Made by a program: the position numbers and the translations under genes
Source of the DNA: Bifidobacterium pluvialisilvae
GTDB taxonomy: Bacteria > Actinomycetota > Actinomycetes > Actinomycetales > Bifidobacteriaceae
Assembly: GCF_019331695.1 (NCBI RefSeq)
Contig: NZ_JAHBBI010000003.1
Coordinates: 124,001 to 188,000, forward strand
Length of the DNA stretch: 64,000 bases
Direction: 5' to 3'
Shown here: one piece after another, positions 1 to 64,000 of the stretch
How the letters are laid out: every line of letters begins with the position of its first letter
How positions within the stretch are numbered: position 1 is the first letter of the stretch
The notes under the pieces: model-generated
What the model saw: the letters and a program-made list of their open reading frames with translations, nothing else
What the model was told of the DNA's origin: nothing
Database searches by the model: none

Positions 1-225
1 CCCTCCCTGAAGGAGGCCATGGACCGGTACGGCGTCGTCCTGCGCGAACGCACCCATGTGGCGCACCGCACCGCGGAGACCGACGACATGGCCCGCCACT
101 ATGAGGGCGCCGTGGATGAGGCCTCCGACAGAAGACTCTCCCTGGCCATAGCGATGGTCATGAAGGCCGGCGTGCGCAAGGGGAACATCCGCAGTGCCCT
201 GCGGGTGACCAAGGAAATGATCTGA
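1..225 (+). CDS. C-terminal fragment of an unidentified protein upstream of murF
   Basis: The reading frame is open from the first base of the window to a TGA, so this is the last 74 residues of a gene that starts outside. The tail is charged, contains the stretch RLSLAIAMVMKAG and ends in KEMI. I recognise no domain. It lies about 100 bp before murF on the same strand, so it should belong to the division and cell-wall cluster. An internal ATG at base 19 is not a credible start because the frame continues upstream of it. Seen: an open frame. Inferred: cluster membership only. Confidence 0.6.
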   Translation, partial: PSLKEAMDRYGVVLRERTHVAHRTAETDDMARHYEGAVDEASDRRLSLAIAMVMKAGVRKGNIRSALRVTKEMI

Positions 226-325
226 GCCGGACGCATCGGCGGACCATGGTCCCGTAAGAGGCCGCGGGAACCGAAAACGGCAAGAGGACAAGAGAACGAC
301 AAGACGGAAGAGGTTGAGCGATATC

Positions 326-1846
326 ATGATGGCGATGACGGTGCAGGATGCGGCGAAGTCGGTTGCGGGCCTGCTGCACGACACGCAGGGGGACGGCGGT
401 TCCGCGGGCATCACGTCGGTGGTCACGGATTCCAGGAAGGTGGGGCCGGGCGCGCTGTTCGTCGCCATTGCGGGCGAACATGTGGACGGCCACGATTTCG
501 TCGGATCGGCGGCGAAGTCGGGGGCCGTGGCCGCATTGGTCGACCACGTCGTCGAGGACGCGCCGGTCGCGCAGATCGTGGTGAAGGACACCATAGCCGC
601 TTTGGGACTGCTGGCGAAGGCCAACATCGCGCTGCGCCGGGCGGCGCAGGCCCCGTTCACCGTCGTGGGCATCACCGGCTCGGTCGGCAAGACCACCACC
701 AAGGACCTGCTCAAGGCGCTGCTCGCCAGCCAGGCGGAGACCATCGCGCCGATCGGCTCGTTCAACAACGACATCGGCATGCCATTGACCGCGCTCGAAG
801 TGGGGGAGCGCACGCGCTTCCTCGTGTCGGAGATGGGCGCCAGCCATCTGGGGGAGATCGCATATCTGACCTCGCTGGTGCGTCCCGACATCTCCATCGT
901 GCTCAAAGTCGGCGTCGCGCACCTGGGGGAGTTCGGTTCCGTCGAGAACATCCAGAAGGCGAAGAGCGAGATCGTCGAGGCCCTCGACGAGCATGGCGTG
1001 GCGATACTGAACGCCGACGACGAGCATGTGGTGCCCATGGCGGCCATCGCCCCCGGCAAGGTGTTCTGGTTCGGCCAGGGCAGCGACGCGCAGATTCGCG
1101 CCTGGAACGTGACGACCGACGAGCACGACCGGGCCGAATTCGACATGATGCTGCCGGATGTCTCCGACCCCTGCCACGTCAGGCTGGCGATTCCCGGCCG
1201 CCACAACGTGATGAACGCCCTTGCCGCGGCCTCGGCCGCATGGTATCTGGGCGTGCCGGCCGATGACATCGTCCGCATCCTCGGCGAGCAGCGGCACATC
1301 AGCCCCCACCGCATGTCCGTGTTCCGACTGGAGCGCGGAGGAGCCGACTTCACCGTCATCGACGATTCGTTCAACGCCAACCCCGATTCCATGAAGGCCG
1401 GCCTCGATGGTCTCGCCGGCTGGTCCGCCGTCTCCGGAGGACGCCCCTTCCGCATCGCCGTCCTCGGCTCCATGCTGGAGCTCGGTGGCGACGAGGCGGC
1501 CCTGCACCGTTCCATCGGCGAATACGCCGTGCATGCCGGCGTCGACGCGGTGATCGCCGTCGGAGGCGAGCACGACGCCCTGCTCGACTCCCTCGCCGGC
1601 GATCTCGCCGAGGGCGCGCGCGCCGCGTCCGGGGATGCCCCGACACTGGTCGAGACGGCCCACAACGTCGACGAGGCCGACCTCGCCGTGATACGGCTGG
1701 CCCGGGACCACGACCACGCCGTCGTGCTGCTGAAGGGGTCGCACGCATCGGGACTCAGCGCGCTCGCCTCGCGCTGGGAGCGCAACGACCATGTGCCGGA
1801 TTCGGTGAATGCCGGTGCCGCTACGAAGAATGGAGAAACACTGTGA
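326..1846 (+). CDS. murF: UDP-N-acetylmuramoyl-tripeptide--D-alanyl-D-alanine ligase MurF
   Basis: Cytoplasmic ATP-dependent ligase that adds D-Ala-D-Ala to the UDP-MurNAc-tripeptide, the last soluble step of peptidoglycan precursor synthesis. The 506-residue product has the three-domain Mur ligase layout: an N-terminal UDP-binding domain with the TDSR motif near residue 35, the ATP loop GITGSVGKTT at 115-124, and a C-terminal domain with DDSFNANPDS. The frame extends to a TTG at 314, but the GGAAGAGG ribosome site lies almost on that codon and sits 12 nt before ATG 326, so I chose 326 (ATG 329 is also possible). The end overlaps mraY by 4 bp, which suggests translational coupling. The family call is secure. 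Confidence 0.95.
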   Translation: MMAMTVQDAAKSVAGLLHDTQGDGGSAGITSVVTDSRKVGPGALFVAIAGEHVDGHDFVGSAAKSGAVAALVDHVVEDAPVAQIVVKDTIAALGLLAKANIALRRAAQAPFTVVGITGSVGKTTTKDLLKALLASQAETIAPIGSFNNDIGMPLTALEVGERTRFLVSEMGASHLGEIAYLTSLVRPDISIVLKVGVAHLGEFGSVENIQKAKSEIVEALDEHGVAILNADDEHVVPMAAIAPGKVFWFGQGSDAQIRAWNVTTDEHDRAEFDMMLPDVSDPCHVRLAIPGRHNVMNALAAASAAWYLGVPADDIVRILGEQRHISPHRMSVFRLERGGADFTVIDDSFNANPDSMKAGLDGLAGWSAVSGGRPFRIAVLGSMLELGGDEAALHRSIGEYAVHAGVDAVIAVGGEHDALLDSLAGDLAEGARAASGDAPTLVETAHNVDEADLAVIRLARDHDHAVVLLKGSHASGLSALASRWERNDHVPDSVNAGAATKNGETL

Positions 1847-2946
1847 TCTCGCTGCTCATCGGCCTTGGCGTCTCCCTGATCGTCGCCCTGGTCGGCACGC
1901 CGCTGCTCATTCATCTGGTGCACAAGCTGCATTACGGCCAGTACATTCGCCAGGACGGACCGCAGTCCCATCTGGTCAAGCGAGGTACGCCGACGCTCGG
2001 CGGGGTCGTCATCAACCTCGCCATCGTGCTGGGGTGGGCGTCGTCCGCCCTGTACCGGTTCGTCGCCTACCACGACAGGCCCTCCTGGACGGCGATCCTC
2101 GTGTTGTTCGCCATGCTTTCGATGGGCTGTCTCGGGTTCATCGACGATTTCGCCAAGGTGCGCAAGAAGCAGAACGAGGGTCTTTCCGTCCGCGGCAAGT
2201 TCTTCGGCCAGTTCGTGTTCGCCACCCTGTTCGCCGTGCTGACGCTGATAGTCCCCACGAAAAGCGGATTCCCCAGCGCCCAGGCCGGCATCGCGTTCAT
2301 CGAGCACCCGTTCATCTCGTTCGAATTCGCGGGCCGCGTCGTGGCCATCGTGCTGTTCGTCATCTGGGTGAACTTCCTCATGACCGCATGGACGAACGCC
2401 TTCAACCTGACCGATGGTCTTGACGGCCTCGCCAGCGGTACGTCCATGGCCGCGTTCATCGGGTACGCGCTGATCGCCTACTGGGAGTCCTACCACCTGA
2501 AGGGGTCGAACGCCCAGGGCCTCACCTACTCGGTTTCCGACCCGCAGGATCTGGCCATCATCGCCGCATGTGCCGTCGCCGCCTGCTGCGGGTTCCTGTG
2601 GTACAACACGAACCCGGCCAAGATTTTCATGGGCGACACCGGCTCCCTGGCCCTTGGCGGCCTGTTCGCCGCGCTGTCGATCACCACGCACACCGAGGTC
2701 CTCGCCGTCGTGCTCGGCGGCCTGTTCGTCATGGAGACCTGCTCCGATGTGATCCAGGTCGGATACTTCAAGATGACGCACAAGCGCGTGTTCAAGATGG
2801 CCCCCATCCACCATCATTTTGAACTGTGTGGCTGGCAGGAGAACACGGTCGTTGTACGCTTCTGGATGATCGAGATGTTCTTTGTGCTCGTCGGATTGGT
2901 GATGTTCTACTCCAACTGGCTGGTCGGCTCCGGTCAGCTGCTGTGA
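1843..2946 (+). CDS. mraY: Phospho-N-acetylmuramoyl-pentapeptide-transferase MraY
   Basis: Integral membrane enzyme that moves phospho-MurNAc-pentapeptide from UDP to undecaprenyl phosphate, giving lipid I. The 367-residue protein has about ten hydrophobic helices. Family motifs are visible: GTPTLGG near residue 50, the cytoplasmic aspartates in [30 protein letters not shown] and the histidine cluster PIHHHFE. The start is a GTG overlapping the murF stop (GTGA). Length and motif order are normal for the family, and the place between murF and murD is the classic one. Confidence 0.97.
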
Positions 2947-2995
2947 CCGATGGACGTCCATTTCGGCGACAGCGTTTCAAGGGAGGAAAACCGAT

Positions 2996-4429
2996 ATGAC
3001 CACAGTTGAGAATTTCGACGGCGCCACGGTGATGGTCGCCGGATTGGGTGTCTCAGGACGCAGCGCCTGCAAGGTGCTCGCCGATTTGGGCGCCACCGTG
3101 CTGACCTATGATGAACGCAAGCCGGAGGCCGACTTCCACACCGAGGCCGACATCGATTTCGACAGGCTTGATGCCATCATGACCTCGCCGGTGTTCCCTC
3201 CCTCCACGCCGTTCCTGCGTGAGGCGGCCGCACGCGGCATCGACGTGATGAGCGAGGTCGAACTGGCGTGGCGCACCCGCGTGAAGGCGTCCCGTACCGG
3301 CAAGCCGGCGCCGTGGGTCGGCATCACCGGCACCAACGGCAAGACCTCCACCACGGAGATGGTTTCGGAGATGCTGCGCGCCTCCGGACTCAACGCCCCC
3401 GCGGTGGGCAACATCGGCGTCCCCGTCTCCGCCGCCGCGGTCAACGCGTCCTACGACGCCCTGGCCGTGGAGCTCAGCTCCTTCCAGATGCATTTCACGG
3501 ATTCGCTGGCGCTTGATTGCGCGGCCATCACCAACCTCGCCGACGATCATCTGGACTGGCACGGAGGCTTCGCCAACTATGCGGCCGACAAGGCCAAGGT
3601 GTACCACGGCGTCAGGCGCGTCCTCGTATACAACGCCGACGACCGTCGTGTGACCGAAATCGCCATGGCGGCGCATCCCGCCGAGGGATGCCGCCGTGTC
3701 GGCTTCACCCTCGGCGTTCCCACGGCCGGGCAGATCGGCGTCGAGGACGGATGGATCGTGGACCGCAGCGGCCTGCGCTCCGCCGACGCGCCCGAACACA
3801 TGGCCAAGGTGCTGGACTTCTCGCATCTGAGCGAACCCGACGGCACCATCTACCCGCACCTGCTCGCGGACGCCATGTGCGCGCTGGCCCTGGTGCTGGG
3901 CATGGGCATCCCCTCCAGCGTGGCGTTGGGTGCACTGCGCTCGTTCGCTCCCGGAGGCCACCGCATCGCCAAGGTGGCGCAGTTGGACACGCCCTCCGGG
4001 ACGATTCGCTTCATCGACGACTCCAAGGCCACCAATGCGCATGCCGCGCACGCGTCGCTCTCCAGCTTCGGCGGGAAGTCCGTGGTGTGGATCGCCGGCG
4101 GTCTCGCCAAGGGATCGCGGTTCGAGGACCTCGTGGCCGATCAGGCGAAGACCATCCGTGCCGCCGTGGTCATCGGCGTCGACCAGCAGCCCATGCTGGA
4201 CGCGTTCCGGTCCAAGGCCCCTGGGATTCCGGTCACGGCTATCGCCCCGGAGCCGAAGGACACGGTCATGGATCGCGCCGTGGACGCCGCAGGCGCGCTG
4301 GCGGCCGGCGGCGACGTGGTGCTCATGGCCCCCGCATGCGCCTCGATGGACCAGTTCAAGTCGTATGCCGACCGCGGCGAGCGTTTCGCCGCGGCCGCAC
4401 GGCGGTGGGTGGCGGCCCATGGCGAATAG
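2996..4429 (+). CDS. murD: UDP-N-acetylmuramoylalanine--D-glutamate ligase MurD
   Basis: Cytoplasmic Mur ligase that adds D-glutamate to UDP-MurNAc-L-Ala. The 477-residue product begins with a Rossmann-like UDP domain ([12 protein letters not shown] near residue 13). It then carries the ATP loop [13 protein letters not shown] at about 109-121 and the C-terminal [12 protein letters not shown] motif that contacts the substrate. A GGGAGG ribosome site sits 9 nt before the ATG. The last 11 bp overlap ftsW in another frame, so the two are probably translated in tandem. Confidence 0.96.
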
Positions 4430-5804
4430 GAAGCCGGCGGCCGGCAAGTCATCGGCGCCGTCCTCCTCGCGGGGAAAGGCCCCGGCGCGTTCGCGGTCGG
4501 TCGTGTCCCGGTCCGGAACGGAACGGACGCGACGGTCCAAGGACGTCCAACTCAAGGGACTGGACAAGGCCGTGGCTCTGGTGACCAATGGCTCGCCGGT
4601 GGCCCGGACCGGACCGGGGGACACCGGCACCAAGCCGATCAGCTACACGGGCATCCGATGCCTGCTCAATCCGGTATGGTGCTACTACGGGTTCATCATC
4701 TCCGTGGTGGCGCTGACCCTGTTCGGCATGCTCATGGTGTTCTCCAGCTCGACCGTGGATCTGGTGTCCCAAGGCCATTCCCCATGGAAGAACCTTCTGC
4801 AGCAGATTCTGTTCACGGCGATCGGCGCCGTTGCGGGGTTCGTGCTTTCCGCCACGCCGCTGAAGGCCTATCGCAGGCTCGCCACCGCGCTGCTGGTCGT
4901 GACGATCGGCGTGCAGCTGCTCACCATGGTCCCCGGCATCGGCGTCACCGCTGGCGGCAACCAGGGCTGGATCGACCTCGGCTTCGTTCGGTTGCAGCCC
5001 GCCGAGGCCCTCAAGCTGGCGCTATGCATCTGGATGCCCTCCTCGCTGCTCCGCGCCAAGGGCCGTCCCACCCCCGATCTCAAGGCGTGGGGAAGGGCAT
5101 ACGGCAGGACGTTCCTCGGTTTCCTCTGCGCCGCGGGCGCCGTGGGCCTGGGACATGACCTCGGCACCTGCATGATCATCGTGCTCATCGGTGCGGCCGC
5201 CCTGCTCATCAGCGGCTTCCCCCTGCGCTGGTTCCTTCCCATGGTCATCGCCGGTGGCATCGCCGTGCTGTACATGTTCGTCGCGGGAAGCTCAAACCGC
5301 ATGAGCCGCATCCGGGCCACCTACGGCACCTGCACGGGGGACGACCTGACCGGGGTGTGCTATCAAGCCATCCACGGCACCTACGCCCTGGCCTCGGGCG
5401 GCCTGACCGGCGTGGGGCTCGGCAACTCCCGCGAGAAGTGGAACTACCTTCCCGCCGCGCAGAACGACTTCATCCTCGCCGTCATCGGCGAGGAACTGGG
5501 ATTCCTCGGCGCGTGCGCCGTGGTGCTCGGCTTCGTCATCATGGGCTGGTGCCTGGTCAACATCGCCATACGGCACCAGAACGCCTATGCGCGCATGGTG
5601 CTCATGTGCATCGTCGTATGGCTCACCGGCCAAGCGCTCGTCAACATCGGCGTCGTCGTCAGGTTCCTGCCTGTCATGGGACTGCCCATGCCGTTCGTCT
5701 CCTCCGGAGGAACATCGTTGGTCATGTGTCTGGCGGCGGCGGGCACGGCGGTGCGCATGGCCCGGGTGCAGGGCGAGATCAAGACCGCGGTGGCGCGCTC
5801 GTGA
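4419..5804 (+). CDS. ftsW: FtsW, lipid II polymerase of the division septum
   Basis: SEDS-family glycosyltransferase that polymerises lipid II at the septum together with a class B penicillin-binding protein. The 461-residue product has about 85 charged cytoplasmic residues rich in Ser, Arg and Lys, then about ten membrane helices. SEDS marks include [15 protein letters not shown], the extracytoplasmic loop ending [14 protein letters not shown] and PFVSSGGTS. The frame stays open to 3930, but that extension runs through murD; the ATG at 4419 inside the end of murD gives the normal length. The long basic N-terminal tail resembles actinobacterial FtsW. Confidence 0.94.
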
Positions 5805-5885
5805 CGATGGCCGCATCCCGGACGCCGGCTTCCGGACGTTGGCCTGCGGATGCGCCGGGCCGTATCGGGCGCTATGCTCGTAAGC

Positions 5886-7058
5886 ATGTCTGAAGGAGTA
5901 AGCATCGTGCTCGCCGGAGGCGGCACCGCAGGTCATGTCAACCCGTTGCTCAGCATCGCCTCGAGCATCCGTGAGATCGAACCGTCCGCCCTGATCAGCG
6001 TCATCGGCACCGAAGTGGGTCTGGAGAAGCGGCTGGTCCCCGCCGCGGGATTCGAGATGGACACCATCGAGAAGGTGCCGTTCCCCAGGTCGCTGAACGC
6101 CGACGCCTTCAAGTTCCCGTTCCGGTGGACCAAGGAGACGCGGCGCGTGAAGGAGATTCTCGCCGAGCGCCATGCCGACGTGCTCGTCGGTGTGGGCGGC
6201 TATGCCTCCGCACCCGCCTACTATGCCGCCCACAGAATGGGCATCCCCGTCGTCATCCATGAGCAGAACGCGCGTGCGGGCATGGCGAACCGTCTCGGCG
6301 CGCGCTGGGCCGACTTCATCGGCACCGTCTATGAGCACACCGGTCTCAGCGCCGGGCCGAACACCACCATCGAGCGCGTCGGGCTTCCGCTCCGCCCGGC
6401 GATCGCCCAGGTCGCCGCCGACATGGAGGCCGACAGGGCGGCGGCACGGGCGAAGGGAGCCGCCGCACTGGGCGTCGACCCGGGACGTCCGATCGTGCTT
6501 GTCACCGGAGGGTCCCTCGGCGCGCAGAGCCTGAACGTGGCCGTGTCGAACGCCGCGCGGGAGCTGCTGGACGTGGCGCAGGTCATCCACCTGACCGGAA
6601 AGGGCAAGATGGGCCAGGTGCGCAAGCTGGTCTCGGCCTCCGCCGGGGATGGCGTGCTCACCGGCATCGGGGCCGACACCGCCGGGGCCGGCGACTATCA
6701 TGCCGCGGAATACCTTGAGCGCATCGACCAGGCGTTCGCCTGCGCCGATCTGGTGATGTGCCGTTCCGGCGCCGGCACCGTGGCGGAGATCGCCGCGCTC
6801 GGCGTGCCTGCGGTATATGTGCCGCTGCCTATCGGCAACGGCGAGCAGCGGTTCAACGCCGAGCCCGTCGTCGAGGCGGGTGGCGGCTTTATGGTCAGGG
6901 ACGACGACTTCACCTGCGACTGGGTGACGGGCCATGTTCCCGGGCTGCTGGCCGACAAGGACCGTCTGGCATCAATCGCACGGGCCGCGTGGGGATACGG
7001 CATCAGGGATGCCGCCCAGACCATGGCGCGGCGCGTACTTGCGCTGGCCCGCCGCTGA
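5886..7058 (+). CDS. murG: UDP-N-acetylglucosamine--lipid I GlcNAc transferase MurG
   Basis: Peripheral membrane GT-B glycosyltransferase that adds GlcNAc to lipid I to make lipid II. The 390-residue protein shows the N-terminal [10 protein letters not shown] loop, [12 protein letters not shown], the mid-protein [11 protein letters not shown] and the donor-binding region [23 protein letters not shown] chose ATG 5886 because it keeps the first beta strand (VSIVLAGG). A GTG at 5907 has a better placed AAGGAG but would truncate that strand, and an upstream GTG-type start at 5850 looks too long. It follows ftsW by 81 bp. Confidence 0.94.
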
Positions 7059-7134
7059 CGTCCGCAAGGCCGGCGTTTATCCCGGCCTCGTCGATAATGG
7101 AATGAGTTTGCCATTTCTATAAGGAGATTCCGCC

Positions 7135-8709
7135 GTGTCAGACACACCACGTCATGATGCCATCGTTCTTGAACCCACCAGTCGCCCATCCGACGCCGAT
7201 ACGCTTACGTTGGACAAGCTGGGACGAACCCATTTCATCGGCATCGGCGGCGCCGGCATGAGCGTTCTGGCGGAGATCCTGCACGAACGCGGCGTCGACG
7301 TGCAGGGCTCCGATCGTGAACGGGGCCCGAAGGTGGAACGCCTCGAGGAACTCGGCATCACCGTCCATATCGGCCAGCGGGCGGAAAACGTCGAGGGCGT
7401 GGACACCATCGTCTGGTCCAGCGCCATCAAGTCCGACAATCCCGAGATCGTAGCCGGCGTCAATGCCGGTGCGAGGCTCATGCACCGCAGCGACGTCCTC
7501 GCCCTGCTCATGCAGTCGGCCCGTGCCGTCACCGTGGCGGGCGCCCATGGCAAGACCACGACCAGCGCACTGCTGTCGCACATCCTCGTCAACGCAGGCG
7601 AGGGCGAGCTCGCCGACCCCAGCTACGCCATCGGCGGTTCCATCCAGGGGCCCAACGGCACGCTCGACGGCGGTCATGCCGGCAAGGGAAGCGTTCTTGT
7701 GGCCGAGGCCGACGAGTCCGACGGCAGCTTCGCGAAATACCATCCGCAAATCGCCGTGATCACCAACGTCGAAGCCGAGCATCTCGACCACTACGGCACC
7801 GCCGAGGCATACCGTCAGGCGTTCGTCGACCATGCGCACCACGCCACCGGGCATGTGGTGCTGTGCGGCGACAACGACGGCGCGCTCGCCGTGCTGCGTT
7901 CCCTCGAACCGCAGGCCGCGGCCCACGCCGTGGTCTATTCCACGCAGCGGCCGGAGGCCCTCGGCGACATCAACGGCGCGGCATACGTGCATATTGACCA
8001 CGAGTCCGAAGCCGCCGCGGAACCGCATACGGACACCCCGTCCGAAGCGGTGGAGTCCTTTGTCCTGCACCTGCCGCAGCGGATCGCCGGCGGCGCGGAC
8101 ATCCCGGTGCGGCTGCGCATCCCCGGCATCCACAATGCGCGCAACGCCACGGCCGCCATCATCGCCGCGACGCTGCTGGGCATGGATCCCCGGGACGCGG
8201 CACACGCTGCGGGCACGTTCCGTGGTGCCGCACGACGTTTTGAAATCAGGGGAGAGGTCGCCGGCGTGACCGTCGTGGACGACTACGCCCACCATCCCAC
8301 GGAGATCGGCGCCCTGCTCGACGCGGCACGGCGTCGTTTCCCCGAGGCCACGATCCGTGTGCTCTTCCAGCCGCATCTGTTCTCCCGCACCAAGTTCTTC
8401 GCCTATGATTTCGCACAGGAGCTGGCCAAGGCCGACGACGTCATCGTCACCTGCATCTTCCCCGCCCGTGAGAAGCAGGCGGACTACCCGTCCGTCACCG
8501 CACACACGGTGGTCGACGCCGCGGTCAACATCGAACACGATCCCCAGCGGGGATGGATCCAGGCCGTGCCGGACATGTGCCAGGCGGCCAAGATGCTCGC
8601 CATGCGCAGCAAGCCGGGTGATGTGATCTTCACCGTCGGCGCCGGCGACATCACCAACATGGGCGAGGTCATCCTCAGCGTGCTGCGTACGCGAGGCGAC
8701 AGGGACTGA
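7135..8709 (+). CDS. murC: UDP-N-acetylmuramate--L-alanine ligase MurC
   Basis: First Mur ligase of the cytoplasmic pathway; it adds L-alanine to UDP-MurNAc. The product is 524 residues with about 35 extra residues before the Rossmann motif HFIGIGGAGMSVLAEIL. The ATP loop is GAHGKTTTSALL, and the C-terminal domain has DDYAHHPTEI and FQPHLFSRT. A clean AAGGAG stands 9 nt before the GTG start. A GATAAT hexamer at 7093-7098 could be a local promoter, so murC-ftsQ may have a start of their own. At 524 residues it is slightly longer than usual because of an acidic insertion near residue 290-315. Confidence 0.95.
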   Translation: MSDTPRHDAIVLEPTSRPSDADTLTLDKLGRTHFIGIGGAGMSVLAEILHERGVDVQGSDRERGPKVERLEELGITVHIGQRAENVEGVDTIVWSSAIKSDNPEIVAGVNAGARLMHRSDVLALLMQSARAVTVAGAHGKTTTSALLSHILVNAGEGELADPSYAIGGSIQGPNGTLDGGHAGKGSVLVAEADESDGSFAKYHPQIAVITNVEAEHLDHYGTAEAYRQAFVDHAHHATGHVVLCGDNDGALAVLRSLEPQAAAHAVVYSTQRPEALGDINGAAYVHIDHESEAAAEPHTDTPSEAVESFVLHLPQRIAGGADIPVRLRIPGIHNARNATAAIIAATLLGMDPRDAAHAAGTFRGAARRFEIRGEVAGVTVVDDYAHHPTEIGALLDAARRRFPEATIRVLFQPHLFSRTKFFAYDFAQELAKADDVIVTCIFPAREKQADYPSVTAHTVVDAAVNIEHDPQRGWIQAVPDMCQAAKMLAMRSKPGDVIFTVGAGDITNMGEVILSVLRTRGDRD

Positions 8710-8825
8710 ACCATGGCCACCCGCCGCTGACGCGGTGCCGGGGCCGTCGCGAATCACACGTAATCACCGCCGGCCGGTCTCACGGGCCAACGGCATAAGG
8801 CATATCGGACACGAGGGGAATGGGC

Positions 8826-9836
8826 ATGGCAGGACGAACGGTCTCTTCACGTGGCGGCGGATCGCATGACGATGGCATCGGCCGTACCGTCTCCTCGAAC
8901 GGCTCCGCACGGTCGTCGGAGATGACGGGGCGCCGTTCCCCGCGCGTCGCCCACTCCTCGTCCCGAAATCCCGGTTCCTCGGAATCCGGGGATTTCGTCG
9001 ACGTGCGACGGATGAAATCGCACAAGTCGGTCGCCGAACGGCTGGACGGCGAGGACTTCGGCGGTCCGGGACTGTTCGCCAGACCCAAGGTCGTGAACTT
9101 CCCCGAACGTCTTGCGGAACGCAGGCAGGTTTTGCGCCGCCAGCGCATATTCCATGTGGCGATCGGCGTGCTGATTGTCGCCGCGATCGTGCTGGTCATA
9201 TGGGGGTTGCTGTTCTCGCCGTTGCTCAGGCTCCACGACGACCGCATCGACGTGACCGGCACCAACACCTGGGTCTCGAAGACCAAGGTCGCCGATATCG
9301 CCGGCGAACAGGCCGGGAAATCGTTGCTGCTTGTCAACGCGGAGACCATGGAGAACGATATCGCCGACCTTCCGGGCGTGACCTCGGCGACCGTGACCAA
9401 ACACTTCCCCCATGGCATGACGGTGGACGTGCAAGCGGAGATCCCCGCGGCGATACTGCGCGCCTCCGACAAAAGCCTGACCGCCGTCGACCGGGAGGGG
9501 CGAGTCCTCAACGCCGTCAACGCTTCGGTCAAGGGCATCCCCGTCATCGAGGTGAGCGACGCCAAGCGGGGACTGGATAACAAGGCCGTACAGCAGGCGT
9601 TGAAGATCCTCGGCTCCCTTGACGAGTCCGTACGGCAGAAGATCACCAAGGTGGAGGCGAAGACCCAGGATTCCGTGACCACGAAGCTCAGCGACGGCTA
9701 CACCATCATATGGGGCAATTCCTCGGACATCGCCCTGAAAAAGGCCGTCGTCGACAAGCTGCTGGAGAATCCGAAGCAGCTCGGCGGCGCGAAGACCATC
9801 AACGTCGCCGCACCCGACAAGGCCACCATCAAATAG
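8826..9836 (+). CDS. ftsQ: Cell division protein FtsQ (DivIB family, POTRA domain)
   Basis: Bitopic division protein that links early and late divisome parts with FtsB and FtsL. The 336-residue product has about 108 cytoplasmic residues rich in Ser, Arg and Gly, one membrane helix at about 109-132, then an extracytoplasmic POTRA domain starting near LRLHDDRIDVTGTN and ending before a disordered tail. Sequence identity in FtsQ is low in general, so the call rests on topology, the POTRA pattern and its place after murC. The ATG at 8826 is preferred over 8820 because the GAGGGGA site abuts the latter. It is the last gene of the cluster here; the next gene is dtd on the other strand, and ftsZ is absent. 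Confidence 0.88.
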   Translation: MAGRTVSSRGGGSHDDGIGRTVSSNGSARSSEMTGRRSPRVAHSSSRNPGSSESGDFVDVRRMKSHKSVAERLDGEDFGGPGLFARPKVVNFPERLAERRQVLRRQRIFHVAIGVLIVAAIVLVIWGLLFSPLLRLHDDRIDVTGTNTWVSKTKVADIAGEQAGKSLLLVNAETMENDIADLPGVTSATVTKHFPHGMTVDVQAEIPAAILRASDKSLTAVDREGRVLNAVNASVKGIPVIEVSDAKRGLDNKAVQQALKILGSLDESVRQKITKVEAKTQDSVTTKLSDGYTIIWGNSSDIALKKAVVDKLLENPKQLGGAKTINVAAPDKATIK

Positions 9837-9873
9837 ATGGTGACAAAGCGGACGGCGACGTATTCGGCAACGG

Positions 9874-10347
9874 TTATTTCATAAGAACATCGGTATCATA
9901 CGAAATGGTCACGGGGCCGTCGTTCGTCAACGACACCTGCATATGCGCACCGAAACGTCCCTCCCGTACGACGACGCCATACGATGCCAGCTCCTCATTG
10001 AACCCATGCCAGATGCGTTCGGCGTGGTCGGGCTTGCCGGCACCGGTGAATCCGGGTCGGTTGCCCTTGCGCACGTCGGCGAACAGGGTGAACTGGGAGA
10101 TGGATAATACCTCGCCGCCGACATCGAGCAGGGAGCGGTTCATCTTGCCGTTCTCGTCCTCGAACACCCGAAGATGGGCGATTTTCCTCGCCAGCCACGA
10201 AACCTGTTCCGCGCCGTCTGCGTCGGCCACACCGACCAGCAGCATATAACCCGGACCGATGGATTGCGGCGTGAATGGTTCGTCCTGCGGCGATTCGGGA
10301 ACAACGTCAACCGATGCCTGCGATACTTTCTGCACAATGATACGCAT
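9874..10347 (-). CDS. dtd: D-aminoacyl-tRNA deacylase Dtd
   Basis: Proofreading hydrolase that removes D-amino acids, and glycine from tRNA-Ala, from mischarged tRNAs. The 157-residue product starts MRIIVQKVSQASV, carries SQFTLFADVRKGNRPGF (the SQFT catalytic motif) and ends with NDGPVTISYDT (the Gly-cisPro-type GPVT loop). The frame continues upstream to 10905 but that extension lies antisense to the neighbouring gene; the ATG at 10347 gives the family length and N-terminus. It converges with ftsQ across 37 bp and is probably transcribed with the upstream DUF4391 gene, whose stop is 28 bp before it. Confidence 0.95.
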   Translation of the reverse strand: MRIIVQKVSQASVDVVPESPQDEPFTPQSIGPGYMLLVGVADADGAEQVSWLARKIAHLRVFEDENGKMNRSLLDVGGEVLSISQFTLFADVRKGNRPGFTGAGKPDHAERIWHGFNEELASYGVVVREGRFGAHMQVSLTNDGPVTISYDTDVLMK

Positions 10348-10375
10348 ACGGTTCAGTCTACGGTTCGGCGAGACG

Positions 10376-11131
10376 TCACGCCTGCAGGTTCTCCAGCTGT
10401 TTGCGCGCCTTATGCAATTTCGCATAGACTTCGTTGCGTTGCGTGGGGGTCTTGGCGCGGGCGTGGTCACGTTCCAGCTTGGCGATCTGGGCGCGTAACG
10501 TGACGATTCCGCTTTGACGGAGGATGCGGGCGTCGAGGTCCGTGCCGTCCTCACTGTCGAGAATCGCCTGTGCGCAGCAGGAATCCCACGCCTCATCCAA
10601 CGTCGTTCCATGCAATGACAGCCGAGAGTCCCCTGACGGTTTCCACGGGCCGACATACGTTTTCGTCTCGGCGACGTGGCCGACTCTGCCGGGTGCCTTG
10701 CGGCATACCGCGAACGCGCATTCCGTGGCATCGGTATTCGTGGCGTCGTCGTCGACGTTGGCTTCGGTGTCCGCCTTCCCATCCGTCGCGTCGCGGAGGA
10801 CGACGAACACGATGCCGCTGCCGCCGCGTCGTGCGGCGATGAACGCCAGCACGTCCTGCGGAACGTCCTGCCCGGCGATACGGACGCCGAGTATGAGGAT
10901 CTCATGGCAACGGACGCCGTCGGCGAGGCCGGTGTTCGCGGGACGGGCGAGACCGAGCATGACGATGGACCGCACCTGGTCGGTGAAATGCTTTTTCAGT
11001 CGTGAGGATATCGGGACCTTGGCATAGAACACCTGCTTGGGCAGCGTGCCCTTCTGCGCGGGGATCGCCGTTTTCGTCGGCAATCCCAGAGTGGGCGCGG
11101 ATACGGAACCACATGCAGCAACCGTCATCAT
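10376..11131 (-). CDS. DUF4391 domain protein
   Basis: The 251-residue product resembles DUF4391 proteins: a start near GLPTKTAIPAQKGTLPKQVFY, a core with RSIVMLGLARPANTGL and VRIAGQDVPQDVLAFIA, and a C-terminal coiled-coil-like stretch LRAQIAKLERDHARAKT. Known members of this family often sit beside DEAD-box helicases and type III restriction-modification genes, but none of those partners is here, so this copy is an orphan. Ribosome site AAGGAAGG stands 3 nt before ATG 11131 (6 nt before ATG 11128). Function unknown. The family call rests on pattern memory and is moderate. Confidence 0.65.
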   Translation of the reverse strand: MMTVAACGSVSAPTLGLPTKTAIPAQKGTLPKQVFYAKVPISSRLKKHFTDQVRSIVMLGLARPANTGLADGVRCHEILILGVRIAGQDVPQDVLAFIAARRGGSGIVFVVLRDATDGKADTEANVDDDATNTDATECAFAVCRKAPGRVGHVAETKTYVGPWKPSGDSRLSLHGTTLDEAWDSCCAQAILDSEDGTDLDARILRQSGIVTLRAQIAKLERDHARAKTPTQRNEVYAKLHKARKQLENLQA

Positions 11132-11261
11132 CGACCTTCCTTCGCCGTGCGTCGCATATATCATCCAACGATACCGCCTGCATGACACGGATTCATGACG
11201 GTTGTTCGCCGTTTCGACCGCAACACGCCGGTGAAAAGGGCCGATTCGCGGTGAAAAGAGT

Positions 11262-11312
11262 GAGTGACCGGATTAGATGAGTGACCGGATTTGGTGAGTG
11301 ACCAGATTCGTG
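11262..11312. repeat. Three tandem 17-bp direct repeats
   Basis: Three head-to-tail copies of a 17-mer: GAGTGACCGGATTAGAT, GAGTGACCGGATTTGGT and GAGTGACCAGATTCGTG. They lie in the 355-bp space between the divergent DUF4391 gene and 11487. Just upstream, GGTGAAAAG also occurs twice (11230s and 11250s). The layout looks like a protein-binding iteron or operator array; no product is encoded here that I can support. Confidence 0.6.
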
Positions 11313-11486
11313 CGTGCCGGAACCCGCCGCGACGTATGGGATGACGTATTTCGGATGGTGGTCCGTTTGTCCGTGGGCAGGTCATCGTGTACGACACCCT
11401 ACATGATGCCGCGAATCGATTCGGCATGACTGCCCGGCATGGAGTGCGGGCGTGGTTGGACGGCTGGAAGATGATAGTCTGGCCCC

Positions 11487-11777
11487 ATGGGAGGTGACGA
11501 CGACGGAATGGAAGGATCCAGCACGCAGATACTCGACTATGATGACATGACGGCGCTCGCCGAACAATGCCGTGACCTGGTCCGTGAATTGGACCCGGAC
11601 AGCGATTCCGTCGTCGGTCTTGACATCGATGCCGGGGAGATGGAGCTCGCCATAGCCGATGCGCTTGACGCGCTGTCCGTGATTCCGGGAGCGGCGTCGC
11701 GGATACCGAAGGAGGTCGTGGCGCTCACCCACAATCCCGTATACACGGACATCCACCGGTTCAATGGGGTGTTTTAG
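11487..11777 (+). CDS. Unrecognised acidic protein, first of a two-gene pair
   Basis: A 96-residue, strongly acidic protein (runs such as GGDDDG and LDPDSDSVVGLDIDAGEM) with predicted helices and no signal peptide. I do not recognise it. The ATG at 11487 is preceded by a GATAGT-like -10 about 10 nt away, so the message may be leaderless; an ATG at 11508 with GGAGGT 12 nt upstream is the alternative. It is followed after 8 bp by another unknown gene with its own TAGGAG site, so the two look co-expressed. The close pairing would suit a toxin-antitoxin or toxin-immunity pair, but nothing in the sequence proves that. Confidence 0.55.
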   Translation: MGGDDDGMEGSSTQILDYDDMTALAEQCRDLVRELDPDSDSVVGLDIDAGEMELAIADALDALSVIPGAASRIPKEVVALTHNPVYTDIHRFNGVF

Positions 11778-11785
11778 GAGATTCT

Positions 11786-12196
11786 ATGACGTATGTCAGA
11801 TCGTATGGGCAGGCCCGCGAGATTATGAAGGAATACTATTGCTCCCCGTATGTCACCAGTCCGGAAGGATATGAGAACGACCGGTATTTCAAGGTCCCGG
11901 TCGACTGTCCGAGGGAATTCTGCATGGATGACGACTGCGTCCGTCTCGTGTCGAAGGAAACCGGCGCGGTTATCCCCATCCATGCGTTTCCGTTCGACGA
12001 CGAAGGCCGGAAGAACATCGAGATGATGAATCGGATGACGCCCGTCTACGACGAGGCGGAGGATTCCGAATACATCAGCCTCCTGAAACGGTACCGCTCC
12101 ACATACGGGAGGGGGTATTTCTCGGGCGAAGACCACGAGCTGTACGGAGCAACTGCACGGCAGGTGATGAACGATATACGCAAGGCGCTTGCCTAA
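11786..12196 (+). CDS. Unrecognised 136-residue protein, second of the pair
   Basis: Soluble, acidic and aromatic-rich protein starting MTYVRSYGQAREIMKEYY, with ENDRYFKVPVDCPREF and a central KETGAVIPIHAFPFD. The second half ends in a helix RQVMNDIRKALA. The style, a small globular protein with a 'YF-x-VPVD' strand and a 'VSKETG' turn, recalls single-domain immunity or SUKH-like proteins, but I cannot assign a family. AGGAG lies 5 nt before the ATG. Codon use is less GC-biased than in the neighbours (TATTGCTCC, TATTTC), consistent with an accessory gene near the tmRNA locus. Confidence 0.6.
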   Translation: MTYVRSYGQAREIMKEYYCSPYVTSPEGYENDRYFKVPVDCPREFCMDDDCVRLVSKETGAVIPIHAFPFDDEGRKNIEMMNRMTPVYDEAEDSEYISLLKRYRSTYGRGYFSGEDHELYGATARQVMNDIRKALA

Positions 12197-12572
12197 CCCC
12201 CATAAGCCCCATGGCGGTTTGCCGCGGGGCTGAAGCCACCAGGCCGGAAGGTCATGAGGACGAAGTCCATTACTGGGTACCTTTCGTCCGCCAATCAAGA
12301 AGCGGAATATGCTGGGCCGTTGATAAAAAACCGGGCAGGCGCAAAGACGCGGAATGCTTTCCTATCTGAATCAATACATCGCTGGGAATCTTTTCTAAGC
12401 CCCAAGGATTCTTTTTCCTGAATACCCGATTATCCAACGATTCGAGGAATTCTTCTGAAATAGGCTATGGAGGTGGCAAATGGCCGAGGAGAAGTCCTAC
12501 CATCATGCCCGCAGGCGTCGCTGTGGGAACACAACGGCGAGGAAACCCCGTAAAACCGTTGGAATACCAACG
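12197..12572. other. Gap with lower GC and no supported gene
   Basis: About 375 bp between the unknown gene pair and the tmRNA terminator. The centre (about 12310-12480) is clearly AT-richer than the window. A strong GGAGGTGG ribosome-type site precedes ATG 12480, but the frame then runs antisense into tmRNA and ends there; it is either fortuitous or the 5' stub of a lost gene. No tRNA, repeat or terminator seen other than the hairpin listed next. Confidence 0.5.
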
Positions 12573-12604
12573 AAAAAGCCGCTTGAGCAATGCCCAAGCG
12601 GCTT
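12573..12604 (-). terminator. Rho-independent terminator of tmRNA
   Basis: Perfect 10-bp stem (AAGCCGCTTG / CAAGCGGCTT) with a 9-nt loop, followed on the minus strand by TTTTTCG. It lies 8 bp past the 3' end of tmRNA. Confidence 0.85.
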
Positions 12605-12612
12605 ATGCCTTG

Positions 12613-13007
12613 TGGAGCCGGCGGGAATTGAACCCGCGTCCGGTAACCGTACCCTCAGTCTTCTACGTGCGTAGTCTGCTGGCCTGATGGCTATATGTCT
12701 GCCCCCGCCGATGTCGCAGACAACTGGCGGCGGGCATATTCACAGTCAAAGTCCCCGAAGCGTCCTGTGACGCAACGCTTCAGGCGAGTCTTCTAACGAC
12801 GCTCAGCATCTCCCCGAAGACATGGGAGAGTGAACGGAGCGGCTGCTCACTGGTTAATCCTGGCGCGAAGCTCAGGCAGCGAGAGCGAACTCAGTGCGGT
12901 TAGATTTAGCACTTATTCTTTTACAGGAGCACGTTAACGAGTGGACCCCTGCGTTCTCGGCACGCTTCCCTGCGGCGAACAGATCACCGTCGAAACCGAT
13001 CGACCCC
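12613..13007 (-). ncRNA. ssrA: Transfer-messenger RNA (tmRNA)
   Basis: Rescues ribosomes stalled on broken messages and tags the nascent chain for proteolysis. On the minus strand the 5' end GGGGUCGAUCGGUUUCGACGG and the 3' end GGUUCAAUUCCCGCCGGCUCCA form the tRNA-like domain; the first seven bases pair with the seven before the discriminator A (two G-U pairs). The tag reading frame around 12872-12910 encodes a peptide ending AKSNRTEFALAA, then stop. Length is about 395 nt, one-piece form. The CCA tail is not encoded (ACA follows). Ends are placed by acceptor pairing, uncertain by a few bases. Confidence 0.95.
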
Positions 13008-13060
13008 GATATTGAATTATCAAAGCCGGGCCTGTCGCCAGACCACGACCATTCCGGTAT

Positions 13061-13101
13061 AACAAAACCGGACATTTCAATATAGCGTTGAAATGTCCGG
13101 T
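13061..13101 (-). terminator. Terminator downstream of fructokinase
   Basis: Perfect 14-bp stem (ACCGGACATTTCAA / TTGAAATGTCCGGT), 7-nt loop, followed on the minus strand by TTTTGTT. It stands between the fructokinase stop and tmRNA and should end the fructokinase transcript before it reads into ssrA. Confidence 0.8.
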
Positions 13102-13232
13102 CTGTCAACAAGGAATGAAGCCTACAGCGAAACTTCGTGGATGGCGGCGCGGTCCCATATGGATTTCAGCCATGCCGGGCGAATCGATCGAACCTCGGTA
13201 TTCCGGCACGGCGATACGCCGCCATGACGATG

Positions 13233-14144
13233 TCACTTGCCCTGCTTGGCCTCGTATTCGGCGATGTAGTCGGGCATGACCTCCGGGTACTCGGGCCATG
13301 CGCCGGCCTGGGTGCATACGTAGGCGGCGGTGTTCACGGCGGCGCGGTGGGCCTCCTTGAGCGACCTGCCGAGCAGGATGTTGATGGTGAACGCGCCGGA
13401 GAAGGAGTCGCCGGCGCCGATGGTGTCGGACACCTCCACGCGCGGGGTGGGCAGGGTGGAGACCTCGCCGTCCTTGGCGATGATGGTGCTGAAGTCGGCG
13501 CCCGCGGTGAGGATCACGTAGTCGAGGTCGTAGTTGTCCATGAACCACTTGCAGGCTTCCTCGTCGGTGCCGGTGATGCCGAACATCGGGCGCAGCAGCA
13601 CGAGCTCGTCGTCGTTGAGCTTGAACACGGTGGCCTGTTCGAGCTGCTCCTCGATGAGCTCCTTGGAGTAGTGGTCGCCGCGGATGTTGATGTCGTAGTA
13701 GCGCAGGGTCTCGGGACGGGACTGCTTGAGCAGCTTCATGATGGTGTCGTGCGACTCCTGCATACGGCAGGCGAGGGAGCCGTAGCAGATGGCGTCGGCC
13801 TTGCGCACGAGGTCGATGAGCTCCTGGGTGAGGGCGATGTGGTCCCAGGCCACGTCCTTGACGATGGTCCACTCGGGGATGCCGTCGTTGAGCTTGACGT
13901 CGGCGCGGCCGGTGGGGTAGGCGTTGCGCTGGAGGATGGACTTGATGCCGGTCTTCTCCACCGCGGCCAGCAGCTCGTCGCCGAGCTCGTCCTCGCCGAT
14001 GGCGCTGATCGAGTAGCCGTCCGCGCCGTTCTTGGTGGCGTGGTAGATGAAGTTGACGGGGGCGCCGCCCGCGCGCTTGCCTTCGGGGATCATGTCCCAC
14101 AGGATCTCGCCGAGGCTGAGGACGATGGGCTTCTTGTCTGCCAT
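13233..14144 (-). CDS. Fructokinase, PfkB (ribokinase) family
   Basis: ATP-dependent phosphorylation of fructose to fructose 6-phosphate, which enters the bifid shunt through fructose-6-phosphate phosphoketolase. The 303-residue product has the N-terminal GEILWDMIPEG, the glycine pair region AGGAPVNF (PfkB signature 1) and the C-terminal signature DTIGAGDSFSGAF with the catalytic Asp. AAAGGAACC stands 6 nt before the ATG. The next gene upstream is a ROK regulator (gap 80 bp, same strand), so the pair is probably one operon. Substrate is inferred from the close match to the known bifidobacterial fructokinase type; other hexose or ribose kinases of the same fold cannot be excluded. Confidence 0.88.
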   Translation of the reverse strand: MADKKPIVLSLGEILWDMIPEGKRAGGAPVNFIYHATKNGADGYSISAIGEDELGDELLAAVEKTGIKSILQRNAYPTGRADVKLNDGIPEWTIVKDVAWDHIALTQELIDLVRKADAICYGSLACRMQESHDTIMKLLKQSRPETLRYYDINIRGDHYSKELIEEQLEQATVFKLNDDELVLLRPMFGITGTDEEACKWFMDNYDLDYVILTAGADFSTIIAKDGEVSTLPTPRVEVSDTIGAGDSFSGAFTINILLGRSLKEAHRAAVNTAAYVCTQAGAWPEYPEVMPDYIAEYEAKQGK

Positions 14145-14224
14145 GATGGTTCCTTTCTTCTCTCCCTCGGTTTCCCTGCGGAGATTATGGTGTTGGTTGG
14201 GTTGGTTGTTGTCGGTATGGGTGG

Positions 14225-15430
14225 TCAGTCGTTGGGCTGTCCGACGAATTCTGTGGGGTGTTCGAGGAATTGCGCCGCGGCCACGGCGGCGGCTCCGGAG
14301 AGCGTCGCGTCCACGGGCAGGTCGGATATGGTGATCAGCGTGGTGTCCCGCAGGGCGGGCAGGGCGTGCCGTTCGACCACGGTCTGCACTTCGTCGAGCA
14401 GTATCGAACCGGCTTGTGCCATGATATCACCGAGCACGATCTGGGCGGGGTTGTACGCGTTGATGATGGTGACGCAGCCGTAGCCGATGTACCGCGCGAA
14501 GGCGCGGACGAGTTCGCGTGCCGTCTCGTCGCCGTCCTTGGCAAGTCGGAACAGGGCGGTGCAGGCATTGATGTGCGTCATGTGCTCCGCGCCGTCGACC
14601 AGGCCGCCGTCGATGATGTCGTGGTGCAGGGCCACGGCGGAGCAGTAGTTCTCGAGGCAGCCGACGTTGCCGCATTCGCATGGCCTGCCGTGGATGTCGA
14701 TGCTGACGTGGCCGATTTCGGTGGCGGCGCCGAGGTTGCCGTTGACGAGGTTGCCGTTGTCGATGAGGCCGAGTCCCACGCCTTCGCCGATGAGATAGTA
14801 GCCGAGGCTGCGCGGGTCGGCATCCGCCCCGAACAGGCTTTGCGCCAGGGCGCCGGCGCGGGCGTCCTGTTCGATGAACGCGGGCACGCGGAACGTCCCG
14901 GCGAATTCGTCGATGAAGTTGACGTCGCGCCATTCGATCATCGACGTGACCACGGCGATGCGTCCCTCGTCGCGAAGATACGGACCGGGGACGGCGATGC
15001 CGATGGCGACGATGGATTCGTCGATGGCTAGGATGTCGTTGATGCGTCGCTTGACGTCGTCGAGGGTCTCGCGGATGCGGCCGCCGCTGACGGGCGGCAG
15101 CAGCTGTTCGCTTTCCATGTTGCCGCCGAGGTCGAAGACGCCGAGACGCACGAGCGTGCGCGCGAACTTCACGCCGATGACGCGGTACTTGGATTCGTTG
15201 AGCTGCAGTCCGATGGAACGGCGTTTCTTGATGCCGTCGAGGTTGCCGGTCTCGCTGACGACGCCCATGTCGATGAGCTGCGCGGTGATCTTGGTGATGG
15301 CGGCGGGGGTGAGGTCGAGCTGCCGGGCGATGTGGGCCCGTGAGCAGATGCCGTCGCGATGGAGAAGCTGGATGATGCGGGAGCGGTTGAGCTCGGCCAT
15401 CGAGGCATGCGTGCTGCCGGGTGTGATCAT
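14225..15430 (-). CDS. ROK-family transcriptional regulator (NagC/XylR type)
   Basis: 401 residues: an N-terminal winged helix (about 15-70, with GICSRAHIARQLDLTPAAITKI) and a C-terminal ROK sugar-kinase-like domain with GIAVPGPYL, the zinc-binding motif CECGNVGCLENYC and GDIMAQAG. AAGGAGG lies 5 nt before ATG 15430. It precedes fructokinase on the same strand and probably controls it in response to a sugar or sugar phosphate. A TTAAC-N3-GTTAA palindrome lies 41-53 bp upstream of its start and may be its own operator. Regulator type is secure; the effector is not known. Confidence 0.9.
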   Translation of the reverse strand: MITPGSTHASMAELNRSRIIQLLHRDGICSRAHIARQLDLTPAAITKITAQLIDMGVVSETGNLDGIKKRRSIGLQLNESKYRVIGVKFARTLVRLGVFDLGGNMESEQLLPPVSGGRIRETLDDVKRRINDILAIDESIVAIGIAVPGPYLRDEGRIAVVTSMIEWRDVNFIDEFAGTFRVPAFIEQDARAGALAQSLFGADADPRSLGYYLIGEGVGLGLIDNGNLVNGNLGAATEIGHVSIDIHGRPCECGNVGCLENYCSAVALHHDIIDGGLVDGAEHMTHINACTALFRLAKDGDETARELVRAFARYIGYGCVTIINAYNPAQIVLGDIMAQAGSILLDEVQTVVERHALPALRDTTLITISDLPVDATLSGAAAVAAAQFLEHPTEFVGQPND

Positions 15431-15470
15431 CCTGTCCTCCTTGACGTCGTTGCTTGTTGCTGTGAATATA

Positions 15471-15483
15471 TTAACAACGTTAA
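15471..15483. promoter_or_regulatory. Putative ROK operator TTAAC-N3-GTTAA
   Basis: A 13-bp perfect inverted repeat (arms TTAAC and GTTAA, 3-bp centre) just upstream of the ROK regulator gene in an otherwise GC-rich setting. Position suits autoregulation. The overlapping TATATTAA and TTAATTGATTAA stretches make this the likely promoter region. Confidence 0.5.
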
Positions 15484-15644
15484 TTGATTAAGCGCAAGCG
15501 CGACACTCCGGGAGGGCGGGGTGTTCGGTTGGAAGGCGTGCCGTGCGGCGTGGCGTCGGTCGGCACGACCGCCCGTATCGCGGGCGTCGGTGACGTGGGG
15601 GCGGATCTTGTGTGAGATGTTTTCTTAAGGGATTGAATATGTCG

Positions 15645-15667
15645 AATATATCGAATATCGATATATT
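15645..15667. promoter_or_regulatory. Palindromic operator upstream of the DUF2975/Xre operon
   Basis: Perfect 9-bp arms AATATATCG and CGATATATT around AATAT, in a short AT-rich island inside GC-rich DNA. GAATAT also occurs as direct repeats immediately upstream (15635-15658). It lies about 110 bp before the membrane-protein start, and TATTGT-like hexamers follow it, so it is placed as an operator; the Xre protein of the same operon is the natural candidate ligand. Confidence 0.5.
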
Positions 15668-15775
15668 TTAATTGAAAATCGTGATATTCTTATTGTGTTT
15701 CAATGGATGACAATGTCGGGACGATGTCGTCGGCATGATGGGCCGCCGGCATTCTGGACCATGGAAGGAGTCGCG

Positions 15776-16279
15776 ATGACGAACCACCGACGACCATGTG
15801 CGGATGGATGGGCCATGGCGGCGTTGAAAGTGCTGCTCGCCCTCATCGAGGTCGGCGCCCTCGCCTGTCAGGCCGTGCTGCTGCCGGTCCTCGCCGCCGA
15901 ATGCGCGGCCGACGATCCGGCGCACGCGTATCTGCGGGTGCCCTATCTCGCATTGTCCATCGCCATCATCGCCTGCTTCGAGGCCGCCGTCGTCGCGGTG
16001 TGGAGGTTGCTGTCGATGACCGGGGCCGGCGTGGTGTTCTCCCGTGCGGCGTTCCTCTGGGTCGACGCCATCATATGGTGCGCCGTCCTCGCGGCGCTGC
16101 TGACGCTGGCGCTGCTGGTCCATGCGGCGTTCATCGCCGGGGTGGGGCCGCTCGGACTGCTCGGTGCGTTGTTCGCGGCGCTGCTGGGCGAGACGGCGGC
16201 GGCGCTGCTCATGGTGGTCATGCGCGGTCTGCTCGGCAAGGCCACGGACCAGCGCGAGGAACTCGAGGCGGTGATCTGA
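15776..16279 (+). CDS. DUF2975-type four-helix membrane protein
   Basis: A 167-residue protein with four hydrophobic segments: about residues 13-33, 50-72, 88-112 and 120-145 (LLGALFAALLGETAAALLMVV). This size and topology, and the partner gene directly after it, match DUF2975 proteins, which are usually encoded with a small YozG-like Xre regulator. GGAAGGAG lies 5 nt before the ATG at 15776; the frame is open further upstream but without a ribosome site. The stop overlaps the next start (TGATG). No biochemical role is known for the family; a membrane sensor or modulator for the regulator is an inference. Confidence 0.7.
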   Translation: MTNHRRPCADGWAMAALKVLLALIEVGALACQAVLLPVLAAECAADDPAHAYLRVPYLALSIAIIACFEAAVVAVWRLLSMTGAGVVFSRAAFLWVDAIIWCAVLAALLTLALLVHAAFIAGVGPLGLLGALFAALLGETAAALLMVVMRGLLGKATDQREELEAVI

Positions 16280-16503
16280 TGGCGATTGTGGTCAACCTCG
16301 ACGTGATGCTCGCGAAGCGCAAGATGTCGGTGGGCGAGCTCGCACAGCGGGTCGGCATCACCGCGGCCAACGTCTCGGTGCTGAAGAACGGGAGGGCCAG
16401 GGCCATACGGTTCAGCACGTTGGACGGGCTGTGCCGCGTGCTCGAATGCCAGCCAGGGGACATTCTGGCATGGACCGACGGGGACGACGCCGGGCGGGAA
16501 TGA
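16279..16503 (+). CDS. Small Xre-family regulator (YozG-like HTH)
   Basis: 74 residues, almost all one helix-turn-helix domain: MAIVVNLDVMLAKRKMSVGE, then LAQRVGITAANVSVLKNGRA and LCRVLECQPGDILAW. The terminal CQPGDIL pattern is typical of the YozG group that is paired with DUF2975 membrane proteins. Start overlaps the stop of that partner by one base, so expression is coupled. Likely an autoregulator acting on the AT-rich palindrome upstream of the pair. Confidence 0.85.
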   Translation: MAIVVNLDVMLAKRKMSVGELAQRVGITAANVSVLKNGRARAIRFSTLDGLCRVLECQPGDILAWTDGDDAGRE

Positions 16504-16605
16504 CGTTCGCCGGGAATGACGGCGGTTGATGGGAGACTTTATCGGTTCGATGTGGGAGAATATGACGTGGACTCCGTTTCGGCGGGAATATGCGAGGAGG
16601 ATGTA

Positions 16606-17517
16606 TTGCCAGTTCCAAGACATGCGGTCGTCGTAACCCACAGCAAGCTGGCTGCCACCGGCACCGAGGTCAAGGAGGTCGTCGAGCAGCTCATCTACGC
16701 CGGCTTCGATGTGGCGATCGTCGACAACCTCGAGGCCCCTCCGTTCGCCGCGCCCAAGATGCAGACGGTGGCCCCGGACACGGAGATCGTCGTGGTGCTG
16801 GGCGGCGACGGCACGATACTGCGGGCCGCCGAACTCGTCAAGGGCACGGACGTGCCGATCGTCGGCATCAACATGGGGCACGTCGGATTCCTCGCCGAAT
16901 TCGAAAGCTTCCAGATCCGGGACGCCATCCGCAAGATCGCGAACAGGGACTACTCGATCGACGAACGCGTGATCGCATGGGTGGACGTATGGCTTCCCGG
17001 TTCCGACGAGCCGCTGCACGAGTGGGCGCTCAACGACGTGACGCTGGAGCGCGCCGACCGCGGCAAGATGGTGGAGCTGAGCATCCGCGTGGACGACGTG
17101 GAGATGAGTTCGTTCGGATGCGACGGTGTGATCGTCTCCACGCCCACGGGTTCCACGGCATATGCGTTCTCCGCCGGCGGGCCGATCATCTGGCCCAACG
17201 TGGACGCGCTGCAGCTGGTGCCGCTTGCCGCCCATGCGTTGTTCTCCCGCCCGCTGGTCATCGGATCGAAGTCCACGTTCACCATCGACATCCTCGGGGA
17301 TTCCTCCAGCGAGGGATGGATCTGCTGCGACGGGCGCCGCCAGCGAGGATTGCCCCGGGGATCGCGAATCGTAGTGCGTCAGTCGCCGAATTCGCTGAAA
17401 CTGGCGCGACTGCTCGGCGTGCCGTTCACCAGCCGTCTGGTCAGCAAGTTCGACCTTCCCGTGGTGGGATGGCGTGAATCGAACAAAAGCAGAAACGACA
17501 GGAAGCAGGGGGAGTAG
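16606..17517 (+). CDS. nadK: NAD kinase
   Basis: Phosphorylates NAD to NADP with ATP or polyphosphate. The product shows VVVTHSKLAATG, the key GGDGTILRA motif, GINMGHVGFLAEFE, the ALNDV segment, STPTGSTAYAFSAGGPI and a C-terminal basic tail. The frame is open from an ATG at 16516, but that start has no clear ribosome site. GAGGAGG stands 5 nt before a TTG at 16606, which also places the start right at the family N-terminus, so I chose TTG. The product is then about 303 residues. It lies 8 bp before recN, a pairing common in Actinobacteria. Confidence 0.92.
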   Translation: MPVPRHAVVVTHSKLAATGTEVKEVVEQLIYAGFDVAIVDNLEAPPFAAPKMQTVAPDTEIVVVLGGDGTILRAAELVKGTDVPIVGINMGHVGFLAEFESFQIRDAIRKIANRDYSIDERVIAWVDVWLPGSDEPLHEWALNDVTLERADRGKMVELSIRVDDVEMSSFGCDGVIVSTPTGSTAYAFSAGGPIIWPNVDALQLVPLAAHALFSRPLVIGSKSTFTIDILGDSSSEGWICCDGRRQRGLPRGSRIVVRQSPNSLKLARLLGVPFTSRLVSKFDLPVVGWRESNKSRNDRKQGE

Positions 17518-17525
17518 GGCCCGGA

Positions 17526-19268
17526 ATGCTCGAAGAACTGGAGATCCGTTCACTGGGGCCGATTCATCACGCCGTACTGCGCCCCGCAAAGGGCATGACG
17601 GCGATAACCGGCGAGACCGGCGCCGGCAAATCCATGCTGCTGAACGCCTTGCGCATGATATCCGGAGGATCGGCGGCGTCACGTCTGGTCTCGCCGGGGG
17701 AGGACGGCGCTTGGGCGCAGGGCATCTTCGCCGTCGAGGATTCCTCGCCGACGGTCGGCATCGTCCATGATGCCGGCGGCGATGTGGAGGACGGGGAGAT
17801 CTTCCTCACCCGCACGTTGCCCGCACACGGACGCTCCCGCGCCGTGCTCAACGGCCGAAGCGTGCCTCGGGCCATATTGGGCGACATCAGCGGGGAACTG
17901 GTGACCATCCACGGGCAGGCCGACCAGCTGCGCATGGCATCGGCGGCGCGACAGCGTGACTTCCTCGATCGGTACGCGCAGGACGATGGGCTATTGGACG
18001 CCTACCGAACGGCATGGCGTCATCTCAACGACGTCGACGTCAAACTCCGCAACGTGACCGAACAGGAATCGGACGCCATGCAGAAGGCCGACTACCTGCG
18101 CGAATCCATAGAACGCATCGACGGCGTGAATCCGCACGCCGGGGAGGATGACGAGCTCAAGGCGATGCGCGACCGCATCGAGAACGCCGCCGAGATCTCA
18201 CTCGGCATCGGCGGCGCGCTGGCCGCGCTCGACGGATCCCAGATGGGCGCGGACGACGCCATGGGCGCGACGGCGCTGGTCGATCAGGCCGTGCAGTCGC
18301 TGCGCGGCATCCACGTGGCCGGCAAGTACGGTGAAATCGCCGACCGACTGGCATCGTTGAACGCCGAACTCGAGGACGTGGCATTCACGCTTGGCGGCAT
18401 GGCCGACGGCGGGGAGGAACCGCAGAACCTTGACGAGATCAATGAACGCATCCACGACCTCGACGAACTGACCCGACGCTGGGGGCCGACGATCCAGGAC
18501 GTGCTCGACTGGCGTGAACAGGCCGGTTACGACCTCGAGGACCTCGATGCCTCGCCGGAACGCGTCGAGCAGCTCCGAGGCGAACGTGAAACCGCCTACG
18601 AGTCCGCGCTCGCCGCCGCGGATGCGCTGCATGAGGCACGTGTGGCCGCCGCGGGCGAACTCGCCTCCCGCGTGACCGGGGAGCTCGCGTCGTTGGCGAT
18701 GTCCGGCGCCGCACTGGACATCGACGTGCGGGCACGCGAACGTTCCGGTCATGATGGTCCCGGGGATTTTGGGCCGCTGGACGCCAGCGGGCGCGACGAC
18801 ATCCGTTTTCTGTTTACGCCGTTCCCCGGTTCGCCGCAGCTGCCGATGGGCAAAAGCGCGTCGGGCGGCGAGCTCAGCCGACTGATGCTGGCGCTTGAGC
18901 TCGTGGCCGCGGACCGTGGCATGAACGGCGGAGGCGACTTCGCCATGACGTTCGTGTTCGACGAGGTGGACGCCGGCGTCGGCGGCAAGACCGCCGTTGA
19001 ACTCGGCCGGCGGCTGGCGCAGCTCGCCCGTCACGCGCAGGTGGTGGTCGTCACCCATCTGGCGCAGGTGGCGTCGTGGGCGAACGCGCAATTCGTCGTC
19101 TCCAAGACCGTGGAGGCGAACGGCGGCGAAGACGACGGGGCGACCACCACGGTCACCGAGGTCCGCGGCGACGCACGCGAGCGCGAGATCGCCCGCATGC
19201 TTGCCGGCAGCGAATCGGAGACCTCGCTCGTCCACGCCCGCGAGCTCCTCAAATCCTCCACCCTCTAG
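17526..19268 (+). CDS. recN: DNA repair protein RecN
   Basis: SMC-like ATPase that acts at double-strand breaks. The 580-residue product has Walker [15 protein letters not shown] near residue 28, a central coiled-coil region, the ABC signature [15 protein letters not shown] and Walker [14 protein letters not shown] near 475, then [12 protein letters not shown]. The start ATG is followed by [12 protein letters not shown], the normal N-terminus. Length is normal. Gene order nadK-recN suggests one operon; a large inverted-repeat element lies just after the stop. Confidence 0.96.
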
Positions 19269-19322
19269 AGGCCGTCGGGGCAGTTTCGGATTCGCACCCG
19301 CCGAGATGCCGAATGCTTGATC

Positions 19323-19418
19323 GGGCTTTGGGATATGGGTATCCGACCGTAAGCTTGGGAGGCGCAGCCTCCCGGCCGAACGGCCTTGAGTGTGTCGGAT
19401 ACCCATATCCCAAAGCCC
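19323..19418. repeat. 96-bp structured element with 25-bp perfect arms
   Basis: Arms at 19323-19347 and 19394-19418 are exact reverse complements (25 of 25). The 46-nt centre contains two more hairpins: GGGAGGC-GCA-GCCTCCC and GGCC-GAAC-GGCC. Transcribed, it would fold into a three-way cloverleaf-like structure. It separates recN from thiD. There is no T-run after either arm, no flanking target duplication and no second copy in the window. It may act as a terminator or RNA stabiliser, or be a small non-autonomous repeat. Confidence 0.8.
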
Positions 19419-19472
19419 ACACCCGGTTGAACTATCATCGAATCACCATCAATCACCATGAAGGAAACCACT

Positions 19473-20297
19473 ATGACAACCCTCACCCCGACCCTCACCA
19501 TCGCCGGATCCGACTGCTCCGGCGGCGCCGGCATCCAGGCCGACCTCAAGACCATGAGCGCCAACGGCTGCTTCGCCATGTCGGTCATCACGTCCGTGGT
19601 CGCCGAGAACACGGCCCGTGTGATCTCCGTGCTCGACGTGGACCCGAAGATCATCGCCGACCAGATCGACGCCGTCTTCGAGGACATCCGTCCCAAGGCG
19701 GTGAAGGTCGGCATGCTCGACAATCCCGACATCATGCGGGTCGTGGCCGATAAGCTCGTCGAATACCAGGCCGAGAACGTGGTCATCGACCCGGTCATGT
19801 ACGCGAAGAACGGCGCCCCGCTCATGGACCCCAACTGCATCGACTCGCTTATCGACATCGTCATTCCGCACGCCGACGTGCTCACTCCCAACATTCCCGA
19901 GGCCGAATGCATCTCCGGGCTGAAGATCACGGACCTTGACGGCCAGAAGGCGGCGGCCAAGGCCATCCAGGAGATGGGCTGCACGTCCGCGCTGGTCAAG
20001 GGAGGCCATGCCACGGGCGACGCCATCGACGTGCTGTACGACGGCACGGAATTCTACGAATTCTCCGCCAAACGCATCGACACGAAGAACACGCACGGCA
20101 CCGGCTGCACGTATTCCTCGGCCATCGCCGCCAACCTGGCGCTTGGCCACCCGTTCCACGAGGCCATCGGCAGGGCGAAGAAGTACGTGACCATGGCCAT
20201 CGAGCACTCGCTGGAGCTGGGCCATGGCAATGGTCCGACCAACCATTTCTGGGACCTGTACGCCCACGGTCTCGAAGGTTTCGACGCCAATGCCTGA
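19473..20297 (+). CDS. thiD: Hydroxymethylpyrimidine/phosphomethylpyrimidine kinase
   Basis: Ribokinase-fold kinase that phosphorylates HMP and HMP phosphate in thiamine synthesis; some relatives also act on pyridoxal. The 274-residue protein has [19 protein letters not shown] at the start, GMLDNPDI, the [11 protein letters not shown] motif and the catalytic [13 protein letters not shown] near residue 210. The frame opens at ATG 19458, but AAGGAAA lies properly only for ATG 19473. No thiamine riboswitch or other thi gene is visible, so it may serve salvage. It overlaps the following HAD gene by 8 bp. Confidence 0.88.
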
Positions 20298-20973
20298 CGC
20301 CATCCCCGACGACGGCATGCCGAACGCCGGCAAGGGCGCTATCTTCGACCTCGACGGCACGCTGCTCGACTCGATGCACGTGTGGACGGACGTCGACAAC
20401 GAGTTTCTGCATTCCCGCGGCTTCGACGTGCCGCGGGACTACGCCGACTCCATCGCCCATATGTCGTTCGACGGCTGCGCGCGCTACACCATCGAACGGT
20501 TCGGTCTGCCGGACACCCCCGAGGAGCTGATGGACGAGTGGAATCGCATGGCGTTCGAGGCGTATTCGACCACCGTGCCGCTCAAGCCCCATGCGGGGGA
20601 GTATCTGCGCCATCTCAAAGCCACGGGCACGAGACTCGCCGTGGCCACGAGCCTGCCGCCGAACTTCCGCGAACCCGTGTTGCGCCGGCTTGGCGTGTTC
20701 GACCTGTTCGACGCGTTGTGTAGCGTCGACGACGTCGGGCACGTCTCCAAGGACCATCCCGACGTGTACCTGTATGCGGCCGAACGCATCGGCGTGGAGC
20801 CGCATGACTGCACGGTGTTCGAGGACATCCTCGTCGGCATCCGGGCGGTCAAGTCCGTCGGCATGACGGCGTGGGCCATGTACGACGCGTCGTCGGCGAC
20901 CCACTGGCCGCAGATTCGCAAGGTCGCCGACGGCGTCATGCATGATTTCGACGAGGCGCCGCGAACGTTGTAG
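20290..20973 (+). CDS. HAD-superfamily (subfamily IA) phosphatase
   Basis: 227 residues with the four HAD motifs: FDLDGTLLDS near residue 19, TSLPP with the motif II Ser/Thr, the lysine in VSKDHPDVYLYA, and VFEDILVGIRA. A helical cap follows motif I, as in beta-phosphoglucomutase-like phosphatases. The start ATG at 20290 overlaps the end of thiD; the frame further upstream is inside thiD. Coupling with thiD suggests a phosphate ester of vitamin metabolism as substrate, but a general sugar-phosphate phosphatase is just as possible. Confidence 0.85.
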   Translation: MPDAIPDDGMPNAGKGAIFDLDGTLLDSMHVWTDVDNEFLHSRGFDVPRDYADSIAHMSFDGCARYTIERFGLPDTPEELMDEWNRMAFEAYSTTVPLKPHAGEYLRHLKATGTRLAVATSLPPNFREPVLRRLGVFDLFDALCSVDDVGHVSKDHPDVYLYAAERIGVEPHDCTVFEDILVGIRAVKSVGMTAWAMYDASSATHWPQIRKVADGVMHDFDEAPRTL

Positions 20974-21072
20974 AAACTCACCGGAGCGACCGCAGAACAC
21001 GGCAGGACCTATCCGCCGGACCTGCATGGATGGCGACTACCGCATGCAGCGATGGTGAAAGAAGGAATGGTG

Positions 21073-21780
21073 CTAGGCTGCCGACGTCGGTTTCATCGGC
21101 ACGAGTGGGGCCAGCGTATTCGGATGCCGCCTGCGGCAGTTGGCCACGCTGATCGCCGCGGCGAGCAGCCCGAAGGCCAGCATGATCATCAGCGCCGCCC
21201 AATAGGGGACGAACATGAACAGGATCATGAACGCGAACACCGGAATCAGGGTGACGAGGACCATGAGGTGCAAGGCGCCCACCGTGTGCGCCCGCGTGGC
21301 CAGCAGGATCTGCTGATTGACGAACGTCAGCAGCACGGCGGAGCCCATGGCGTAGGCGGTCGGCACCGAGAACGCTTCGGAAAGCGGAAGTACACCGACC
21401 CACAGGCAGTAGGCGGCCATCGGCAGGAACAGCATGACGGCCACGCCCATCGGCATCACGCTTTTCGCCATGAAATATCCGACCATCGAACGGTCCGAAC
21501 AGCGTACGGTTTCGATGGCGCCGTCATCCCGCAGCATGCCGTTGAGACCACCGGCCGCCGTATCGGTGTTCGGGTACGACAGTCCCGCGGTCAGCACCGG
21601 CGGAACATAGGCGATGCACGGTCCCAGCAGCATCAGGACCACATCCCCATACCCGCTGCCGAGCGTGGAGCAGAGCATCGACGCTCCGACGACATAGAAC
21701 ACCGCCACGCCGCCGATCACCACCCAGAACAATGGGGTGCGTCGACACAGGAGCCAGTCCTTCCAGATCACGGCATTCAT
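21073..21780 (-). CDS. ABC-2 type exporter permease
   Basis: 235 residues with six hydrophobic helices (about 17-38, 46-70, 105-135, 143-165, 170-192, 196-216) and short loops, typical of small ABC-2 permeases. The start MNAVIWKDWLL resembles that of the neighbouring fusion protein (MKAILYQDLIR), so the two membrane halves are probably paralogues. AAAGGAC lies 9 nt before the ATG; the frame is open beyond it but inside the upstream gene. It follows the ATPase gene after 22 bp. Substrate unknown; drug or peptide export is typical of such operons. Confidence 0.82.
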   Translation of the reverse strand: MNAVIWKDWLLCRRTPLFWVVIGGVAVFYVVGASMLCSTLGSGYGDVVLMLLGPCIAYVPPVLTAGLSYPNTDTAAGGLNGMLRDDGAIETVRCSDRSMVGYFMAKSVMPMGVAVMLFLPMAAYCLWVGVLPLSEAFSVPTAYAMGSAVLLTFVNQQILLATRAHTVGALHLMVLVTLIPVFAFMILFMFVPYWAALMIMLAFGLLAAAISVANCRRRHPNTLAPLVPMKPTSAA

Positions 21781-21802
21781 GATGATTCGTCCTTTCCTTC
21801 CT

Positions 21803-23080
21803 TTAGTGGGAGCCGATGCCGAAATCGACGTCGTTCCGTTCCCGGCCGAGCGTTGCGGCCTGTCGGAACGACTCGTAGTCGGCATAGTCCGCGATTCGGT
21901 GGTCCCCGACGATCCGGCGATCATCCAGCATGACCACGCGGTCGGCCACCTCCCAGCAGTATTCGAGGTCATGCGTGATGGTCATGATCGTGCGGCCGTC
22001 GGCCTTCAGCTGCCGCATGAGTTCGATGAGCAGCTGCCGTGTGACCGGGTCCACGGCGTTGGTCGGTTCGTCGAGCATGATCAGATGAGGGTCGAACAGC
22101 AGACCGGCCACGATGCCTGCACGCTTGCATAATCCGCCGGACAGCTCCTTCACCTTCTTGTCGAGATGCTCGCCGAGTTCGAACGCCCTTACCATCGGCA
22201 GGTCCTCGAGATGGTCGAGGTCGATCGGATGCGGGCGGTCGTGCGTGGCATACAGCATCGCACGGAAGCGGATGTTCTCCCGCACGGTCATGTCGCGGGT
22301 CAGGTTCCCGGAATCGGTGAGCTGGAACACGTTGCGCATCGATCCGAAGACGTCGGCGTTGATGATCGCGCGGCCGGACTGTGGTCTCAGCGTGCCGGTG
22401 ATTACGCCGAACAGGGTGGTCTTGCCCACGCCGTTGTAGCCGAGTATGCCGATCGACTGGCCTTTCGGCACGTCGAGGTCGATATGTTCGAGCACCGGCC
22501 TGTTCCGACGGTACCCGAAGGACACGTCCCGTACGGAGACCGCGATCGGGGTCGCGATGGTCGTATGCCGAGTGGTGACGGATCCGGATATGGTGGTCGT
22601 GGTCATGAGCATTGCCTTTCCCTTGAAGAACATGGACCAGGAGTAGAGCATGAGCGCCGGCATCAACGGTTCGAGGATGATCAGCGGACCGGCCGATCCG
22701 ACGAACGGTCCGTGCAGGACGGGGACGAGCGCGTGGAAACCGAGGATGACGGCATAACCCAGCACGGCCGGCGGAATGATTGCGATGATGAACCGTGCGA
22801 GCGGATACTGCCAGCGGGGCCGGCCGCTCGACAGGAACATGGCGATCGTGCCGTTGACGAGATCGGTTCGGATCAGTTCGAAGGCGCAGGTCGGGGTGAC
22901 CGTCATGATCAGACAGATCAGCGAACCCTGCAGCATGGTGGAGGCCATGCGGGGCGTGGGGTCGACGATGGCGGTGAGGGCCAGCATCGCCGCGGACAGG
23001 ACGATCCCGATGATCAGCAGCACCAGCATCGGCGTATTGCGTTTGAGCCGGATCAGATCCTGATAAAGAATGGCTTTCAT
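21803..23080 (-). CDS. Fused half permease and ABC ATPase
   Basis: 425 residues in one frame. Residues 1-158 are a permease-like part with only about four helices (18-38, 46-70, 92-122, 128-152); residues 159-425 are a complete ABC ATPase with Walker A GYNGVGKTT at 214-222, signature LSGGLCKRAG, Walker B LIMLDEP and the switch THD. The full-length paralogue next door has six helices, so the last two are missing here. An internal ATG at 22606 (MTTTT), with AAGGGAAAGG upstream, could still give a free ATPase. This looks like an in-frame deletion joining two once-separate genes, or a sequencing join; ATPase function looks intact. Confidence 0.8.
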   Translation of the reverse strand: MKAILYQDLIRLKRNTPMLVLLIIGIVLSAAMLALTAIVDPTPRMASTMLQGSLICLIMTVTPTCAFELIRTDLVNGTIAMFLSSGRPRWQYPLARFIIAIIPPAVLGYAVILGFHALVPVLHGPFVGSAGPLIILEPLMPALMLYSWSMFFKGKAMLMTTTTISGSVTTRHTTIATPIAVSVRDVSFGYRRNRPVLEHIDLDVPKGQSIGILGYNGVGKTTLFGVITGTLRPQSGRAIINADVFGSMRNVFQLTDSGNLTRDMTVRENIRFRAMLYATHDRPHPIDLDHLEDLPMVRAFELGEHLDKKVKELSGGLCKRAGIVAGLLFDPHLIMLDEPTNAVDPVTRQLLIELMRQLKADGRTIMTITHDLEYCWEVADRVVMLDDRRIVGDHRIADYADYESFRQAATLGRERNDVDFGIGSH

Positions 23081-23211
23081 GATTGCCTCGTGGATTGGTG
23101 ATGGGAAGCGGATGATGGCGGAAGAACGTATGAGTGGGCGGATTCGGGTATGCTGACGCGCGGCCCGATGCGGTCGGGTCGAATCGGTGGTCGGCGGGCT
23201 GCCGCGATGGT

Positions 23212-23520
23212 CTATTCGCCGGCGATGATTCGCTTCAGTGCGGCAACGTGCCCCTGAAAGGCACGGAGACCGTCATCGGTGAGCTGCACCCAGGTGACCT
23301 TGTATCTCCGGCCTTCGCCGGTTTTCTTGGTGAGCGTCACGTATCCGTGGTCGGCGAGGGTTTTGAGATGTTTGGAGCAGGTGGCGTCGCTGACGTTCAG
23401 CGTGTCGCGCAGGGCATCGAATCTGAGGGTGCCGTAGGCTTCCAGCATGCCGCAGATGCGTAGGCGAATCGGCGCGTGAATGACGTCATCGAACTTCGGT
23501 TCCGGAGCGTCACTCGTCAT
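23212..23520 (-). CDS. Winged-helix transcriptional regulator (ArsR/MarR-like, small)
   Basis: 102 residues: FDDVIHAPIRLRICGMLEAY, then a helix-turn-helix with LRDTLNVSDATCSKHLKTLADHGY and a wing LTKKTGEGRRYKVTW. This is the compact 'winged helix DNA-binding' type found with ABC exporters. It overlaps the membrane-protein gene before it by 11 bp. A likely target is the pair of CTTTCC/GGAAAG palindromes upstream of the operon at 24342-24382. No metal-binding cysteines are visible; a single Cys occurs in each half. Confidence 0.82.
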   Translation of the reverse strand: MTSDAPEPKFDDVIHAPIRLRICGMLEAYGTLRFDALRDTLNVSDATCSKHLKTLADHGYVTLTKKTGEGRRYKVTWVQLTDDGLRAFQGHVAALKRIIAGE

Positions 23521-24214
23521 GCCGGCCTCCTTCGCGGGCGGACGGGGAGCCGGAACCGGGGGACGGGGTGACTGCCGGCGGGTTCGCTCCGTCGAATGCA
23601 GGGGAGGAGAGCATCCGGAAGAACAGGCGCATGTTCCATCGCAGCAGCAGATAGATCACCAGACTGCCGATCAGGGCAATCAGCGCGGCCACGGGCCATG
23701 TCCCGCCGTGATAGCCCCATGCCATGGCCAGCCAGGGGATGCCGATCTCCGCGGCGATGACGAGGACGTATGTCGTCGCATATGTCCGGCTGCGCCATGC
23801 TCTCATGGAGACTTTGCGGGAGGCCCTGCCGCCGAAATACGTCGCCATGCCGGTCCGTCGCTGATACCGCTGCATCAGCAGAAGCATGACCGCGATGGAC
23901 AGGATGGCGAAGACCAGGAACGCGAAGAGCATCGTCCAGGTCATCTCGATGTACCCGCCGAACATCAGGCCGAACGGCCAGTAGAGCATGATGACGATGA
24001 AGCCCAGCACCGCGAACGGCAGCAGCATCGCGGTGTGCCCCCGTTGCCCGCGTTGCGCCAGATTAAGGCGGTCGGCGTCGAGATCCCTCAGCGCCTGCAG
24101 TTGCCCCAGCGCGTCGATTGGAAGGTCCCGGGAGACATCGTGGCGTTCCTCCGGTTCGGGATGGAGAGGGGTGCCGCCGTCCGTGCGTCGCGGTTGTGGC
24201 GTGTCGTTCATCAT
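23510..24214 (-). CDS. Four-helix membrane protein of unknown function
   Basis: 234 residues with a charged N-terminus (about 60 residues, no signal peptide), then helices at about 64-86, 94-115, 147-170 and 173-193, and a disordered Pro/Ser/Gly tail. No family recognised. GAGGAG precedes tandem ATGs at 24214 and 24211. It is the first gene of a unit with the winged-helix regulator and, after a 130-bp gap, the ABC exporter genes. Such membrane proteins next to a small regulator often sense or are part of the export system; this is inference. Confidence 0.7.
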   Translation of the reverse strand: MMNDTPQPRRTDGGTPLHPEPEERHDVSRDLPIDALGQLQALRDLDADRLNLAQRGQRGHTAMLLPFAVLGFIVIMLYWPFGLMFGGYIEMTWTMLFAFLVFAILSIAVMLLLMQRYQRRTGMATYFGGRASRKVSMRAWRSRTYATTYVLVIAAEIGIPWLAMAWGYHGGTWPVAALIALIGSLVIYLLLRWNMRLFFRMLSSPAFDGANPPAVTPSPGSGSPSAREGGRHDE

Positions 24215-24341
24215 GTGTCTCCTCAGACGGTTGATTCACGGTTGCGCAGATCGAGGCTCGTCGTGATGAGGCGTCATGTGTGGTTACGCGTGGTCACGCG
24301 GTCACGTGGTCACGCATGACTACATGTCGGCCGGCAAACCT

Positions 24342-24382
24342 CTTTCCGTTACGGAAAGCATAACACTTTCCATCATGGAAAG
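24342..24382. promoter_or_regulatory. Two tandem 17-bp operators between divergent genes
   Basis: CTTTCCG-TTA-CGGAAAG (24342-24358) and CTTTCCA-TCA-TGGAAAG (24366-24382), both perfect 7-bp inverted repeats, centre-to-centre 24 bp. A TTATGC -10-like hexamer for the minus operon lies between them, and TATGAT (24398-24403) for the plus gene lies 15 bp after the second. A protein bound here would block both promoters. Confidence 0.7.
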
Positions 24383-24454
24383 AAGTTTGCGTGTCGCTAT
24401 GATGGCTGATGACGATTGACGAGTTCCCGACGACGGGAGGAAAGGCGGCATGGC

Positions 24455-25438
24455 ATGAGAATCGCGGCATTCGAGGTGCGGGACGACGAGCGTGAGGCAT
24501 TCGTTTCCGAGGCGGAACGGGTCGGGGTGGATGTCGATCTGCATGAGGAGCCGCTGACGATGGGGAACGTGAGACTGGCCGATGGCTGTGACGGCGTAAG
24601 CATACTGGGACAGAGTCATTGCGACGCCGGACTGCTGGATTCGCTGGCTGAACGTGGTGTGACTGTGGTGGCCACACGCACCATCGGCTACAACCACATC
24701 GACCTCGATGCGGCGAAACGTCTCGGCATCGCCGTGCTCAACGCCGACTATGCTCCCAATGGCGTGGCGGAATACACGGTGATGTTCATCCTGCTGGTGC
24801 TGCGCAACTACAAGCCGGCCCTATGGCGAGGACAGGTCTATGACTTCTCTCTCCAGGGACTGCAGGGGCGCGAACTGCGCAATCTTACGGTCGGCGTGAT
24901 GGGCACCGGCCGCATCGGCGCCACGGTGATCCGGTGCCTCACCGGCTTCGGCTGCAGGATCCTCGCCTACGACCCGCATCCGAAGGCCGAAGTGGCCGAG
25001 CACGCCGAATACGTCGACCTTGACACCCTGTATGCGAACAGCGACGTGATCACCCTGCACATGCCGCTGCTGGACTCCACATACCACATCATCGACCGCG
25101 AATCCATCGCGAGGATGAAGGACGGCGTGGTGCTCGTCAACTGCGCGCGAGGTGAACTCATGGACCTCGACGCGCTCATCGACAACATCGAGGCCGAGAA
25201 GATCGGCGGCCTCGGACTCGACACCGTGGAGACCGAGGGCGACCTCATCCACCGCGACCGCAGGACCGACATCCTCACCAACCGCGGCATCGCGTACCTG
25301 CGGCAGTTCCCCAACGTGGTGATGACGCAGCATATGGCGTTCTACACCGACGCCGCCGTGCACAGCATGGTCTCCTGCTCGGTCGACGGCATCCGCGCCG
25401 TGCTGACCGACGGCGACTTCCGTACGCGGCTGGTGTGA
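24455..25438 (+). CDS. D-isomer-specific 2-hydroxyacid dehydrogenase (D-lactate dehydrogenase/VanH-like)
   Basis: NAD-dependent reduction of 2-oxo acids to D-2-hydroxy acids. The 327-residue product shows TRTIGYNHIDLDAAKR, the nucleotide loop GVMGTGRIGATV near residue 150, NCARGELMD with the catalytic Arg, ETEGD with the Glu, and QHMAFYTD with the proton-donating His. AAAGGCGG lies before the ATG. Bifidobacteria mainly make L-lactate, so the physiological substrate may be another 2-oxo acid or a minor D-lactate route. It is divergent from the membrane-protein/regulator operon and shares the double operator with it. Confidence 0.88.
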   Translation: MRIAAFEVRDDEREAFVSEAERVGVDVDLHEEPLTMGNVRLADGCDGVSILGQSHCDAGLLDSLAERGVTVVATRTIGYNHIDLDAAKRLGIAVLNADYAPNGVAEYTVMFILLVLRNYKPALWRGQVYDFSLQGLQGRELRNLTVGVMGTGRIGATVIRCLTGFGCRILAYDPHPKAEVAEHAEYVDLDTLYANSDVITLHMPLLDSTYHIIDRESIARMKDGVVLVNCARGELMDLDALIDNIEAEKIGGLGLDTVETEGDLIHRDRRTDILTNRGIAYLRQFPNVVMTQHMAFYTDAAVHSMVSCSVDGIRAVLTDGDFRTRLV

Positions 25439-25470
25439 TCGCCGCGTACGGCGAATCAGCTGCGCCTCTG

Positions 25471-25578
25471 TCATCCTGAGCGAGCGAAGCGAGTCGAAGG
25501 ATCTTCACCCGTATCGGTCAAGATCCTTCGACTCCGGGCTGTGCCCTCCGCTCAGGATGACGGTGGAGGGCACAGCCC
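25471..25578. repeat. Complex inverted repeat between convergent genes
   Basis: Outer arms TCATCCTGAGCG (25471-25482) and CGCTCAGGATGA (25549-25560), inner arms AGTCGAAGGATCTT and AAGATCCTTCGACT. A competing perfect 14-bp stem, GGGCTGTGCCCTCC (25536) with GGAGGGCACAGCCC (25565), uses part of the same bases. The CATCCTGAGCGA..CGAAGGATC core is a sequence I recall as widely dispersed in bacterial genomes. Placed between the ends of the dehydrogenase gene and thrC, it can serve as a two-way terminator. Confidence 0.7.
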
Positions 25579-25611
25579 GCCGCTCGTTCGGGACGACAAT
25601 ATGGAATTCGA

Positions 25612-27096
25612 CTACTTTTCGGCGGCGGAGCGCACGTACTCTTCCATGGCTTCGATGTCGACGACGTCGTCGAAGCGCACCTGCGCGGTCTCGAGTCCGC
25701 GCAGCGCGGCGGGGGCCGTGGTGCCGGTGGCCTTGGCGAGCACGTCCATGCATGCGAAATCGGTGCCCGAGGCGTCGAGGCCAAGCGACTCGTTGACCAC
25801 GCGCGGGAACTTGTACGGGCTGGCGGTGCTCAGCAGCACGCGCGGCGTCAGCGGGTCGCGCGGCATCTGCTGCATCACGAAGTATCCGCACGCCGTATGC
25901 GGGTCGATGACGTAGTGGTTCCTCTCCCAGCAGTCGTGGATGGACTTGCGCACCTGGTCCTCGTCGGCCCAGCCGCAGCCGAACAGCGAACGGATGGACT
26001 TGAGCATCGGCTCGGGCACCTCGAACGCGCCCCACTCGTTGAGGTCGTTCATGAGCATGGAGATCAGGCGCGTGTCCTTGCCGGAGAAGTAGTAGAGCAT
26101 GCGCTCCAGATTCGAGGATACGAGGATGTCCATCGAAGGGGAGATGGTCTGGTAGAACGGGCGCTTGCGGTTGTATGTTCCCGAGGTGAGGAAGTCGAAC
26201 AGCACGTTGTTCCTGTCGGAGGCCACGACCAGATGCTTCACCGGCAGGCCGAGCAGCTTGGCGTAGTAGCCGGCGAGGATGTCGCCGAAGTTGCCGGTCG
26301 GCACGGTGAACTCCACCTCGTCGCCGACGTTGATGACCTGCCGTTCAAGCAGCTGGGCGTAGGCGACGAAGTAGTACACGACCTGCGGGACCAGACGGCC
26401 CACGTTGATGGAGTTGGCGGAGGAGAGCACCGTGTGCGACGTGCCGGCGAGCTCGGCGGCGAGGTCCTTGTCTCCGAAGATGCGCTTGACGGCGGACTGT
26501 GCGTCGTCGAAGTTGCCCTTGACCGCGCATACGTTCACGTTGGCGCCGAGTTGCGTGGTCATCTGCAGCTGCTGCACCTGGCTGACCTTGCCCTCCGGGT
26601 AGAACACGGTGATGGCGGTGCCCGGCGCGTCGGCGAAGCCGGCCAGCGCCGCCTTGCCCGTGTCTCCGGACGTGGCGGTGAGGATCATGATCTTCTCGTT
26701 GTCGTCGCCGCCGGCCGGCGTGGTGCGGGCCATGAAGCGGGGCAGGATCTGCAGCGCCACGTCCTTGAAGGCGCTGGTCGGGCCGTTGAACAGTTCGAGG
26801 ATGTAGTCGTCGCCCAACGGCTTGAGCGGGGTGATGGCCGGGTCGGCCCACTGGTCGCCGTAGGCCTCGCGGATGCAGTCGGCCAGCTCCTCCGCGGTGA
26901 AGTCGGGCAGCAGCTTCGCCAGCACGTCCTGCGCGATCTGCTGGTAGCTCTTGCCGGCGAGGGACGCGATGTCGACATGCTCGTCGCCAAGGGAATCCGA
27001 GACGAACAGACCGCCGTCGTCGGCGATGCCCTTGCGGATGGCCTGCTTGGAGGTGAGCGAGTCAGTGGTGCTTCGTGTGCTGTGGAAGGTGGTCAC
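25612..27096 (-). CDS. thrC: Threonine synthase
   Basis: PLP enzyme that converts O-phosphohomoserine to threonine. The 494-residue product has the N-terminal FHSTRSTTDSLTSKQAIRKG, the PLP lysine in NGPTSAFKDVALQIL, the phosphate cup TATSGDTGKAAL and VPTGNFGDILAGYYAK; this is the long (fungal/E. coli-like) form. The frame extends to 27171, but AAGGA stands 8 nt before a GTG at 27096 that gives the family N-terminus, so I chose it. A CTGACA-N17-ATATCT promoter lies 26-54 bp upstream. Divergent from glyA. Confidence 0.94.
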   Translation of the reverse strand: MTTFHSTRSTTDSLTSKQAIRKGIADDGGLFVSDSLGDEHVDIASLAGKSYQQIAQDVLAKLLPDFTAEELADCIREAYGDQWADPAITPLKPLGDDYILELFNGPTSAFKDVALQILPRFMARTTPAGGDDNEKIMILTATSGDTGKAALAGFADAPGTAITVFYPEGKVSQVQQLQMTTQLGANVNVCAVKGNFDDAQSAVKRIFGDKDLAAELAGTSHTVLSSANSINVGRLVPQVVYYFVAYAQLLERQVINVGDEVEFTVPTGNFGDILAGYYAKLLGLPVKHLVVASDRNNVLFDFLTSGTYNRKRPFYQTISPSMDILVSSNLERMLYYFSGKDTRLISMLMNDLNEWGAFEVPEPMLKSIRSLFGCGWADEDQVRKSIHDCWERNHYVIDPHTACGYFVMQQMPRDPLTPRVLLSTASPYKFPRVVNESLGLDASGTDFACMDVLAKATGTTAPAALRGLETAQVRFDDVVDIEAMEEYVRSAAEK

Positions 27097-27121
27097 GTTC
27101 GAAATCCTTGGATGCTCGACA

Positions 27122-27150
27122 AGATATGGACATACCAATATTACTGTCAG
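27122..27150 (-). promoter_or_regulatory. Promoter of thrC
   Basis: On the minus strand CTGACA, 17 bp, ATATCT (or 18 bp to TATCTT). It is well placed before the GTG start of thrC. Confidence 0.55.
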
Positions 27151-27171
27151 CACTGGGCATTCGGCCGCCAC

Positions 27172-27225
27172 GTCTCATTTTGCCCGGCGGGAAAGGGGAT
27201 GCCCGCGGCCGATGGAAAATGAGAC
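27172..27225. promoter_or_regulatory. Inverted repeat shared by the thrC and glyA promoters
   Basis: Perfect 10-bp arms GTCTCATTTT (27172-27181) and AAAATGAGAC (27216-27225) separated by 34 bp that contain GCCCGGCGGG and GCCCGCGGCC. The element lies exactly between the two divergent promoters, so it could hold a regulator that controls both amino-acid genes. Confidence 0.5.
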
Positions 27226-27240
27226 GAACGTGCGCGGGGA

Positions 27241-27269
27241 TTGGCTTCGTAACCGAAACTGTTTACACT
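27241..27269 (+). promoter_or_regulatory. Promoter of glyA
   Basis: TTGGCT, 17 bp, TACACT, ending 40 bp before the glyA start codon. Confidence 0.5.
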
Positions 27270-27309
27270 GGGACGCTAGTCGTCCCTCATGCAGAAGTAA
27301 AGGAGCATC

Positions 27310-28620
27310 ATGACCGACCAGACGTCCCATCCCCAGCACGCCGGCGACGCGTTCAACGCGCCCATCGCGCAGGCCGACCCGGAAATCGCCGACATCCTGA
27401 CCGCGGAGCTGCACCGCCAGCAGGACGGCCTCGAGATGATCGCCTCCGAGAACTTCGTGCCCCGCGCCGTGCTGCAGGCCCAGGGCTCCGTGCTCACCAA
27501 CAAGTACGCCGAAGGCTACCCGGGACGCCGCTACTATGGCGGCTGCGAGCAGGTCGACAAGCTCGAGACCATCGCACGCAACCGCGCCAAGGAACTGTTC
27601 GGCGCCGAATACGCCAACGTGCAGCCCCACTCCGGCGCCCAGGCCAACGCCGCCGTCTACCAGGCGCTCGTCAAGCCCGGCGACACCGTGCTCGGCCTCG
27701 CCCTCGACCACGGCGGCCACCTCACCCACGGCATGAAGATCAACTTCTCCGGCCGCTTCTACCATGCCGAGGCCTACGGCGTGAACCCGGAGACCTTCCG
27801 CATCGACCCGGAGATCATCCGTCAACGCGCCCTTGAGACCCACCCCGCCATGATCATCGGCGGCTGGAGCGCCTACCCGCGCATCGAGGACTTCAAGGCC
27901 ATGAAGGAGATCGCCGACGAGGTCGGCGCCAAGTTCTGGGTCGACATGGCCCACTTCGCCGGTCTGGTCGCCGCCGGCCTGCACCCGAGCCCGGTGCCGT
28001 ACGCCGACGTCGTCTCCTCCACCGCGCACAAGACGCTCGGCGGCCCGCGCTCCGGCTTCATCCTGGCCAGGCAGGAGTATGCCAAGAAGCTCAACTCCGC
28101 CGTGTTCCCCGGCCAGCAGGGCGGCCCGCTCATGCATGTGATCGCCGGCAAGGCCGTCAGCTTCAAGGTGGCGGGCACCCCCGAATTCAAGGACCGCATG
28201 CAGCGCACGCTCGACGGCGCCAAGATCCTCGCCGAGCGCCTGACCGCCGACGACGTGAAGGCCAATGGCATCTCCGTGCTCACCGGCGGCACCGACGTGC
28301 ATCTGGTGATGGTCGATTTGCGCAACAGCGAGATGGATGGCCAGCAGGGCGAGGACCTGCTCGCCCGGTGCGGCATCACCATAAACCGCAACACCGTGCC
28401 GTTCGACCCGCGCCCGGCCTCCGTGGCCTCCGGTCTGCGCATCGGCACCAGCGCGCTCGCCACCCGTGGCTTCGGGCCCAAGGAATACGAGGAGGTCGCC
28501 GACATCATCGGCACCGCGCTCGCGGCCGGCAAGGGCGCCGACGTGGAGGCCCTCAAGGCCCGCGTCGACAGGCTCGTCGCCGACTTCCCGCTCTACCCCG
28601 ACCTCGACCAGGTCGACTGA
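27310..28620 (+). CDS. glyA: Serine hydroxymethyltransferase
   Basis: PLP enzyme that interconverts serine and glycine and loads one-carbon units on tetrahydrofolate. The 436-residue protein has [11 protein letters not shown] near residue 42, [15 protein letters not shown], and the PLP lysine in [17 protein letters not shown] near residue 240. AAAGGAG lies 5 nt before the ATG. It has its own promoter and a strong terminator, so it is probably monocistronic. The N-terminus carries about 10 extra residues. Codon use is strongly biased, as expected for a highly expressed gene. Confidence 0.97.
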
Positions 28621-28651
28621 CGCGGGACCGGCCACGGCCGGAGACAGGCGG

Positions 28652-28710
28652 GAATCTCCCCGCAACCGTCGCCATGACCGGCGTCATGACGTGTTGCGGG
28701 GAGATTCTTT
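28652..28710 (+). terminator. Terminator after glyA
   Basis: Perfect 15-bp arms GAATCTCCCCGCAAC and GTTGCGGGGAGATTC with a 26-nt loop, followed by TTT. It separates glyA from proA. Confidence 0.7.
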
Positions 28711-28760
28711 CATGTCGTATGGCATTATGATGGTGTTCCAGACAAACGGATGGGAGCCCC

Positions 28761-30056
28761 ATGGGTGAGGAAACAATGAACGAGGTCTTCGAGGCCGTAT
28801 GCGACATGGCCGACGACGCGGCCTACGCCCAGCAGTCGCTGGCGCGGGCCAGCACCGAACTCAAGAACGCGGTGCTGCTCGACATCGCGGACGCGCTCGT
28901 CGAGAACGCGGAGGCCATCGAGGCGGCGAACGACTCCGACATGAAGGAGGCGGAGGACTCCGGCATGGTCGAGGGACTGCTCGACCGTCTGCGCTTCGAC
29001 GCCGCCAGGGTCGCCGCCACCGCCCAGGGGGTGCGCAACGTGGCGTCGCTGCCCGACCCGGTGGGGGAGATGGTCCGCGGACGCAACCTGCCCAACGGCA
29101 TGCGCCTCAACCAGGTGCGCGTGCCGATCGGCGTCATCGGCATGATCTACGAGGCCCGACCCAACGTGACGGTGGACGTGGCGTCCCTGTGCCTGAAATC
29201 CGGCAACGCCGTGCTGCTGCGCGGCGGCCATGCGGCGCGCCGCACCAACGAGGCCACGCTCCGCGTCATCGGCGAGGTGCTCGCCGGCCACGGATTCGAC
29301 GCCTCCCTGGTGTCGAGCGTCGACCGCTTCGGCAGGGACGGCGCCCTCGCCATGATGGAGGCGCGCGGCCACGTCGACCTGCTGGTGCCCCGCGGCGGTG
29401 CGGGACTCATCCGCGCGGTCGTGGAGAACTCGAAGGTGCCGGTCATCGAGACCGGCGCCGGCAACGTGCACATCTACGTCGACGAGACCGCCGACCTCGA
29501 CAAGGCGCTGCCCATCATCATCAACGCGAAGACCCAGCGGGTCGGCGTATGCAACGCCGCCGAGAAGCTCCTGGTGAACGGAGCCGTGGCCGAGGACTTC
29601 CTGCCCGTCGTGGCGAACGCGCTGACGGAGCACGGCGTGCGGATCCACGCGGACGAGGCCGCGCTCACCATCATCGCCAACGCCGGCATCGACGGGCTCG
29701 ACATCCTGCCCGCGACGGACGAGGACTGGGTCACCGAATACCTGGACTACGAGATGGGCGTCAAGGTCGTCGACACCATGGACGAGGCCATCGACCACAT
29801 CAACACGTATTCAACGGGCCACACCGAGGCCATCCTCTCCGAGGACTATTCGCGGATCGAGGAATTCACCCGGCGAATCGACTCGGCCGTCGTCATGGTC
29901 AACGCCTCGACGAGGTTCACCGACGGCGGCATGTTCGGACTGGGCGCCGAGCTCGGCATCTCCACGCAGAAGATGCATGCCCGCGGGCCCATGGGACTCG
30001 AGGAGCTCACCACCACGAAATGGATCGGCTACGGAACAGGACAGGTGCGCCCATGA
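28761..30056 (+). CDS. proA: Gamma-glutamyl phosphate reductase ProA
   Basis: NADPH-dependent reduction of gamma-glutamyl phosphate to glutamate semialdehyde in proline synthesis. The 431-residue protein has the aldehyde dehydrogenase fold: [17 protein letters not shown] near residue 125, [26 protein letters not shown], and the catalytic cysteine in [16 protein letters not shown]. Two starts are possible: ATG 28761 (GGGAG 4 nt before) and ATG 28776 (GAGGAA before). proB is not adjacent. The stop overlaps the next start (ATGA), giving the three-gene unit proA-unknown-nadD. Confidence 0.95.
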
Positions 30057-30586
30057 ACGACAGGACCATGACCGGAGACGGACGCCAGGACCCGAAGCTG
30101 TGGCTGCGCGTCGCGGCCGAAAGGCTCAGCCTCGTCCGATACGTGTTCCTTGTGCAGATCGAGGACGGCATACCCACCGCGGCGCAGCGCTCCGCGCTCG
30201 AATACGCGGACGCCGTGCTCATCGGATGGCCCGACGCGGACGCCCCGGACGTAGTGGACGTCGACGACCACCAGCTCGCCGACACCGTCTCCCATGCGCG
30301 CATCATGGAGGAGTACATCGGCAAGTTCCGCGAGGCGGAGCGCGAGGGCGGCATCGACGACATGACCGACGTGCTAATCCGCATCTCCGAACGCGTCGCC
30401 GAGATCCGCAAGATCTTCCAGCCCGACTTCCCGCTGCCGACCTTCGCCGAGATCCGCCGCGTCGTGCAGGAGGAATGGGACGAGGACATGGACAAGATAG
30501 ACCCCGGCTCGTCGGGCAGCGCCAGCGAGATGGCGGACGAGACCCGCGCCGAGGACGAACAGCATTCAGCGGAGGACCGGGCATGA
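30053..30586 (+). CDS. Unrecognised acidic protein between proA and nadD
   Basis: 177 residues, soluble, mostly predicted helical, with [20 protein letters not shown] at the start, a central [18 protein letters not shown] helix and the strongly acidic tail [16 protein letters not shown] recognise no domain. It is tightly coupled on both sides by 4-bp ATGA overlaps, with proA before and nadD after, which argues for a real, translated gene. The frame keeps normal codon bias for the window. Function unknown. Confidence 0.8.
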
Positions 30587-31263
30587 GCGGGACGACGCGT
30601 CCGACGTCACGAACCATGTCGGAGCTCAACGGGGGACGGGACTATCAGCGTCTCTCGACCCGCGGCAACCATCATACGGTGCCGCGCATCGGCATCATGG
30701 GCGGTACGTTCGACCCCATACACAACGGGCATCTCGTCGCCGCCTCCGAAGTGGCCTGGGTGTACGACCTTGACGAGGTCATGTTCGTGCCCACCGGCCG
30801 TCCGGTGTTCAAGCTCGACAAGACGGTCACGAACGCGGAGGACCGGTATCTGATGACGGTGATCGCCACCGCGTCGAACCCGCAGTTCACCGTCTCCCGG
30901 GTCGACATCGACCGTCCGGGCGTCACCTACACCATCGACACGCTGCGCGACATCCACAGGGCGCGTCCCGAGGCGGAACTGTTCTTCATCACCGGCGCGG
31001 ACGCCGTCGCGGAGATCATGCGATGGAAGGACGCCGACGAGATGTGGTCGCTGGCCCACTTCGTCGCCGTGTCCCGCCCCGGGTACTCGTCGGACCTGAA
31101 GAGCCTCGACATCCCGGCACGGGCCGTCGACACCCTGGAGATCCCCGCACTGGCGATATCGTCCACGGACGTCCGACGCCGCAGCGAGGACGGGGAGCCG
31201 GTGTGGTACCTCGTCCCCGACGGCGTGGTGCAGTACATCTCCAAGCACGGTCTGTACCGGTGA
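30583..31263 (+). CDS. nadD: Nicotinate-nucleotide adenylyltransferase
   Basis: Makes deamido-NAD from nicotinate mononucleotide and ATP. The 226-residue product has about 34 extra residues, then [18 protein letters not shown] (the T/HxGH nucleotidyltransferase motif), [19 protein letters not shown] and the C-terminal [12 protein letters not shown] (ISST/S-x-R signature). GGAGG stands 7 nt before the ATG, which overlaps the previous stop. With nadK also in the window, two steps of NAD(P) synthesis are present but in separate operons. Confidence 0.95.
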
Positions 31264-31350
31264 GGCGGGCCCGCCATGTGAGCGTGTCTCGTCTGCTACG
31301 GCGGTTATAGTGGGGCATTGTCATCAGACCCGCACACGTTTGGAGATACG

Positions 31351-32364
31351 GTGAGCGCAATCCTTGAAGGAAAGCCAGACAAGAACCTCATCCTCGTTAC
31401 CGGAAGGGCGCACCCCAAGCTGGCCGCAGATGTGGCGAAGCAGCTGGGCATCGACATTCTGGAAACCACTGCATACGACTTCGCCAACGGCGAGATGTAT
31501 GTAAGGTACACGGAATCGGTGCGAGGCGCGGACGTCTTCGTGTTGCAGACGCATTCGACCCCGGTCAACAAGGCCATCATGGAGCAGCTCATCATGATCG
31601 ACGCGCTCAAGCGCGCCTCCGCACGCTCCATCACCGCCGTGTGCCCGATGCTCGGCTACTCCCGACAGGACAAGAAGCACCGCGGGCGCGAGCCCATCTC
31701 CTGCCGTCTGATCTTCGATCTGCTGGCCACCGCCGGCGCGGACCGCATCATGAGCGTCGACCTGCACGCCGCGCAGTCCCAGGGCTTCTTCGACGGCCCG
31801 GTGGACCATCTCATCGCCATGCCCGTGCTGGTCGACTACGTGCGCGACCGTCTCGATCTCTCCAACATCGCCGTGGTCTCGCCCGACGCCGGACGAATCC
31901 GCGTGGCCGAACAGTGGGCCCAGCGCCTCGGCGGAGGCCCCCTCGCCTTCGTGCACAAGACCCGCGACATCACCCGTCCGAACCAGGCCGTTTCGAACCG
32001 CGTGGTCGGCGACGTGGCGGGCAAGGACTGCGTCCTCGTCGACGACCTCATCGACACGGCCGGCACCATCGCCGGCGCATGCCATGTGCTCAAGGAGGCC
32101 GGAGCCAAGTCCATCACCGTCGCCGCCACGCATGGCGTGCTCTCCGGTCCCGCCATCGAACGGCTCAAGAACTGCGGGGCCCGCGAGATCGTGCTCACCG
32201 ACACCGTGCCGATTCCCGAATCCAAGCGTTGGGACGGTCTCACCGTGCTGTCCATCGCGCCCCTGCTGGCCAGCGCCATCAAGGAGGTCTTCAACGACGG
32301 TTCGGTCGCCGAGCTGTTCGACACCTATCCGGCGCATCACGGCCAGGGATTCCTGTTCGCCTGA
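31351..32364 (+). CDS. prs: Ribose-phosphate pyrophosphokinase (PRPP synthetase)
   Basis: Makes PRPP from ribose 5-phosphate and ATP for nucleotide, histidine and NAD synthesis. The 337-residue product shows FANGEMYVRY, CPMLGYSRQDKKHRGREPIS (ATP-binding flexible loop), the metal site VDLHAAQSQGFF and the PRPP loop VLVDDLIDTAGTIAGA. The frame extends to a TTG at 31318, but GGAG 6 nt before the GTG at 31351 marks the start. A TATAGT hexamer at 31306-31311 is the probable -10. Confidence 0.96.
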   Translation: MSAILEGKPDKNLILVTGRAHPKLAADVAKQLGIDILETTAYDFANGEMYVRYTESVRGADVFVLQTHSTPVNKAIMEQLIMIDALKRASARSITAVCPMLGYSRQDKKHRGREPISCRLIFDLLATAGADRIMSVDLHAAQSQGFFDGPVDHLIAMPVLVDYVRDRLDLSNIAVVSPDAGRIRVAEQWAQRLGGGPLAFVHKTRDITRPNQAVSNRVVGDVAGKDCVLVDDLIDTAGTIAGACHVLKEAGAKSITVAATHGVLSGPAIERLKNCGAREIVLTDTVPIPESKRWDGLTVLSIAPLLASAIKEVFNDGSVAELFDTYPAHHGQGFLFA

Positions 32365-32431
32365 CGGACGCCCCGCCGGCGACGCGACGCGTCGATGAAT
32401 CACTGAAAAGCCGCCGTCATGTTCGTTTCCG

Positions 32432-32460
32432 TTCGGTTTTTCCCGAGGATGTGGCATAAT
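32432..32460 (+). promoter_or_regulatory. Promoter of tRNA-Gln
   Basis: TTCGGT, 17 bp, CATAAT with an extended TGG just before the -10. It ends 27 bp before the tRNA. Confidence 0.5.
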
Positions 32461-32487
32461 GGTGGCTCGGCGGTTTTCGCCGCCCCT

Positions 32488-32558
32488 TCCCCCATGGTGT
32501 AATGGCAGCACACGGGTCTTTGGAACCCTTTGTCTTGGTTCGAGTCCAGGTGGGGGAG
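32488..32558 (+). tRNA. tRNA-Gln(TTG)
   Basis: Acceptor arms TCCCCCA and TGGGGGA pair fully; T-loop GGTTCGAGTCC; anticodon loop CTTTGGA gives TTG. Discriminator G, no encoded CCA. It lies between prs and glmU. Confidence 0.93.
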
Positions 32559-32708
32559 CTTGCACCGGCCGGCGCGCATCTCGGAACGTTCGCGATTCCG
32601 ATGGGCACGCCGGCTATATGCTTATATATGGTTTTTACGAATTCTGTCGACCTCGCACTGCGCCGCGCAAGCGGCCGGACGTGCGGACAACGAAGTGGAG
32701 AAACGAAC

Positions 32709-34085
32709 ATGACATTCAGCGCGGCGATCATTCTGGCTGCTGGCGAGGGAACCCGCATGAAATCGGACGACCCCAAGGTGCTGCACCAACTGGCGGGCAA
32801 GACGTTCCTGCAGCGGGTCATGGGCTCGGTGCGGGCGCTCGAGCCGACGGTGCTCGGCGTCGTGGTCCGCTACCAGGGCGAACGCGTCGCCGAGGCCGCC
32901 CGGTCATACGACGCCGACGTCACCATCGTGCACCAGGACGAGATTCCCGGCACCGGCCGTGCCGTGCAGTGCGCCATGTCGCAGCTGTCCGCGGAGGGGC
33001 CGCTCGACGGGTCCGTGCTGATCGCGGCCTCCGACATGCCGCTGCTGGACGAGACCACGCTGCGCAGCCTCATGGACTTCCACGCGCAGTCCGGGAACTC
33101 CGCCACCGTGCTGACCACCATCCTCGACGACCCGACCGGATACGGCCGCATCATCCGCGACTCGCAGGGGCAGGTGCTGCGCATCGTCGAGCAGAAGGAC
33201 GCCAACTCCTCGGAACTCGCCGTGCATGAGGTGAACACCTCCGTGTACGTGTTCGACGCCAAGGTGCTCGCCCAGGCCATCGCCGGCCTCGACGACGACA
33301 ACGCCCAGGGCGAGTTCTACCTCACCGACGCGCTGGAGAAGGCCAAGGAGTTCGGCGGCGTCGGCGCCTACGCCGCGCCCGACGCGCTCGCCGTCGAAGG
33401 CGTCAACGACCGTGTGCAGCTCTCCAGGCTCGCCAAGGCCCACAACCGCCGCGTCTGCGAGACGTGGATGCGCGCCGGCGTCACCATCCCCGACCCCGAG
33501 ACCACGTGGATCGAGGACGATGTGGAGCTCGGCCGGGATGTGACCGTGCTGCCCGGCAGCTTCCTCCAGGGGCGCACCGTCGTCGCCTCCAAGGCCGTCG
33601 TCGGCCCCTACACCACGCTGATCGACGCCGTGGTGGACGAGGGCGCCGTGGTGGAGCGTTCCCGCGTGCAGGGCACGCACATCGGCAAGGATGCGAACAT
33701 CGGCCCGTGGACCTATCTGCGCCCCGGCAACGACCTGGGCGAAGGCACCAAGGCAGGCGCCTTCGTGGAGATGAAGAAGGCCCACATCGACAACGGCACC
33801 AAGGTGCCGCATCTGAGCTATGTGGGTGACGCCCATGTGGGCGAACACACCAACATCGGCGGCGGCACCATCACCGCGAACTACGACGGCAAGAACAAGC
33901 ACCACACCGAGATCGGCTCGGGCGTGCACGTGGGCGCCGGCAACATGTTCGTCGCGCCCGTCACCGTGGGCGACGGCGTGACCACTGGTGCCGGGTCCGT
34001 GGTGCGCCACGACGTGCCCGACGACGCCATGGTGTACTCGGAGAACACGCAGCACGTCGTCGAGCACTGGACCCCGTCGAAGTAG
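32709..34085 (+). CDS. glmU: Bifunctional UDP-GlcNAc pyrophosphorylase / glucosamine-1-phosphate acetyltransferase GlmU
   Basis: Makes UDP-GlcNAc, the amino-sugar donor for the cell wall (it feeds the murein genes at the left of the window). The 458-residue product has the uridylyltransferase motif LAAGEGTRMKSDDPKVLH at the start, the NTP-binding AASDMPLLDE, and a C-terminal left-handed beta-helix with hexapeptide repeats (DANIGPWTYLRPGNDLG, TNIGGGTITANYDGKNKH). The ORF is open upstream across the tRNA; the ATG at 32709 with GGAGAAA is the start. Confidence 0.96.
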   Translation: MTFSAAIILAAGEGTRMKSDDPKVLHQLAGKTFLQRVMGSVRALEPTVLGVVVRYQGERVAEAARSYDADVTIVHQDEIPGTGRAVQCAMSQLSAEGPLDGSVLIAASDMPLLDETTLRSLMDFHAQSGNSATVLTTILDDPTGYGRIIRDSQGQVLRIVEQKDANSSELAVHEVNTSVYVFDAKVLAQAIAGLDDDNAQGEFYLTDALEKAKEFGGVGAYAAPDALAVEGVNDRVQLSRLAKAHNRRVCETWMRAGVTIPDPETTWIEDDVELGRDVTVLPGSFLQGRTVVASKAVVGPYTTLIDAVVDEGAVVERSRVQGTHIGKDANIGPWTYLRPGNDLGEGTKAGAFVEMKKAHIDNGTKVPHLSYVGDAHVGEHTNIGGGTITANYDGKNKHHTEIGSGVHVGAGNMFVAPVTVGDGVTTGAGSVVRHDVPDDAMVYSENTQHVVEHWTPSK

Positions 34086-34133
34086 CGAACAGCCTGGAAC
34101 CCCATCAGCAGACGCCAACAGAAAGGTGCACAC

Positions 34134-34568
34134 GTGCCCGCAGCACAAGATTCCATCGATTCCGTCCGCATCGCCGCCCGGGCCGCCGACTCGGTCAAGG
34201 CAACGGATATCGTCGCCATCGACGTGAGCGGTCCGGTCGGCATCACCGATGCCTTCCTCATCGCCTCCGGATCGTCCGACCGGCAGGTGGTCGCCATCGC
34301 CGAGGAGATCGAGAAGCAGCTCCACCTGCGCAAGGGCATGGACGCACGCGAACGCGAAGGCTTCGACTCGGGGGAGTGGGTGCTGCTCGACTACGGCGAT
34401 TTCGTCGCCCACATCATGCTCGAGGACAAGCGGGAGTTCTATGACATCGAACGCCTGTGGAAGGACTGCCCGGACATCGACCTCAAGCTGGAGCACCCCG
34501 AGCAGGGCCGTCGCGACCCCGTCGAGGACGAACCCGCGCCATCGGCCATCGGGGAGACGGTCCGGTGA
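34134..34568 (+). CDS. rsfS: Ribosome silencing factor RsfS
   Basis: Binds ribosomal protein uL14 and blocks subunit joining in slow growth. The 144-residue product carries the family core: ATDIVAIDVSGPVGITDAFL, IASGSSDRQVVAIAEEIEKQL, GEWVLLDYGDFVAHIML and REFYDIERLWKDCP, plus an acidic tail. GTG start with AAAGGTG 5 nt upstream. In many genomes rsfS follows nadD; here it follows glmU and its last bases overlap the phosphatase start (GTGA). Confidence 0.93.
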   Translation: MPAAQDSIDSVRIAARAADSVKATDIVAIDVSGPVGITDAFLIASGSSDRQVVAIAEEIEKQLHLRKGMDAREREGFDSGEWVLLDYGDFVAHIMLEDKREFYDIERLWKDCPDIDLKLEHPEQGRRDPVEDEPAPSAIGETVR

Positions 34569-35281
34569 CGGGCGAAGGCGGGACGTGCCCGATGCGTGTG
34601 CATTCCATCACGCTGGTGAGGCATGGCCGAACGGCCTACAACGCGGTCGGCAGGCTGCAGGGGCAGTCCGACATCCCCCTCGACGAGACCGGACTATGGC
34701 AGGTGGCGCGGACCGGCGAATCACTGCGCACGTTATACGTGCAGGACTCCGGCAGGAGGCAGCTGGTCGTCAGCTCCGACCTCGTGCGGTCCATGCAGAC
34801 CGCCCACGCCTTCGCCGACGCCCTGGGTCTGGACGTTCATGCGGACCCGCGAGTGCGCGAACGGAACTTCGGGGAATGGGAGGGACTGCGCCTGCACGAC
34901 ATCCATGAGCGATGGCCCGAGGACTTCGCCTCCTTCATGGCCTTCCGCGGCGGTGAGATGAACCATGGCGCGGAGGCCAAGATCGCCGTCGGCACCCGCG
35001 GCGTCGAAGCGCTGGAGGATTGGTCCACCCGCGCCGGGGACGACATCGACCTGTTCGTCTTCTCCCATGGCGCATGGATCTCCCAGACCCTGCAGGTGCT
35101 GCTGGGCCTCGCCGACATCCGCCCGGACTTCGCCTCGCTCGTATCGATGCGCAACGCCCACTGGTGCCGTCTGCGTCCCCTGGACCTGCCGGACGGCTCG
35201 GTGCGCTGGAGGCTCGCGGCGTTCAACCACGGGCCGGCCATCGCGGAGATGGCCGGCTGGGACGACCCGCAACTGCCCTGA
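34565..35281 (+). CDS. Histidine phosphatase family protein (phosphoglycerate mutase-like)
   Basis: 238 residues with the RHG motif LVRHGRTAYN (catalytic His), ERNFGEWEGL with the acid, and the second histidine in FVFSHGAWISQTLQ. This is the cofactor-dependent phosphoglycerate mutase fold; single-gene members in Actinobacteria act on small phosphate esters, so a glycolytic role is not implied. The GTG overlaps the rsfS stop with GGGGAG 8 nt upstream; an ATG at 34592 is the alternative start. Confidence 0.88.
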   Translation: MTGEGGTCPMRVHSITLVRHGRTAYNAVGRLQGQSDIPLDETGLWQVARTGESLRTLYVQDSGRRQLVVSSDLVRSMQTAHAFADALGLDVHADPRVRERNFGEWEGLRLHDIHERWPEDFASFMAFRGGEMNHGAEAKIAVGTRGVEALEDWSTRAGDDIDLFVFSHGAWISQTLQVLLGLADIRPDFASLVSMRNAHWCRLRPLDLPDGSVRWRLAAFNHGPAIAEMAGWDDPQLP

Positions 35282-35417
35282 ACCCCGCGTCGCGAGGGCA
35301 TCCCCGTCCGGTCCTGTAATGGTTTGTGGCCGATATCCGGTTTCCGCGCCGCGGAGACGGCGTTTCGCATACGCTACGTAACGGCATACCAGAGCAAACG
35401 GTTACATAAGGGGTGTT

Positions 35418-36668
35418 GTGTTCAAGAAGTTCTTTACGAACATTTCGGCTGTGCCCGTCATCGGTGGCGCCCTCGCCGCGGTGACGTCGTTTCTGCTGTC
35501 CGCCAAGATCGGTCTTGGCGGCTCGGTCATCGGCGTCGCCGTCGGATCGGTGGTCTCCGCGGTTTCGTCGCAGCTGTACCAGAATGTGTTGAAGGTCTCC
35601 GGGCAGAAGATCCAGGAGAAAGTGGAATGGGTAGGCGGTCCGGATGACGCCGAGCCGCAGGAGACTCGCAAGCCCCGCGTGGCCGGAGGGTCCGGAGCGG
35701 CGGCCATGGCCGCCACCCGCGCCATGAGCCCGGTCGTCATGCATTCCGACGCCGTGGAGGACATGGCGGCGTCGGACGGCGGCACCTCGGTCATGCGGCC
35801 CGTCGCCGATGGCGGCACGCAGGTCATCCCCACGGTGGCACAGCAGGCAGCCGGCACGAAGCCGGACGACTCCGACGGATCCACGCGCGTCATGCCCGCA
35901 ATCCCCGTCGCCGGCTCATCGTCCGATGACGCCACCGACGGTGCGACATCGGTCATGCCCGCCGTCGCCGGAGAAAAGCCGGCGCTCGCCGGCACCGGGG
36001 ATTCCTCCACGCCGGTGTCGTTCGCCCCCCGCTCGCACGCGTCGGGCGCGGCGTCCAAGGAGACCATCCACCATGCCGGAAAGACCTCGGGGGTGGATGC
36101 GAAGACCCGACGCAAGGCGCTGGTCATCACCATCGCCGCCGCTCTGCTCGCCGTGGGCGTCACCTCCGGCATCATCCTGGCGCTCACCGGCGGCCAGGGC
36201 ACCGACGACGTGGTGAAGCGCAACCTCCCGAAGTCGGTGCAGACCACGCAGACCACGACGCCGAGCCCGCAGCAGACGCAGAGCGTGGCGCCGAGCCCGC
36301 AGCAGACCGCGACCGGCGAGTCGACGACGCAGGACAACGGTTCCGGCACCACGAACGGCACCGGTGACGACTCCACCGGCACCGGCTCCGATACGGGCAC
36401 GGGCGAATCCGGGACCACCACCAACAACGGCTCGGGAACCAGCGGTTCCGGTTCCGGCACGTCGGGCTCCACCTCCACCGGCGGCACCACGAACAACGGC
36501 TCGGGCACCAGTGGAAGCACCGGTTCCGGTTCCGGCACGTCGGGCACCGACTCCGGCACATCCGGCACCACCGGCGGCACCACAGGAGGCACGGACTCCG
36601 GCTCCACCTCCACCGGCGGCACCACCGGTGGCGCGAACGGCTCCGGTACGAACGGCTCCGCCAACTGA
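35418..36668 (+). CDS. Membrane protein with four DGxTxV(M/I) repeats and a Ser/Gly/Thr-rich outer tail
   Basis: 416 residues, not recognised. Helices at about 11-29 and 31-50 form a hairpin; residues 51-232 should be cytoplasmic; a third helix at about 233-257 (LVITIAAALLAVGVTSGIIL) puts a 155-residue low-complexity tail outside. The cytoplasmic part holds four copies of a short motif: DGGTSVM (Thr123), DGGTQVI (Thr134), DGSTRVM (Thr156) and DGATSVM (Thr177). The tail is repeats of TSGSGSGTSG type and could cross the wall. GTG start with AAGGGG 4 nt upstream. Threonine kinase target or FHA partner is an inference from motif shape only. Confidence 0.75.
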   Translation: MFKKFFTNISAVPVIGGALAAVTSFLLSAKIGLGGSVIGVAVGSVVSAVSSQLYQNVLKVSGQKIQEKVEWVGGPDDAEPQETRKPRVAGGSGAAAMAATRAMSPVVMHSDAVEDMAASDGGTSVMRPVADGGTQVIPTVAQQAAGTKPDDSDGSTRVMPAIPVAGSSSDDATDGATSVMPAVAGEKPALAGTGDSSTPVSFAPRSHASGAASKETIHHAGKTSGVDAKTRRKALVITIAAALLAVGVTSGIILALTGGQGTDDVVKRNLPKSVQTTQTTTPSPQQTQSVAPSPQQTATGESTTQDNGSGTTNGTGDDSTGTGSDTGTGESGTTTNNGSGTSGSGSGTSGSTSTGGTTNNGSGTSGSTGSGSGTSGTDSGTSGTTGGTTGGTDSGSTSTGGTTGGANGSGTNGSAN

Positions 36669-36782
36669 CTGGACCCGCCGTCACGTCCCCGTGATTCGTC
36701 TTGCCGACGACGGGTCACGGGGACGCGGCCGCATCCGGCATGGTCCGCAATATCGCTGCGATATCAAAGGACACGCCGAATA

Positions 36783-36811
36783 TTGCATGAAGTCCTGCAT
36801 TGATGTAGTAT
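36783..36811 (+). promoter_or_regulatory. Promoter of tRNA-Ala
   Basis: TTGCAT, 17 bp, TAGTAT, about 55 bp before the mature tRNA. Confidence 0.6.
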
Positions 36812-36865
36812 TTCCCAAGTCAAAACGAAATGAGTCGTTTGCATTCATTTCGTCGACCGACCAAC

Positions 36866-36938
36866 GGGGCTATGGCGCAGCTGGTAGCGCATCTCCATGG
36901 CATGGAGGGGGTCGGGGGTTCGAATCCCCCTAGCTCCA
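36866..36938 (+). tRNA. tRNA-Ala(GGC)
   Basis: Acceptor GGGGCTA pairs with TAGCTCC (one G-U); anticodon loop ATGGCAT gives GGC; T-arm GGGGGTTCGAATCCCCC. Discriminator A; full CCA not encoded. Confidence 0.95.
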
Positions 36939-36948
36939 CAGGAACAGT

Positions 36949-36980
36949 GGCCGGAATCCGAAAAGGGTTCCGGCCTTTTT
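36949..36980 (+). terminator. Terminator after tRNA-Ala
   Basis: Stem GGCCGGAA / TTCCGGCC with a short A-rich loop, followed by TTTTT, 10 bp after the tRNA. Confidence 0.85.
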
Positions 36981-37191
36981 CATATCCCGCATTCCCATCA
37001 TCGGCCTATAACCCCCGCACCCATGGTCGTATCGTACGAAGGCGGCGCGCACGGCCGGCGTCCGCATGAAGTCGAGGCGTGGACTATCCTTGATGTGGGT
37101 CCGCGACAACACGGACCAGACGGAAACGGGCCCGGGGACAACACCATGACGGGCCGTTGCGATGCATGACGGGCAAGGCAGGTGACGTACG

Positions 37192-38142
37192 ATGATGAGA
37201 ACATTCAGCACGGTGAACGGCCAGGTCGAGCAGATCGAGAAGCCGGCCCCCGGCTCATGGATATGCCTCAGCGAACCCACCGACGTGGAGCTTGCCACGG
37301 TCTCCGAGGTATGCGACATCGATCTCGCCGACCTGCGCGCCCCGCTGGATGACGAGGAACGGTCCCGTGTGGACGTCGAGGACAACTACACGATGATCAT
37401 CGTCGACATCCCCACCGTGGAGGAACGCGGCGGACGCGACTGGTACGAGACCATCCCGTTGTCGATCATCGTCGTCGACGACGTCATCATCACCGTATGC
37501 ATGCAGGACACGCCCGTGCTCCACCCGTTCATGGAAGGCACGATCCGCGGATTCAACACGTTCATGAAATCCCGGTTCATCCTGCAGATCCTCTACCGCA
37601 ACGCCACGATGTACCTGCGCTACCTGCGCATCATCGACCGCGAGAGCGACAAGCTCGAACTCAAGCTCCGCCACTCCATGCAGAACCGCGAGATCCTCAT
37701 GCTGCTCGAACTGAGCAAGACATTGGTCTACTTCACCACGTCACTCAAATCGAACGAGATCGTGATGGAGAAACTCAACACGCTCAGCCGCATCCGCCAG
37801 TATCCCGACGATCAGGACCTGCTCGAGGACGTCATCATCGAGAACAAGCAGGCCATCGAGATGGCCAACATCTACAGCGGGGTCCTCGCGAACATGACCG
37901 ACGCCTTCGCGTCCGTGGTGTCGAACAACCTGAACAATGTGATGCGCGTGTTCACCATCATCTCCATCACACTGTCCATCCCCACGCTCATCTTCTCCAT
38001 GTACGGCATGAACTTCGCCGAAGGACAGCTCGGCATGCCCCTGACCGACAAGACCTGGGGATTCGCGGCCATCATCGTCATCTCGATCATCGTCTCCATA
38101 GTGGTCACCTGGTTCCTCACCCGCTCCCGCATGTTCAAATGA
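37192..38142 (+). CDS. CorA-family magnesium/divalent cation transporter
   Basis: 316 residues: a large N-terminal cytoplasmic domain with a long helix (about 125-250) and two C-terminal membrane helices. The hallmark loop motif YGMNF lies near residue 272 between them, and the chain ends in basic RSRMFK. This is the pentameric CorA layout with normal length. Tandem ATGs follow AGGTGA. The stop overlaps the start of a solute-binding lipoprotein gene by 4 bp, an uncommon partner for CorA. Confidence 0.92.
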   Translation: MMRTFSTVNGQVEQIEKPAPGSWICLSEPTDVELATVSEVCDIDLADLRAPLDDEERSRVDVEDNYTMIIVDIPTVEERGGRDWYETIPLSIIVVDDVIITVCMQDTPVLHPFMEGTIRGFNTFMKSRFILQILYRNATMYLRYLRIIDRESDKLELKLRHSMQNREILMLLELSKTLVYFTTSLKSNEIVMEKLNTLSRIRQYPDDQDLLEDVIIENKQAIEMANIYSGVLANMTDAFASVVSNNLNNVMRVFTIISITLSIPTLIFSMYGMNFAEGQLGMPLTDKTWGFAAIIVISIIVSIVVTWFLTRSRMFK

Positions 38143-38978
38143 CCACGGGCATCATGAAAGGACGGGGCGCGCGGTCGGCGGCGAGGGCCGTCGCCGCGAC
38201 GGTCGCCCTCGCGATGACGATGGCGCTCGGCGCATGCGGACAGGCCCCCCTGGGCGCCAGCGAGATCGTCGGTCCGAGAATCGTCATCGGCGTGACCTAC
38301 GACCAGCCGGCCATGGGCCTGCGCAAAGGAAGCCAATACAGCGGACTCAACGTGGAGGTCGCCGAATACGTGGCCCGAAGACTCGGCTACGCATCATGGC
38401 AGATCGTATGGGAGAACGCGCCCGAGGCCGGACGGGACGACATGCTCGACGACGGCGACGTCGACATGGTCACCGGCATGTACGTGGACGACGACCGTCT
38501 GTCAGCGACCCATGACGGCGCGGACCTTCCCTACGACTTCGCCGGATCGTACCTCGACGACAGCCAGGGCGTGATGACGCTGAAGTCGGCCACGGACATC
38601 ACGTCGGTCGACGACCTCGGCGGACGCAAGGCCTGCGTCATCGACGGCTCCGCGACCGGGGACGAGCTGCGCCGACGGCTCGACGGCCATGTCACCCTGG
38701 TGGCGCAGCCCGGAGCGACGCAGTGCGCGACCGCCCTGCTCACCGGCATGGTGGACGCCGTCAGCGCGCCACGGTCGGTGCTGCGGGGGCTCGCCGCATC
38801 GGAGGGCGGGACGCGGGTGCGCGTGCTGGACGCCGGCTATGCAAGGGGACGGTACGGCATCGGGCTGCGCAAGGGCAGCGACCGGCTCTCCGAACAGGTG
38901 AAGGCCGCCTTGGACGCCATGCGGGCCGACGGCTCACTGAACCGTGCCCTGCGCAGGACCCTCGGCAACGTTCACTAA
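38139..38978 (+). CDS. Solute-binding lipoprotein (amino-acid ABC type), no transporter partners
   Basis: 279 residues with a signal peptide, lipobox ALGAC (Cys33), and a family 3 periplasmic-binding fold: IVIGVTYDQPAMGLRKGS, GLNVEVAEYVARRLGY, DMVTGMYVDDDRLSAT, SVDDLGGRKACVIDGS and GIGLRKGSDRLSEQV. These match the glutamate/glutamine binding-protein pattern. No permease or ATPase gene lies nearby; instead it is translationally coupled to corA (ATGA). It may supply a remote ABC system or act as a surface sensor. Family call good, ligand not defined. Confidence 0.85.
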   Translation: MTTGIMKGRGARSAARAVAATVALAMTMALGACGQAPLGASEIVGPRIVIGVTYDQPAMGLRKGSQYSGLNVEVAEYVARRLGYASWQIVWENAPEAGRDDMLDDGDVDMVTGMYVDDDRLSATHDGADLPYDFAGSYLDDSQGVMTLKSATDITSVDDLGGRKACVIDGSATGDELRRRLDGHVTLVAQPGATQCATALLTGMVDAVSAPRSVLRGLAASEGGTRVRVLDAGYARGRYGIGLRKGSDRLSEQVKAALDAMRADGSLNRALRRTLGNVH

Positions 38979-39062
38979 CTGGACGTCCCGCCGCGGCGTG
39001 TCCGCATGTCTGGCGATAATTGCCCCTGTTACATGGAGTCTGTTGAACAACAAAGGAGCATC

Positions 39063-42050
39063 ATGGCGCAGGACGCTACCGATGTGGAGGGCGCACGACA
39101 CGACGGAAACGGGGAGCCCGCATTCCGCTACAACGCCGCCTTGGCACAGAAGATCGAGAAGGACTGGCAGAAGCGCTGGGACGACGAAGGCACGTTCTGG
39201 GCCGCCAACGTGAACGGCGACCTCAAGGACGGCAAGGGCCGCAACGCGGATGGCCGCCCCGCCTACTTCGCCATGGACATGTTCCCCTACCCCTCCGGCA
39301 AGGGCCTGCACGTGGGGCACCCGCTCGGCTACCTCGCCTCCGACGTGGTCTCCCGCTACCACCGCATGAAAGGCGAGAACGTCCTGCACGCCATGGGCTA
39401 CGACGCCTTCGGCCTGCCGGCCGAGCAGTACGCCGTGCAGACCGGCCAGCATCCGCGCGTCACCACCGAGCAGAACATCGCCAACATGTCCCGCCAGCTG
39501 CATCGCATGGGCCTGAGCTTCGACAACCGCCGCACCTTCGCCACCATCGACCCCGGCTACGTGCGCTGGACCCAGTGGATCTTCTCGCGCATCTACGAAT
39601 CCTGGTACGACGACGACGCCGTCAACCCGTCCGGCACCAAGGGCTCCGCCCGTCCCATCTCGGAACTCGTCGCCAAGTTCGAGAACGGTGAGAAGGCCAT
39701 CCCCGGCCACGAGACCGACGGCAAGGCGTGGGGCGACCTGAGCGAGGCCGAACAGCAGGACATCCTCAACGGCTTCCGCCTCGCCTACATCTCCAAGTCC
39801 CCGGTCAACTGGTGCCCGGGCCTGGGCACCGTGCTCGCCAACGAGGAGGTCACCGCCGAAGGCAAGTCCGAGCGCGGCAACTTCCCGGTCTTCCAGCGTG
39901 AGCTGCGCCAGTGGTCGATGCGCATCACCAAGTACGGCCACCGCCTCATCGAGGACCTCGACGGCATCGACTGGCCGGAGAAGGTCAAGCTCATGCAGCG
40001 CAACTGGATCGGCGAAAGCCATGGCGCCTCCGTGCACTTCGAGGTCGCCACCCCCGACGGCGCCAAGGACATGGAGATCTACACCACGCGTCCCGACACC
40101 CTGTTCGGCACCACCTTCGCCGTCGTCTCCCCGGAGCACCACCTGCTCGAGGACGTGCCCGCCGCATGGCCGGCCGAGACGCCCGAGGACTGGAAGGGCG
40201 GCTACGCCAACCCGGTCGAGGCCGTGAAGGCCTACCGCCTCGCCGCCGAATCCAAGACCGCGAAGGACCGCGTGGACGAGAACGGCGAGAAGACCGGCCT
40301 GTTCACCGGCCTGTACGCCGTCAACCCGATCACCGGCGCGAAGCTGCCGCTGTTCACCGCCGACTACGTGCTCATGGACTACGGCACCGGTGCCATCATG
40401 GCCGTGCCGGGCGGCGACCAGCGCGACTACGACTTCGCCGTGAAGTTCGGTCTGCCGGTCATCTACACCGTCAAGCCCCTGCCCGAGTCCGGCGACGACC
40501 TCGCGAACTACGAGGGCAAGGCGCCGTTCGTCTCCCACGACGGCATCGTCATCAACTCCTCCGTGGAGGCCACCAAGGCCAAGGGCGACGCCCTGAGCCT
40601 CGACGGTCTGCGCGTGGACGACGCCATCGCCAAGGTCAACGCGTGGCTCGAATCCGCGGGCGTCGGCAAGGGCACCGTCTCCTACCGTCTGCGCGACTGG
40701 CTGTTCTCCCGACAGCGCTACTGGGGCGAGCCTTTCCCGATCGTCTACGGCGAGGACGGCACCCCGCACCTGCTGCCGGACTCCGCGCTGCCCATCAACC
40801 TGCCCGACGTGCCCGACTACCAGCCGCGCACCTTCGACCCGATGGACGCCGAGTCCAACCCGGAGGCGCCGTTGAGCCGCAACGAGGACTGGGTCAAGGT
40901 CACGCTCGACCTGGGCGACGGCCCCAAGACCTACTATCGCGACACCAACACCATGCCGAACTGGGCCGGCTCCTGCTGGTACTACATGCGCTACATCGAC
41001 CCGACGGACACCGCCCACATGGTCGAGAAGGACGAGTTCGACTACTGGATGGGGCCGAAGCACAACAAGTACTCCGGCGCCGAGGGCGGCGTCGACCTGT
41101 ACATCGGCGGCGTCGAGCATGCGGTGCTCCACCTGCTGTACTCGCGCTTCTGGCACAAGATCCTCTTCGACCTGGGTTACGTGGACTCCGCCGAGCCGTT
41201 CCACAAGCTGTTCAACCAGGGCATGATCCAGGCGTACGCCTACACCGACGACCGCGGCCAGTACGTGCCGGCCGATGAGGTCGAGGAAGGCCCCGCCGGT
41301 GCCGACGGCGAGCCCACGTTCACCTGGCACGGCGAGCACGCCAACCGCGAGTTCGGCAAGATGGGCAAGAGCCTGAAGAACATCATCACCCCGGACTACA
41401 TGTACGAGAACTACGGCGCGGACACCTTCCGCCTGTACGAGATGAGCATGGGCCCGCTCGACGAGTCCCGTCCGTGGAACACGCGCAACGTGGTCGGCAG
41501 CATGCGCTTCCTGCAGCGCCTGTGGCGCAACGTCGTCGACGAGGAGACCGGCGAGGCCCACGTCGTCGACGACGCCCCGGACGTCAAGACCCTCAAGCTC
41601 CTCCACAACACGATCGCCGACGTGACCGTGGAGATGGAGAACATGCGCCCGAACACCGCGATCGCCAAGCTCATCGTGCTCAACAACCACCTGACCTCGC
41701 TGAAGGCCGTGCCGCGCGCCGCCGTCGAGCCGCTGATCCTCATGCTCGCCCCGATCGCCCCGCACATCTGCGAGGAGATGTGGTCGCGCCTCGGCCATGC
41801 CGAGTCCCTGTCCGCGGCGCCGTGGCCGGTCGCCGACGACAGGTACGTCGGGCAGGACACCGTCACCGCCGTCGTGCAGGTGAAGGGCAAGATCCGCGGC
41901 AAGCTCGAAGTGAGCCCCGACATCTCGGCCGACGAGCTTGAGAAGCTCGCCCTGGCCCTGCCCGCCGTGCAGGACCGTCTTGGTGGCGAGCCCCCGCGCA
42001 AGGTCATCGTCAAGGCCCCGAAGATCGTCTCCGTGGTGCCCGCCAAGTAA
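39063..42050 (+). CDS. leuS: Leucyl-tRNA synthetase
   Basis: Class I synthetase, 995 residues, at the long actinobacterial end of the range. Visible motifs: the HIGH-type HVGHPLGYLASD after FPYPSGKGLHVG, the editing domain with TTRPDTLFGTTF and DYGTGAIMAVPGGDQRDYDFA, and the KMSKS-type motif KMGKSLKN. The C-terminal domain ends in KVIVKAPKIVSVVPAK. AAAGGAG precedes ATG 39063; the frame opens earlier at 39006 but lacks a ribosome site there. A GATAAT at 39015-39020 is a possible -10. No T-box leader was seen in the 84-bp gap. Confidence 0.97.
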   Translation: MAQDATDVEGARHDGNGEPAFRYNAALAQKIEKDWQKRWDDEGTFWAANVNGDLKDGKGRNADGRPAYFAMDMFPYPSGKGLHVGHPLGYLASDVVSRYHRMKGENVLHAMGYDAFGLPAEQYAVQTGQHPRVTTEQNIANMSRQLHRMGLSFDNRRTFATIDPGYVRWTQWIFSRIYESWYDDDAVNPSGTKGSARPISELVAKFENGEKAIPGHETDGKAWGDLSEAEQQDILNGFRLAYISKSPVNWCPGLGTVLANEEVTAEGKSERGNFPVFQRELRQWSMRITKYGHRLIEDLDGIDWPEKVKLMQRNWIGESHGASVHFEVATPDGAKDMEIYTTRPDTLFGTTFAVVSPEHHLLEDVPAAWPAETPEDWKGGYANPVEAVKAYRLAAESKTAKDRVDENGEKTGLFTGLYAVNPITGAKLPLFTADYVLMDYGTGAIMAVPGGDQRDYDFAVKFGLPVIYTVKPLPESGDDLANYEGKAPFVSHDGIVINSSVEATKAKGDALSLDGLRVDDAIAKVNAWLESAGVGKGTVSYRLRDWLFSRQRYWGEPFPIVYGEDGTPHLLPDSALPINLPDVPDYQPRTFDPMDAESNPEAPLSRNEDWVKVTLDLGDGPKTYYRDTNTMPNWAGSCWYYMRYIDPTDTAHMVEKDEFDYWMGPKHNKYSGAEGGVDLYIGGVEHAVLHLLYSRFWHKILFDLGYVDSAEPFHKLFNQGMIQAYAYTDDRGQYVPADEVEEGPAGADGEPTFTWHGEHANREFGKMGKSLKNIITPDYMYENYGADTFRLYEMSMGPLDESRPWNTRNVVGSMRFLQRLWRNVVDEETGEAHVVDDAPDVKTLKLLHNTIADVTVEMENMRPNTAIAKLIVLNNHLTSLKAVPRAAVEPLILMLAPIAPHICEEMWSRLGHAESLSAAPWPVADDRYVGQDTVTAVVQVKGKIRGKLEVSPDISADELEKLALALPAVQDRLGGEPPRKVIVKAPKIVSVVPAK

Positions 42051-42103
42051 TCCGGACCGGATGCCATGGGCCGGACGTCATGTGGCGCCCGGCGGATGAT
42101 TCA

Positions 42104-42188
42104 TGTGGACGGTCGGGTCGTCGTCTCCGATGTGGACGATGCCCTGGCCGTCCACATCGTCGTATCGGGGGTGGTCCGTCCGTCCACA
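42104..42188. promoter_or_regulatory. Cluster of four TGTGGACG(G/A) boxes upstream of comEA
   Basis: TGTGGACGG at 42104 and TGTGGACGA at 42131, then CCGTCCACA at 42148 and at 42180 in the opposite orientation. The inner two form GATGTGGAC-N12-GTCCACATC (perfect 9 bp), the outer two a 10-bp match. Read in the gene direction, the two proximal boxes start 32 bp apart and the last ends 49 nt before the comEA ATG. The same layout occurs upstream of yraN. Probable activator sites of competence genes. Confidence 0.7.
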
Positions 42189-42237
42189 TTCCCTCCGGCG
42201 GTTGCTCCGGCGACACGGGCCTGCCCATAGTGGAGTC

Positions 42238-43056
42238 ATGCCCGAGAACAAGACGAACGCCCCGATGCCGTACCTGCCGGTCACCATGGTGCCGCTGCCG
42301 CCAGATCTCGGCGTGGACCTTGCGGCATTCGACGACCGGACGGGGAACGGCCCGGCCATGACGGACCCGGAGACGCCGTCCCTGCCGAAGCGCCGCGGCA
42401 CCGGGGGGAGACGTGCACGGGACGGGTCGACAGCATCCCCGGGAGCGCCGCTGATGCTGTCGATGCTGTCGGGGGTGTCCCCGGACGACCATGGCGCCGA
42501 GGAGCTGCTGGATCGGCACACATCACGCAACGTCGCAAGGCTGACCCTCGACGGCCGGCACGCCGCCGTCATCATCCTGGTCCTAGTGTTCGTGCTCAGC
42601 ATCAGTCTTACCCTGCTGGCCCAGCAGGCCAGGCACGTCGACTCCATGACGGCGGATACGCTCCCCGAAGCATCCGCGTCGTCGTCGGCACGGTCCGTTT
42701 CGCCATCGGGCTCCACCACGTCATCGGGCTCCACCCCTTCATCGTCATCCGCGTCGTCGCAGTCCCCGACCCCGCAGACGCCGTCTCAGACCGCGCCACC
42801 GGCCCAGACGTCATCGTCGTCCGCATCGACGTCGTCCGCCGCGCCGGCGCCGTCGTCCGGCCTCATCGACCTCAACGCCGCCACGGCTGAGCAGCTGGAG
42901 ACCATCAACGGCGTCGGCCCGGTCACCGCACGCCGTATACTCGACCACCGTGCCCAGAACGGCCGGTTCTCCAGCGTCGACGACCTGCTCGACGTCCCCG
43001 GCATCGGCGCGAAGACCCTGGAGAAGATCAGACCATACGTGACGGTCGGCACATGA
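42238..43056 (+). CDS. comEA: ComEA-like DNA-binding competence protein
   Basis: Membrane-anchored receptor for incoming DNA in transformation. The 272-residue protein has about 105 N-terminal cytoplasmic residues, one membrane helix (VIILVLVFVLSISLTLLAQ), a Ser/Thr/Pro-rich linker of about 70 residues, and a C-terminal double helix-hairpin-helix: IDLNAATAEQLETINGVGPV and FSSVDDLLDVPGIGAKTLEK. A CATAGT -10 ends 6 nt before the ATG, so the message may be leaderless, although GGAG also lies there. It overlaps comEC by 4 bp. Four repeated boxes precede it. Confidence 0.9.
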   Translation: MPENKTNAPMPYLPVTMVPLPPDLGVDLAAFDDRTGNGPAMTDPETPSLPKRRGTGGRRARDGSTASPGAPLMLSMLSGVSPDDHGAEELLDRHTSRNVARLTLDGRHAAVIILVLVFVLSISLTLLAQQARHVDSMTADTLPEASASSSARSVSPSGSTTSSGSTPSSSSASSQSPTPQTPSQTAPPAQTSSSSASTSSAAPAPSSGLIDLNAATAEQLETINGVGPVTARRILDHRAQNGRFSSVDDLLDVPGIGAKTLEKIRPYVTVGT

Positions 43057-44798
43057 GCGGACGGAACATGCGTGCGCCCCGCGCCGAACGGGAGCGGGGA
43101 AGCGCCGACCGGAGGATGATGCCCGCCGCGCTGGCCGTATGGGCCACGCTGCTGGCCCGGCATGCCGTGGGGGAGCATTGGGACGTGGCCGTCATGACCG
43201 CCATGGGGGTTTCTCTGGCGGCCGGTGTGGCGGTCCTGCTGCTGACGCGGGGAGGACCGGACGCGAGACCTCGGAAGGCGGCCCCGCGCATCGGACCGCA
43301 ATGCCTATGGCATGCGGCGGTGCTGCTGGCGGCGGTAGGCTGTGCCACGGTCGCCGGGGGACTTTCGGACCTGGCGGAATCCCGCGACCCGCTCATCGGA
43401 CTCCTCGGCTCGGGCGAATCGGGGGTCGTGACCGTGACCGCGGTCGCCACGACGCCCGTCATGTCCTCCGAACGACGGGAGGCCGATTGCCAGATCGACA
43501 TGCGTGTGAGGACGGTATGGTCCCGCGATGTGGGTTCGCCCTCGAACGCGACCGTGCGGGCCTTCGCCGAGGACGACGCCTGCCGGTGGCGGCAAGGTGC
43601 CGCATACCGCGTATCGGGAACCCTCAAGGCCGCGCGATTCGGCTCCGCGACGGCATGGCTGGACGTCGACCGGGACGATGACGTCCGCGAGACGTCGCCG
43701 CCCCCGGGATGGCGGGCCATGGGAACGAGGATGCAGGAAGCGTTTTTCGCCCAGACCGACCGTCTCGGCGACCAGGGACGCGTCCTTGTGCCCGGCCTGA
43801 CGATCGGCGTGCTCGGACAGGACGTCCACCGGCAGGAGACCGAGGGCGCATCCCCGGTGGACGACACCTATGCGGGTGCGTTGGAGGAGGACTTCAAACG
43901 GTCGGGCATCATGCATCCCATGGCGGTATCCGGCAGCCACTTCGTCCTGGCCGCCGAACTCGTGCGACGTTGCTGCGCGCGACTGCTCGCGCCCCGCTGG
44001 TTCGCCGCCGTCGGCGTCATCGGCGCATACGCCGTGCTCGTCGCACTGGTGTATCCGTCCGATTCCGTGTTGCGGGCCGCGGCCATGGGCATGGTGGGTG
44101 TGGCCGGGCTATTCCTCGGACGGCGTTCCCAGGCGCTGTCGTCGCTGAACTGGACGGTGATCGCCATCCTGCTGATCCGGCCCGAGCTATCGGGAAGCTA
44201 CGGGTTCGCGCTGTCCTGCGCGGCGGTGTACGGCATCGTGCTGTTCGACGCCGCGGTCGCCGGATTCCTCGAGGGGCTGATGCCGACGACGCTGGCGAGG
44301 GCCGTCTCGGTGACGGTGTGCGCCCAGATTCCCACTCTGCCCATCCAGGTGATGATGAACCCGCAGGTGCCGTTGCTTGCGGTGCCGGCGAACGTGGTCA
44401 CGTCACCCGTGGTCGGCATGACGACGCTCGTCGGTCTTGCCGCGCTGCTTGTCTCCTGGGCGCTCCCCGGCCTTGGTCATGGCCTGGTCCTTCTGGCGTC
44501 CGTGGGCACGGCGGTCCTGGAACGATGCGCGACGCTGCTCGGCTCGATGCCGTCCGGCACGCTGGTATGGCCGGACGGTGTGGCCGGCGCCATCGCCATG
44601 ACGGCCGCGGAACTGGCCTGCGCGGCCGCCGTCGCGGCGACCATGCACGCCATGCGTATTCTGCGGCGGGACGATGCGGCTGATGCCGGAATCCCGGACG
44701 GCGCGGCCACCGGGACCCCGTACCGTCCCACGCCGATGTCGCGGTGGACGACATGGTGGCGCGAGACATGCGCCATGCTGTTCGATGTCCAGCATTGA
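43053..44798 (+). CDS. comEC: ComEC/Rec2-type DNA uptake channel (lacks the metallo-beta-lactamase domain)
   Basis: Polytopic channel that passes single-stranded DNA into the cell. The 581-residue product has an N-terminal membrane part, an outer soluble domain (about 120-240) and the competence domain with GIMHPMAVSGSHFVLAAELV (the usual H-L-x-A-I-S-G-x-H region), YPSDSVLRAAAMG and PQVPLLAVPANVVTSPVVG. It ends soon after the last helices, so the C-terminal metallo-beta-lactamase-like nuclease domain of long ComEC proteins is missing. Start ATG overlaps comEA. The following holA is 16 bp away. Confidence 0.88.
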   Translation: MSGRNMRAPRAERERGSADRRMMPAALAVWATLLARHAVGEHWDVAVMTAMGVSLAAGVAVLLLTRGGPDARPRKAAPRIGPQCLWHAAVLLAAVGCATVAGGLSDLAESRDPLIGLLGSGESGVVTVTAVATTPVMSSERREADCQIDMRVRTVWSRDVGSPSNATVRAFAEDDACRWRQGAAYRVSGTLKAARFGSATAWLDVDRDDDVRETSPPPGWRAMGTRMQEAFFAQTDRLGDQGRVLVPGLTIGVLGQDVHRQETEGASPVDDTYAGALEEDFKRSGIMHPMAVSGSHFVLAAELVRRCCARLLAPRWFAAVGVIGAYAVLVALVYPSDSVLRAAAMGMVGVAGLFLGRRSQALSSLNWTVIAILLIRPELSGSYGFALSCAAVYGIVLFDAAVAGFLEGLMPTTLARAVSVTVCAQIPTLPIQVMMNPQVPLLAVPANVVTSPVVGMTTLVGLAALLVSWALPGLGHGLVLLASVGTAVLERCATLLGSMPSGTLVWPDGVAGAIAMTAAELACAAAVAATMHAMRILRRDDAADAGIPDGAATGTPYRPTPMSRWTTWWRETCAMLFDVQH

Positions 44799-44814
44799 CG
44801 GGAGATTAGGGTCT

Positions 44815-45789
44815 ATGGCAGCATCAGCATCACACCGGAACCCCTCCATGCGCATCGTGTTCGGCGGCGACGGGTTCCTCAACGACCAGACCGTGAAGGA
44901 CCTGTGCCGCCAGGCGTGTGCTCGCCGTCCCGACGCGGAGTTTGTCGAGCTCGACGCCGCCTCATGCGACTCCTATGCCTTCGACGAGGCCGTCAGCCCG
45001 TCGCTGCTGTCCGACGCCGCCGTGGTGAGGGTGTCCAACCTGCAGGGCGCCGACGACAAGCTTGGGGACGCCATGGTCGACTATCTGAAGCACGCCGGCG
45101 ACGATGGCGGAACCGTGGTGATATGCCAGCACGAGGGCGGCATGAAAGGCAGACGCCTCATCGATGTGCTCAAACGTGCGGGTGCCGACATGGTGCAGGT
45201 GCCCGACCTGAAGAAGGCCGACGCCAGAATCAACTACGTCTACCAATGCTTCGAGCGGCGGGGCAGACGCGTGGACCCCGTCGCGGCGCAGCAGCTGGTG
45301 AACGTGCTCGGCGGCAGGACCGGTGAGCTCGCCGCCATGTGCGCGCAGCTGTGCTTCGATTTCGACGACGACCCCATCGGCGTCGACAGGGTGAACCAAT
45401 ATCTCACCGCAAGCCCCCAGGTCACCGGCTTCGTCGTCGCCGACAAGGCCGTGGAGGGGCGCACCGCGGAGGCCATCGTCGCCATGCGCTCCGCCATCGC
45501 CCAAGGCACCGACCCCATAGCGCTGATCGGGGCGCTCGCCATGAAGCTGCGCACCATGGCCAAGGCGTCCGCCGTGCGTGTCGGCACGATCAGCCAGTCG
45601 GAGGCGAACATCAACCCGTGGGTGCTGAAGAACGCGGGGCGCCAGCTGTCCGGATGGTCCTCCGACGGCATGCGGCGCTGCATCGGCATGCTCGCGTGGG
45701 CGGACGAGCAGAGCAAGACCAACGGCGGCGACCCGGTCTATGCTTTGGAACGGACCATCGAGGCCATCGGGGCGAAAGGAAGGAACTGA
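44815..45789 (+). CDS. holA: DNA polymerase III delta subunit
   Basis: Clamp-loader subunit that opens the sliding clamp. The 324-residue product has the HolA pattern: MRIVFGGDGFLNDQTVKDL at the start, DAAVVRVSNLQ, VVICQHEGGMKGRRLIDVLK, LVNVLGGRTGELAAMCAQL and the C-terminal collar region WVLKNAGRQLSGWS. The order comEA-comEC-holA is common in Gram-positive bacteria. GGGAG lies 10 nt before the ATG. It leads on into tsaE with no gap, so replication, competence and tRNA-modification genes share a transcript. Confidence 0.92.
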   Translation: MAASASHRNPSMRIVFGGDGFLNDQTVKDLCRQACARRPDAEFVELDAASCDSYAFDEAVSPSLLSDAAVVRVSNLQGADDKLGDAMVDYLKHAGDDGGTVVICQHEGGMKGRRLIDVLKRAGADMVQVPDLKKADARINYVYQCFERRGRRVDPVAAQQLVNVLGGRTGELAAMCAQLCFDFDDDPIGVDRVNQYLTASPQVTGFVVADKAVEGRTAEAIVAMRSAIAQGTDPIALIGALAMKLRTMAKASAVRVGTISQSEANINPWVLKNAGRQLSGWSSDGMRRCIGMLAWADEQSKTNGGDPVYALERTIEAIGAKGRN

Positions 45790-45790
45790 C

Positions 45791-46363
45791 ATGACCGGGG
45801 AGCGAACGATCATCGCACCGACCGCGGAGGACATGCGCGACGTGGGACGCCGGGTGGCGTCCATGGTGCGCGGAGGCGACGTGCTGTTGCTGTCCGGGCC
45901 GCTCGGCGCCGGCAAGACCACCTTCGCCCAAGGATTCGGCGCCGGACTCGGCGTCGACGGCCCCATCGTCTCACCCACGTTCACCATCGCCCGGGAGCTC
46001 GAAGGCCGGTTCGTCGACGGATCCCCGGCGCATCTGGTGCACGTGGACGCCTACCGTCTGGGCGGTACCGCCTACGCGCCAGGCCAGGACGCCACGGGCC
46101 GTCTGCTCGACGAACTCGAATCCCTCGGACTGGATGAGGAGCTCGAGGACCCCAGTGACGACACGGTCGTGCTCATGGAATGGGGCGAGCAGATGGCCGC
46201 GGCCCTCGCCCCCGAACGTCTGGAGATACACATCGACCGGCCGCTGGACGCCGACGCCCGCATCGCCGACCCGGACGCGGAACTGACCAGCGCCGGCGTC
46301 CGCACGGTCACGTTCGTGCCCGTGGGCGGCGCATGGGCGGAACGGATGTCCTCCACGTTGTAG
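45791..46363 (+). CDS. tsaE: tRNA threonylcarbamoyladenosine synthesis ATPase TsaE
   Basis: P-loop ATPase that resets the TsaB-TsaD complex during t6A37 synthesis in tRNA. The 190-residue product has LLLSGPLGAGKTTFAQGFGAGL, SPTFTIARE and HVDAYRLGG, then VLMEWGEQMA; the C-terminus has an acidic extension. AAAGGAAGG lies before the ATG, one base after the holA stop. The family is usually about 150 residues, so this copy has about 40 extra residues. Confidence 0.94.
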   Translation: MTGERTIIAPTAEDMRDVGRRVASMVRGGDVLLLSGPLGAGKTTFAQGFGAGLGVDGPIVSPTFTIARELEGRFVDGSPAHLVHVDAYRLGGTAYAPGQDATGRLLDELESLGLDEELEDPSDDTVVLMEWGEQMAAALAPERLEIHIDRPLDADARIADPDAELTSAGVRTVTFVPVGGAWAERMSSTL

Positions 46364-46395
46364 ACTCTTACAGGTCGTAGCAAGGAGAAACACAT

Positions 46396-47202
46396 ATGGG
46401 ATGCACGCTGGTGATCGACACCTCGTACGGTTCGACGGTCGGCGTCGTCGGCCATGAGCCGATCGTCGAAACCGATTCGCGCACGCACGTCGAACGGCTG
46501 CGGAACAACATCGCCCTCGCCGTGGAACGGGCCGGCGGCACACCGCGGGACATCGACACGGTCATCGTGGGAACCGGCCCCGCGCCGTTCACCGGGCTGC
46601 GCGCCGGCATCGTCACCGCCAAGGCGCTCGCCTTCGCCACCGGCGCGAACCTCATCGGCCGCAACGTGCTCGAACCGCAGGTGCGGTGGAACCTCATCCG
46701 CCGTGGCAATGACGGCACGTCCGGCGGCCCGGCGGCCCGGCGCACGCTCACGCTCGCCGTGAACGACGCGCGCCGCAAGCAGCTGTACTTCGAGCTGTGC
46801 GACGAGCCGTCCACCGGCGATGGCGGGGACGGGTCGTCGGCGCACCCGATCATCGCCATGGACATCGACTATCCGGACTCCATCGTGGAACGGGTGAACG
46901 AGGCGGTGAGGACCTGGCGGGAACGTGTCGGCGGCGACGTGGTCGTCGACGTCATCGGACACGGCGCCGCCCGATACTCCGAAGCCTTGTCCGCCATCGA
47001 ACACGTGGGGGACATCGTCGACGAATCCGTGTTCGACGGCGGCGCACAGGGCCTTTCCGTCTTCGCTCGCGACGCCCGCCTCGCCGCCGAGCGCAATCCG
47101 GGAACACCGGTCGAGCCGTTGTACCTGAGGCGCCCGGACGCGCAGATTCCGGCGCCGCTCAAGCATGTGCTCAACCACGCCGGTGCCGAAAGGACGGCAT
47201 GA
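46396..47202 (+). CDS. tsaB: tRNA threonylcarbamoyladenosine synthesis protein TsaB
   Basis: Inactive ASKHA-fold partner that binds TsaD. The 268-residue product begins LVIDTSYGSTVGVVG and has the dimer-face helix HVERLRNNIALAVERAG and VGTGPAPFTGLRAGIVTAKALA. CAAGGAG stands 9 nt before the ATG. The stop overlaps rimI (ATGA). Confidence 0.93.
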   Translation: MGCTLVIDTSYGSTVGVVGHEPIVETDSRTHVERLRNNIALAVERAGGTPRDIDTVIVGTGPAPFTGLRAGIVTAKALAFATGANLIGRNVLEPQVRWNLIRRGNDGTSGGPAARRTLTLAVNDARRKQLYFELCDEPSTGDGGDGSSAHPIIAMDIDYPDSIVERVNEAVRTWRERVGGDVVVDVIGHGAARYSEALSAIEHVGDIVDESVFDGGAQGLSVFARDARLAAERNPGTPVEPLYLRRPDAQIPAPLKHVLNHAGAERTA

Positions 47203-47726
47203 TGCTGCACCGTCTGGAGGAGCTGGACCGCGAGACCGCGATCCGTGCCCTGCGCGGTATCGAACTCGAACTGTTCGGCAACCACGCATGGAGCGAGAAC
47301 GCGATACGGCAGGAGCTCGATGCACCCGCCCGAACCTACCTGTTCGAGACCGCGGACGATGCCGGCCCCATGCGGGAGTCGGACATCCGGGGATTCGCCG
47401 GATTCTGGTATGACGGCGACGACGCGGAGATCATGGACGTGGGCGTGCGGCGTTCCTGCCAGCGGCAGGGCATCGCATGGCGGCTGATGAACGCGCTCAT
47501 CGACGACGCCGGACGGCAGGGCGCGGGCCGCATGCTGCTGGAGGTGCGTGTGGACAACGACGCCGCCCTCGGCCTGTATCGGCGTCTCGGGTTCGAGCGC
47601 ATCGGGCTGCGCCGCCGGTACTATCAGCCGGAGGGCGTGGACGCCTATGTCATGGCATTGGATCTGAGGGAGCGCATCGTCGGATTCCGGCCGACGGCGC
47701 ACGACAGCGGGGAGAGGAACCTATGA
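47199..47726 (+). CDS. rimI: Ribosomal protein S18-alanine N-acetyltransferase RimI
   Basis: GNAT-fold acetyltransferase of protein N-termini. The 175-residue product has GNHAWSENAIRQEL, MDVGVRRSCQRQGIAWRLMNAL (acetyl-CoA loop RxxGxA variant QRQGIA) and EVRVDNDAALGLYRRLGFERIGLRRRYY. Tandem ATGs at 47199 and 47202 follow AAAGGA. It is coupled to tsaB before and tsaD after by ATGA overlaps, the common tsaB-rimI-tsaD order. True substrate not proven by sequence. Confidence 0.9.
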   Translation: MMLHRLEELDRETAIRALRGIELELFGNHAWSENAIRQELDAPARTYLFETADDAGPMRESDIRGFAGFWYDGDDAEIMDVGVRRSCQRQGIAWRLMNALIDDAGRQGAGRMLLEVRVDNDAALGLYRRLGFERIGLRRRYYQPEGVDAYVMALDLRERIVGFRPTAHDSGERNL

Positions 47727-48769
47727 GCGAACCGATCGTACTGGGCATCGAATCCACTTGCGACGAGACCGCCGCCGCCATCGTCCAGGGGCGGACACTG
47801 CGGTCCAACGTCGTCGCATCATCCATGAACGAACACGCCCGCTACGGCGGCGTGATTCCGGAAATCGCCTCGCGTGCCCATGCGGAGGCCTTCGTCCCGG
47901 TGGTGGAGCAGGCGCTCGCCGACGCCGGCCTCGAGCTCGCCGACGTGGACGCCATCGCGGTCTCCGCAGGCCCCGGACTGGCCGGATGCCTCGCCGTCGG
48001 CGTATCCGGCGCCAAGGCGCTCGCCTACGCGGCGAACAAACCCATCTACGGCATCAACCACGTCATCGGCCATATCGCGGTCACACAGCTGCAGTTCGGT
48101 CCCTTCCCCGACGACACGCTGGCGCTCATCGTCTCCGGCGGCCACACGTCGCTGCTGCACGTGCGGGACGTGGCCCGGCACGTCGACGTGGTCGGCACCA
48201 CGCTGGACGACGCGGCGGGGGAGTGCTTCGACAAGGTGGCGCGCCTCCTTGGCTTCCCCTATCCGGGAGGTCCGCACATCGACCGTCACGCGCAGTCGGG
48301 CGACCCCCATGCCATCCGCGTGCCCCAAGGACTCACCCAGGGCAAGGCCGGCGCCCGTCACCCCTACGATTTCAGCTTCTCCGGCGTCAAGACCGCGGTC
48401 GCGCGCTGGATAGAGGAGCAGCAGGCGCTTGGCAACGAGATTCCCGTCGACGACGTCTGCGCCTCCCTGGCCGATTCCGTCGCCTCCGTGCTGGCGAAGA
48501 AGGCCATCAACGGATGCCTCCGGTACGGTTCCCGGACGCTGATCGTCGGCGGCGGCTTCTCCGCGAACTCGCAGCTGCGCGCGAAACTGCTCGAGGTCGG
48601 CGAACGGCATGGTGTACAGGTGCGCATCCCGAAGATCGGCCTGTGCACCGACAACGGCGCCATGGTCGCCATGCTCGGCGTCAACCTCGTCGAGGCGGGC
48701 GTCGGCCCGAGCAGCCCCGATTTCCCCATCGACTCCGCGATGCCGATGTCGAAGATCAGCATGGACTGA
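47723..48769 (+). CDS. tsaD: tRNA N6-threonylcarbamoyladenosine transferase TsaD
   Basis: Catalytic subunit that moves the threonylcarbamoyl group onto A37 of ANN-decoding tRNAs. The 348-residue product has GIESTCDETAAAIV at the start, the metal-binding histidines in INHVIGHIAVTQ, VSGGHTSLLHV, the FDKVARLLGFPYPGGP loop and GGGFSANSQLRAKL. Length and motifs are complete. With tsaE and tsaB upstream the set for the modification step is complete; the tsaC gene for the first step is not in the window. Confidence 0.96.
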   Translation: MSEPIVLGIESTCDETAAAIVQGRTLRSNVVASSMNEHARYGGVIPEIASRAHAEAFVPVVEQALADAGLELADVDAIAVSAGPGLAGCLAVGVSGAKALAYAANKPIYGINHVIGHIAVTQLQFGPFPDDTLALIVSGGHTSLLHVRDVARHVDVVGTTLDDAAGECFDKVARLLGFPYPGGPHIDRHAQSGDPHAIRVPQGLTQGKAGARHPYDFSFSGVKTAVARWIEEQQALGNEIPVDDVCASLADSVASVLAKKAINGCLRYGSRTLIVGGGFSANSQLRAKLLEVGERHGVQVRIPKIGLCTDNGAMVAMLGVNLVEAGVGPSSPDFPIDSAMPMSKISMD

Positions 48770-48826
48770 CCCGTTCCGACGGGGCAGGAAAGACCCTCGC
48801 GACTCCAAGGCGCCCGTCGGCTCCGG

Positions 48827-49108
48827 CTACCGTCCCGTGCCGTCGGATTCGCGCCGCAGCACCTGGAATTCGACCTGCATCTGCTGGGCGAGTTCCAGGA
48901 AGCTGACGCCGAGGGCATCCCCGATCGCCCATATCTTGTCGTAGCCCACCGAACGTTCTCCACGTTCGATGCGGCCCATGTACGAACGGTCTATCCCGGC
49001 CATCAGCGCCAGACGTTCCTGACTGAGATGGCGGGCGTTGCGCAGCTGCACCACGGCCATGCCGAAGGCCCGGCGGCGCAGCGTGGAAAGTGAGGTATCC
49101 GTGGTCAT
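48827..49108 (-). CDS. Xre-family transcriptional regulator
   Basis: About 93 residues from ATG 49108: a Cro/CI helix-turn-helix in AVVQLRNARHLSQERLALMA and GIDRSYMGRIERGERSVGYD, then KIWAIGDALGVSFLELAQQM. A GTG at 49144 would add 12 residues and has GAGGA 9 nt upstream; the start is therefore unsure. A perfect 12-bp palindrome, GGACTATAGTCC, abuts the longer start and could be its own operator. It converges with tsaD and is divergent from a small unknown gene. Confidence 0.85.
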   Translation of the reverse strand: MTTDTSLSTLRRRAFGMAVVQLRNARHLSQERLALMAGIDRSYMGRIERGERSVGYDKIWAIGDALGVSFLELAQQMQVEFQVLRRESDGTGR

Positions 49109-49144
49109 ACGGGTATGCTCCGCGAGCGCGGCCCCGCAGTCCAC

Positions 49145-49156
49145 GGACTATAGTCC
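49145..49156. promoter_or_regulatory. 12-bp palindrome GGACTATAGTCC
   Basis: Perfect self-complementary site immediately upstream of the Xre gene and facing the divergent small gene. Its placement fits an autoregulatory operator. Confidence 0.5.
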
Positions 49157-49314
49157 TCATTTTTCTGTAGGCTGGGAAGTCATGGGCGGCGACGCCCATG
49201 ACGGTTGATTTATTGCCGACGCACGTGTACATTACACGGCAAACGCCGGTGCCGCGTGACGACGGCACGACGTCGCGAACGACCGGCGGCGGGCCGGAAA
49301 GTCAGGAGGAACGC

Positions 49315-49527
49315 ATGGACATCATGAGCGAGCTTTCCTACATCGGGCGCAACACCGCCGCCATCGCCGATCTGCTGTCGAACGTCGACGACGACACCCT
49401 GACGGAGGTGTTCAGGTCCCTTGACCCGGTGAGCCAGTCCTTCGTCCGCAACATCGCCGGAGTGGAGATGCTCCGCCGGGGGATAGCCCTTGACGACGGG
49501 TCCGAGACGTACGCCGTGCAATGGTGA
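49315..49527 (+). CDS. Small unrecognised protein (70 residues)
   Basis: Short acidic protein MDIMSELSYIGRNTAAIADL, then DDDTLTEVFRSLDPVSQSF and GVEMLRRGIALDDGS. Mostly helical, no signal or membrane segment, no family recognised. AGGAGGA stands 4 nt before the ATG, a very strong ribosome site, which is the main evidence that it is real. It is divergent from the Xre gene with about 200 bp between and might be controlled by it. Confidence 0.6.
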   Translation: MDIMSELSYIGRNTAAIADLLSNVDDDTLTEVFRSLDPVSQSFVRNIAGVEMLRRGIALDDGSETYAVQW

Positions 49528-49619
49528 CCGTTGCCGCGGCAAGGTCCGTCAACGGCGATTCTTTCGACGTCAATGAATTCCCCGGTATCAATGAAGAAAA
49601 TACGGGATTGGGAAGCAGA

Positions 49620-49654
49620 TAAAAAAACCGTGATATTCCATCGAATATCACGGT
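49620..49654 (-). terminator. Terminator of tRNA-Arg
   Basis: Perfect 12-bp stem ACCGTGATATTC / GAATATCACGGT with a 4-nt loop, followed on the minus strand by a run of seven T. It lies 5 bp past the tRNA 3' end. Confidence 0.9.
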
Positions 49655-49658
49655 CGAA

Positions 49659-49735
49659 TGGTGCGCCAGACAGGATTCGAACCTGCAACCTTCTGATCCG
49701 TAGTCAGATGCTCTAATCCATTGGGCTACTGGCGC
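49659..49735 (-). tRNA. tRNA-Arg(ACG)
   Basis: Minus strand: acceptor GCGCCAG pairs with CTGGCGC, anticodon loop CTACGGA gives ACG (A34 presumably becomes inosine), T-arm GCAGGTTCGAATCCTGT. The CCA end is encoded, unlike the other two tRNAs here. Confidence 0.95.
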
Positions 49736-49896
49736 ATGTCATCTCTTCAGACAACTCAGCTAATATAACGCTCTCACGGGAAAGATGCAATATCGGCGTG
49801 TCGCGTGATTTTCCCCGGAATCCGTGGGATAACCGCATGAAAAATGTTGAGACAGAATGTCATGCTTGATGGAGAAAATCAGGGAAAGGAACACGC

Positions 49897-51468
49897 ATGG
49901 CCGATGCAGCAACCACGGGCTTTTGGGGTAGGATCCGGCGTATCGCGGCGTCGGATACGGTCTCGGGGCTGGTGATGCTCGGATTCGCGCTCGCCGGCCT
50001 GCTCCTCGCCAACATCCCGGTCACCTCCCACGTGTTCGAGGCGGTCGCGGAATACCATATCGGCGTGCCCTCGACGAACATCGACCTGCCGATCGGGCAT
50101 TGGGCGCAGGATGGTCTGCTCACCGTGTTCTTCCTTGTGGTGGGCCTGGACCTCAAGCAGGAGCTGACCACCGGCTCCCTGGCGAATCCCCGGGCCGCGG
50201 CGGTGCCCATGGCCTGTGCGGTCGGAGGCATGGTCGTGCCGCCGCTGCTGTTCCTGCTGGTCTCCACGCTGTTCTCGTATTTCGGTCCGGGGGGTGTCGG
50301 CATGGAGGTGGTGGCCACGGGCAGCATCCTGCCTTCCGCCGAGATCGCACAGGGCTGGGCGGTGCCGATGGCCACCGACATCGCCTTCTCGCTCGCGGTG
50401 CTGGCGTTGTTCGCCAAGGGGCTGCCGGGATCGATCCGCGCGTTCCTCATGACGCTCGCCACCGTGGACGACCTGCTCGCGGTCATCGTCATCGCCGTCT
50501 TCTTCTCCTCGCTCAACGCCTGGTACTGGTTCGCGGGCATCATCGTGTGCGCCGCCATATGGTCCGTGCTCGTCAAACGCCGCCACGTCCCGTGGCCGCT
50601 GGTGGGGCTCGTCGGCATTCTGGCGTGGGTGATGATGTTCGAGGCCGGGGTGCATCCCACACTCGCCGGCGTGCTCGTCGGTCTGCTGACGCCTGCCCGA
50701 GAGATGTACGGCGAGACGACGCCACGCGCCGAACGGTACAAGGACAAGCTGCAGCCGTTCTCCGCACTGCTCGCGTTGCCGGTCTTCGCCCTGTTCGCCA
50801 CGGGCGTGCGCTTCGAGGCGCTCAGCCCGCGCATGCTGCTGTCCCCGGTCGTGCTTGGCATCGGCGTCGCATTGGTGGTGGGCAAGCCGGCGGGCATCAT
50901 GGCCACCGCATGGATATCCACGCATCTCGCCGGTCTCAGGCTCGCCAAGGGGCTGCGGGTGCGCGACCTGTTCCCCGCGGCGTGCGCGTGCGGTATCGGA
51001 TTCACCGTGTCGTTCCTCATCGCCTCGCTCGCCTACGCCGACTCCGAGCTGTCGGGGGAGGCGCGGTTCGGCGTGTTGGTCGGTTCACTCGTGTCCGCGG
51101 CAATATCGGGAGTGCTGCTCAGCCGCCAGGCGAAGCGCTTCCGTGAACGCAACGCGGAGCGGGAGCTCGCCGAGGCGGCCCGCAAGGCGGCCGGCGACCA
51201 GGACATCGACGTGGAGCAGGTCCTCGCCGACGGTTCCGTGACCATATCGATGAAGGACCTGAGCCCCGAGGCGGTGGCACGATACAAGGCACGTCACGGG
51301 CAGGGCGACGACCGTTCCCACGACGGCGGACAGACGCCGAAGGACGGCGGGGGAGCCGTGCGGCGCCTCCGGCGCCGTCTGGGCATCTTCCGACGAGGCG
51401 GGAACCGAAAACATCCCGGCACGAAATCCCGGCGCAAGCCCCCGCACCGCCGGCATCCGGGCAAATGA
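49897..51468 (+). CDS. nhaA: Na+/H+ antiporter NhaA with an extended basic C-terminus
   Basis: Exports sodium in exchange for protons. The 523-residue product has about twelve membrane helices; motifs are GHWAQDGLLTVFFLVVGLDLKQE near residue 66, ATDIAFSLAVLALF with the key Asp, and LATVDDLLAVIVIAVFF with the Asp pair of the ion site. NhaA proteins usually end near 390-430; here about 100 residues follow, ending in a run of Arg, Lys and His. AAAGGAA lies before the ATG. It has no operon partner. Confidence 0.93.
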   Translation: MADAATTGFWGRIRRIAASDTVSGLVMLGFALAGLLLANIPVTSHVFEAVAEYHIGVPSTNIDLPIGHWAQDGLLTVFFLVVGLDLKQELTTGSLANPRAAAVPMACAVGGMVVPPLLFLLVSTLFSYFGPGGVGMEVVATGSILPSAEIAQGWAVPMATDIAFSLAVLALFAKGLPGSIRAFLMTLATVDDLLAVIVIAVFFSSLNAWYWFAGIIVCAAIWSVLVKRRHVPWPLVGLVGILAWVMMFEAGVHPTLAGVLVGLLTPAREMYGETTPRAERYKDKLQPFSALLALPVFALFATGVRFEALSPRMLLSPVVLGIGVALVVGKPAGIMATAWISTHLAGLRLAKGLRVRDLFPAACACGIGFTVSFLIASLAYADSELSGEARFGVLVGSLVSAAISGVLLSRQAKRFRERNAERELAEAARKAAGDQDIDVEQVLADGSVTISMKDLSPEAVARYKARHGQGDDRSHDGGQTPKDGGGAVRRLRRRLGIFRRGGNRKHPGTKSRRKPPHRRHPGK

Positions 51469-51625
51469 GGATGACGGCGCCCTCGTCCCCGATGACCACA
51501 TGCACGATGCGCGTGGATATGTGAATGGCGAATTAATTCACGGGGAATTCGCATCGGACGCCAACGCATCTGCGGCGGCGGGCCCGAAGTCTTGCTAGGC
51601 TGGCAGTCGGCAAGGAGCGTGACAC

Positions 51626-52537
51626 ATGGCAAGACTCGTGAAGAACAGCGCCGGGAAGAAGGGACGTCACGGGCGTGACGATGCGCAGCCCGCGAAGAAG
51701 AAGGACAAGAACCTCAAACGCAAGAACATCGTCGGGCATGACGACGATGCGGCGCTCGCCCCGGGCCCCGGCATGGACGCCGCCGAAATCGCGCGGGAGA
51801 AGGACTCCCCGTTGGGCGGCACCTACTACCGTGGCCCGGTGGTGATGCGTGGGTCGATGATTCCGAAGGACACCACCAGCGGTAACCTGCTGCGCCGTGA
51901 CGACCGCACGGACTGGCTGCACATGGACCCGTGGCGTGTGCTGCGCATCCAGGCCGAGTTCGTCGACGGCTTCGGCGCCCTCGCCGAGGTGGGGCCCGCG
52001 GTCACGGTGTTCGGCTCGGCCCGCACCAAACGCGGCGACCCCTCCTACAAGGCGGCGAGGCGCATGGGCAAGCTGCTGGCGGAACGTGGCGTGGCCACGA
52101 TAACGGGCGGCGGCCCGGGCATCATGGAGGCCGCGAACAGGGGTGCGTCCCTGGCGGGTGGCAAATCCATCGGCCTCGGCATCGAGCTCCCTCACGAGCA
52201 GGGGCTGAACAGCTACGTCAACCTCGGCATGACGTTCCGGTACTTCTTCGTACGCAAGACCATGTTCGTCAAATATTCGTCCGGCGTCATCGTATGCCCG
52301 GGCGGGTTCGGCACCATGGACGAGATGTTCGAGGTCCTCACCCTCGTGCAGACCCACAAGGTCACCACCATGCCCATAGTGCTGTTCGACACGGACTACT
52401 GGCAGGGGCTGTTCGACTGGATCAACGGCACGCTCGCCGACCACGGCATGATTTCGCCGTTGGACCCGAACCTCGTGACGCTCACCGACGACCCGGACGA
52501 GGCAGTCGACTATGCGACGCATCTGATCGGGAACTGA
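51626..52537 (+). CDS. LOG-family protein (TIGR00730 Rossmann nucleotide hydrolase)
   Basis: 303 residues: about 100 residues rich in Lys and Asp, then a Rossmann domain with VTVFGSARTKRGDP, the GGGPGIMEAANRGA loop and the signature PGGFGTMDEMFEVLTLVQT. The PGGxGTxxE motif marks the LOG family, whose members cleave nucleoside 5'-monophosphates (cytokinin ribotides in plants, AMP in bacteria). The long N-terminal extension is common in actinobacterial homologues. AAGGAG precedes the ATG. Physiological substrate not known. Confidence 0.9.
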   Translation: MARLVKNSAGKKGRHGRDDAQPAKKKDKNLKRKNIVGHDDDAALAPGPGMDAAEIAREKDSPLGGTYYRGPVVMRGSMIPKDTTSGNLLRRDDRTDWLHMDPWRVLRIQAEFVDGFGALAEVGPAVTVFGSARTKRGDPSYKAARRMGKLLAERGVATITGGGPGIMEAANRGASLAGGKSIGLGIELPHEQGLNSYVNLGMTFRYFFVRKTMFVKYSSGVIVCPGGFGTMDEMFEVLTLVQTHKVTTMPIVLFDTDYWQGLFDWINGTLADHGMISPLDPNLVTLTDDPDEAVDYATHLIGN

Positions 52538-52542
52538 CGCGG

Positions 52543-52571
52543 GCCGGCCGCCGGCGGTGCCTGCGGCCGGC
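52543..52571. terminator. GC-rich inverted repeat between convergent genes
   Basis: Perfect 9-bp arms GCCGGCCGC and GCGGCCGGC with an 11-nt loop, touching the methyltransferase stop. No T-run, so termination is likely but not certain. Confidence 0.45.
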
Positions 52572-53269
52572 TACTGCTGCTCGGGCAGCTTAAGGCTGAG
52601 AATCATTCCCGTCCCCGTGGGAATGATGCTTGACGAGAATCGTTCGTCGGCCATGGCGTAGTCGATGAGCTGGCGCATGCGCGTCGCCTTGCCGCAACGG
52701 TCGGACGGGTTGAGCAGCCCGCCGCGCGAATCGGCGTTCTCCAATGCCAGCGCGTCGCATAGGATGAGCACGCCTCCGGTGCGCAGCAGCCGATGGGCAT
52801 GGTCGTAGGCGTCCGCATAGTTCTGTTCGTCCCCCGAGATGATGACGAGGTCGTAGTCGTCGTCGTTGAGGCGGGGGAGGAACACCTCCGCCTTGGCGTT
52901 GACCACGCGCAGCCGCACCTCGGACCGTGTCCGGGCCGTGATCTTGCGGATCGCCGTGGCGCCCTGGGCGGAGGAGTCCACTACGGTGAGCTGTCGTCCC
53001 GCCGGATCCGTCAGCCGGTCGAGCCCGGCCATGAGATGCAGCGCCTCCATGATGGCGCCGGTGCCGAGGATGATGACGGACCGGGCGTCGAGCTGTCTGG
53101 CCTCGAAGGCCAGGAAATCGGCCTGGGCCGCCGACCCTTGGCCGAATCCCATTCCGTCGGCCTGCTCGCGCAGGCCGCTGAGGTCGTCGGACTCGTTGAC
53201 GAGGGCGGCGTTCTCGATGAATTCCCATCCCTTGGCGATATTGGTGAAGTCTCTTCTGTTCATCGTCAC
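52571..53269 (-). CDS. O-methyltransferase family 3-like protein
   Basis: About 232 residues with a SAM-binding Rossmann pattern: SVIILGTGAIMEALHLMAGL, QLTVVDSSAQGATAIRKI, YDLVIISGDEQNYADAYDHA and LLRTGGVLILCDAL. This matches the catechol/caffeoyl-CoA methyltransferase-like family found widely in Actinobacteria. The GTG at 53269 overlaps the sdhB stop (GTGA) with AAGGCGG 7 nt upstream; ATG 53263 is the alternative. Coupling to sdhB is odd; the substrate is unknown. Confidence 0.8.
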   Translation of the reverse strand: MTMNRRDFTNIAKGWEFIENAALVNESDDLSGLREQADGMGFGQGSAAQADFLAFEARQLDARSVIILGTGAIMEALHLMAGLDRLTDPAGRQLTVVDSSAQGATAIRKITARTRSEVRLRVVNAKAEVFLPRLNDDDYDLVIISGDEQNYADAYDHAHRLLRTGGVLILCDALALENADSRGGLLNPSDRCGKATRMRQLIDYAMADERFSSSIIPTGTGMILSLKLPEQQ

Positions 53270-54225
53270 TTGAGCGCCGCCTTGGCCGCATCGACCTTCT
53301 GAATCGTCTGCCACAGCTCCTCGCCCACGTCGATGCCCTTCGGGCAATGCATGGAGCAGGCCCGCACGGACTGGCACGCGGCCGACCCGTCCGGTGCCAT
53401 CAACGCCGCGAGACGCTCCGCCCCGGCACCGTCACGCGAATCATTGAGGAATCGTGAGGAGAGGATCATCGCGGCCGGGCCGACGAACGCCTCGCCGCCG
53501 GCGTAGACCGGGCAGCTGCCTTCGCATACGCCGCAGGCGATGCAGTTGCTGAGCAGCTCGTACCGTTTCAGCTGGTCGGGGTTCTGCAGGTATTCGAACG
53601 CATCGACCTTGCCGTTCGGCGTGGTCTTCAGATCGCCGGATGCCTGAAGGTACGGCTTGAGACGACGAATCTGGTCCAGCATGGGATCGATGTCGGCGAT
53701 GAGGTCGCGGCGGGTGGGGAAACCGGGCAGTGCGGCCAGTTCGATGACCAGCGGGGTCCCGGGGGCCAGGGCGTCGAGGTCGATGGCGCGATCGGAGGAG
53801 TCCAGCGGCTCGCCGGTGGGACGGAACCCGTCCTCATTGGCGTATTCCGGAGCATCGGGCTTCGCCCAGTCGCGGACCTTCGCCGTGCACAGCAGCGTGG
53901 GCGTGCCATTGATGGCCACGGCATCGGACCCGCACATGCCATGCCCGCACGAATACCGGAACGCCAGGGAGGGATCCTGTTCGCGTTTGACCGCCAACAG
54001 GCAGTCGAGCACGGAATCGCTGGCGTGCGCGCTGACGACGTAATCCTGGGTCCAACGCTTGCCGCGCACGCGGTTCGACCTGGCCCCGGCGTCCGATCCG
54101 CCGAACGGCGACTTCGAGCCGAACGGGCTGCCGCCGCGACGACGCCCGGCACGTTCGGGCTTTGGGGTGAAACGGGCGATGCGCAAGGTCACCGACAGCA
54201 CACGGTCGGTCGCGGCAATGGTCAT
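53266..54225 (-). CDS. sdhB: Succinate dehydrogenase/fumarate reductase iron-sulfur subunit
   Basis: 319 residues with three cluster motifs: the [2Fe-2S] site YSCGHGMCGSDAVAIN with a later TLLC, the [4Fe-4S] site CIACGVCEGSCP and the [3Fe-4S] site CQSVRACSMHCPKGID. An unusual Arg/Gly/Ser-rich insertion (about residues 25-58) sits after the first strand. ATG 54225 has GAGGAG 10 nt upstream; a TTG at 54243 would fall on that site. It follows sdhA by 131 bp. No membrane anchor (SdhC/D) gene is present. Confidence 0.92.
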   Translation of the reverse strand: MTIAATDRVLSVTLRIARFTPKPERAGRRRGGSPFGSKSPFGGSDAGARSNRVRGKRWTQDYVVSAHASDSVLDCLLAVKREQDPSLAFRYSCGHGMCGSDAVAINGTPTLLCTAKVRDWAKPDAPEYANEDGFRPTGEPLDSSDRAIDLDALAPGTPLVIELAALPGFPTRRDLIADIDPMLDQIRRLKPYLQASGDLKTTPNGKVDAFEYLQNPDQLKRYELLSNCIACGVCEGSCPVYAGGEAFVGPAAMILSSRFLNDSRDGAGAERLAALMAPDGSAACQSVRACSMHCPKGIDVGEELWQTIQKVDAAKAALK

Positions 54226-54269
54226 TTCGTTGGTTCTCCTCAATCGTTAACTACCGACATCATAGCTTA

Positions 54270-54296
54270 CCGGCGCATCGCATCGGGATGCGCCGG
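54270..54296. repeat. Inverted repeat between sdhA and sdhB
   Basis: Perfect 10-bp arms CCGGCGCATC and GATGCGCCGG with a 7-nt loop in the 131-bp gap. No T-run on either side; it may tune the ratio of the two subunits or stabilise the sdhA message. Confidence 0.4.
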
Positions 54297-54356
54297 CGGC
54301 CTCAATCATCAAGGAGTGTTCACGAGCGGCCGGCTCCGACGGCCACCCCGCCCCCG

Positions 54357-56237
54357 TCAGTAGGCGCGCGACTTCGGCGGATAGTCGGTGATGACCACCG
54401 GCTGCCAGGAGACGGCGTGCCGTGCGTCGGTCATCGAATGGGCGAGGAAGCCCTCGTCGTCGCGTTCCGGGAAATCCCTGCGGAACAGCGCGCCGCGCGA
54501 CTCGTGGCGGGCATCCGACGCCGCAAGCATGGCCTGCGCCACCGTGAGCAGATGCCGCACTTCGAGAATCGCGGTGACCTCCTGGTTGTAGGCGGCGGTG
54601 TCGCTGTGTGCGACGAGACGGTCGCCGCGGGGCGTGAGCGTGCGTTCGATGGCGCCCAACGCCTCGGCAAGCCCGTCATGGTCGCAGCGCACGGCCGCAT
54701 GACGCTCCATGAGCGCGCCGAGGTCGGCCATGAGACGGTAGGCGTTGTCGTCCGACGCGTCGGATGCGCCGTCCCCGGCGGAATCGGAACCGGCTGGCGA
54801 CGAGGGCTTCAGCAGCGTCTCGATGATGTGGCGACGTGCATCGGCGGCATCCGCGACCGCCGGGGAGGCGTCGTCGGCTCCGTCGTCGTGGGGCTGTGCG
54901 GCTTCGATGCGCGCCGCGAGCGCCGCTCCGGCCCGCGTTCCGAAAAGGCAGGCGTCCAGCAGCGAGTTCGCGCCCAGGCGATTCGCGCCGTGCACGCTGA
55001 CGCACGAGCATTCGCCGGCCGCGTAGAGGCCTTCGATGGGGCGCCTCTCGCCATCGGCCCATTCGTAGACGTTGCCGTCGGCGTTGATGGGTATGCCGCC
55101 CATGGTGTAGTGGGCGGTCGGCTTGATGGGGATGAGGTCCTCGGCCGGATCGAGGCCCGCATACTGGCGCACCGTCTCGCACACCTCGGGAAGCCGTTCC
55201 TCGAGCACGTCGCGGCCCAGCGCCCGCAGGTCGAGCCATACGCAGTCCCGCGGCCCGTCCGGGTCCTTCGGATCGGCGACGCCACGGCCGGCGTCGACCT
55301 CGGCCATGATGGAACGGGACACCACGTCGCGGGCGGCGAGGTCGCCGTGGCCGGGAGCGTAGCGGTCCATGAAATGCTCCCCGTCGGCGTTCAGCAGCCG
55401 GCCTCCCTCGCCGCGGGCCGCCTCGGACAGCAGGATGCCGGTATGGGCCAGGCCGGTGGGGTGGAACTGCACGAACTCGATGTCCTCCAGCTGCAGCCCG
55501 GCCTCAAGGGCCAAGGCCATGCCGTCCCCAGTCAGGTCCCAGGAATTCGACGTGGTATGGAACAGGCGTCCCGCGCCGCCGGTGGCCAGCATGATGTTGC
55601 TCGCCTCGATGCCGTGCACCTTGCCGGTGTGCGTGTCCAGCACCACCAGTCCGCGGGCGTGCCCCATGCCGTCGCCGTCGCGTTCGACCACGAGGTCGCT
55701 CACATACCATTCCTCGGCGAATTCGACGCCTTCCTTGACGCACTGCTGCCACAGCGAGTGCAGGATCTGGTGACCGATGCGGTCGGCCGCGTAGGCGGTG
55801 CGGTGCACCGGTTGCCGGCCGAATTCCGCCGTATGCCCGCCGAACAGCCGTTGGGCGATGTGCCCATCCCCGGTGCGTGAGAACGCCACGCCGTCATGCT
55901 CGAGGCCGATGACCGTGGCGGGGGCGTTCTCGGCCAGTATCGCCGCCATGTCCTGATCGGCCAGCCAGTCGCTGCCCTTGATCGTGTCGTACAGGTGCCA
56001 GTGCCAGTCGTCATGCTCGACGTTGCCCAGACTGGCGGCGATGCCGCCCTCGGCGGACCCGGTGTGCGAGCGCAACGGCTGGAGCTTCGAGAGCACCAGG
56101 ATCTTGGGGCTGCGGCCTTCCTGCCGCATCCGGTCGAACGCCTTGGAGCGCAGCAGCCCCAGACTGGCGGACAGTCCCGCCGCTCCGGCGCCGACGATTA
56201 CCGCATCATAGTGTTTTTCCAACTGCTTCGGACTCAT
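54357..56237 (-). CDS. sdhA: Succinate dehydrogenase/fumarate reductase flavoprotein subunit
   Basis: 626 residues. FAD-binding start YDAVIVGAGAAGLSASLGLL, the FAD-His motif in RSHTGSAEGGIAASLGN, substrate-binding QFHPTGLAHTGILLSEAARG and GEGGRLLN, and CSCVSVHGANRLGANSLLDA near residue 410. Succinate and fumarate chemistry cannot be told apart by sequence alone; L-aspartate oxidase is less likely because of the paired SdhB. ATG 56237 gives the normal N-terminus but GAGGG lies only 1 nt before it; an ATG at about 56270 is the alternative. First gene of sdhA-sdhB-methyltransferase. Confidence 0.92.
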   Translation of the reverse strand: MSPKQLEKHYDAVIVGAGAAGLSASLGLLRSKAFDRMRQEGRSPKILVLSKLQPLRSHTGSAEGGIAASLGNVEHDDWHWHLYDTIKGSDWLADQDMAAILAENAPATVIGLEHDGVAFSRTGDGHIAQRLFGGHTAEFGRQPVHRTAYAADRIGHQILHSLWQQCVKEGVEFAEEWYVSDLVVERDGDGMGHARGLVVLDTHTGKVHGIEASNIMLATGGAGRLFHTTSNSWDLTGDGMALALEAGLQLEDIEFVQFHPTGLAHTGILLSEAARGEGGRLLNADGEHFMDRYAPGHGDLAARDVVSRSIMAEVDAGRGVADPKDPDGPRDCVWLDLRALGRDVLEERLPEVCETVRQYAGLDPAEDLIPIKPTAHYTMGGIPINADGNVYEWADGERRPIEGLYAAGECSCVSVHGANRLGANSLLDACLFGTRAGAALAARIEAAQPHDDGADDASPAVADAADARRHIIETLLKPSSPAGSDSAGDGASDASDDNAYRLMADLGALMERHAAVRCDHDGLAEALGAIERTLTPRGDRLVAHSDTAAYNQEVTAILEVRHLLTVAQAMLAASDARHESRGALFRRDFPERDDEGFLAHSMTDARHAVSWQPVVITDYPPKSRAY

Positions 56238-56321
56238 ACCCTCGATTGTCGCACAGGCCCGGACCATGGCCTTCGGGGCGGTGGGATGCGGCCGGGGCCG
56301 GCGACGCCCCATAATGGGGAT

Positions 56322-56678
56322 ATGGTCGAAGCTATGGAACAGTCGTTTTCGCAGAGGGTCTATGCCGTGGTGAGTCGGATACCGAGGGGCATGGTCGCCA
56401 CTTACGGCCAGGTTGCCGCACTCGCCGGCGCACCGCGCAGCGCCAGGTTCGTGGGGTTCGCGTTGCATGGCAATCCGGAGCCGGGGCGGATTCCCTGCCA
56501 TCGCGTGGTGTTCCGGGACGGTTCCCTTGCCCCCGGGTTCGCCTTCGGCGGTCCGGAACGGCAGCGGGCGCTGCTGGAGGGGGAGGGCGTGGCGTTCGTC
56601 CCGCCCGCCGTGGGGGCGGGCAACGCCGGGGCGGAAGGATGGCGGGTCGATCTCGGCCGCTGCCAGTGGCGGGCGTAG
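56322..56678 (+). CDS. MGMT-family DNA-binding protein with intact PCHR cysteine
   Basis: 118 residues forming only the C-terminal domain of O6-alkylguanine-DNA alkyltransferase: VSRIPRGMVATYGQVAALAG, RFVGFALHGNPEPGRIPCHR with Cys59, and GFAFGGPERQRALLEGEGV. Alkyltransferase-like proteins have Trp in place of the Cys (PWHR); here the Cys remains, so alkyl transfer is possible. CATAAT ends 6 nt before the ATG, suggesting a leaderless message (ATG 56334 is the other option). Converges with dprA. Confidence 0.85.
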   Translation: MVEAMEQSFSQRVYAVVSRIPRGMVATYGQVAALAGAPRSARFVGFALHGNPEPGRIPCHRVVFRDGSLAPGFAFGGPERQRALLEGEGVAFVPPAVGAGNAGAEGWRVDLGRCQWRA

Positions 56679-56692
56679 TCGCGGACGCCCGC

Positions 56693-58075
56693 CTACATGG
56701 CCCCGGACCGTCCGCCACGGGTCCGCGGAACCAGCGAGATGACGCCGTCGGCCCCGATGACGATGATGTCCCTGGCTTCCAGGGCGGCGAGCGTCAGCTG
56801 CAGGGTGGCCGCGTCGCAGGGCGGCGACGTCCCGTTCGTGGACAGATGGTCGAGGATCGCGTCGGGGGTCGCCGCCACATGCCGCCGCCCGCAGCTTCGG
56901 ATGGCGCTCGTCACCGCCCGCTGCAGCGGATCGGCCGGGGCGTCGGTTCTCGTGGGGTCCGCGCCGTCGTCGCGTTCGTTTCCGCCGTCGTCCCCGACGG
57001 CGTCGTGGGGCGCATGGCAGATATCGGAGACATCGGTCGCGGAGGCCAGCAATACGGCCTTGCCCTCATGCACCAGTCTGTTGCATCCGGTGTTGTAGGG
57101 CTCATCGATGTCCCCGGGGGCGGCGTAGAGCTCGCGGCTCATCTCCGCGGCCCAGGTGGCGGTGTTCAACGCGCCCGAACGGTGCCTCGCCTGTGCGACG
57201 ACCACGACCCTGCCCAACGCCGCGATGATCCGGTTGCGTAGCAGGAACCTCCGTGCCTCGGGTATGGTCCCCGGAGGCATCTCGCTGATCAGCGCGCCCC
57301 GCCGGTCGGTCATGGCCTCGAACAGGGGGAGGTTGCGGGAGGGGCCGATATGGTCGAGGCCTCCCGCGAACACCGCGACGGTGCGTCCCGCCGGGTTCGG
57401 GCCATCCTCGATGCCGGACCGCTCGTCCCATGCGGCGATGGCTCCCCAATGCGCCGCGGCGTCGGCGCCCATCGCGCCTCCCGACACCACAAGATGACCT
57501 GCGCGCGCCGCATGCAGCCCGATGCCCCTCGCCACGAACCGGCCGTAGTCGTTGGCCTCACGCGATCCCACCACGGCGACCGGGGCGTCGCAGCTGGTCA
57601 GAGCGGCCGGGTCGCCCACGCCCCAGAGGCACAGCGGGGGCGCCCAGTCCGAACGTATGGACAGGTCGGCGAGCTGGGTCGGCCAGTACGGCGAATCCGG
57701 GCCGATGATCCACTGGCGTTCGTCGTGCACGAACCACGCGGTCAGGCCCTCGCGAGATCGTGCGGGCAGCCGGCCCAGTCTTCCGCGCCATCGGTCCAGC
57801 GCCGTATGGAACCCCTCCACGGCCCTGGCGTCGGCCCTGCGGCCCCATCTGGCCAGCCCGGTGACGAACACGCGGTCGAGCTCGCGCGCCCCGCCCGGTC
57901 CGTCGTATCCGAGCCAGTCCGGCCTCTGGTGGGTCGTCTCCTCGCAGAGGAGGGCCAGAAGCCGTCTGGGCGATTCGGCGCCTTTCAGCGCAGCGAACAT
58001 GAGGGCGTCGGGCCCATCCCCGCAGTGGGTGAGCGCCGCGCGGCAGAGCGTATCCGTTTCCGGTGTCGTCGTCAT
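56693..58075 (-). CDS. dprA: DNA-processing protein DprA
   Basis: Binds incoming single-stranded DNA and loads RecA during transformation. The 460-residue product has a helical N-terminal part (about 1-130), then the Rossmann core: VAVVGSREANDYGRF, VVSGGAMGADAAAHWGAIAA, GGLDHIGPSRNLPLFEAM, GALISEMPPGTIPEARRFLLRNRIIA, and a C-terminal winged-helix-like end. GGAGG stands 4 nt before the ATG. Last gene of yraN-comM-dprA; 23 bp after comM. The frame runs further upstream through comM, but without support. Confidence 0.93.
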   Translation of the reverse strand: MTTTPETDTLCRAALTHCGDGPDALMFAALKGAESPRRLLALLCEETTHQRPDWLGYDGPGGARELDRVFVTGLARWGRRADARAVEGFHTALDRWRGRLGRLPARSREGLTAWFVHDERQWIIGPDSPYWPTQLADLSIRSDWAPPLCLWGVGDPAALTSCDAPVAVVGSREANDYGRFVARGIGLHAARAGHLVVSGGAMGADAAAHWGAIAAWDERSGIEDGPNPAGRTVAVFAGGLDHIGPSRNLPLFEAMTDRRGALISEMPPGTIPEARRFLLRNRIIAALGRVVVVAQARHRSGALNTATWAAEMSRELYAAPGDIDEPYNTGCNRLVHEGKAVLLASATDVSDICHAPHDAVGDDGGNERDDGADPTRTDAPADPLQRAVTSAIRSCGRRHVAATPDAILDHLSTNGTSPPCDAATLQLTLAALEARDIIVIGADGVISLVPRTRGGRSGAM

Positions 58076-58098
58076 CGTTCCTCCGTTCCCGTTCTCTC

Positions 58099-59631
58099 CT
58101 ACTTCAGTCTTGTCCGCAGTGCTATGCCGGCGGCGACGTCGCCCGAATCGGGACTGGTGCGTCCCGACACGTCCGCGAGCGTCCATGCCAGCCGCAGCGC
58201 ACGGTCGGCGCCACGCAGGCTGAGCTTCTGCGTCTCCAGCGCGTCGGCCACCAGCGACATGGCCTTTGCCGACGTGTTCCGACGCAGCCAGTCGCCGCTC
58301 GCCTTGGCGTTGCATGGCCATCCCTGCATCCGGTACCGTTCGGTGGCGGCGGCGCGCGCCTCGATGACGCGTCGCCGTATGACCTCGCTGGATTCGCCTG
58401 GTCCGCGTTCGCCGGCGACGAGGTTGGCCACCGGCGGCACCGTCACCTGGATGTCGATGCGGTCGAGGATCGGCCCGGAGAGGCGGTTCCAGTAGCGGGT
58501 GCGGTCCTTGACGCTGCAGACGCACCGCTCTCCCGAGCCCCATCCGAACCCGCACGGGCAGGGGTTCGCCGCCATGACGAGCTGGAACCGCGCCGGATAA
58601 TGCGTGGTGCCCTTGGAACGTGACAGCGAGACGAAGCCGGTCTCCAAAGGCTCGCGGATGGTCTGCAGCACGCGTGGCGGGAACTCGGGCGCCTCGTCCA
58701 TGAACAGCACGCCGTTATGCGCCCGCGTTATGGCCCCAGGCCGGGCGAATCCCGAGCCTCCGCCCACCAACGCCGGCACGCTGGACGTGTGGTGGGGCGC
58801 CTCGTACGGCGGCACGTCCGTGATGCCGTACGAGGGCAGGGTGCCGCACAGCGAACGGATGGAGGCCACCTCGAGCTGCTGGCGTTCGTTCATCGGCGGC
58901 ATGATGGTGGGCAGACGCGAGGCCAGCATCGTCTTGCCCGCGCCGGGCGGTCCCACCATGATGACGTTGTGGCCGCCCGCGGCCGCGACCTCCAACGCCC
59001 ATTTGACATGGTCCTGGCCGACCACCTGGTTCATGTCCGACGCGTCGCGTCCCCCGTCCGCATCGATGCCGCTTCCGGCGTCCGCGCCGATGTCGACGTC
59101 CTCGGGAAGGCGGTACCGCGTGCTGCCTCCCATATGTTCGATGAGCTCGCCGAGATGCCGCACCGGAACGACGTCGATGTCGGGAACCAGTCCCGCCTCG
59201 TCGAGGTTGCCGTGGGGGATGAACGCCCGCGTGATGCCGCGGTTGCGCGCGTGGATCAGTATCGGCAGCAGTCCGGTTATGGGCAGCACGCAGCCGTCGA
59301 GCCGCAGCTCGCCCATGACGAGGGTCTGCTCGAAGGCGTCATGGGGTATGACACCGCCGGCGCACAGCACGCTGGCGGCGACCGCCAGGTCGTGGCTCGC
59401 CCCGCTTTTGGGCAGTGACGCGGGGGAGAGGTTCACCGTCACGCGCGTCTGCGGCCACGGGAACCCGGCCGCCGAGCACGCCGACTTCACCCGTTCGCGG
59501 GCTTCGGACAGCGAGGTGTCGGGCAGGCCGATGATGGAGAAGTACGGCAGTCCGGGCGAGATGTACGCCTGCATCGTGATGGTGAAGGCCTTGAGCCCTA
59601 CAAGGCCCACCGAAAGCGCGGTCCCGATCAT
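58099..59631 (-). CDS. comM: ComM / Mg-chelatase-like AAA+ helicase
   Basis: Hexameric AAA+ protein that promotes branch migration of transformed DNA. The 510-residue product has the N-terminal Lon-like domain (GLVGLKAFTITMQAYISPGL, VNLSPASLPKSGASHDLAVAAS), the QVVGQDHVKWALEVAAAGGHN region, Walker A GPPGAGKTMLASRLP near residue 235, Walker B GVLFMDEAPEFP, and the zinc-type NPCPCGFGWGSGERCVC. ATG 59631 overlaps the yraN stop (TGATG). The frame goes on upstream but inside yraN. Confidence 0.95.
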   Translation of the reverse strand: MIGTALSVGLVGLKAFTITMQAYISPGLPYFSIIGLPDTSLSEARERVKSACSAAGFPWPQTRVTVNLSPASLPKSGASHDLAVAASVLCAGGVIPHDAFEQTLVMGELRLDGCVLPITGLLPILIHARNRGITRAFIPHGNLDEAGLVPDIDVVPVRHLGELIEHMGGSTRYRLPEDVDIGADAGSGIDADGGRDASDMNQVVGQDHVKWALEVAAAGGHNVIMVGPPGAGKTMLASRLPTIMPPMNERQQLEVASIRSLCGTLPSYGITDVPPYEAPHHTSSVPALVGGGSGFARPGAITRAHNGVLFMDEAPEFPPRVLQTIREPLETGFVSLSRSKGTTHYPARFQLVMAANPCPCGFGWGSGERCVCSVKDRTRYWNRLSGPILDRIDIQVTVPPVANLVAGERGPGESSEVIRRRVIEARAAATERYRMQGWPCNAKASGDWLRRNTSAKAMSLVADALETQKLSLRGADRALRLAWTLADVSGRTSPDSGDVAAGIALRTRLK

Positions 59632-60137
59632 CAGAACGCCCCCGGTATGTGCCTGATCTGCGGTGCCCGGCGTCCTCCGAGCACGCTGATGGCCAGGACG
59701 TCGAAACGGGTGCCGCTGCGGCGTATGGCATCGCCGTGCCGTTGGATCCATTCCATCCCGGCGTGCCGCAGTGCCTTGCGCTTGTGCTCGGTCACGGCGT
59801 CCTGCGGGGGGCCGAACATGGCGCTGCGCCGCGTCTTCACCTCGACGAATGTGAGTTGGTCGGCGCGGTTCAGCGCGATCACGTCGAGTTCGCCGTGCCG
59901 CGAGCGCCAGTTGCGGTCGAGGATGGTCCAACCCCGCTCCCGCAGCCAGAGTTCGGCATAGTCCTCGCCGAGGCGGCCGAGCTGCCGTGGCGTCAGCCCG
60001 GGCTGATGGAGCCGCCGGGTCAGCTGGTCGATCTGCTGTCGGACCCGTGCCGCAGAGGGCTCCCCGGCCATGGTGGCATGATGGTCCGCGGTCCGTCCGG
60101 CCTGCATGGTGTCTGTCATGATGTCTGTGTCTGTCAT
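59631..60137 (-). CDS. YraN family (UPF0102) nuclease-like protein
   Basis: 168 residues with a restriction-endonuclease-like core: GRLGEDYAELWLRERGWTIL, then GELDVIALNRADQLTFVEVK with the E-x-D / E-x-K metal residues, and AVTEHKRKALRHAGMEWI. The first 45 residues are variable. First gene of the yraN-comM-dprA operon, so it is likely a DNA-processing factor in transformation or repair. Five GTGGACGG-type boxes lie upstream; the nearest is 49 nt before the ATG. Confidence 0.9.
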   Translation of the reverse strand: MTDTDIMTDTMQAGRTADHHATMAGEPSAARVRQQIDQLTRRLHQPGLTPRQLGRLGEDYAELWLRERGWTILDRNWRSRHGELDVIALNRADQLTFVEVKTRRSAMFGPPQDAVTEHKRKALRHAGMEWIQRHGDAIRRSGTRFDVLAISVLGGRRAPQIRHIPGAF

Positions 60138-60186
60138 GGTCCCACTTCAGCATGGAACGGCCGCCGGCGGGCGCCCGCACCGGACA

Positions 60187-60285
60187 AGTGGACGGATGGA
60201 CCACCCCCGGACGCCGAATGTGGACGATTCCCGGCCTCCGCCGGCCATGTGGACGGATTCGGGCGCCGTCCACATGCCGTCCACG
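60187..60285. promoter_or_regulatory. Cluster of five GTGGACG(G/A) boxes upstream of yraN
   Basis: AGTGGACGG (60187), TGTGGACGA (60219) and TGTGGACGG (60248) on the plus strand; CCGTCCACA (60266) and CCGTCCACG (60277) on the other orientation. CATGTGGACGG-N9-CCGTCCACATG (60246-60276) is a perfect 11-bp inverted repeat. Relative to yraN, the first two boxes have the orientation, 32-bp spacing and 49-nt distance seen for comEA. The divergent metY starts 213 bp to the right. Confidence 0.7.
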
Positions 60286-60394
60286 CGCCGTCGTCGGCGT
60301 GTCGCGGAAAACCGCCCGGAAAAAGCGGCGGTCCGTCTCCGCGGCAAACCATTGCGGAACATGCGACTGGGAAAAGGCTATAACCAACCCTGAT

Positions 60395-60415
60395 AGCCAA
60401 AAGCCCGTTTTGGCT
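60395..60415. promoter_or_regulatory. Palindrome at the metY promoter
   Basis: Perfect 8-bp arms AGCCAAAA and TTTTGGCT around GCCCG, ending on the first base of the TTGAAA hexamer. GGCTAT and ATAGCC just before it form an overlapping, competing stem. Likely an operator for sulfur or methionine control. Confidence 0.55.
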
Positions 60416-60442
60416 TGAAAACAGAGGCTTCGAGCGGATATT
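60415..60442 (+). promoter_or_regulatory. Promoter of metY
   Basis: TTGAAA, 16 bp, GATATT; start of transcription expected near 60450, about 50 bp before the ATG. Confidence 0.5.
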
Positions 60443-60497
60443 GTCACAGTCATCAACCAAAAACAAACCAACCGCGAACTTGAAGGAGCTCACCACA

Positions 60498-61814
60498 ATG
60501 GCTGAGAAGAACAAGAACTACCGCTTCGAGACCCTGCAGCTGCACGTCGGCCAGGAGCAGGCCGATCCCGCCACCGATTCCCGCGCCGTGCCGATCTACG
60601 CCACCACCTCCTACGTCTTCCACGACTTCGACCACGCCGAGGCCCGCTTCGGACTGCAGGACCCGGGCAACATCTACGGCCGTCTGACCAACTCCACGCA
60701 GGGCGTGTTCGAGGACCGCATCGCGGCCCTTGAGGGCGGCACCGCCGGCATCGCGGTGGCCTCCGGCGCCGCGGCCGTCGAGTACGCGGTGCGCAACATC
60801 ACCCAGTCCGGCGACCACATCGTCTCCTCCAAGAACATCTACGGCGGTACCTTCAACCTGCTCAAGCACACGCTGCCGCGTGACGGCATCACCACCACCT
60901 TCGTCGACCCGGAGGTCCCGCAGAACTTCGAGGACGCCATCCAGGAGAACACCAAGCTCGTCTACTTCGAGACCTTCGGCAACCCGAACGCCGACCTGCC
61001 GGACTTCGAGGCCATCTCCGCCATCGCCCACAAGCACCATCTGCCGGTGATCGTCGACAACACGTTCGCCACCCCGTACCTGTTCCGTCCGCTCGAGCAC
61101 GGCGCCGACGTCGTGGTCGAGTCCGCCACCAAGTTCATCGGCGGCCACGGCACCACGCTGGGCGGCGTCGTCGTCGAGGGCGGCAAGTTCAACTGGGCCG
61201 AGGTCCCGGGCAAGTTCCCGACCCTCACCGAGCCGGATCCGTCCTACCACGGCCTGAACTTCTACGAGGCCCTGGGCGGCGCCGCATTCGTCACCCGAAT
61301 CCGCGCCATCCTGCTGCGCGACACGGGCGCCACGCTCTCCCCGTTCGCCGCGTTCCTGCTCCTGCAGGGCACCGAGACCCTGTCCCTGCGCGTCGAGCGC
61401 CACGTCCAGAACGCCCTCAAGGTCGTCGAGTACCTGCAGACCGTGCCCGAGGTCGAGTCCGTGTCCCACCCGGCCATCGAGGGCCGCCGCGACCACGAGC
61501 TGTACAAGAAGTACTTCCCGAACGGCGCCGGCTCCATCTTCACCTTCGACATCAAGGGCGGCAAGGACGCGGCACGCGTGTTCATCAACAACCTGCACCT
61601 GTTCAGCCTGCTGGCCAACGTGGCCGACGTGAAGTCCCTCGTCATCCACCCGGCCTCCACCACGCACTCCCAGGAGACGCTGGAGGAGCTCGAGGACCAG
61701 GGCATCCACCAGGGCACCATCCGCCTGTCCATCGGCACCGAGAACATCGAGGACATCCTCGACGACCTCAAGGGCGGCTTCGCGGCCCTGCGCGAGTCCG
61801 GTCTCGCCAAGTGA
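60498..61814 (+). CDS. metY: O-acetylhomoserine sulfhydrylase (MetY) / aminocarboxypropyltransferase
   Basis: PLP enzyme that makes homocysteine from O-acetylhomoserine and sulfide. The 438-residue product has [20 protein letters not shown] at the start, [20 protein letters not shown], the PLP lysine in [18 protein letters not shown], and [13 protein letters not shown] near the end. The LQLHVGQ start and length (about 430) favour MetY over the shorter cystathionine gamma-synthase MetB (about 390). AAGGAG lies 8 nt before the ATG. Codon bias is strong, so it is well expressed. Confidence 0.92.
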
Positions 61815-61853
61815 CCCACGGGATTCGGGGGTAATCCTTACTTTCGGTCATTC

Positions 61854-61892
61854 GGGGCCGGCGCTGTTGGGGGATGGCGTCGGCCCCTTTTC
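61854..61892 (+). terminator. Terminator after metY
   Basis: Stem GGGGCCG / CGGCCCC extended by GCGC/GCGT, followed by TTTT. Confidence 0.75.
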
Positions 61893-62014
61893 CATGTCGG
61901 ATTCATGTCCATGCGGCATGGTCCCGTCTTCCGCGGGAACTCCATCCCCCGCATAGGCCCCGGCCGGCCCGCGCGTCATCGTGCGTGCCGGCCGTCGCGG
62001 GCCGTCTCATCCGC

Positions 62015-63148
62015 CTATCGGCCGCACACCTCGTCCACGAAGGCGCGTACGAAGGTGAGCGCCGCGCCAAGCACGTCCTGATCGGGCGCGCACGCGCTCT
62101 TACGCATCGTCAGTGAGCAGTCGGGGAACGAGTCCAGCTTCTCCACACGCTGCTTCAGGTCGGCCATGTCGTCGTTGGTGAAGTACTGGCCGACCTGGCC
62201 GCCGATGATCACGTCGCAGTTGAGCACGGTGCGCATGTTCTTGATGGCCAGCGCGAGGTTGTCGAGATAGTTGTTGAAGACGCGGCGGTGCGTGTATTCG
62301 TCGTCACGCACCTGGTTGAAGAACTCCTCGAGGCTTTCGCCGCGGTGCCCGGTCAGCACGCGCGCCGAGCAGTAGGCGTCGAGGCATCCCCTGCGCCCGC
62401 AGTAGCATGGCGCGCCGTCCTCCACCAGCGTCATGTGCTCGATGGTGCCGTTCTTCATGGTGGAGCCCTGGCGCAGCCGGCCGTCGATGATGACGGCACC
62501 GCCCATGTACGGCTCCAGATACACGCACAGCGCGTTCTCTATGGACGGGTCCAGCCACAGCTCCGTCATCGCCGAGGCGTCGGAGTCGTGGATGAACGTG
62601 CATGGGTGGTCGATTTCGCGTGTGAACGTGGAGGTGTCCAGCCCCTCGTTGCCGAGGATCTTGCCGAACGTGATGCTTTGCCCGTCCGCGGAGACGATGC
62701 CCTGCATGCAGAATGCCACGCCGAGGATCGTGGACGGCGGCACGTTCAGCGACCTGATGAAGTGGTTGATGAACTGGCAGATGCGATGATAGTACGCGTC
62801 CGCGTGCGCGTACGGCAGCCGTCCCGAGGCCCGTTTGACGCAGGTGCCATGCATGTTCACCGCGCAGACGATGACCATGTCCGCGGTCATGCGCACGCCG
62901 ATAGCGAGCCGCACCTGGCTGTTGAACATATACCGTTTCGGCTTGCGACCGCCGGTCGATTCGAAGAAACCGCCGCCTTGGATCAGCCCGTCCGCCTCCA
63001 GATCGCGCAGGTTCTGCGTGATCGTGGGCAGACTCATGTTCAGCGCCCGCATGATGTCCTGCTTGGACGAGCCGTCGTGCCGGTATATGTGGTCAAGCAC
63101 CTGATGCCGGTTGTGCAGCTTGACCTGCGCCGTGGTTGCAGTAGCCAA
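62015..63148 (-). CDS. ROK-family transcriptional regulator
   Basis: About 377 residues: a winged helix at the start (VLDHIYRHDGSSKQDIMRAL, NMSLPTITQNLRDLEADGLI) and a ROK domain with GVAFCMQGIVSADGQ, the zinc motif CYCGRRGCLDAYC and GGQVGQYF. I chose the TTG at 63148 because AAAGG lies 7 nt before it; ATG 63172 and an upstream start at 63226 are open alternatives. Divergent from the class V aminotransferase gene. Only distantly like the ROK protein at 14225, so probably a different sugar or effector. Confidence 0.88.
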   Translation of the reverse strand: MATATTAQVKLHNRHQVLDHIYRHDGSSKQDIMRALNMSLPTITQNLRDLEADGLIQGGGFFESTGGRKPKRYMFNSQVRLAIGVRMTADMVIVCAVNMHGTCVKRASGRLPYAHADAYYHRICQFINHFIRSLNVPPSTILGVAFCMQGIVSADGQSITFGKILGNEGLDTSTFTREIDHPCTFIHDSDASAMTELWLDPSIENALCVYLEPYMGGAVIIDGRLRQGSTMKNGTIEHMTLVEDGAPCYCGRRGCLDAYCSARVLTGHRGESLEEFFNQVRDDEYTHRRVFNNYLDNLALAIKNMRTVLNCDVIIGGQVGQYFTNDDMADLKQRVEKLDSFPDCSLTMRKSACAPDQDVLGAALTFVRAFVDEVCGR

Positions 63149-63278
63149 TAGAAAACCTTTCCAACGCCTCATTGTATCGGCCGGCGACAGGTTCCGTAGG
63201 AAAGGTCCGGAAAATGTCGCGTTCACGGTCCCCGACTACGATGGCCGATGACGGTCGTCTCAAACGATAGGACGTATC

Positions 63279-64000
63279 ATGACATCTGATTTCCGCATCC
63301 GCATCCCCGACCTCATGATGGCGTCGGGCCCCTGTTCCGTCTATCCGCGTGTGCTGGCCGCCATGGGCCGGCAGATGGTGCACCACCGCACCGACAACTT
63401 CGTCGAACTCATGCTGTCGGTCAGCGCGGACCTGTCGAAGCTGTTCAAGACGGCGAATCGCGTGCTGCCCGTCGAAGGCGAATCGATCCTCGGTCTGGAG
63501 ATGGCCTCCTACAACCTCGTCGAACCCGGCGACGTGTGCATCAACCTGGCGTCGGGCTACTACGGCGCCGGATACGCCAAGGTGCTGCGCGCCTACGGCG
63601 GCGACGTCGTCGACGTGACCGTGCCCTACGACACGTCCGTGACCATCGAACAGGTGCGCGAAGCGCTCGACCGGCATCCCGACGCCAGGGTGCTGGCCTT
63701 CGTGCATTCCGAGACGCCGTCCGCGTCCGAGAACCCGATGGAGGCCATCTGCCGCGAATGCCATGAGCGGGGCGTGGTCACCATCGTCGACTCCGTCTCC
63801 GGCGTCGGCGGATCCGACGTGCGATTCGACGACTGGGGCGTCGACGTGTGCGTCACCGGCACGCAGAAATGCCTTGGCTCGACGCCCGGCATGTCGTTGG
63901 TGGCGTTGAGCGGCCGCGCATGGGAGCGCGCCGGGGAGGTGATCGCACGCACCGGCCGCTACGAACGGTCGTATCTGTCGTTCCTGCCGTGGCGGCAGTG
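63279..64000 (+). CDS. Class V PLP aminotransferase (start; runs off the window)
   Basis: The frame is open from ATG 63279 to the window end (240 codons seen). The product has LMMASGPCSVYPRVLAAMGR, HRTDNFVELML, LASGYYGAGYAKVLRAYGG, FVHSETPSASENPMEAIC, VDSVSGVGGSD and the PLP lysine in VTGTQKCLGSTPGMSLVAL. This is the alanine-glyoxylate / serine-pyruvate / 2-aminoethylphosphonate transaminase group. Divergent from the ROK regulator with a 130-bp gap, so that regulator may control it. Exact substrate cannot be read from the part seen. Confidence 0.85.
   Translation, partial: MTSDFRIRIPDLMMASGPCSVYPRVLAAMGRQMVHHRTDNFVELMLSVSADLSKLFKTANRVLPVEGESILGLEMASYNLVEPGDVCINLASGYYGAGYAKVLRAYGGDVVDVTVPYDTSVTIEQVREALDRHPDARVLAFVHSETPSASENPMEAICRECHERGVVTIVDSVSGVGGSDVRFDDWGVDVCVTGTQKCLGSTPGMSLVALSGRAWERAGEVIARTGRYERSYLSFLPWRQ

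Follow-up and report, generated by a model that had tools for sequence, protein, structure and literature searches.

The DNA upstream of comEA and yraN in Bifidobacterium pluvialisilvae carries a real, conserved regulatory element that, judged from its sequence and distribution, belongs to a Bifidobacteriaceae regulon centred on DNA uptake and wider than that originally predicted. The element is recognised by its box, the fixed distance of this box to the −10 and the start codon, its conservation, its enrichment, and the co-variation of the box between unlinked operons. It is quite probably the site of one transcription factor, most likely an activator, that would define a family-wide regulon. 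The predicted members belong to DNA uptake (comEA-comEC, with comF in at least one genome), DNA processing (yraN-comM-dprA and a second ssb), the Tad pilus (tadZ, cpaB-like), and type VII-like secretion (WXG100, EccC-like ATPase), together with orphan AbiEi-like or DUF559-like genes.

The element at the com operons and in the own genome

The window analysed here is a stretch of 64,000 nt that includes two com operons. Pfam matches uphold the names ComEA, ComEC, YraN, ComM, and DprA, which had been assigned from the sequence alone. On the + strand are comEA (42238..43056; HHH_3, PF12836, 1.2e-21) and comEC (43053..44798; PF03772, 1.1e-36), with a holA-like gene downstream of comEC (44674..45789, putative start; PF21694, 1.5e-9). 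On the − strand are yraN (UPF0102; 59631..60137; PF02021, 4.2e-26), comM (58099..59634; Mg_chelatase, PF01078, 8.5e-85), which was the query for the family homology search, and the open frame of dprA (56693..58555; DNA_processg_A, PF02481, 1e-55), the true start of which is inside the frame.

Pairs of CCGTCCAC-type boxes, spaced by 32 bp and 49 nt from the ATG, had been described at comEA and yraN, and this description is exact to the base. Upstream of comEA (ATG 42238, + strand), CCGTCCACA starts at 42148 and at 42180, a spacing of 32 bp; the near box (42180..42188) has its last base 49 nt 5′ of the ATG, and the far box (42148..42156) is variable in other members. Upstream of yraN (ATG 60137, − strand), the far box TCGTCCACA runs from 60227 (60219..60227) and the near box CCGTCCACT from 60195 (60187..60195), also 32 bp apart, with the nearer box ending at 60187, 49 nt 5′ of the ATG. 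This yraN start codon is one choice among several in-frame starts; in Bifidobacterium catulorum the yraN ATG is likewise exactly 50 nt past CCAC.

All nine boxes that had been counted are present, as nine CGTCCAC cores across the two upstream regions. In the window as a whole, YCGTCCAC occurs 25 times where 10.3 are expected, and none of 100 shuffles reaches 25. There are ten [CT]CGTCCAC[AT] sites, eight of them within the comEA and yraN upstream regions, where 40 first-order Markov simulations average 3.35. Two same-strand pairs in the window have a spacing of exactly 32 bp, a configuration that none of these simulations produced. The box pattern also picks out extra CGTCCAC boxes at both com promoters (42104-42139 and 60248-60284), mostly in the opposite orientation. 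At comEA these are at 42104..42112 and 42131..42139 (both − strand, opposite to the gene), and at yraN there is one at 60248..60256 (− strand) and two in the opposite orientation, at 60266 and 60277 (60266..60284, + strand). Such boxes are no general feature of the remaining own-genome copies of the element and are possibly additional or looping sites.

The comEA and yraN promoters have more in common than the boxes, namely GGGGGTGGTCCRTCCGTCCAC. When the own genome (2,655,377 bases, 21 contigs) was scanned with the 18-mer GGTGGTCCNTCCGTCCAC, allowing up to 3 mismatches, 28 places were found, against 7 for the reversed pattern. The best of these gave an extended 25-bp consensus, CGAGGGTGGTCCRTYCGTCMACATT, to which 11 of the 28 places score 21-25 of 25 and the remaining 17 score 18 or less. 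Searched for with up to 3 mismatches, the 25-mer has 10 matches in the own genome and its reversed control has none. Invariant across the 11 copies are GGG, TGG, CC, T, CG, and AC with the T that follows it. The core element of comEA, CGGGGGTGGTCCGTCCGTCCACATT (42166..42190, + strand; G000:C15:166166-166190), has 1 mismatch to the consensus, and that of yraN-comM-dprA, CGGGGGTGGTCCATCCGTCCACTTG (60185..60209, − strand; G000:C15:184185-184209), has 3.

In the 11 own-genome promoters the box is about 38 nt 5′ of a TANNNT-like −10, outside the core promoter, and no conserved column is seen among them in the stretch where a −35 would be expected. The final T of the −10 hexamer is at the same offset, +44 past CCAC, in 10 of the 11 copies, the exception (L007) being a shift of 1 base. 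The predicted hexamer of comEA is CATAGT (42226..42231, + strand); for yraN, the promoter alignment gives a weak TGAAGT (60144..60149, − strand). This pattern fits the −10 elements of Bifidobacterium breve, in which T1, A2, and T6 are conserved (PMC5746004). The start codon is 49-51 nt past CCAC in nine of the 11 copies, at 50 in seven of these; the exceptions, ssb and the WXG100 gene of L006, have leaders. Transcripts with a start codon at this distance, including that of comEA, are probably leaderless.

The conserved unit goes beyond the box pair: it is the 25-bp CGAGGGTGGTCCRTYCGTCMACATT with a TANNNT-like −10 at a fixed offset. Conservation covers the near box, the −10, and the GGGTGGTCC block, but the box pair that had been proposed as the promoter is not defining: a TCCMCA far box is exactly 32 bp upstream in only seven of the 11 copies (L001, L002, L003, L005, L006, L011, and L023). 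It is at 31 bp in another (L018), and there is no far box in the same orientation in L004, L007, and L008.

Behind the 11 copies are comEA-comEC (L002), yraN-comM-dprA (L003), the gene for a second SSB (L023; PF00436, 3.5e-20), and that for a TadZ/CpaE-type protein (L008; NCBIfam Ssd, 7.5e-25, under the curated cut-off of the model). It had been guessed that tad and ssb genes would have upstream matches, and tadZ and the second ssb are such genes in the own genome. Two copies precede genes for WXG100 proteins (L006, 1.2e-18; L005, 2.8e-4, under Pfam's cut-off), three precede orphan genes for proteins matching DUF559 above Pfam's cut-off (L001, L004, and L007), and two precede related orphans without a Pfam match (L011 and L018). 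The WXG100 gene beside groEL has the element and the −10 with a longer leader, both in the own genome (L006/L045), where there are 117 nt from CCAC to the ATG, and in relatives (L041 and L044). An OmpR-type regulator gene is located approximately 1.3-1.4 kb from this groEL-side element in G000, G002, and G005.

The orphan AbiEi-like 'MRTH' and DUF559/MTES_1575-like proteins are encoded by single genes, each with its own promoter copy, in the own genome (L001, L004, L007, L011, and L018) and in relatives (L229, L233, L235, L236, L237, L241, L243, and L247). The MRTH-type proteins tested matched no Pfam or NCBIfam family, had weak AbiEi matches in PADLOC (best 1.1e-5), and, for the one compared with solved structures, gave no match. 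The orphan MRTH/DUF559-like proteins may process DNA or act as effectors in the competent state.

Conservation and wider membership in the Bifidobacteriaceae

Within 3 mismatches, the own-clade form of the 25-mer is present in five of the nine genomes of the GTDB genus and in none of the 180 other family genomes. It is found in only 5 of the 189 family genomes because the box differs between clades, as the upstream regions show. The exact form occurs in 18 stretches of the genome_contigs collection, 15 of which are from B. catulorum, Bifidobacterium saimiriisciurei, and Bifidobacterium primatium; for 13 of the 16 elements in the Bifidobacterium stretches the start codon is 50-51 nt past CCAC. 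The remaining three stretches, two from Nocardioides and one from Spirochaetaceae, have no fitting start 49-51 nt downstream except a 59-aa TTG frame in the Spirochaetaceae record, and these matches look like chance. Across the order, the exact pattern was found in 3 of 119 genomes and in none of the 110 outside the family, a result with little information on breadth outside the family, the same pattern having also missed six of nine family members.

Homology searches found comEA in 33 of the 35 family genomes tested, and ssb, comM, and tadZ in all of the 20 genomes searched for each. Upstream of comEA in many Bifidobacteriaceae, TTCGACCACA and close variants are at the same place, and the same clade-specific box placement is seen upstream of ssb, yraN-comM, and tadZ. 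Among loci gathered solely through homology, YYYGACCACA with an ATG or GTG 49-51 nt downstream is present at 15 of 30 comEA, 10 of 20 comM, and 14 of 20 tadZ loci, against none of 75 control loci (dnaA 10, LytTR 25, OmpR 30, other ssb 10); the box and the 49-51 window were set after many of the same loci were known, so that the comparison is not blind, and 3-nt distance bins in it average 2.84 (comEA), 1.6 (comM), and 2.44 (tadZ) hits. None of the 20 ssb loci has this arrangement, and the ssb genes examined have a leader. A looser box ending in CACA or AACA, a pattern without control loci and with frequent hits at other distances, notably at comEA loci, is found at 26 of 30 comEA, 18 of 20 comM, and 20 of 20 tadZ loci. 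By script, no good box was found at comM in G003, G013, G082, G045, G040, G065, G022, and G096, or at tadZ in G065, G045, G003, and G013; most comM and tadZ loci without a scripted box have a different box instead, often TATCCACA- or AACCACA-like.

Conservation at comEA and yraN orthologues, by which the original prediction was to be judged, is therefore found, in a clade-specific form. It was also to be judged by whether such pairs are equally common at unrelated genes, and they are not, the element being concentrated at com, tad, and ssb relative to control loci.

Two unusual arrangements were seen in relatives. In G008, two identical copies of a CGAGGAGGGTCCATTCGACCACATT element are near contig ends (L038 and L043), one of them upstream of a gene for a peptidase-like protein, as judged by eye, which suggests a repeated or assembly-split locus. 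In B. saimiriisciurei (L063, 2461-2521), two opposed elements approximately 40 bp apart are upstream of a WXG100-like gene, and the upstream sequence of L050 and L051 in relatives has the same opposed arrangement.

In each of 12 genomes, the pattern CGACCACAN{47,51}ATG outnumbers its reversed control, with 238 against 46 matches in sum; many of the matches are intragenic. Forty places were fetched from among the matches listed, mostly by eye for a plausible −10, and their yield is therefore biased; the pattern was confirmed at 39 of the 40, and 25 of these 40 places fall in recognisable groups. The guess that comFC would be among the members is supported in one relative, G134, where comF is behind the box (L227; TIGR00201, 2.8e-11, under the cut-off). 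The other groups are four EccC-like ATPases (among them L252, with 7.8e-53 to EssC, under the cut-off), three SAF/CpaB-like proteins (L232 among them), seven WXG100-like, six MRTH-type, and two DUF559-like proteins, one M23 peptidase, and one GIY-YIG protein. Family models were run for the proteins of L226, L227, L229, L230, L232, L235, L236, L237, L240, L243, L246, L247, L250, and L252; several of the matches of these 14 proteins are below curated cut-offs or absent, and other members were placed by eye from similarity. The remaining 15 of the 40 places include a valyl-tRNA synthetase-like gene, a Sir2-like gene, and frames that look like chance. The valyl-tRNA synthetase-like and the Sir2-like gene, both in G134 (L224 and L231) and identified by eye, have a perfect TTCGACCACA box with the ATG approximately 50 nt downstream; because they carry the box, some members are outside the competence theme.

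A competence regulon is expected to have one site at several unlinked DNA-uptake or DNA-processing operons, and to keep that site at the orthologous operons of related species. The element is at comEA-EC, yraN-comM-dprA, ssb, and tadZ, and at comF in G134, and it is kept at the orthologous operons of related species. In the 'dedicated transformation regulon' first envisaged, the shared, position-fixed element at unlinked com operons stands, but the description is too narrow, as WXG100 genes, EccC-like ATPases, and orphans share the promoter.

The predicted factor and alternative explanations

Within a genome, the box takes a similar form at operons that are unlinked. For example, TAGAACCACA is found at both comEA and tadZ in G045 and G065, TTTAACCACA at yraN and tadZ in G127, and TCCGACCACA at comEA, yraN, and tadZ in G055. 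In 16 of the 20 genomes, leaving out G022, G096, G127, and G138, for which the three operons did not all give a clear call, boxes compared across operons differ on average at 1.29 of 10 positions when they come from one genome and at 2.26 when they come from two; the boxes were typed by hand, with one of two candidates picked at G003 tadZ. None of 20000 permutations was as low as the observed value, a figure that is a guide only, since relatedness among the genomes keeps the permutations from being independent. A joint drift of unlinked operons is to be expected if one trans-acting protein serves them all. These findings speak for a shared DNA-binding factor, most likely an activator, that would control type VII-like secretion, the Tad pilus, and both the uptake and the processing of DNA. 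It would bind between about −75 and −50 relative to the start site, 5′ of the unconserved −35 region, and would recruit the ordinary sigma factor, with many of the mRNAs predicted to be leaderless. Small BldC-like binders, which bind head-to-tail, would fit direct repeats whole turns apart.

It is extremely improbable that the boxes have no regulatory role and arose as repeats by chance or as a DNA-uptake-like word. YCGTCCAC is indeed over-represented in the window, but chance would not place a box 49-51 nt from the start at three orthologous genes and at none of 75 control loci, nor make it co-vary between operons. A fairly unlikely reading is that a repressor binds the site as its operator and silences these genes. 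Fixed distance and shared motif are silent on the sign of regulation, and both com promoters in the window have extra boxes in the opposite orientation; however, in the 11 promoters the box is clear of the core promoter, about 38 nt 5′ of the −10, and no column is conserved in the −35 stretch. A box upstream of a core promoter that has no conserved −35 is the usual layout of activator-dependent promoters. The very strict spacing of the box to the −10 and the start codon might be thought to point to the upstream element of a promoter read by a dedicated sigma factor, comparable to streptococcal sigma-X. This is very unlikely, as some 38 nt from box to −10 is far beyond a −35/−10 spacer and the −10 resembles the TATAAT-type −10 of B. 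breve promoters (PMC5746004). A promoter of the sigma-X (CIN box) type was rejected as well, the box being not in place of the −10 or −35 but about 38 nt upstream of a TANNNT-like −10.

That the factor is DnaA itself, the boxes being DnaA boxes and the com, tad, and secretion genes following replication status, is quite unlikely. Of the 11 own-genome copies, three have a far box that matches TTATCCACA perfectly (32 bp upstream in L011 and L023, 31 bp in L018), two have one that is a single mismatch away (L001 and L006), and L008 has a perfect but inverted one. In G040 and G022, TTATCCACA is also contained in the near box of yraN, and the near boxes of ssb are of the TATCCACATT type in G022, G040, G082, G065, and G045. 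Against this, oriC keeps TTATCCACA-type DnaA boxes in 10 of 10 genomes examined, G000 and G002 included, whereas the near box reads CCGTCMACAT in the own clade and resembles TTCGACCACA in many others, with TAACA and CAACA variants, and each of these ten genomes has one DnaA C-terminal domain and so no divergent paralogue. The near box as a simple DnaA box was judged unlikely because the oriC boxes differ, despite a fit at yraN in G040 and G022 and a near fit at some ssb genes. In a broader form, also unlikely, the factor would read DnaA-like boxes, either as DnaA or as a partner protein, and would tie competence, the Tad pilus, and type VII-like secretion to the replication state; the partner would act with DnaA at a DnaA box approximately three helical turns upstream of the clade-specific box. 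If this DnaA link were true, the orphan nuclease-like genes would be competence-state effectors or DNA-processing enzymes.

Binding by an OmpR/PhoB-type response regulator such as MtrA, hinted at by 10-11-bp direct repeats such as CCACATTCGACCACATT, is likewise doubtful. Tandem CACATT repeats 10-11 bp apart are present in several genomes and OmpR-type regulators in nine of nine genomes searched, but the recognition helices are identical in the four OmpR-type groups that were read on both sides of the box change, a subset of the regulators, with a further group read in G000, G002, and G005. LytTR/ComE-type competence regulators bind direct repeats a few turns upstream of the promoter, to which the direct repeats seen here are alike. 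A LytTR regulator is present in 14 of 24 genomes, but LytTR was rejected as the general factor, the domain not being found in six Bifidobacteriaceae genomes (G000, G002, G006, G065, G134, and G164) that all have com genes and the box.

Comparison with known competence systems and significance

Two known regulons are among the closest parallels to the common activator favoured here. In the CRP-S/Sxy regulon of Haemophilus and Vibrio, one activator site is found before unlinked pilus, comF, comM, dprA, and ssb genes, CRP-S being a palindromic CRP site. The likeness is the single site at unlinked genes of these kinds; the difference is that the Bifidobacteriaceae box is TTCGACCACA or CCGTCMACATT, that starts are probably leaderless, and that there are type VII-like members. 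In Streptococcus pneumoniae, the sigma-X late competence regulon puts ssb, dprA, comEA-EC, comF, and pilus genes under one switch, with sigma-X reading a −10-like box. Gene content is alike, but here the box is about 38 nt upstream of an ordinary −10.

Among Actinobacteria, transformation of Micrococcus luteus needs ComEA/ComEC and Tad/Flp pilus genes (PMC4322843, PMC8467076), demonstrating that Tad pili can serve DNA uptake in this group (PMC4322843). In contrast to the present case, these two papers, in the parts considered here, describe neither a promoter element nor a regulator that is shared; control of the com genes was still being sought by mutagenesis, with regulation to be unravelled (PMC8467076, in which the word ssb is absent). 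Induction of the putative regulon might lead to competent cells, with the Tad pilus as the uptake pilus as in M. luteus.

Published expression data touch individual members. Expression of tad genes, that of TadZ included, is lower in a Bifidobacterium bifidum luxS mutant (PMC12436685), tad genes rise with a megaplasmid in B. breve (PMC10832533), and one WXG100 gene of Bifidobacterium longum is up 31-fold from lag to stationary phase (PMC9415070). Joint movement of the whole gene set is not reported in the main-text sections of these three papers that were considered, and the words competence and pilus are absent from the main text of PMC9415070. In Gardnerella, putative competence and tad genes are known (PMC7324480). 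Among the matches listed in literature searches, there was no competence regulator, com regulon, or report of this motif in bifidobacteria, and those to the motif strings concern unrelated subjects by title and abstract.

The element is a concrete bait for a competence regulator and predicts co-regulated genes in the Bifidobacteriaceae. It also ties the Tad pilus, a known colonisation factor, to DNA uptake. If the factor were found, its induction might open strains that are difficult to engineer to natural transformation, and one way in which gut commensals exchange genes would be explained.
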